IMG/VR virus record: IMGVR_UViG_3300009506_000205
Span: 1 to 21,524 of that record
Direction: 5' to 3' (one strand)
DNA from: a virus
Length of the DNA: 21,524 bases
Below the pieces are notes generated by a model, which ran no database searches, was not told the DNA's origin, and worked only from the letters and a program-made list of their open reading frames with translations. How positions within the stretch are numbered: the stretch's first letter is position 1; every line of letters starts with the position of its first letter. Below, piece after piece: positions 1-21,524 of the stretch. The position numbers were made by a program, and so were the translations under genes.

Positions 1-1349
1 ATGTCTATATCTAGCCCATGTTCTTCGAGGCTGATACTCTCTGTAGAGTTGGTAACCGTAATCTTATAATACCGCAGATTGCCATCTACTTCTTCAGAGG
101 TCCACTGTTGACTCTGGCCTGAAGGAGCTATCCAATCTCCGAAGCGGTAGATATTCTCATTCCGTTCCGTACCGTCCAGGAGCTCTGTTGTGATATTGCT
201 TTGTGTGAGTAGAGCGGTGTCATAAATATGGTCGAAGAACTTAATTAAGTATTTAATCCCCGCATCGCCGACACTCTGTAAATTGACGCCCCACATAATA
301 TAGGCGTGATCAATCTGCCCAATATCTGGGTTACCATTGATCTCTGCGGCAACCTCAAGCATGTCTACGCCGGCTTTCTTTAGCAGTTTTTTACTGGTTT
401 TGTACAAGTCTGTCGACTCATGTGCAGCATCGGTCAGATCGATTTTCTGGTACCGAAGTGGTATAACCGGGAAGAGCTCATTATTATCGGCAGTTGGGTT
501 CTTTTCCAGAGCCGGATATATATCAGTGCCCTGCTGGTAAAACCAATAACTAGTTTCACCTGTGGGTGCGGACTGAGCATCATTTTCCCAGTAGCGAACA
601 ATGACATGGGGTGTGTTGAGTCGAAAGCCTTCTGCTCCGGTGTAGACATCAAAATTTTCTGTCTGGGTATCATCGGTTGCCGTGCTCTGTACAGTCGTGC
701 TGTGGCTATACATTCCATCGACATCATAGACGGCCTTAGACCAACTACTAGTGGCTACAATAGTGTAGGCCACTGTGAGATACCCGGTTGGCTCGTTTGG
801 TAGTGGATTGCTATATGTAGTATGAGTAACCCCAGTGACTGTTACAACATAACTGGTGTCGTGAGCTTCGGTTTTACTCCATACACCCGCTGGACGGGAG
901 GGGACAGGTTTAGTCATCCAACTGGGGACGGTGTCAAGCTGGTTATTAATCAGGTTATATCCATATTTTTTCTCCAGATAGGGCAGGGCTATATGCCCGG
1001 CATGCAATGGGGTCTCTACTGCCCAGTCAACTGTACAGCCATAAGTAAGACTGAGGGCATCGGTAATTGCCGCGGCAGCATCGGTTTCATCGACAACAGA
1101 TGTGAGATAGGCAGTTCCTTTAGGTAGTCCCAGGGTATACTCGTTACGGGCATAAGTCATAACCCGATCCATATGCTGAGACATTCCGTGGTATAGGGCG
1201 ATCTTCAGAGAATCAATGACTGATACGTCGTTGACGATGCCCGCAAGAATAGTATCTTTGACTGGGTTCCTGTCCTTGTCGGTCAGGAGCAGAGCTGCTG
1301 AGTATACCGTTATCTTATATTCTGTGTCAAACCAGTCGCCGAGGCCCAT
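1..1349 (-). CDS. Phage structural protein, C-terminal part missing at window edge
   Basis: An uninterrupted minus-strand frame of 449 codons runs from an ATG at 1349 off the left edge, so the stop is not seen. The product begins MGLGDWFDTEYKITVYSAAL and is soluble-looking, rich in Thr, Tyr, Asp and beta-type segments, with no signal peptide or membrane helix. I do not recognise the family. Its place just after the capsid and repeat-protein genes of a late operon suggests a virion or tail-associated protein; this is inference from position only. The start is odd: the T-tract of an intrinsic terminator ends directly before the ATG, and no Shine-Dalgarno sequence lies in the usual 5-10 base window. 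The next in-frame ATG is near codon 58, and the protein before it looks genuinely coded, so I keep 1349. Confidence 0.72.
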   Translation of the reverse strand, partial: MGLGDWFDTEYKITVYSAALLLTDKDRNPVKDTILAGIVNDVSVIDSLKIALYHGMSQHMDRVMTYARNEYTLGLPKGTAYLTSVVDETDAAAAITDALSLTYGCTVDWAVETPLHAGHIALPYLEKKYGYNLINNQLDTVPSWMTKPVPSRPAGVWSKTEAHDTSYVVTVTGVTHTTYSNPLPNEPTGYLTVAYTIVATSSWSKAVYDVDGMYSHSTTVQSTATDDTQTENFDVYTGAEGFRLNTPHVIVRYWENDAQSAPTGETSYWFYQQGTDIYPALEKNPTADNNELFPVIPLRYQKIDLTDAAHESTDLYKTSKKLLKKAGVDMLEVAAEINGNPDIGQIDHAYIMWGVNLQSVGDAGIKYLIKFFDHIYDTALLTQSNITTELLDGTERNENIYRFGDWIAPSGQSQQWTSEEVDGNLRYYKITVTNSTESISLEEHGLDID

Positions 1350-1350
1350 A

Positions 1351-1384
1351 ATAATAAAAAGGGGAGCATACAGAGCATGCCCCC
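1351..1384 (-). terminator. Rho-independent terminator after the 351-aa gene
   Basis: Read on the minus strand, GGGG-GCAT pairs with ATGC-T-CCCC around a loop of about seven bases, with one bulged base, and is followed by TTTTTATTAT. It lies about 30 bases after the stop of the 351-aa gene and directly abuts the ATG at 1349. It would end the transcript coming from the capsid region, or partly attenuate it before the last structural gene. Confidence 0.7.
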
Positions 1385-1415
1385 CGGGAGTTAAGGTTAG
1401 AAGAAGGAGGGAACA

Positions 1416-2471
1416 TTAAGGAGTAGGAGTTAAACCGAGACCTTCAAAGGCTTCGGTAACAACTTGGGCAATGTGGGCATTATCCATGAGACTGTCTGTC
1501 ACATCACCACTTTCAGCTGCAATGGAGGCGACAAGTGGTTCACTCATGATCTTTAGCAGCTTCTGCTCAGCATCGCGTATAAATCCGTTAGCCTGGTTAG
1601 TGTACAGAGTTTTCTGTTTATCAACCACGCCACCCAGGGCATAGCCGGCAGGAACAACGCCATTATTAGCACCAATGGCAGTATCACCTGTCTGGGCGTA
1701 TTCGGTAATGGCTTTCTGAGCCAGGAGTTGTATCTCACCGGCGGTCTTATCTATCGAAGCTTTGATAACAGATCCAAGTACCGTAGTATGAAAACCAATA
1801 CCGCCAGCTTCTTGGTTAGCTGGTAAGACATCATTATACTGAGCAATTTCTGAGACCATTTTCTGTTCAATCAGATCTCGCTCCTTGGCGGATTTCAATA
1901 TGTGCTCGTTCAAAACACCAGCCAAATTAGCAGTGGTATTCAGAGTACCGTATGTAGAAACTTTCGTAAAGTCATCATCCGTCTGGGCTAACTCAGTAAC
2001 AACCTTCTGCTTTGTGAGGTCGGTCTCGGCGGTAGCTGTATTCAGTTGTTCATCTTTCAGGGCAGCTTCTTTGGTCAGTACACTCAGTTCGAGGGCCATT
2101 GTGCCCTCCAGTGTGCTACTGTTATTAAACCCGAGCCCCAGATTAAGATTATCACAGGTCTTGGCCAGTTCAGTTACAGTCTGTTGCCGTATATGTCCTA
2201 TACGTGCCAGGGTTTCTTCTTCAGCTGGGTGGTTGATAACATACTGTACAGCAAATTGCATGGTGGACTGGAGAGCCCCTAAGTAGATCTCGGCATACTG
2301 ATCGCTGGTTATACGTTGAGAGTCATACTCCTCTTGAAGATGGAGTTTGACCGCGGCAATTAACTGATCAAAGACACCGGTACCCGTGAGAGTACCGGCG
2401 GTCAGTTTGGAAACGTCAGGAGCGGAGAGCCCGCCTGTGACGGTAAAGGCATCAAGAGTGGCAGTATTCAT
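1416..2471 (-). CDS. Repetitive helical virion-associated protein (351 aa)
   Basis: This 351-residue protein has no recognised enzymatic motif. It contains a repeat of about 50 residues whose core is a Q-K-x-x-x-[ST]-E-x-A-[QK] signature, with the QQ/QK pairs near residues 96, 155, 203, 252 and 303. Each core sits in a predicted amphipathic helix, and the cores are joined by Gly/Asn/Thr-rich loops. Similar QK-TE-AQT repeats occur, from memory, in structural proteins near N4-gp56-type capsid genes. The ATG is only 2 bases after the stop of the 198-aa gene and has no clear ribosome site, so translation is probably coupled. A terminator follows the gene. The likely role is a head, neck or tail structural component; the exact role is unknown. 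Confidence 0.85.
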   Translation of the reverse strand: MNTATLDAFTVTGGLSAPDVSKLTAGTLTGTGVFDQLIAAVKLHLQEEYDSQRITSDQYAEIYLGALQSTMQFAVQYVINHPAEEETLARIGHIRQQTVTELAKTCDNLNLGLGFNNSSTLEGTMALELSVLTKEAALKDEQLNTATAETDLTKQKVVTELAQTDDDFTKVSTYGTLNTTANLAGVLNEHILKSAKERDLIEQKMVSEIAQYNDVLPANQEAGGIGFHTTVLGSVIKASIDKTAGEIQLLAQKAITEYAQTGDTAIGANNGVVPAGYALGGVVDKQKTLYTNQANGFIRDAEQKLLKIMSEPLVASIAAESGDVTDSLMDNAHIAQVVTEAFEGLGLTPTP

Positions 2472-2473
2472 AG

Positions 2474-3070
2474 TTATCTGTCAACACTACGGTTGAGAGC
2501 TTGCTGTGTCTTCAGCTCTTCCAGTTCTTCTTTGGTTAAGGGCGGCAGGATAGTTATTTGGAATTCCTTGACAAGTTCAGGAATGACCTGGACCTGTCCA
2601 CGGCCGATAGATTTCTTACGGAAATGCTGGTATTCCCGTTCTTTCAGATGATCCAAAAGCATCTGTTCAACATGCCATCCAGCGGGATTGTTGAAGGGTA
2701 TGTACCGTTTCACGGTGCCGGCGATGCCGCCACTTACTGTGAAGATCTCTCCATCCCAGTCTTTCTTATTAGGGTTCATACACTGGATGACTACCCGGGT
2801 CAGCTTCCGGGCGTCTTTGCGGATCTGATTGTCGATCTTCATCCGCATTTGTGCCTTTGTGTGGTCAGACAGCGGTTTAGTCGCTGAGGCCGGTGCTGCC
2901 TCCGTAACAGGTGCTTTGGGTAATGGTTGGGTCAGGATAAATTCGTTGATTTTTTCCTGAAGCTTGGCTGCTCCGATATTGGCATTATAGGTAACGCCGA
3001 GATTATCGGCTGCTTTCTTTAACTTGAGGAGGTGCTCCTCGGCTTGCTTTGCTGCTTTTTCTTCGCTCAT
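2474..3070 (-). CDS. Capsid-associated protein with N-terminal HeH-like helices (198 aa)
   Basis: The 198-residue protein has two regions. Residues about 1-45 are helical with a pattern (LGVTYNANIGAAKLQEKI) like the HeH/LEM-type fold common at the ends of phage structural proteins. After a Pro/Ala linker, residues about 75-190 hold a conserved-looking domain with CMNPNKKDWDGEIFTV, YIPFNNPAGWHVEQ and a C-terminal ILPPLTKEELEELK segment. From memory, proteins with this second domain lie next to N4-gp56-family capsid genes in many aquatic podoviruses and are annotated as structural proteins of unknown function. It follows the capsid gene, separated by a terminator-like hairpin, so it may have its own expression level. 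A head-decoration or head-completion role is possible but not shown. Confidence 0.85.
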   Translation of the reverse strand: MSEEKAAKQAEEHLLKLKKAADNLGVTYNANIGAAKLQEKINEFILTQPLPKAPVTEAAPASATKPLSDHTKAQMRMKIDNQIRKDARKLTRVVIQCMNPNKKDWDGEIFTVSGGIAGTVKRYIPFNNPAGWHVEQMLLDHLKEREYQHFRKKSIGRGQVQVIPELVKEFQITILPPLTKEELEELKTQQALNRSVDR

Positions 3071-3104
3071 AATTGGGGTACCTTTTTACGTGTCAGGTTA
3101 ACTT

Positions 3105-3140
3105 GTTAGAAAGCTCCCCCTGTAGAATCACAGGGGGAGC
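3105..3140 (-). terminator. Terminator-like hairpin after the major capsid gene
   Basis: A perfect 11-bp stem (3113-3123 pairing with 3130-3140, arm GCTCCCCCTGT on the minus strand) closes a 6-base loop and is followed on the minus strand by TTTCTAAC. It lies 23 bases after the capsid stop. The T-tract is short, so it may be a partial terminator or a 3'-end stabiliser that raises capsid mRNA relative to the next gene. Confidence 0.62.
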
Positions 3141-3163
3141 ATGGGGTTAGAATTTAAGCCAGA

Positions 3164-4690
3164 TTAGAACTTGGCTACGGTCCAGAGAACAGCCAGTCTC
3201 TCAGGACGCAGGATCATGGAGCCGTAGTACCACTTGATGCTCATGAACCCGGTTTCACCATAAGGATCGCTGCGATCTGCAGTAGCCTCGCCCGGTTTCT
3301 TATGGTAGATGGTGAATTTGACAGACTTGCCAGAGGTCTGGAAGCCGATCGTGGTAAAAGAACCTTCACCAACGCACAGCATCGGATAAGCGTCATAATT
3401 ACCTTCGGTTACGCGATAGCCTGTGTTAACGCCTTCAGCTGCACCAACACCGGCCTTATGGAGCATTTCCTGAGCTACAACCATCCGGAAATGTCCAACG
3501 GCACCGATTTCACCGTTGAGGGGAGTACCGGCAGCTGCATAGTGAGCAACCGGGATGAAGACCTTATCAGAACCATCGGTCATCTTCTCTACCGTCATCT
3601 GCAGTTCAGAGCCGATATACATGACCCGACCGGCACGAATGACTTTGGTATCTGTCATACGGGAACCAGTAATAACGGTGGTCTGTTTCGGACAACGGTT
3701 GTTGTCCAGGTCTATGGAAAGACGGAGCAGGTCGTCATACGAAACTTCTGTAGCGGTTCCTACACCGGTCAAGGTGGCGAGAGAGGTAGCTGCACCCGGA
3801 TAACGAACAACACCTGCACCGTTGATCAGATCTATTTGGATCTTATCTTCAGTGATTTCGTTAGCCGCACGGAGCATCTCACGGTTGATGTGGCTCATGA
3901 GGTCTTCTTCGGTATCGAAGTCCAGGGATTCCTGGGTGTACTCGTCGAAGAAACCGAATTTAGTCAGCGTGCCTTCAATCTCACGCCTCTTGAAGCCGAC
4001 ACGGTTTACACGGCCACCGGTCTCAGAGAGAGCCGGAAGTTTACCGGAAATAGTTCCGATATCCTTGCTGGAGCCGTACAGGTTACCACCAGCGATATTG
4101 GCGTTGGCGTCCAACGTGGTTACGTCAGACAGTTCGGTACCGTCAGCGTTGCTGAAACGGAATCCCAGGTCATAGGCAGAGGCACCGCTTGTGGTAATAG
4201 CGATGTTAACGCCGGCAGCGTCAGCTGTAACGCCGAGTTCAAGCCCGCCACCTTCTGTGGTGCCGTTCAGCCAGCCCAGGATGTTTGCGATACAGTCGGT
4301 TTCGGCAGCAGCTGCGGTAGCACCTTCGCCTTTGAAATAGACTTTATTGTCCATTGCCCGACCATAGTAAGAGGGGATGTCAGGGATAGAGCCGTCGGCA
4401 CGGGTCACTACGATGACTGCTTCCATCGTGGTGCTGGCACCTAAGGCGTCGATACCCTGGTCGTTAATATTGGCATCATCGAGAATCGGGAGATAATGAT
4501 AACGCTTAATGGTCTTGCCCATATGCTTGGGCATCGCCATCGTATCTGCGAGCTGCGAAAAGACCTTCTCCTTCTGTAGGTCTACCAGAGCTTTCTTCTG
4601 GTAGTAGAAGTCTCGCAGCTGATTACCAACTGAGCTTGAACCGTCATTATAGACGATTTGGTTGGTATCACCGGAGGTAGGATAACTCAT
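3164..4690 (-). CDS. Major capsid protein, N4 gp56-like family (508 aa)
   Basis: The protein forms the icosahedral shell. The N-terminal third (residues about 25-75: FYYQKKALVDLQKEKVFSQL, then KHMGKTIKRYHYLPILDD) and the later VGFKRREIEGTLTKFGFFDEYT and ITGSRMTDTKV segments match the pattern I associate with the N4-gp56-type HK97-fold capsid family. At 508 residues it is about 100 longer than N4 gp56 (near 400, from memory). The extra length appears as a Gly/Ala/Thr-rich insertion at about residues 90-210, probably a surface domain. A ribosome site (AAAGGA) lies 10 bases before the ATG. It follows the scaffold-like gene and is followed by a hairpin terminator, as expected for the most abundant virion protein. 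A long open frame on the opposite strand (3302-4444) is a shadow. Confidence 0.88.
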   Translation of the reverse strand: MSYPTSGDTNQIVYNDGSSSVGNQLRDFYYQKKALVDLQKEKVFSQLADTMAMPKHMGKTIKRYHYLPILDDANINDQGIDALGASTTMEAVIVVTRADGSIPDIPSYYGRAMDNKVYFKGEGATAAAAETDCIANILGWLNGTTEGGGLELGVTADAAGVNIAITTSGASAYDLGFRFSNADGTELSDVTTLDANANIAGGNLYGSSKDIGTISGKLPALSETGGRVNRVGFKRREIEGTLTKFGFFDEYTQESLDFDTEEDLMSHINREMLRAANEITEDKIQIDLINGAGVVRYPGAATSLATLTGVGTATEVSYDDLLRLSIDLDNNRCPKQTTVITGSRMTDTKVIRAGRVMYIGSELQMTVEKMTDGSDKVFIPVAHYAAAGTPLNGEIGAVGHFRMVVAQEMLHKAGVGAAEGVNTGYRVTEGNYDAYPMLCVGEGSFTTIGFQTSGKSVKFTIYHKKPGEATADRSDPYGETGFMSIKWYYGSMILRPERLAVLWTVAKF

Positions 4691-4738
4691 AGGTCAAAAA
4701 TCCTTTAGATTGTTATTTAATAGGTTTACAAGATGAAA

Positions 4739-6043
4739 CTAGGAACGAGCTCCCAGTTGTTTCGGGTCGAGTTTGGCGAACTCTTCGTCAGACATAGCAA
4801 GAATGCTTTGGCCGGTGGGCAGGATTTTGGCTGGCGTCTTACGAGGTGTCGTATGAGTAGCCGCTTTCTTCCGGCGTAACCGTTCGGCTTTGGCTTGTTC
4901 TGTCTCTTGCTGAGTCAGAGTTTTGGCTTCGGTTTTGCTTGTAGACGTTGTGGTGTCAGTTGGAGTTGTCTGGGCAGGAGGGCCTAACTTACCTTCTTTA
5001 TAGAGTTGCTCGCCCATTTTATCATAGGCTTGAAAGTCCGTAAGGCCAACAAGGTTGCCCAGGCTCCGTTGATATTGCACTGCCTGGCTTACCGTCGCAT
5101 ATATGCCAGATTCCACATGATCATTTATGGTCGTAATGAGCGAGGGATTCTGGGCAAGATGTCTACGGCTCGTATCATCCCACTGTTTTGTGATAATCTG
5201 AATTGTTTCAGCATAACCTTTCCTGGATTGGATGCTGACCAAAGCATCTTCAAGAGCCAGTTCGGCCTCACTAACCGTTCGAGATGTCGGAGTGTAGGTT
5301 GAATCTGATTTTGTGTCGAGGTTCAGCGGATCTATTTCGCTGTCCTTCAGTAGTTTAGTAATGGCTTCCGGATTGCGTTTGTGGATATCGATCAGGAAGT
5401 TGATGTCCTTTAGGTCGGTCAGGCCATTGTCTTCCAGCAGTTTTAGCACCTGCCGGGCCGGTTTGACCTCAGACATCTTTTTATGGTAGTTAGCACCCAT
5501 TTGCATCAGAGAGATAACATCCTCAGGCGATTGTGCCTGGATGGCCATCCCATTGGCCTTGAAGGGGGCAAAAATTAAATCATAGGCAGCGATCTTTGCT
5601 TGATCCGTGTCGGAGACTTGCTTACCGGCTTCCGCACTGGCGTCGGACTCGGCTGACGCCTCGTCCTTCTTGTGCTCGCCGGTCGCTGCACCTCCTCCGG
5701 TTTCCTCAGTCTCACCTGAGGTCTCTACGGAAGTTGAATTTGTCTCATCACTGCTGCCAGTTTCTTCTGTGTTCGCAGGGTCTGCTGTATTGTTTTCAAC
5801 AGCTGCTGCTTGAGCCGCTTCTGCTTCCGCATCAGTCTCTGCGTTCGGATCTCCGACTTCTTCTTCCTGAGTCGGGCCAAAATTAAGTTTAGCATCGGGA
5901 TTTTGCTCGTTGTAGGCTGCGACCGTATTTTGGTCGAGTTGTTTGGCGGCGGCTTCGACTTGAGAGGGACCAAGCTTGAGGAAGTCCTCATCGCTCATCT
6001 CACCTAATTGCTCGTCGGTAAGCTGTTCTGATTGTTGTGTCAT
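4739..6043 (-). CDS. Acidic scaffold-like head assembly protein (434 aa)
   Basis: The gene sits directly before the major capsid gene, the usual place for a scaffolding protein. The 434-residue product starts with a Gln/Glu/Asp-rich segment, has a low-complexity acidic Ser/Thr/Glu/Ala stretch at about residues 55-150, then a helical middle (about 150-320), and ends in a Lys/Arg-Thr-rich tail with RRKKAATHTTPRKTPAK. This acidic, helical design with a basic C-terminus fits a scaffold that contacts capsid protein electrostatically. A short motif is present at both ends: MSDEDFLKLGPSQ near residues 15-27 and MSDEEFAKLDPKQ close to the C-terminus. A good ribosome site (AAGGA) lies about 8 bases before the ATG. 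No protease is visible in the window. Confidence 0.75.
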   Translation of the reverse strand: MTQQSEQLTDEQLGEMSDEDFLKLGPSQVEAAAKQLDQNTVAAYNEQNPDAKLNFGPTQEEEVGDPNAETDAEAEAAQAAAVENNTADPANTEETGSSDETNSTSVETSGETEETGGGAATGEHKKDEASAESDASAEAGKQVSDTDQAKIAAYDLIFAPFKANGMAIQAQSPEDVISLMQMGANYHKKMSEVKPARQVLKLLEDNGLTDLKDINFLIDIHKRNPEAITKLLKDSEIDPLNLDTKSDSTYTPTSRTVSEAELALEDALVSIQSRKGYAETIQIITKQWDDTSRRHLAQNPSLITTINDHVESGIYATVSQAVQYQRSLGNLVGLTDFQAYDKMGEQLYKEGKLGPPAQTTPTDTTTSTSKTEAKTLTQQETEQAKAERLRRKKAATHTTPRKTPAKILPTGQSILAMSDEEFAKLDPKQLGARS

Positions 6044-6074
6044 AAGGCTGTTCCTTGTCAGAATAGAGGGTTAA

Positions 6075-6479
6075 TTAATTGGTATTGCTGGCTGCTTCTT
6101 CTTCTTCAGCAGCGGCCGCTTCTTCTTCGTCAATCATGTCAAGTTCGGCATTGGCATCTTTCAGAATCTGTTCCGCTTTACGGCCTTTTACACCGACATA
6201 GTGGAGGAAGATATTAAATTCGGCCAGACCCCGAAGCGTGTTCTCGATGTCCAGCTGCTGCTCGGACTTCTGCATAGCAGGATCAGCTTTCAGCATAACC
6301 AGCCTCAATGCATACTCTTTGAGGTAATGCTCGGTGATAAGTCTCTGCCAGGCCGGGGAATTTTCAAGACGTTTAAGGTCGTCCATGAGAGCAATCGCAT
6401 GTTTGTAATCGGCAATAGAATTTTCAATTGCCTTGCGTTGCTCTGCTGGGGTGGGGTTGCTCGCTTGTTTCTCGGACAT
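6075..6479 (-). CDS. Small helical protein between portal and scaffold (134 aa)
   Basis: An almost wholly helical protein of 134 residues. Its core, DDLKRLENSPAWQRLITEHY followed by LRLVMLKADPAM and a Q-x3-E-x6-L-x5-F pattern, resembles small proteins of unknown function found beside portal genes in many podoviruses with N4-gp56-type capsids. The last 20 residues are almost all Glu and Ala. It has one of the best ribosome sites of the late region (AGGAGG, 5 bases before ATG), and it lies 20 bases after the portal stop and 31 bases before the scaffold start. A role in head or connector assembly is likely from position; the exact function is unknown. Confidence 0.8.
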   Translation of the reverse strand: MSEKQASNPTPAEQRKAIENSIADYKHAIALMDDLKRLENSPAWQRLITEHYLKEYALRLVMLKADPAMQKSEQQLDIENTLRGLAEFNIFLHYVGVKGRKAEQILKDANAELDMIDEEEAAAAEEEEAASNTN

Positions 6480-6499
6480 ATGTCCTCCTTTAGTTAAGT

Positions 6500-8755
6500 T
6501 TAATTAGGTTTGGCGGCTGCCGGTTCGGGTTTGGTTAACATATCCATAAGGGCCTTCATGTTGATCTTGTCAAGTTCACGACCGTGGTTGGTTCCATCTT
6601 CCTCCTGGATAAAATCCAGATCGGTTTTGTCAGCTTGAGAGCTGAGCAGTTTGGCTTTAGCTGCGTGTTCTTCAGCTCTGGCAGTGTTAGTGCCGGCTTG
6701 GGCGAAGTCTTTCTCGGCCCGGGCAATATTAGCCTGGATCTCGGATTCATGTTTGCCACCAAGCCTGTACTCTTTGAAGATCTGGGCTTTGAGTAATTCC
6801 ATCTCGAGACCGAACTTAGCCTGCTGCATAGGATCAGGCTGGGGCTGGTATTCACGAATCTTCTTGGCCAGGTGTGGCATCTTTCTTAGATCTGCTATCT
6901 CAGCCCGGATGATTCGAGTGATCTCAGGATCGTCATTGGGCCCATTGGTCTGCAGCATGAATGCCAGTTCCTGAGCTTTCTGATTATCTTCTTCCGCGGT
7001 AGAGATTGTCAGTCTCAGGTCAAAATGACCAACAAGATCATCCCTTCTGATGGTGACAAACTCTTCAGCGGTAATTCGTACTACATTCTTTTCCGGCAGG
7101 AAAACAGAGTTCATGGCAATGATCTTGTGCCCAATCTGAACCAGACCATCAGCCAGACGCCTGAGAATTCCCATCTCACGCTTGGAGGCAGCGTCAAGGG
7201 CATTGCGTCCGCCACCGACGTTCTTGCCAAGAGAGTCGCCCGAGATACCCTGATGAAATGCCTTGACACCCGTCAGGGAGTCAGCTTCATTCTGCTGGTC
7301 AGCTTTCATATTGAATACTGACATAGGGATCTCTGGGAAGACATGCTGGTAAATTCCCATACGAGGATCCTGGGAATCGTTATACTCGTAGTCGTCTCCG
7401 CGTAAGTACTTTCTTCGGTTGATCGGATCGAGCATTGACTTACGCATACCGGTCTGGGCATTGGCTGATTTGGCCAGGAGATCTATGGCTCCCCGGGTTA
7501 TAGCCCCGATAACTTTCTGGTTATCTTCCAGCAGCTCACCGTCAGGTTCACCAAAGACAGAACCTTTCAGTGGCAGGTATGGAATAATGACGTACGGCGG
7601 TCTCCGGTCCGGAAACGGATTTTCTTCCAGCCGAACCAAGACACTACCTACCCAGGCAGCAACAATCGGCACGACAACACCTGTACCGTGGATATCCCAT
7701 TCACCCCAGTATTCATGGAGAACAAACTGTTTCCGAGCAGTATCTCTGAAATTAGGTGTAGACGTTTCAGGTGACGCCGGTGTATCAGTCGCTGAATTAG
7801 TATAGTCACCAGAAGCTTCAGGGTCGTTGGTATCAGTTTGAATTTGCTCTAAGTTAAAATATTTGTCCTGGTCTTTGGCAAGGTCCGCGAGAGAGACCTT
7901 GTATTTTTCTCCAATGTACCGTGCTTTCGTATAGTCACCCTCACAGGAAGGATCGACAATAATGTTTCTGCTGTCGAGGACAGATACGGTAGGATGATTA
8001 GCAATTTCTGTGGTTTTGATTTCTTCCAGTACCGCTCCGGTTTCCTGAGGTACGAAAATCCTGCCTCGCATTGCGAAGAGCTGGAGAGCATCCTGGATCC
8101 CGGGACGATCATAATCCAGAAACTGTTCTGGGTCGGTCGCCTGTAATTGCAGCAGATATTGATACCACTGAGCAACTCTCTGAGCTGTCTGTGGATCCTG
8201 CACGGATACTAATTGCACCTCAGGGGTTTCAACAATCTCGTCAACTTCCTCCACGTGCCAACCGGTCTTGACGACGACTGTGCCGCGGTTAACGCCATCG
8301 CGTACATACGAGTCAATGAACTGTACTTTACGGATCTTGGTATTGAATTGGTGATTGAGGACCAGCTGATTCTGGCGTGCCCGTTTAACATCACCAGCTG
8401 TCTGGGGCTCTACGTTGAATAGGTCGGGAGATGACAGGAACGGTTCAGAGAGGGAGGGATACCGCCACTCGGCCTGCTTCCTGATCAATTTGGGTTGTAC
8501 AGTTGATTGCGTTTTGCTCGCTGCTAATTTTGCGGCCCCAGTGATGAACAGATTTGATAACCAGCGTTCGACATTAGCCGCATGTGTATCGGTAGCTCCC
8601 TGGCCATCGGTCAGGTCCTGCTGCAAATCCTGAAGAGTCGGTTCATTATGCCAAGACGTATAGCTGGGGCGGTCTATGGCAGTGGTGACTTCTTCGTTTG
8701 GATTTGTAGTTTCAGGGATTTCGTTGGTTGGTTCGGTAGGTAGGGTTTGTGTCAT
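6500..8755 (-). CDS. Portal protein (751 aa)
   Basis: The portal forms the 12-fold ring at one capsid vertex through which DNA is packaged and ejected. At 751 residues this protein is near the size of the N4 portal gp59 (about 760, from memory). Supporting stretches are FNTKIRKVQFIDSYVRDGVN with a VVKTGWHVEE strand, SVLDSRNIIVDPSC, YVIIPYLPLKGSVFGEPDGE, and a later VGGGRNALDAASKREMGILR, which is a typical portal stem/wing region. The C-terminal 120 residues form a Lys/Ala/Glu-rich coiled coil. It stands upstream of the scaffold and capsid genes. The ribosome site AAGGA is about 8 bases from the ATG, and a promoter with a consensus -35 lies in the gap before it. The family is assigned from sequence style and context, not from a search. 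Confidence 0.85.
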   Translation of the reverse strand: MTQTLPTEPTNEIPETTNPNEEVTTAIDRPSYTSWHNEPTLQDLQQDLTDGQGATDTHAANVERWLSNLFITGAAKLAASKTQSTVQPKLIRKQAEWRYPSLSEPFLSSPDLFNVEPQTAGDVKRARQNQLVLNHQFNTKIRKVQFIDSYVRDGVNRGTVVVKTGWHVEEVDEIVETPEVQLVSVQDPQTAQRVAQWYQYLLQLQATDPEQFLDYDRPGIQDALQLFAMRGRIFVPQETGAVLEEIKTTEIANHPTVSVLDSRNIIVDPSCEGDYTKARYIGEKYKVSLADLAKDQDKYFNLEQIQTDTNDPEASGDYTNSATDTPASPETSTPNFRDTARKQFVLHEYWGEWDIHGTGVVVPIVAAWVGSVLVRLEENPFPDRRPPYVIIPYLPLKGSVFGEPDGELLEDNQKVIGAITRGAIDLLAKSANAQTGMRKSMLDPINRRKYLRGDDYEYNDSQDPRMGIYQHVFPEIPMSVFNMKADQQNEADSLTGVKAFHQGISGDSLGKNVGGGRNALDAASKREMGILRRLADGLVQIGHKIIAMNSVFLPEKNVVRITAEEFVTIRRDDLVGHFDLRLTISTAEEDNQKAQELAFMLQTNGPNDDPEITRIIRAEIADLRKMPHLAKKIREYQPQPDPMQQAKFGLEMELLKAQIFKEYRLGGKHESEIQANIARAEKDFAQAGTNTARAEEHAAKAKLLSSQADKTDLDFIQEEDGTNHGRELDKINMKALMDMLTKPEPAAAKPN

Positions 8756-8784
8756 CGGGAATCCTTATAACAGCGTCGAGGGTA

Positions 8785-8814
8785 TTTGTAAACTATATTT
8801 ACAGCAAATGTCAA
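8785..8814 (-). promoter_or_regulatory. Probable sigma70-type promoter with operator-like palindrome, upstream of portal
   Basis: In the 70-base gap between the fibre stop and the portal start, the minus strand has a perfect TTGACA (8814-8809), an 18-base spacer and TACAAA (8790-8785) as a 4/6 match to the -10. Inside it lies the perfect inverted repeat TGTAAA-N5-TTTACA (8787-8803), placed so that a bound protein would cover the -10 region. It would give portal, scaffold and capsid genes their own start separate from the terminase/fibre transcript. Confidence 0.5.
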
Positions 8815-8825
8815 CTATTTTTCCA

Positions 8826-11800
8826 TTAACCGCATAAGTAAATACAGGCAATGGTTTTTGTTTTCTTTGGTTCCTGGGTCCAATCTACAGCTTCTCTGGC
8901 CTTGGCTACCGTGTAATTATGAGTGAGGTCGTCATCCTGCTTCATGCCTTTACCCGGTGTATTTGATGTACAGATATAATCACCGATCTCAATATTGCCG
9001 CCTTCATCACAGACATTGATCTGCCCTTCGCCGACCGCATTAAAAGTAATTAGCGAATATTGATTTCGCATGTTCTCATACAAAATAACATCCTCATCCG
9101 TTAATCCTTTTGGTTTATTGAAGACTGCAACCTTACACTGTTTGATTTTTTTCTTGGGTCTAGGTTTCGCATCGTCCTTAAGTTTCTTATAGGCCTCGTA
9201 TTCATCATCATCCATCTTTACGGTCAGAGCAGGCAAGTCTGTTATACTGGTGTATACACCAATTACGCCTTTCTGCTGAGCCGTCGTTGTGATAGCATGG
9301 CTACAAATACAATTAGATAGGTTCTTTTTAACTACAATATCAACATCAACAAGAATATCGCCGAACTCAGCATTGAAGTTTTTTGGAGCCAGTCCTTCAT
9401 GGGTACCTGTAAACGGCAAGTAGTTCGATCCATTGCCTGAGGAATAAAAATCATAACCTGATGTAGATTGACTGTTACCTTCGACTCCGATTCCAGTACC
9501 AGTGCTAGAAGACGAATATCCGAGTATCCCTACCCCACTTGAGGTACGTGCCGTGACGGCAGTATTGGCACCACCACACTCCAACCACGCACAGTCATGG
9601 GCAACGGCCAAAGAAAAATTGCAGTATTGGCTGTACGAGTAAGCGTGATAGGCCAATCTAGTATTTGTGGAATCTGATGTTCCACTTTTAAATGTCACAT
9701 AGCTACCGCCTACACTGTTTATTCCGATAGCAGCCATCTGTCGTATGGTTGAACCATCACTGCCCCAAAAGTACATTTGATTATCAGTTTTGGACAGATG
9801 CACACCCTGTTGGGAAGAGCCAACACTTGGGTGAGTTTTCAGATCACCAGAGACAATAAGAGTAGAACCATTCCATTGGAGATAATTTCCAGAAGACCCT
9901 AGACAGAGGTTCCCAGTGTCTGCAATATAAATACCGGTATTGGTGGTATCTGTAGCTGAAGTCTTACTGCCACCTTTTATGGCTCCTTTAAAAGTGAGGG
10001 CCGCTCCGTCCCAAGTTAAAAAATTGCTCCCATCACCAATTCCAAGACAGTACGCGTCAGGTGTTGGAGTTGTATCCCATCCGAGAAAGAAACCTGCTGT
10101 TGAGCTATTATAGGCCGTTTTACCGTCAGAATGAATTTGACAGCCGCTACCTACAGTAATTCCACCGCCTGATAGAGTTACACCTGTTGTTAATTTGGCA
10201 GTTGTGTTATCTGCATCCGGGTCGCCAGTGAATCCAAGGTTAGCTAAGTCATGGACCTCTTCGAGAGTAACATGGTCAATTTCAAACTGGCCAGCCTGAC
10301 CGTTATAATTAACAATTAGAATAGGCCGAACGTATTTGGTACCACTATACATTTTACCGGGACTTAAGGGGTCATAGTGGATACCATTAATTTCTGAGGT
10401 ACCGTCAGCACCCTTAATATATCCTGAAACTTCTGCCCAGGATGATGTGGGAGCTCCAAGACGTATACAGTACATATGCTGGCTAACACCATTAGTATTA
10501 GACCCATCAATATCAATCCAGGTGTCGTCCGCAGCGTTACGTCCACCGAGCCCAACAGAAATTGTACCGGACCCTGATATTCTACGGAATCTGGCGGTCA
10601 GTCGGTACAATTTATTTGGGTCAAGCGGAATACTCTCTTTCCAGATCAAGTGACGTTGGTCATTGCCAGAGTTATTACCGACCCGCAGATATTTACCACC
10701 AGCTTCACCGCCTGACTGGAAGGATACTTCACCGCTCCCACTTACACTGTCCCAGTTAGCCAATAATTCGGATTCAGCACTGTACTCAAAAGTTTCACGG
10801 AGATTGGTAATGATGGGACGATTATTAATATCCGTTCCCCAGGTTGCTCCTTTGGTGGCTTCATTTTCGATACTGGTAATATCTGTTCCGGCAATACTAG
10901 AGCCAGATGAAATACTCAGCTTAGACCCGTCCCAGGTCATGCCTCCGGCAGTAGGTGATCCAATACCTAGAGCATACTTATTGATATTGGTATCCCAGCC
11001 CATGAAAAATCCATTTACATCAGTATTGTAATGGGTCTTGTCTCTGGTGAATATGGCTCCACCATCAGTACCGCCAGGGTAGCCCATTACAATGTAAGAG
11101 CCAGTACCTTTCAGATACAGGCCATTAGCATCAAAAGCTAAGGTGGCACCACCCTGTAATTGTGACCAACCCTGCTGAGCATTATCCACACCGGCCGGCA
11201 CGGTTCCTGCCAGTTCACTCCACTCTGTGTAGTAGGCCAGATCATTTATACACGCAGCTAGAGCATCATTATAGGCCTCATACAAATCAGAGAGATCACC
11301 TCGACCTACAGAGAAATCTGTAGTGGTGAGATTGGTATTCGGTGTGTCATTGATATCGGTAAATACTAAATGCGGAGATTGGTATAAGAACTCATGCAGT
11401 GCGGTATACGCTGTATTTAAAGTGGTATACCGGGTGGAATAAGGAGAGATGGTATGTAAACTTTTAGCTTCTAACGCAGCTTTAACTTTCAGATACGTTG
11501 TATTTATTCCTGGCCAGCGAACTTGCCAAAGCAGTTTCTCATTTACAGAAAATTTACCGTCAGCTTCCATGACGTTGCCCATGATAGATTCCCAGGACGG
11601 ATTCTGGGGAACACCGCCAGGATACATGAACAGGCCCTGCCGTTCCTTGGCCGTCAGTTTACCTCGATAGATTGCCAACTGATCTGCATAACCAGTAAGG
11701 CCAGCAGCCATTGTAAAGTCAGCAACACTGCTAGCAAAACCCGTAGCAAAGTAAGTTGACAAATCAGGGACAACACTACTTTGTACATTATCCCGCCATA

Positions 11801-13646
11801 CCTTTAAGTCTCCAGCACAATCAAATTCAAATACCCAGAAATGCCAGTCCATGTCATTATCATCACCGAGAACCAGATCAGTAAAACTATAGCTCTGATT
11901 AGCAACGCCATCACCGACTTCGACTATTGGATATTCATAGACTAAAGGACGATAATAACAACGAAACCCAGCAAGTCCAGTGGCATCCCATTTAGTAAAT
12001 AGTGTACGTACACCATTGCCGTGGGCATGTTGGTGCCATAAACAAACCGTAAAAGCAGGGCAATTAGTGGCGTCACCAAGCTCGTCTAAGGGAGACCCGT
12101 TACCAAAAACAGCTGATACACTCCCGCCTTGAAAACAGGAATTACCTGTCATGCCAAAGGCAGCCCAGGACTCAGCTGAAAGGTCTGCATCATTATTATT
12201 GGCTGTGGCATCATGCACAATCAGACCAGAACCCTCATCAAACGTAGCCTGAAACATGAGTTTTTCAGCCGAGGGTAACTGAGCCTGAATATGGTTGGCT
12301 ATAACTATCTCATCCGTCTCTGAATTATATAGAAATGGGTTGGCCGACCCACTGGGCGTGTAGAATTCAAACGCATCAGCGTAGATCCGGAAGGCAGTTT
12401 TATACCCGGTAAAGGTTGAGTCTTCCCAATAGGTATGGGTGGTATCACTGGCCGGATGATTGCCAGAAGCAGCAATATGACTCAATTTACATTTGGATAT
12501 CTTGGGAGTGCCATTATCGATCCAGTAAACATAATCAACAAGATATGGTGAAGCCGTACCATCATAGTAGTTTTTACCGTTTTCCCAATCAGGGTAAAGT
12601 ACAAGTTCAATGCCTGTCGCATAAGGCGTGCCGGCTGGGTCTTCAGTTACCGAAACACTCCACCGATCCGCCGTCATAGTCTCCAGAGCTATAAGACGGA
12701 GATCATCAGACCCTACCGCAGACTCGGTGGCCTGGAGGCGAATCCCATGAGCACTGATATCAAGTGCAGCTTGGTTGGCTACACCTGTGGTCGTGTTTAA
12801 CTGGTTTACGTATAAGCTTATCTCACCAGCGTTGACACTGATATCAGCAAAGGCTTTGACGATTGACTTTGTCCCGGGTGCCGCGGGATCATCTAGTTCA
12901 GTAAGACGTGTGGCATGAAGACCAACAGTGGTTGCAGTCTGGTTTATCTGAGTAGAGTGGGAGTCGACTCGACCATCGACATAAGCAATATCTTCGGCCA
13001 CATCAAACGTAATACGATCTGACTCCTGAAGGATCCTCGACCAGTTTCGCTCTACTAATCCATAAACCGGATCATCCATCACCGTAACCCGTGCCACCAG
13101 GGAGTTGATGTCTTTGACTGTCTGGGAGATCTGGGACCAGGCGGTGACAAGAGTATCCCCAGTATAGTCGCCCCCTCCGTCGATCTTGGTAACTCGGGCG
13201 TAGAGTGAAGTGAACTGAGACTCTGTCCAGCCGTGGATATTCCCTTCAAGGGTACCTAGATCATCCAATAAAGCTAGATTATCCAAACCTAGTGATCGAT
13301 TGATCAGTGTACTGAGGTCATTCAGATCTGCAGTTAACAAGGAGTCGAGCCAGCCAGAATCTATCTGGCCCTGCAAGAGGGTCTGTAGTTCGCCCATTGT
13401 GTAGAAGCCACCATAGCCTGTTCCGGCCGGTGGAGCTTCACTGACGAGGACCTGATACCGCCCAGGTACCTCGACAACTGTATTCTGGTTCGCCTGGAGT
13501 TCAATAGTAGCAGAGGCGTCCAGTACTTCTACTGTAACGTCGTCAACTACTTCAACTGTGGATGTGTATGGAGTGACTTCTACGGTCTGTCCACCGTCAT
13601 CGACTTCGACAGAGTAGACCTTAGACTCGTCAATTACTGTGGACAT
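8826..13646 (-). CDS. Large tail fibre / appendage protein with LamG-like and carbohydrate-binding-like domains (1606 aa)
   Basis: At 1606 residues this is the largest protein in the window and probably the host-binding appendage. Residues 1-75 are a beta-rich, acidic anchor. Residues about 80-330 are helical, fibre-like segments (VDSHSTQINQTATTVGLHAT). At about 410-455 there is a FRIYADAFEFYTPSG-NPFLYNSETDEI stretch like central tail proteins of the lambda J type. About 463-675 is a concanavalin/LamG-like jelly roll. About 950-1130 resembles a CBM-like sandwich. GFF[ML]GWDT repeats lie near 882 and 1187. The last ~190 residues (from FTGTHEGL, with INVCDEGGNIEIGDYICTSN and TVAKAREAVDW, ending IACIYLCG) match, from memory, a conserved C-terminal module of phage fibres that may aid trimer folding or self-process. 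It starts 3 bases after the 134-aa gene, with only a weak ribosome site. Confidence 0.85.
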   Translation of the reverse strand: MSTVIDESKVYSVEVDDGGQTVEVTPYTSTVEVVDDVTVEVLDASATIELQANQNTVVEVPGRYQVLVSEAPPAGTGYGGFYTMGELQTLLQGQIDSGWLDSLLTADLNDLSTLINRSLGLDNLALLDDLGTLEGNIHGWTESQFTSLYARVTKIDGGGDYTGDTLVTAWSQISQTVKDINSLVARVTVMDDPVYGLVERNWSRILQESDRITFDVAEDIAYVDGRVDSHSTQINQTATTVGLHATRLTELDDPAAPGTKSIVKAFADISVNAGEISLYVNQLNTTTGVANQAALDISAHGIRLQATESAVGSDDLRLIALETMTADRWSVSVTEDPAGTPYATGIELVLYPDWENGKNYYDGTASPYLVDYVYWIDNGTPKISKCKLSHIAASGNHPASDTTHTYWEDSTFTGYKTAFRIYADAFEFYTPSGSANPFLYNSETDEIVIANHIQAQLPSAEKLMFQATFDEGSGLIVHDATANNNDADLSAESWAAFGMTGNSCFQGGSVSAVFGNGSPLDELGDATNCPAFTVCLWHQHAHGNGVRTLFTKWDATGLAGFRCYYRPLVYEYPIVEVGDGVANQSYSFTDLVLGDDNDMDWHFWVFEFDCAGDLKVWRDNVQSSVVPDLSTYFATGFASSVADFTMAAGLTGYADQLAIYRGKLTAKERQGLFMYPGGVPQNPSWESIMGNVMEADGKFSVNEKLLWQVRWPGINTTYLKVKAALEAKSLHTISPYSTRYTTLNTAYTALHEFLYQSPHLVFTDINDTPNTNLTTTDFSVGRGDLSDLYEAYNDALAACINDLAYYTEWSELAGTVPAGVDNAQQGWSQLQGGATLAFDANGLYLKGTGSYIVMGYPGGTDGGAIFTRDKTHYNTDVNGFFMGWDTNINKYALGIGSPTAGGMTWDGSKLSISSGSSIAGTDITSIENEATKGATWGTDINNRPIITNLRETFEYSAESELLANWDSVSGSGEVSFQSGGEAGGKYLRVGNNSGNDQRHLIWKESIPLDPNKLYRLTARFRRISGSGTISVGLGGRNAADDTWIDIDGSNTNGVSQHMYCIRLGAPTSSWAEVSGYIKGADGTSEINGIHYDPLSPGKMYSGTKYVRPILIVNYNGQAGQFEIDHVTLEEVHDLANLGFTGDPDADNTTAKLTTGVTLSGGGITVGSGCQIHSDGKTAYNSSTAGFFLGWDTTPTPDAYCLGIGDGSNFLTWDGAALTFKGAIKGGSKTSATDTTNTGIYIADTGNLCLGSSGNYLQWNGSTLIVSGDLKTHPSVGSSQQGVHLSKTDNQMYFWGSDGSTIRQMAAIGINSVGGSYVTFKSGTSDSTNTRLAYHAYSYSQYCNFSLAVAHDCAWLECGGANTAVTARTSSGVGILGYSSSSTGTGIGVEGNSQSTSGYDFYSSGNGSNYLPFTGTHEGLAPKNFNAEFGDILVDVDIVVKKNLSNCICSHAITTTAQQKGVIGVYTSITDLPALTVKMDDDEYEAYKKLKDDAKPRPKKKIKQCKVAVFNKPKGLTDEDVILYENMRNQYSLITFNAVGEGQINVCDEGGNIEIGDYICTSNTPGKGMKQDDDLTHNYTVAKAREAVDWTQEPKKTKTIACIYLCG

Positions 13647-13649
13647 GAA

Positions 13650-14054
13650 TTAATTGGTGACTTCGTCGTCGACTGTAAATTGTCCTTTAAGAGGTTTATC
13701 GACCCATTCCGGATCATCACCGGTACAAAGTTCGATATCGTATTGGCCTTCTGAGAAAGGGAGGGCCGCGGTCTCTGCCGCGGTCAAGGTGATCCGAAGA
13801 GTAGTATTATTGACTATGGTGATCTCGCCAGTCGCGGTACTCAGTTTCAGAAGTGGTGTTGCTTTAGTCTGGCGTTGTGGATCCAGTTTCCAGGGTTTAC
13901 GAACATACATCCGGATCTCACCGAGGCCTGCACCTGGGGTATCCAGGTAAGCCGCCTGAAAATCAATATATGAGCCAAGGTTGTCTTTAATACGGATATC
14001 GTGCTGAAAAGTACCACCACGAGGAACTTTAATGTTATGGGTCGCAGGAAGCAT
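13650..14054 (-). CDS. Beta-sandwich accessory structural protein (134 aa)
   Basis: A 134-residue beta-rich protein with the pattern of an Ig-like or BppU-N-type sandwich: a start of IKVPRGGTFQHDIRIKDN, then LLKLSTATGEITIVNNTTLR, ITLTAAETAALPFSEGQYD and a last strand GQFTVDDEVTN. Phage proteins with this pattern usually connect a fibre to the tail or baseplate. The ATG shares a base with the stop of the connector gene (TAATG), and the fibre gene begins 3 bases after its stop, so the three are translated as a unit. The likely role is an adaptor between the neck/tail and the fibre; this is inferred from context. Confidence 0.8.
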   Translation of the reverse strand: MLPATHNIKVPRGGTFQHDIRIKDNLGSYIDFQAAYLDTPGAGLGEIRMYVRKPWKLDPQRQTKATPLLKLSTATGEITIVNNTTLRITLTAAETAALPFSEGQYDIELCTGDDPEWVDKPLKGQFTVDDEVTN

Positions 14055-14788
14055 TAGGGAAATCCTTTACGTTGGAAACGGGTCTCGCTTGCTTCAGTGG
14101 TATGGACGTAGTACCCGTCTTCTTTAAGGGCCCGCATGGCATTGTGAAATTCGGCCATGACGCCGGCGTTGGGATGGAGTTCTCCTTTGGCCAGTTTACC
14201 TGGTTTCCTCAGGAGAAAGTTGGTGGTAATAAGCATGAGTGGGTGCAGTACCGAATCAGAGATTTCCAATTCGACCTTGGCAGGATCGAAGTTCTCAGGT
14301 ACGTATATCTTTGGGTGCTTGGCCTGATATGTGATAGTAAAGACATCGACCGCCTCACGGCCCTCATCACAGGGAGCGGCTATCTCGAGGATGTCATTGG
14401 CACGCGTAAAGAAGTCATACGGGTGATCATTGTCGTCAATATAGACAATTTTGTTGTCGGAATCTTTTGCACTGACAGGACGGATAATATCATCCGGGAA
14501 TTCCTCGCCGTCCGGTAGTTCGATATAATACTCACCACCTATGTTGGCCAACTCCTCGGCATACTCTTCCCTGAGGTAGTACGTCAGAATGCCTGTCTGC
14601 TGATGCAGGGTTAGCTTACGCTCACGCAAGTTCAGCTGTTTGAAGATCTCGAGGAGACCTAAGTTAACAGCGTTTACAACTTTAACATAATCTTTTTGGG
14701 GGATCGACAGTTGCCCTGAATTTCCGAGGGCCAACGTGGAAAGTTCAGACTGGGCGAGGGAGTCGAAAAATTCTTTGAGGGTTATCAT
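14054..14788 (-). CDS. Head-tail connector-like (adaptor) protein (244 aa)
   Basis: A 244-residue protein whose layout matches head-tail connectors of podoviruses. It starts MITLKEFFDSLAQSELSTLAL, followed by NLGLLEIFKQLNLRERKLTL, a beta segment, an IVYIDDNDHPYDFFTRAND stretch and a YQAKHPKI strand, then a helical C-terminus. In related phages, as I recall, this protein caps the portal and receives the tail or fibre. It stands 29 bases after the large terminase stop and shares a base with the next start. No strong ribosome site is visible before the ATG. The family is inferred from sequence style and position. Confidence 0.75.
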   Translation of the reverse strand: MITLKEFFDSLAQSELSTLALGNSGQLSIPQKDYVKVVNAVNLGLLEIFKQLNLRERKLTLHQQTGILTYYLREEYAEELANIGGEYYIELPDGEEFPDDIIRPVSAKDSDNKIVYIDDNDHPYDFFTRANDILEIAAPCDEGREAVDVFTITYQAKHPKIYVPENFDPAKVELEISDSVLHPLMLITTNFLLRKPGKLAKGELHPNAGVMAEFHNAMRALKEDGYYVHTTEASETRFQRKGFP

Positions 14789-14817
14789 GATCGAGCACTA
14801 TACACGGTAAAGTTTGT

Positions 14818-16449
14818 TTACACAATATAAGAATTCAAGGAGGAGTCCTCTTCATGAATCTCCTCTTCCCAGACGGTTGTCGACTGACTACCGGTAAGAC
14901 CAGTCGTTTCCTCCCGGGCATTCATGGGAATCGCATGAGAAGGCTTCCACGGCATCAGGGAACCCAACTGGCTGATCCCGTCCAGACCGTCATCGTTCTT
15001 TGATTTAATCCCTGTGGGCGAAACCAGAGCAATCTCTCCCATTAACTCCATAAGCTGAGGAGATGTCTTCATCTCAATCGGGAACCACATCATGCCTGCT
15101 TTGAACCAGGGAACAACAACATTGAACCGTACCAGTTTATTGGTTGACGGTTTCAGGCCAGGCTTTGCCGAGCCACGCTCACCAGCGATGGTGAACCAGA
15201 TATTGCGTACCATCATCTGTTCCTGGATCCAAGGAATGAATCCACCCTGCTGTCCTGAGACCTCAATGCCAACCTGCTGCGGATTGTATTCCTGGGCGAA
15301 CCGGAACAGGTCGTTAATGTTCTGACCCATGTCCTGGCGTTTGACGATCCCATCCACCCACATCCAGTAGCCCTTATTATTATAGGCCCAGACGAATATA
15401 ACCGAGTAGTCGTTATTCAATCCGCCGGCTGTGGCAAAGTCAGTGGTGATATAAAAGTTAAAGGCATTCTTGTTCTTTAGGACGAGCTCTCGTCGGTACC
15501 ACCGTATATCATCGTCAAGGATGAGGCGATCTTCTGTCGACATGATCCGAAGCATGAGCTCCTGGTTAAACGTGTCGATCTTTCCGTCTTCGAGGGCTTG
15601 CTGGTATTGCTGGAGGACATATTCATATGGGAATCTGTCTGCCCAGGCCCCACGGAATTCTTCTTTGGTACAGGGAAATTTTTCACAGACCGGATAGACA
15701 TTGTTGTGCCAGGAGCCTGCTTCAACAGCCTTGTATAAAGGATCCTTAGCGTTGAATGGTGTTCCGGACCAAATAATTTTGTAGTGAGTTGGGTGAAGGG
15801 CATAGGTAATAGCCTTATAAACGGTATCCTCGATAGACTTGATTACTGTATCCGATCTGGCATCATCATCACTAAGTAAGTCGTCCAGTACTGCGAGTGT
15901 TGGTCTTTTACCAAGTTCCTTGGAACCGCGGACCCCGGTTTTAGCACCGTAGCCCTTAACAATAAAGATGTTACCATCGGCATTTCTAAACTCCCATCTT
16001 GTATCAGTAAAATTAGTTACAGGTATGTAGGTCTGCAGAAACTGGGAATTCTGCCAGCGGTACTCGAGATTCTTCCGCATGTTTTTGACGCCGTTCTCGA
16101 TCGAGTCCGAGACGTACAAGGCCAGGTCGATCTTACCAAACTTTGGCAGTTTTCCGTACATACCCAGGTATAAAAACATGTATTCTCCGAAAATGGAGGT
16201 CTTGGCCCCACCTCGGAAAACCATGTTCAAGGTCCGTTTATTATTTGAGTCAACATCCTTTAGCATCTTATAATGCAGAAGGGGGGACTCATTTTCTTCG
16301 CCCCGGGACCCATTAACCAGCTTAATGAAGTTAATGAACTCCAGGGCGAAGTCGCTCGGGATTTCTTTTTCCAGCAGGGCATAGTTGACATCATTGAGAT
16401 ACTCGTCAACTGTTTTTGCCCTCTTGGCGTCGTAGGGTGTGTTTTTCAC
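14818..16449 (-). CDS. terL: Terminase large subunit, ATPase and nuclease (543 aa)
   Basis: The motor that cuts and pumps phage DNA into the prohead. ATPase domain: a Walker-A-like RGGAKTS at residues 79-85 (variant, no GxxxxGK), a VRGSKELGKRP stretch, a Walker-B-like LAVLDD at 185-190 and a coupling motif SGTP at 228-231. Nuclease domain (RNase H-like fold): Asp337 in TTDFA, Glu396 in VGIEV, and an Asp of DDGLDG near 487-490 as the third metal ligand. The length of 543 is normal. The start is GTG at 16449, overlapping the TGA of the upstream gene (GTGA). There is no good ribosome site, so translation is probably coupled to the gene before it. The sequence recalls N4-like and related podoviral TerL proteins. 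Confidence 0.93.
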   Translation of the reverse strand: MKNTPYDAKRAKTVDEYLNDVNYALLEKEIPSDFALEFINFIKLVNGSRGEENESPLLHYKMLKDVDSNNKRTLNMVFRGGAKTSIFGEYMFLYLGMYGKLPKFGKIDLALYVSDSIENGVKNMRKNLEYRWQNSQFLQTYIPVTNFTDTRWEFRNADGNIFIVKGYGAKTGVRGSKELGKRPTLAVLDDLLSDDDARSDTVIKSIEDTVYKAITYALHPTHYKIIWSGTPFNAKDPLYKAVEAGSWHNNVYPVCEKFPCTKEEFRGAWADRFPYEYVLQQYQQALEDGKIDTFNQELMLRIMSTEDRLILDDDIRWYRRELVLKNKNAFNFYITTDFATAGGLNNDYSVIFVWAYNNKGYWMWVDGIVKRQDMGQNINDLFRFAQEYNPQQVGIEVSGQQGGFIPWIQEQMMVRNIWFTIAGERGSAKPGLKPSTNKLVRFNVVVPWFKAGMMWFPIEMKTSPQLMELMGEIALVSPTGIKSKNDDGLDGISQLGSLMPWKPSHAIPMNAREETTGLTGSQSTTVWEEEIHEEDSSLNSYIV

Positions 16450-16868
16450 TGGAGGCTGTGCACCTGTAATTCGTAGACAGCCGGGTCAACCTCGATGGGT
16501 GGGCAGACAGCACTTGCCTCCGGAAACCGTACCGCCATAGCGAAGAAGGTCTCGCCATTTTCGTCAGTGGTCCTGGGATACCGGTCCATCTCGATATCGG
16601 CATTCGGAGCCAGAGCAACGAGACCGTCTTCATACCACTGGCCCATGACCACAACTCCCGGTGCCGGATTGCCGGCGTCGTCGGTTACGGTGACGTCCAC
16701 CCGGGGACGATAGCCGATGCAGGTGTCACCAGTCTGATCGCTCTCGTAGGAAAAGGTCACGTTACTCAGTTCATAGTAGTAGGCTCCGTGAGCCAGGATA
16801 GGGAACAGTATGGCCAGGAGAAGCACCGTGAGGATCACGGCATTCCTGGTAAGGATAAGTAGTCTCAT
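16446..16868 (-). CDS. Exported Ig-like domain protein (140 aa)
   Basis: A 140-residue protein with a clear N-terminal signal peptide: MRLLILTRNAVI, then a hydrophobic run ending PILAHG-AYYY, with probable cleavage near residue 28. The mature part is one beta-sandwich with VDVTVTDDAGNPAPGVVVMG and RTTDENGETFFAMAV, the repeat pattern of bacterial Ig-like (Big_1 type) domains. Two Cys residues could form a disulphide after export. It lies between the probable small terminase and the large terminase, 4 bases after one and overlapping the other, so it is made with the packaging proteins although it should leave the cytoplasm. The function is unknown. Superinfection exclusion, an envelope effect, or a virion surface protein with a false signal are all possible. 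Confidence 0.8.
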   Translation of the reverse strand: MRLLILTRNAVILTVLLLAILFPILAHGAYYYELSNVTFSYESDQTGDTCIGYRPRVDVTVTDDAGNPAPGVVVMGQWYEDGLVALAPNADIEMDRYPRTTDENGETFFAMAVRFPEASAVCPPIEVDPAVYELQVHSLQ

Positions 16869-16872
16869 AATG

Positions 16873-17562
16873 TTATTGTTCTATGGCATCGTCGTCGGAA
16901 GTGACAAGCTTGCTGGCTGCAATTTGTTTAGGGGTGGCTCCACTGGCCAGAAGCTCTTTCTGGGCCTTGACCAGTTCCTCAGTAGACTTTCTGAGATCGT
17001 CAATAGCGGAGTTCTGTTTGAGCCCGACATCCAATTCAATCTTCTGGGTCTCGGGAGGTTTGGTATGGGCCAGGACAGAGTTGGCTGCAGTCGTCCTGAC
17101 CATCTCGCTTCTTGCTGAACGCATGAGCTCAGCCTGTGTATTCAGAGCCTCTTGATACAATGGAGCATTAATGATATGCGAAGGTATCAGGGTCTGTTCA
17201 AAGATTAAGGTAACCAGTTTGCTCTTATTGTACACAGAGGCGTACGCAGCAATGTCCTTCTCAGGAGTATTGTTGAGCAGAAACTTCTTGTACTTGGCTG
17301 GAAATGTCTTGATATAGGCCTGGGTGTTGCTGGAGCCCATAAGCTTGTGACTCACATAGTGCACTGCGTTCAGGTAATGAAGGAGCTTAAACTTCCCCTG
17401 CTTTAGGACCTCGGTATATCCGAGGATGTTTTCACGGAGAAAGTCAAGCGTATTGGGATCAGCAAGGACGTGGTTTATACCTTTGATGAGTTCGGGCGAT
17501 ACCGACTTACGCATCTGTGCCGGCAGGCACGCCTTGAACTCTTTTTCTGAGAGTGGTGCCAT
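16873..17562 (-). CDS. Probable terminase small subunit (229 aa)
   Basis: A helical protein of 229 residues lying upstream of the large terminase with one small gene between. It contains LRENILGYTEVLKQGKFKLL, YLNAVHYVSHKLMGSSNTQA, YIKTFPAKYKKFL, and YNKSKLVTLIFEQTLIPSHI followed by YQEALNTQAELM. From memory, this set of segments is well conserved in proteins found before TerL in many podoviruses with N4-gp56-type capsids. The last 60 residues form a coiled coil (DDLRKSTEELVKAQKELLAS). The likely role is DNA recognition for packaging, but no helix-turn-helix is obvious, so the assignment rests on position and family resemblance. It starts 2 bases after the stop of the 77-aa gene without a clear ribosome site. 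Confidence 0.72.
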   Translation of the reverse strand: MAPLSEKEFKACLPAQMRKSVSPELIKGINHVLADPNTLDFLRENILGYTEVLKQGKFKLLHYLNAVHYVSHKLMGSSNTQAYIKTFPAKYKKFLLNNTPEKDIAAYASVYNKSKLVTLIFEQTLIPSHIINAPLYQEALNTQAELMRSARSEMVRTTAANSVLAHTKPPETQKIELDVGLKQNSAIDDLRKSTEELVKAQKELLASGATPKQIAASKLVTSDDDAIEQ

Positions 17563-17564
17563 GA

Positions 17565-17798
17565 TTAACTGTTGAGTATAACTGAGACCTGAATAAAATT
17601 CTTTTCGATCAGTTCAATGATCGGACGGGCAACACCGTATTCAGCTTTGTTCAGGCGGGTGAGGATCTCGGGAAGTACTTCTGGTTTACAGGCATACATC
17701 GGTTGGGACTTTGGGGTAGCAGCCGGTGTCACCTCCTCCTTGGTTACGGGAGCGGTATTCACAATGGCGGCGTCTTTCTTTTCTGGTGTATCGTTCAT
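17565..17798 (-). CDS. Small protein upstream of terminase genes (77 aa)
   Basis: Starting at the ATG at 17798 the product has 77 residues: a Lys/Glu/Thr/Pro-rich N-terminal half and a C-terminal helical segment (YACKPEVLPEILTRLNKAEY, then GVARPIIELIEKNF). I chose this start because GGAG lies about 8 bases before it. The open frame continues upstream to a GTG at 17921 and would add a strongly hydrophobic segment (VFLVSAFLFAILKIVVIVSA), giving a 118-aa membrane protein, but that start has a weak ribosome site and lies next to a palindrome-rich spacer. The function is unknown; proteins like the C-terminal half are common in phage packaging clusters. Confidence 0.65.
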   Translation of the reverse strand: MNDTPEKKDAAIVNTAPVTKEEVTPAATPKSQPMYACKPEVLPEILTRLNKAEYGVARPIIELIEKNFIQVSVILNS

Positions 17799-18034
17799 TT
17801 GGTTCTCCTGTTTTGGGTTAAGGTATAGGGGACGTTTATACAATTTCTTCATTGCCGAGACTATAACGACAATTTTTAAAATTGCAAATAAAAAAGCGGA
17901 GACGAGAAAAACTTCCATCACTTCATGAAAAGTTTCCGGGCGGGCAAGCCCGCCCTACAAAATTTCATTCAGATTCTGAAGTTTTTCCCGCTCCGCACCC
18001 GAACCGCGGGAGATGGGATGTAGGGTTTGGGGTT
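17799..18034. other. Spacer of about 236 bases with several palindromes
   Basis: If the 77-aa gene starts at 17798, this stretch has no supported gene except the possible N-terminal extension. It holds three palindromes: CAATTTT-T-AAAATTG around 17870-17884, the GC-rich palindrome at 17938-17955, and TTCAGA-T-TCTGAA near 17968-17980. The minus strand also has CCCGC/GCGGG arms around 17990-18010. I see no clear promoter. Confidence 0.4.
17938..17955. repeat. GC-rich palindrome (REP-like)
   Basis: GGGCGGGC-AA-GCCCGCCC is a perfect 8-bp inverted repeat, with flanks TTGTA on one side and GGAAA on the other (read on the minus strand). It stands between the DUF6011-like gene and the terminase cluster. 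No T-tract follows on either strand, so a simple terminator is unlikely. It looks like the short repeated palindromes of bacterial chromosomes. Confidence 0.5.
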
Positions 18035-18436
18035 CTACGCCGCCGCGGCCGGAACCAAGATTGACATACACTGCCCAGACTCAAACGACTCCTTGGTACT
18101 GAGGAGCCGCCTGCAACAGGAACAGCGACCCATGTGATTAAACACAAGATCACGGCAACCCTCGTGCGGCTCCGTCAAGCACAAGAAGAAAGACTCGAAC
18201 ATATCCATAGCCTCCGGATCCCTGTCCGGAATAAGGGATGGATAGAATATACCAGCCTGGATAATCCCGAGCTGGTCATATAGGTACTGTTTCCCAATTT
18301 TAATTTTGTACTCTACAGACCAGTAACGGTCCTGCTTCATGACCCTGTAGATGTGAAATGCACCGGTACTCTTTCGCGTAATCGAAAACCGTGCATCGCC
18401 TCCCGATGTGAACTGTGCCATCTGATGGATGTTCAC
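18035..18436 (-). CDS. DUF6011-like zinc-binding protein (133 aa)
   Basis: The start is a GTG at 18436 with an excellent ribosome site (GGGAGG, about 8 bases upstream); the next ATG has none. The N-terminal 90 residues (DARFSITRKSTGAFHIYRVM, then YWSVEYKIKI and YDQLGIIQAGIFY) match phage proteins of unknown role. Residues about 103-123, GRCSCCRRLLSTKESFESGQC, fit the C-x2-C-x-R-x-L...S...G-x-C pattern of DUF6011, a small zinc-knuckle domain frequent in phages and plasmids. The C-terminus ends in four Ala residues. It lies 15 bases after the winged-helix gene. The function is not known; the domain often appears with DNA-handling genes. Confidence 0.75.
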   Translation of the reverse strand: MNIHQMAQFTSGGDARFSITRKSTGAFHIYRVMKQDRYWSVEYKIKIGKQYLYDQLGIIQAGIFYPSLIPDRDPEAMDMFESFFLCLTEPHEGCRDLVFNHMGRCSCCRRLLSTKESFESGQCMSILVPAAAA

Positions 18437-18451
18437 TATAATGCCCTCCCA

Positions 18452-19021
18452 CTAATGTTTGCACTGATCCCACAACAAGGCTGCCTCCTCGTAGTTCCAA
18501 CACTTCAAGAGATCAGGATTAAGCATATATGTCTGCTTCTTCGATACAAACAAAACCTGCGGATCTCTCGTCTCCATCTGTCGTAGTGCTACCCTGACAA
18601 TGTTGACGGCCCTAAGCTCCTTCAGGTATCTGGAAAATTGCTGCCTCTGACTAGAAGTCCAGTGTGTCGTAGGATAGTGGGCCAGATTGTTTTCTGGATC
18701 TCTACGGCACTTGAGTTCAACGAATACATGATAAGCTCCTTTACTGACATCACCCAACTTATCGAATATATCGGCTTTCTTCTCTCTGGTCTTCATCGTG
18801 GTCAGTTCCCCGATCGCAGCAAAAGTACCAGTAATTCTTTTTTTCCGATGACGTACAATAACCTCTTGTTCATTTTTGTCATAGGAAATTTTTTCTTGCG
18901 TTTCTAAGTCATCTTGCATATACTGTCTCTCAAGTTCTCCATTCCTGAAGTTGTCGTATTTGAGATCCCCGGTCGCCATAACCGGGGATTTCTTTTTTCT
19001 AATTTTAATTCTGGCCCGCAT
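18452..19021 (-). CDS. RepL-like winged-helix protein, start uncertain (about 189 aa)
   Basis: The C-terminal part has the pattern of RepL/plasmid-type winged-helix proteins: HVFVELKCRRDPENNLAHYP, then SSQRQQFSRYLKELRAVNIV (probable recognition helix) and the closing QTYMLNPDLLKCWNYEEAAL, where YMLNP is typical of the wing end. Upstream is a basic segment (IVRHRKKRITGTFAAIGELT). The role is likely DNA binding, either replication initiation or transcription control. Candidate starts: TTG 19045; ATG 19021 (GGAG 11 bases upstream, chosen); ATG 18975 inside a hairpin loop; ATG 18919 (GAGAG 7 bases upstream, and the conserved core begins just after it). If 18919 is right, the plus-strand terminator hairpin at 18965-19000 is non-coding. 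Confidence 0.72.
   Translation of the reverse strand: MRARIKIRKKKSPVMATGDLKYDNFRNGELERQYMQDDLETQEKISYDKNEQEVIVRHRKKRITGTFAAIGELTTMKTREKKADIFDKLGDVSKGAYHVFVELKCRRDPENNLAHYPTTHWTSSQRQQFSRYLKELRAVNIVRVALRQMETRDPQVLFVSKKQTYMLNPDLLKCWNYEEAALLWDQCKH
18965..19000 (+). terminator. Rho-independent terminator on the plus strand, inside or before a minus-strand gene
   Basis: A perfect 9-bp stem ATCCCCGGT (18965-18973) and ACCGGGGAT (18981-18989) closes a 7-base loop and is followed on the plus strand by TTCTTTTTTCT. This is a textbook intrinsic terminator for rightward transcription, although every nearby gene is leftward. On the minus strand there is no T-tract, but the loop contains an in-frame ATG of the winged-helix gene. 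Confidence 0.72.
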
Positions 19022-19102
19022 CCCAAGACCTGCTCCAACATTCAAGTCCAGGACGCGTGTGTGTTTGTAGTTGAGTGATCAAGGTAAGCGAGCCAGAAAA
19101 AT

Positions 19103-19279
19103 TCATCTCGTATGTAATTTCTGTAGTTCAGATTCCCAGACCAGAAAATCTTCATCTGAAATCATTTCACACATCTCTTCCACGGTCATGCCCTGTTGGT
19201 ATATTGGCTTGACTGGCTTTCTCTCCAGTATCCCCTTCAACAGCCGCTGCTTCTCTAACTCTTCCAGGTTCTTTACCAT
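19103..19279 (-). CDS. Small hypothetical protein (58 aa)
   Basis: The ATG at 19279 shares a base with the stop of the 70-aa gene (TGATG). The frame is open for 58 codons to a TGA at 19103. The product is MVKNLEELEKQRLLKGILER, then KPVKPIYQQGMTVEEMCEMI, then SDEDFLVWESELQKLHTR. It is Glu/Lys-rich and helical, with no membrane segment. The overlap, absence of a competing frame and natural composition support a real gene. The function is unknown; small phage regulators or host-takeover proteins often look like this. It also contains an SDEDFL string like the ends of the scaffold-like protein. Confidence 0.62.
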   Translation of the reverse strand: MVKNLEELEKQRLLKGILERKPVKPIYQQGMTVEEMCEMISDEDFLVWESELQKLHTR

Positions 19280-19491
19280 CAGTGCTCCTCATAATTATGA
19301 AAGACCAGTACTCCTTCTCCGCCAGTAAGTTTGACTATTGTCGGACAGCACCAGCAATGTATGGATTCGGCATGCTTAGGATAACAACCTACATTCCTAT
19401 CGAACCGGACAATTAACGCATCGAACTCTGTCTCATAATCTCTCCGGCAACTCTTATCCGCACCATCCCGCATGTATCTCCCAATCCACAT
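19279..19491 (-). CDS. Small Cys-rich protein, first gene of the leftward operon (70 aa)
   Basis: The start is ATG 19491, which has a strong GGGGGGA sequence about 9 bases upstream; a GTG further out at 19509 has no ribosome site. The 70-residue product begins MWIGRYMRDGADKSCRRDYE and ends with HCWCCPTIVKLTGGEGVLVF then HNYEEH. The C-x-CC cluster and His residues suggest a small metal-binding fold; proteins with CxCxP...G...V.H endings are frequent among tiny phage proteins. It is the first gene after the consensus promoter at 19545-19573 and overlaps the next gene by one base. The function is unknown. Confidence 0.65.
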   Translation of the reverse strand: MWIGRYMRDGADKSCRRDYETEFDALIVRFDRNVGCYPKHAESIHCWCCPTIVKLTGGEGVLVFHNYEEH

Positions 19492-19544
19492 TAGCTTGTT
19501 TCCCCCCACCTTACTATAAGAATTATTAACACGTTCATGGAGCC

Positions 19545-19573
19545 AAGATAAAAGTTTTGTATCATATTGTCAA
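19545..19573 (-). promoter_or_regulatory. Consensus sigma70-type promoter for the leftward operon
   Basis: On the minus strand a perfect TTGACA (19573-19568) is followed by exactly 17 bases and TATCTT (19550-19545, 4/6 of the -10). The transcript would start near 19538 and run into the 70-aa gene. A CGTATTT/AAATACG inverted repeat (19574-19580 and 19597-19603) lies just upstream of the -35 and could be a regulator site. Confidence 0.7.
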
Positions 19574-19685
19574 CGTATTTTAAAAAAGTTTGTAGTAAAT
19601 ACGCAAGTTTTATATTTGTAAGTTATTGTAATTACTATATAAAATACAAATCAATATGACAGATATATCTATAGATACTTAGTTG
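19557..19685. other. AT-rich segment in the divergent control region
   Basis: About 130 bases of very AT-rich DNA with short inverted repeats (ATTTGTA/TACAAAT, TTTTATA/TATAAAA) lie upstream of the leftward promoter. Such DNA melts easily and could be part of a replication origin, an UP-element-like promoter flank, or an end region. No gene is supported here. Confidence 0.45.
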
Positions 19686-19686
19686 A

Positions 19687-19710
19687 CAAGCCGGGCTCCG
19701 CCCGGCCTTG
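19687..19710 (+). promoter_or_regulatory. Hairpin with TCC triloop (GGA on minus strand)
   Basis: GCCGGGC (19690-19696) pairs perfectly with GCCCGGC (19700-19706) around the loop TCC. CAA/TTG extends the stem past one bulged C. On the minus strand the loop is GGA closed by a C-G pair. No T-tract follows, so it is not a typical terminator. See the finding on triloop hairpins. Confidence 0.5.
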
Positions 19711-19752
19711 TGGAGGAAAAATAATAGTAGGGACTATATACAGGGCCCCGCG

Positions 19753-19787
19753 GCTTTAACAGACTGATCCAGGTTAAAGCTAGTCTG
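19753..19787. other. Interleaved inverted repeats (possible pseudoknot)
   Basis: GCTTTAAC (19753-19760) is complementary to GTTAAAGC (19773-19780), and CAGACT (19760-19765) is complementary to AGTCTG (19782-19787). The order A-B-A'-B' allows an H-type pseudoknot or two mutually exclusive hairpins. Confidence 0.45.
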
Positions 19788-19805
19788 CCTCTGATAGTCG
19801 ACTCT

Positions 19806-19821
19806 CTTACTCCCAGTAGGG
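19806..19821 (+). repeat. 16-bp hairpin motif, copy 1
   Basis: CTTACTCCCAGTAGGG is repeated with one change (CTTACTGCCAGTAGGG) at 20117-20132. Each copy is a small hairpin: TACT and AGTA arms around CCC or GCC, extended by a G-T and a G-C pair. Confidence 0.6.
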
Positions 19822-19902
19822 ATTCTGAATTAAAGGCTATAACTATCTCGCATTGCAGTTGCAACGATCATCATGGCAACGGCAACGCGATCAAGGTGCC
19901 GA

Positions 19903-19985
19903 ATAATATTTTCTGAGGACTGCGGATAGCGGCGAGCTGCCCAAGCAGCTCGCAAGCTGTCTGTCAGGACGAACGAAAATATTAT
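19903..19985. ncRNA. Long three-segment hairpin (83 nt), candidate structured RNA or DNA element
   Basis: Outer stem: 11 perfect bp, ATAATATTTTC (19903-19913) with GAAAATATTAT (19975-19985). Middle stem: GATAGC (19925-19930) with GCTGTC (19956-19961), one T-G pair. Inner stem: 9 perfect bp, GCGAGCTGC (19932-19940) with GCAGCTCGC (19945-19953), loop CCAA. CTGA/TCAG can pair in the interior loop. There is no coding frame or T-tract. It may be a structured leader RNA, a replication or packaging element, or a hairpin near a genome end. The strand cannot be decided. Confidence 0.5.
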
Positions 19986-20020
19986 GAGGCTATACGAATG
20001 AACCAATAAATATAAGGTGC

Positions 20021-20034
20021 TACCCAGCCTGGGT
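20021..20034 (+). repeat. 14-bp palindrome, copy 1 (GCC triloop)
   Basis: TACCCAGCCTGGGT contains ACCCA and TGGGT arms around GCC. An identical copy lies at 20065-20078. The pair may be an operator for a dimeric regulator, or two hairpin promoters. Confidence 0.65.
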
Positions 20035-20064
20035 TAAGTACCCGTCATCATAAGATAATCGACT

Positions 20065-20078
20065 TACCCAGCCTGGGT
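20065..20078 (+). repeat. 14-bp palindrome, copy 2 (GCC triloop)
   Basis: Identical to 20021-20034 and shifted by 44 bp, about four helical turns. The flanks TAAGT and ACTTA between the copies are complementary, so the two sites can also pair with each other (20029-20039 with 20062-20071). Confidence 0.65.
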
Positions 20079-20112
20079 CTGCTGAGAATCGCTGTAGAGT
20101 ATAATGAACTTG

Positions 20113-20163
20113 TACCCTTACTGCCAGTAGGGTTATGCTGAGGAGGGCTCCTCGCATAGGGTA
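20113..20163 (+). promoter_or_regulatory. 51-nt branched structural element
   Basis: TACCCT (20113-20118) can pair with AGGGTA (20158-20163) and enclose two hairpins: TACT-GCC-AGTA (20119-20129) and TATGC-T-GAGGAG-GG-CTCCTC-GCATA (20134-20158, 11 bp with one bulge, sharing one base with the outer arm). A competing pair is ACCCT (20114-20118) with AGGGT (20129-20133). The element could be an RNA switch or a DNA recognition structure. It contains copy 2 of the 16-bp hairpin motif. Confidence 0.45.
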
Positions 20164-20244
20164 AAATAGCTCACAGACTTACGAGTGTAGTTCTGGATCG
20201 TAGATCCCTAATACTCAAACCTACCCCCCTAGTCCTTAGAAAAA

Positions 20245-20273
20245 TTGCCCTTCAATTTTTTGACCTCTATTTT
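20245..20273 (+). promoter_or_regulatory. Possible weak sigma70-type promoter for the rightward genes
   Basis: TTGCCC (4/6) and TATTTT (4/6) are separated by exactly 17 bases, placing a start near 20280, about 75 bases before the first plus-strand gene. The -35 overlaps an AAAAATTG/CAATTTTT hairpin (20240-20260). The match is modest and could be chance in AT-rich DNA. Confidence 0.3.
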
Positions 20274-20284
20274 TATGACACACA

Positions 20285-20356
20285 TGGGCTACTGCCCACA
20301 GTGACGGATTGCATGTGGCAATCTACAACTTATGTCCCTTGCAAGGAGGACTACCT
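20285..20356 (+). promoter_or_regulatory. Structured leader and ribosome site of the first rightward gene
   Basis: Two hairpins, TGGGC-TACT-GCCCA (20285-20298) and GATTGC-ATGTG-GCAATC (20307-20323), precede a strong AGGAGG ribosome site 6-7 bases before the ATG at 20357. The ribosome site itself sits beside the palindrome CCTTGCAAGG and could be partly masked by GTCC/GGAC pairing. Confidence 0.45.
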
Positions 20357-20617
20357 ATGTCTAACAAGACTAAAGCACAATTGGAACAGGAGCTGGCCAA
20401 TGAGAAGGCCCAGCGTAACAGTAACCTCAACCCCTTTGACGCAGTGAGGAATGTGTTCGATACTGCAGTCATTACCACACGCATGGTGAAGAACGCTGTC
20501 ATCCGTGCTGAAACTGTTGTGGACATCGTGTCCAATGGTGTAGAAGCCAGTGCTACGTGGTTCGAGACTAAAGTCCGTAACGAAATCGTAGCTCTCGGTA
20601 ATCCTACCGAACTCTAA
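20357..20617 (+). CDS. Small early protein of unknown function (86 aa)
   Basis: The start is ATG 20357 because of the strong AGGAGG site just upstream; the frame is open for another 16 codons upstream but without any ribosome site. The 86-residue product starts MSNKTKAQLEQELANEKAQR and continues with a helical, Val/Ala-rich middle (FDTAVITTRMVKNAVIRAET, then VVDIVSNGVEASATWFETKV). It has no cysteine, no clear membrane segment and no motif I recognise. A Rho-independent terminator follows 17 bases after its stop. As the first rightward gene after the control region it is probably an early, host-directed protein; this is inferred from position. Confidence 0.75.
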   Translation: MSNKTKAQLEQELANEKAQRNSNLNPFDAVRNVFDTAVITTRMVKNAVIRAETVVDIVSNGVEASATWFETKVRNEIVALGNPTEL

Positions 20618-20633
20618 ACCTAGACTATAGGTT

Positions 20634-20710
20634 GCTATGGAGCAGGTGAAATGCTGGGGTGTACGGTCATACGACCTGCCAGCTAGCTTGCTCTATAGCT
20701 CTTTTTTATT
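20634..20710 (+). terminator. Branched Rho-independent terminator after the first rightward gene
   Basis: An 11-bp stem, GCTATGGAGCA (20634-20644) with TGCTCTATAGC (20689-20699) including one G-T pair, encloses inner hairpins (GCTGG/CCAGC and GGTC-ATAC-GACC) and is followed by TCTTTTTTATT. GCAGGT (20642-20647) can instead pair with ACCTGC (20674-20679), so an alternative fold exists. Confidence 0.68.
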
Positions 20711-20731
20711 ACACATAACTATTACACATAA
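20708..20731 (+). repeat. Tandem 11-mer ATTACACATAA
   Basis: Two perfect copies, 20708-20718 and 20721-20731, are spaced 13 bp from start to start, directly after the terminator T-tract. This may be a regulator site or simple slippage product. Confidence 0.4.
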
Positions 20732-20772
20732 GGGCTGAAGATAGTGTTTAGAAAGATCATATATCTGCTGTA

Positions 20773-20788
20773 ATGCCCTACTGGGCAT
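20773..20788 (+). promoter_or_regulatory. Hairpin in leader of the second rightward gene
   Basis: ATGCCC-TACT-GGGCAT is a perfect 6-bp stem with a TACT loop, the same loop as the hairpin at 20285-20298. It lies about 55 bases before the ATG at 20842. An upstream GGGC (20732-20735) could compete for GCCC, giving an alternative fold. Confidence 0.4.
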
Positions 20789-20841
20789 GGTATTGGTAAT
20801 TATCCCTTTCATCCATTAACCCATTACAGGAGATATAAATT

Positions 20842-21147
20842 ATGTCTAAGTCACTTCATACCGTTACACTTACAGGCCGTCTGGCCGATACCTCTGTTGC
20901 CAAGACACAGCAGGCTAAAGATGTGAAATACTTCTCATCTGCCAATGGTCTGGTCAAAGTAGTCCGCATGAAAAACATTGCCAAGGCGAGTAAAGAACGC
21001 ATTCGTCTACATACCAAGAAGAGTATTTACACGCTGTATAAGCACAGCAATCAGAACTACTATGCGGGTACTACACCGACTGGTATTAAGCTTCAGGTTA
21101 CGCTTAAGAAAATCGTTGGCGAGCTCAGATACTGGGCTGAAATCTAA
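20842..21147 (+). CDS. Small basic early protein of unknown function (101 aa)
   Basis: ATG 20842 has an AGGAGA ribosome site 8 bases upstream. The 101-residue product starts MSKSLHTVTLTGRLADTSVA and is clearly basic, with many Lys and Arg (VVRMKNIAKASKERIRLHTK, then KSIYTLYKHSN) and a C-terminal YWAEI. Alternating beta-type and helical segments suggest a small single-domain protein; the charge suggests nucleic-acid binding, but no known motif is seen. It lies about 130 bases after the terminator of the previous gene, so it may have its own promoter in the spacer. A 9-bp inverted repeat follows the gene. Confidence 0.75.
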   Translation: MSKSLHTVTLTGRLADTSVAKTQQAKDVKYFSSANGLVKVVRMKNIAKASKERIRLHTKKSIYTLYKHSNQNYYAGTTPTGIKLQVTLKKIVGELRYWAEI

Positions 21148-21155
21148 TCATCGTA

Positions 21156-21216
21156 GCTGTGCTGGCTTCAATGCTCTGTTCAGGTTGTACCTGATTACCG
21201 GAGAGGTCAGCACAGC
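21156..21216 (+). promoter_or_regulatory. Structured spacer between second and third rightward genes
   Basis: GCTGTGCTG (21156-21164) is perfectly complementary to CAGCACAGC (21208-21216). Inside lies TCAGGT-TGT-ACCTGA (21180-21194), a 6-bp hairpin with a triloop. No T-tract follows, so it is a leader or processing structure and not a terminator. Confidence 0.45.
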
Positions 21217-21242
21217 AATACCTATTACAAGGAGATAGAACT

Positions 21243-21524
21243 ATGGGCGTAAGACTTTACTTGAATACTAATGATGTAGCTGTACTGGAAGAGTGTGCTG
21301 GTGTACCTGCTGGTACTAATGACAGACTGCAGGCTCTCAAAAAGAGCTTTGTACCTAAAACTGCTGACGCTGGCTATGAGTTGTACTGTGCTGTACAGGC
21401 TGATGCTGAACTGGCTATTTGGGAGCATTTTCAGCTTTTTGGCTTTGGCAAGTTCGATAACTCCAAATGCGTTAGATTTGACCTTGATCCTTATGTGGGT
21501 GAAGCTAAGGATATGGACGCACTC
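21243..21524 (+). CDS. Early protein of unknown function, C-terminus beyond window (94 codons seen)
   Basis: ATG 21243 has an AGGAGA ribosome site about 8 bases upstream, like the two genes before it. The frame is open to the right edge. The visible part starts MGVRLYLNTNDVAVLEECAG, continues with LQALKKSFVPKTADAGYELY and an aromatic stretch (IWEHFQLFGFGKFDNSKCV), then FDLDPYVGEAKDMDAL. It appears soluble and slightly acidic. I do not recognise the family. The opposite strand shows only a short shadow frame. Confidence 0.72.
   Translation, partial: MGVRLYLNTNDVAVLEECAGVPAGTNDRLQALKKSFVPKTADAGYELYCAVQADAELAIWEHFQLFGFGKFDNSKCVRFDLDPYVGEAKDMDAL

Follow-up and report, generated by a model that had tools for sequence, protein, structure and literature searches.

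Hairpin promoters are a rare use of DNA secondary structure as a promoter, and they have been studied mainly in phage N4. Beyond N4, where they are known, such promoters have been predicted with 3-nt loops in phages LUZ7 and LIT1 and in Pectobacterium phage CB1. The N4 promoter needs a C:G loop-closing pair, G and A as the outer bases of the loop, a purine at its centre, and a G at position -8 of the stem (PMC4496689); the start in the N4 sequence is GG. For the roseophages included in one comparative study, no promoter consensus was found (PMC4193335). Neither 4-nt loops nor a terminal module anchored by a C-run were described in the literature that we consulted, our coverage of which was incomplete.

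Here we analyzed a stretch of 21,524 bases (the window), which is the entire public contig IMGVR_UViG_3300009506_000205 and for which five hairpins with 3-nt NCC loops had been put forward as virion RNA polymerase (vRNAP) promoters of rightward early genes. We consider it likely that the window contains the junction at which the end of the genome meets its start, that two hairpins with TACT loops beside the early genes (P1 and P2) are vRNAP promoters, and that four of the five hairpins originally flagged are not.

Phage family and gene order

The contig belongs to the Schitoviridae (N4-like phages). Its terminase, portal, major capsid, tape-measure-like and further virion proteins match N4-like families, the terminase being 60-65% identical to those of N4-like phages of Pectobacterium, Kosakonia, Klebsiella, Pseudomonas and Vibrio, and its gene order follows N4 from gp53 to gp69. 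The capsid and portal had been described beforehand as N4-like, an assignment that is sound in light of the virion-protein matches, the terminase identity, the N4 gene order, and the presence, in seven of ten sampled relatives, of a vRNAP-like open frame (3354-3696 aa) that matches the N4 polymerase domain. Because the gene order is that of N4 gp53-gp69 and the contig stops inside the gp53 homologue, it ends three genes short of the gp50 vRNAP. The search of IMG/VR returned no close kin of the phage, the best terminase there being about 66% identical, and none of early gene 2.

The late genes, which extend to 19509, are oriented leftward, and the early genes, which begin at 20357, are oriented rightward, as had been predicted for the latter, so the contig spans the junction of two genome ends. 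Early gene 1 (20357-20617, plus strand) encodes 86 aa of no known family, and early gene 2 (20842-21147, plus strand) encodes 101 aa. On the late side, a good sigma-70 type match (TTGACA-17-TATCTT) occupies 19545-19573 of the minus strand and reads leftward into the late genes. A 1606-aa tail protein (8826-13646, minus strand), the middle part of which matches tail-fibre and baseplate-spike families, sits between the gp59 (portal) and gp67 homologues, in the place of N4 gp60-gp66.

A conserved module at the probable left genome end

Positions 20152-20195 form a pre-terminal motif whose homologue in LUZ7 is the 44-bp stretch that stops just short of the sequenced start of the terminal repeat. 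Identity between 20152-20194 and the corresponding block in LUZ7 and its kin is 82-85%; in LUZ7 this block ends at 74240 and the right terminal repeat starts at 74242. According to a remark in the LUZ7 record, direct sequencing broke off at the ends of the repeat, and the LIT1 record carries an identical remark. More than 20 other N4-like contigs were aligned, with LUZ7 and LIT1 as the two relatives whose physical ends have been sequenced. The aligned contigs share an order of pre-terminal motif (typically GGGTACGAGTGCAGTACT), about 30 nt, a C-run, and then the leader of the first early gene, and in LIT1 the same GCAGTACT precedes the terminal repeat. The C-run, defined as six or more C, comprises 6-11 C in nearly all genomes aligned, and its distance from the left end is about 30 nt in N4, G7C, LUZ7, LIT1 and CB1.

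From these alignments we infer that the left physical end of the genome lies at about 20196, with 20196-20229 extending from the putative start of the terminal repeat to the end of the conserved C-run (20224-20229). The pre-terminal motif, the C-run and the position of P1 described below all agree with the sequenced ends of LUZ7 and LIT1. Possibly the module serves as a terminase cutting or packaging signal.

Early promoter grammar in N4-like relatives

As a positive control, our hairpin scan recovered P1, P2 and P3 of N4. The grammar that we applied to relatives calls for a stem of 4 bp or more that is closed by C:G and a GG 9-12 nt past the loop, all within the first 140 nt after the C-run. 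A fitting hairpin followed the C-run in 21 of 26 genomes, compared with 0.61 in shuffles, and the other five showed no P1 under this grammar in the first 140 nt past the C-run. In the relatives, P1 lies about 50-60 nt from the gene's ATG.

Loop sequences before the relatives' early genes vary, reading TTC, TCC, TAC, ATA and the 4-nt TACC and TTCC on the plus strand. The template loops computed after the C-run were GAA, GGA, GTA, GCA, GGTA, GGCA, GACA, GAAT, GAAG, GCAA and TAT, with AGTA in the window; where a P1 was found, the template loop of the first hairpin was mostly G..A, with 3 or 4 nt. Hairpins with plus-strand loops TCC, TAC, TTC, TACC, ATA, TTCC or TACT passed on the early strand, and not once on the opposite one. 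By comparison, grammar hairpins in the 700 nt before the genome end were near chance level (7 versus 4.8 expected), and among these a promoter-type loop occurred only in the window's. We excluded hairpins with 4-nt TTCG-type loops, as well as the TACG loops of one relative (L025), as being either probable terminators or unproven. In CB1, six C[ATA]G hairpins stand before early genes, at 88, 868, 1783, 2097, 6387 and 6751; the record annotates promoters at three of these sites, and the true number may therefore be twice that.

Candidate early promoters P1 and P2

The hairpin that we propose as P1 (20285-20298, minus strand as template) reads TGGGC[TACT]GCCCA, with the loop in brackets, and the proposed P2 (20773-20788, minus strand as template) reads ATGCCC[TACT]GGGCAT. 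Both have stems within 5-7 bp, present the template loop AGTA closed by C:G, and are followed by GG exactly 12 nt past the loop (20306-20307 and 20795-20796). The start codons of gene 1 (20357) and gene 2 (20842), respectively, follow them at a distance of about 60 nt, as in N4, LUZ7 and CB1. P1 is about 95 nt from the probable left end, and the corresponding distance is 95 nt for N4 P1, 94 for G7C, 88 for CB1 and 85 for LUZ7.

The search in which both hairpins first came up did not specify their shared TACT loop. The three early intergenic stretches held two grammar matches versus 0.0014 expected, a count reached in none of 5000 shuffles, with the exact odds being flattering because the loop list was compiled after inspecting the relatives and the window's own hairpins. 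Across the whole window, the grammar matches number three, all of them on the plus strand. These two hairpins depart from the N4 pattern in the length of the loop, 4 nt rather than 3. The G at -8 of the stem is present in P1 and absent from P2, which has C at template position -8, as does CB1 P1. No other genome examined had a TACT loop at P1.

From their sequence and position, we infer that the TACT hairpins are the early promoters used by the virion polymerase. After injection, this enzyme would recognise P1 and P2, extruded as hairpins from the minus (template) strand of the DNA, by means of their C:G-closed AGTA loop, and RNA would probably start at the GG 12 nt further on (20306 and 20795), running rightward into genes 1 and 2. 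The original prediction was thus right to expect hairpin promoters for rightward genes in this window and wrong in its choice of hairpins, the two that adjoin the genes having been left off its list.

Farther into the early region, a large hairpin (20634-20699) followed by six T (the whole spanning 20634-20707) lies right after early gene 1 and is a probable terminator, which suggests that the two genes are transcribed separately. A weak candidate for a third promoter, P3 (21180-21194, minus strand as template), reads TCAGGT[TGT]ACCTGA and has GG 11 nt past the loop before an ATG at 21243; its closing pair is T:A and it is part of a larger stem. This long stem, GCTGTGCTG/CAGCACAGC, lies in the leader of gene 3 and encloses the hairpin (21154-21215), with a fold z-score of -3.7.

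The five flagged hairpins

All five NCC triloops exist where they had been reported. The first (19690-19706, minus strand as template; loop at 19697) reads GCCGGGC[TCC]GCCCGGC with a 7-bp stem and a template C[GGA]G, and has GG at 19712, 12 nt past the loop, with no ORF after it. The second (19808-19818; loop at 19812) reads TACT[CCC]AGTA, with 4 bp, a T:A closing pair and no GG 9-12 nt past the loop. ACCCA[GCC]TGGGT, with 5 bp, makes up both the third (20022-20034; loop at 20027) and its second copy 44 bp on, the fourth (20066-20078; loop at 20071), and the fifth (20119-20129; loop at 20123) is a 4-bp near-copy of the second, TACT[GCC]AGTA.

Triloops of at least 4 bp with NCC loops are strongly enriched here, with five in 19510-20357 versus a mean of 0.19 in dinucleotide shuffles of that interval, none of 2000 of which reached five. 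The five represent about three independent motifs, since ACCCAGCCTGGGT occurs twice and CTTACT(C/G)CCAGTAGGG occurs twice. The three GCC loops are the centres of odd dyads (ACCCAG-C-CTGGGT for the third and fourth hairpins, TACTG-C-CAGTA for the fifth), so their first and third loop bases are complementary, in contrast to the outer bases G and A of an N4-type template loop. Alternatively, the two copies of ACCCAGCCTGGGT can together form one long hairpin, a pairing that is favored in the minimum-energy RNA fold.

Judged by the rules that held in every relative in which a promoter could be located, four of the five (19812, 20027, 20071 and 20123) break those on the loop, the closing pair and the start site. 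They are closed by A:T or T:A rather than C:G, their template loops are GGC or GGG rather than G-Pu-A, none has a GG start some 10-13 nt past the loop (GG being absent from 9-12 nt), and none lies right of the probable left end and upstream of an early gene; of the sequence features tested, they show only the central purine. The doubts attached to the original prediction, that stems differed and the base at the start was not constant, were justified. Hairpin 19697 is the only one of the five that fits the core rules, with C:G closure, a G-Pu-A template loop, the G at -8 and a GG start (template GC-GGA-GC); it lies in the right-end segment, not before an early gene. Intrinsic terminators were also considered for the flagged hairpins and were ruled out, as no T-run follows them and a terminator scan found none.

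Since all five lie left of 20196, they would be placed at the far right end of the linear virion DNA, where rightward transcription would leave the genome instead of reaching the early genes. This placement speaks against the claim that all five drive those genes.

The folded right-end segment and alternative explanations

The segment that contains the flagged hairpins (19680-20195) folds far better as RNA than its shuffles, with z-scores of -6.4 (plus strand) and -3.7 (minus strand). Its strongest fold is a rod-like hairpin of 93 nt (19898-19990, plus strand), with RNA z-scores of -9.3 (plus) versus -5.1 (minus). Inside the rod, G.A mismatches are stabilising on the plus strand only, and most of the folding difference between the strands of the segment stems from this rod. 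We found no convincing ORF in 19680-20195. Upstream of the rod, at 19752-19788, a GCTTTAAC/GTTAAAGC stem has a loop, CAGACT, that is complementary to AGTCTG just downstream, an arrangement that could give either alternative hairpins or a pseudoknot.

Under our preferred reading, the four GCC and CCC hairpins would be dyads or stems of this folded noncoding segment rather than promoters of genes 1 and 2, most likely as parts of a structured untranslated RNA or as paired protein-binding sites. That they belong to a structured noncoding RNA transcribed from 19680-20195 has a nearly even chance of being right. The plus-strand folding of the segment and above all of its rod, with mismatches that are stable on that strand only, and the lack of a convincing ORF speak for such an RNA. 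On the other side, folding outside the rod is slightly stronger for the minus strand, so that an RNA function is suggested rather than shown. Neither the segment nor the rod matched Rfam at gathering or relaxed thresholds, and a search of the segment's DNA against phages, plasmids and E. coli returned nothing meaningful except the 20152-20194 block. A recurring folded right-end element was sought in the relatives and was not found; the segment is not conserved in them.

A dimeric protein might instead bind the odd dyads, each present in two copies (ACCCAGCCTGGGT and CTTACTSCCAGTAGGG), as double-stranded sites; a repressor, a replication initiator and the packaging machinery would be candidates. 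We regard this as somewhat unlikely. They are direct-repeated palindromes with a single central base, one pair of them 44 bp apart, adjoining the terminus, and outside the rod the excess folding occurs on both strands. However, the tandem ACCCAGCCTGGGT pair occurs in no other IMG/VR contig, and no such sites lie beside the conserved terminus in relatives. An exact-motif scan for CTTACTSCCAGTAGGG returned 11 contigs, below the count expected by chance.

Hairpin 19697 alone may be an additional vRNAP-type promoter that reads into the right-end segment, transcribing the structured noncoding stretch rightward into the right terminal repeat, a proposal that we regard as rather doubtful. Its template carries the exact N4 core (GC-GGA-GC) with GG 12 nt past the loop, and only 0.002 such matches are expected in the segment. 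Yet the right arms of the relatives examined held no comparable hairpin, their matches being at chance level; in addition, its stem is longer than those of N4, no ORF follows, and its loop is unlike that of P1 and P2.

If loop specificity were relaxed or altered, all five hairpins could be vRNAP promoters for the early genes as originally proposed, a reading that now appears very improbable. Clustered central-purine template triloops upstream of rightward genes, enriched as they are, would suit it, and loop specificity does vary in the Schitoviridae (ATA in CB1). Nevertheless, all five lie left of the probable genome end, four combine A:T or T:A closure with GGC or GGG loops that were seen in none of the P1 hairpins found and have no GG at 9-12 nt, and the nearest is more than 200 nt from gene 1, compared with the relatives' P1 at about 50-60 nt from the ATG. 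Equally hard to credit is a misplaced terminus, with the early unit beginning further left and the segment serving as a long early leader. In its favor, the terminal-repeat boundaries were placed by alignment instead of read depth; against it, the three anchors agree with the sequenced LUZ7 and LIT1 ends.

Comparison with known systems

P1 and P2 of the window resemble P1-P3 of N4 in having a template-strand hairpin, a C:G closing pair and a GG start just downstream, and P1 occupies the position of N4 P1, about 95 nt from the left end and before gene 1. They differ in that N4 has 3-nt loops (GAA or GGA) with GG at 9 nt, whereas the window has 4-nt loops (AGTA) with GG at 12 nt, and P2 is unlike N4 in having no G at -8. 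The four flagged GCC and CCC hairpins share only the central purine with N4. With LUZ7 and LIT1, the window has in common the pre-terminal motif, the C-run, and an early hairpin after the C-run; those phages likewise carry C:G-type early hairpins, with 3-nt TAC loops (template GTA) followed 10-11 nt on by GG, compared with loops of 4 nt in the window, and the right end of LUZ7 is a large array of small genes in place of the folded noncoding segment. In CB1, too, C:G-closed hairpins recur before early genes and their loop is not that of N4, although it reads ATA on the plus strand and not TACT.

Counterparts in loop length are three uncultivated relatives from IMG/VR (L052, L055 and L064), which like the window have C:G-closed hairpins with 4-nt plus-strand loops (TACC or TTCC), followed by GG 11 nt past the loop and an ATG 44-62 nt on. 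The last loop base is C in these phages (template GGTA or GGAA) and T in the window (template AGTA). The 4-nt loop is a variant of the 3-nt N4 promoter already described. It is conceivable, but on present evidence unlikely, that the vRNAPs of some Schitoviridae recognise 4-nt template loops with an extra base beside a G-N-A core, and that the phage of the window does so for its early genes while also using a canonical 3-nt right-end hairpin to transcribe a structured noncoding RNA.

With the terminal module (pre-terminal motif, C-run, first hairpin and GG) as an anchor, early promoters can be found in uncultivated N4-like phages, revealing variation of the loop in both sequence and length around the G..A core. 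Such variation offers a direct test of how the polymerase and its loop have evolved together.
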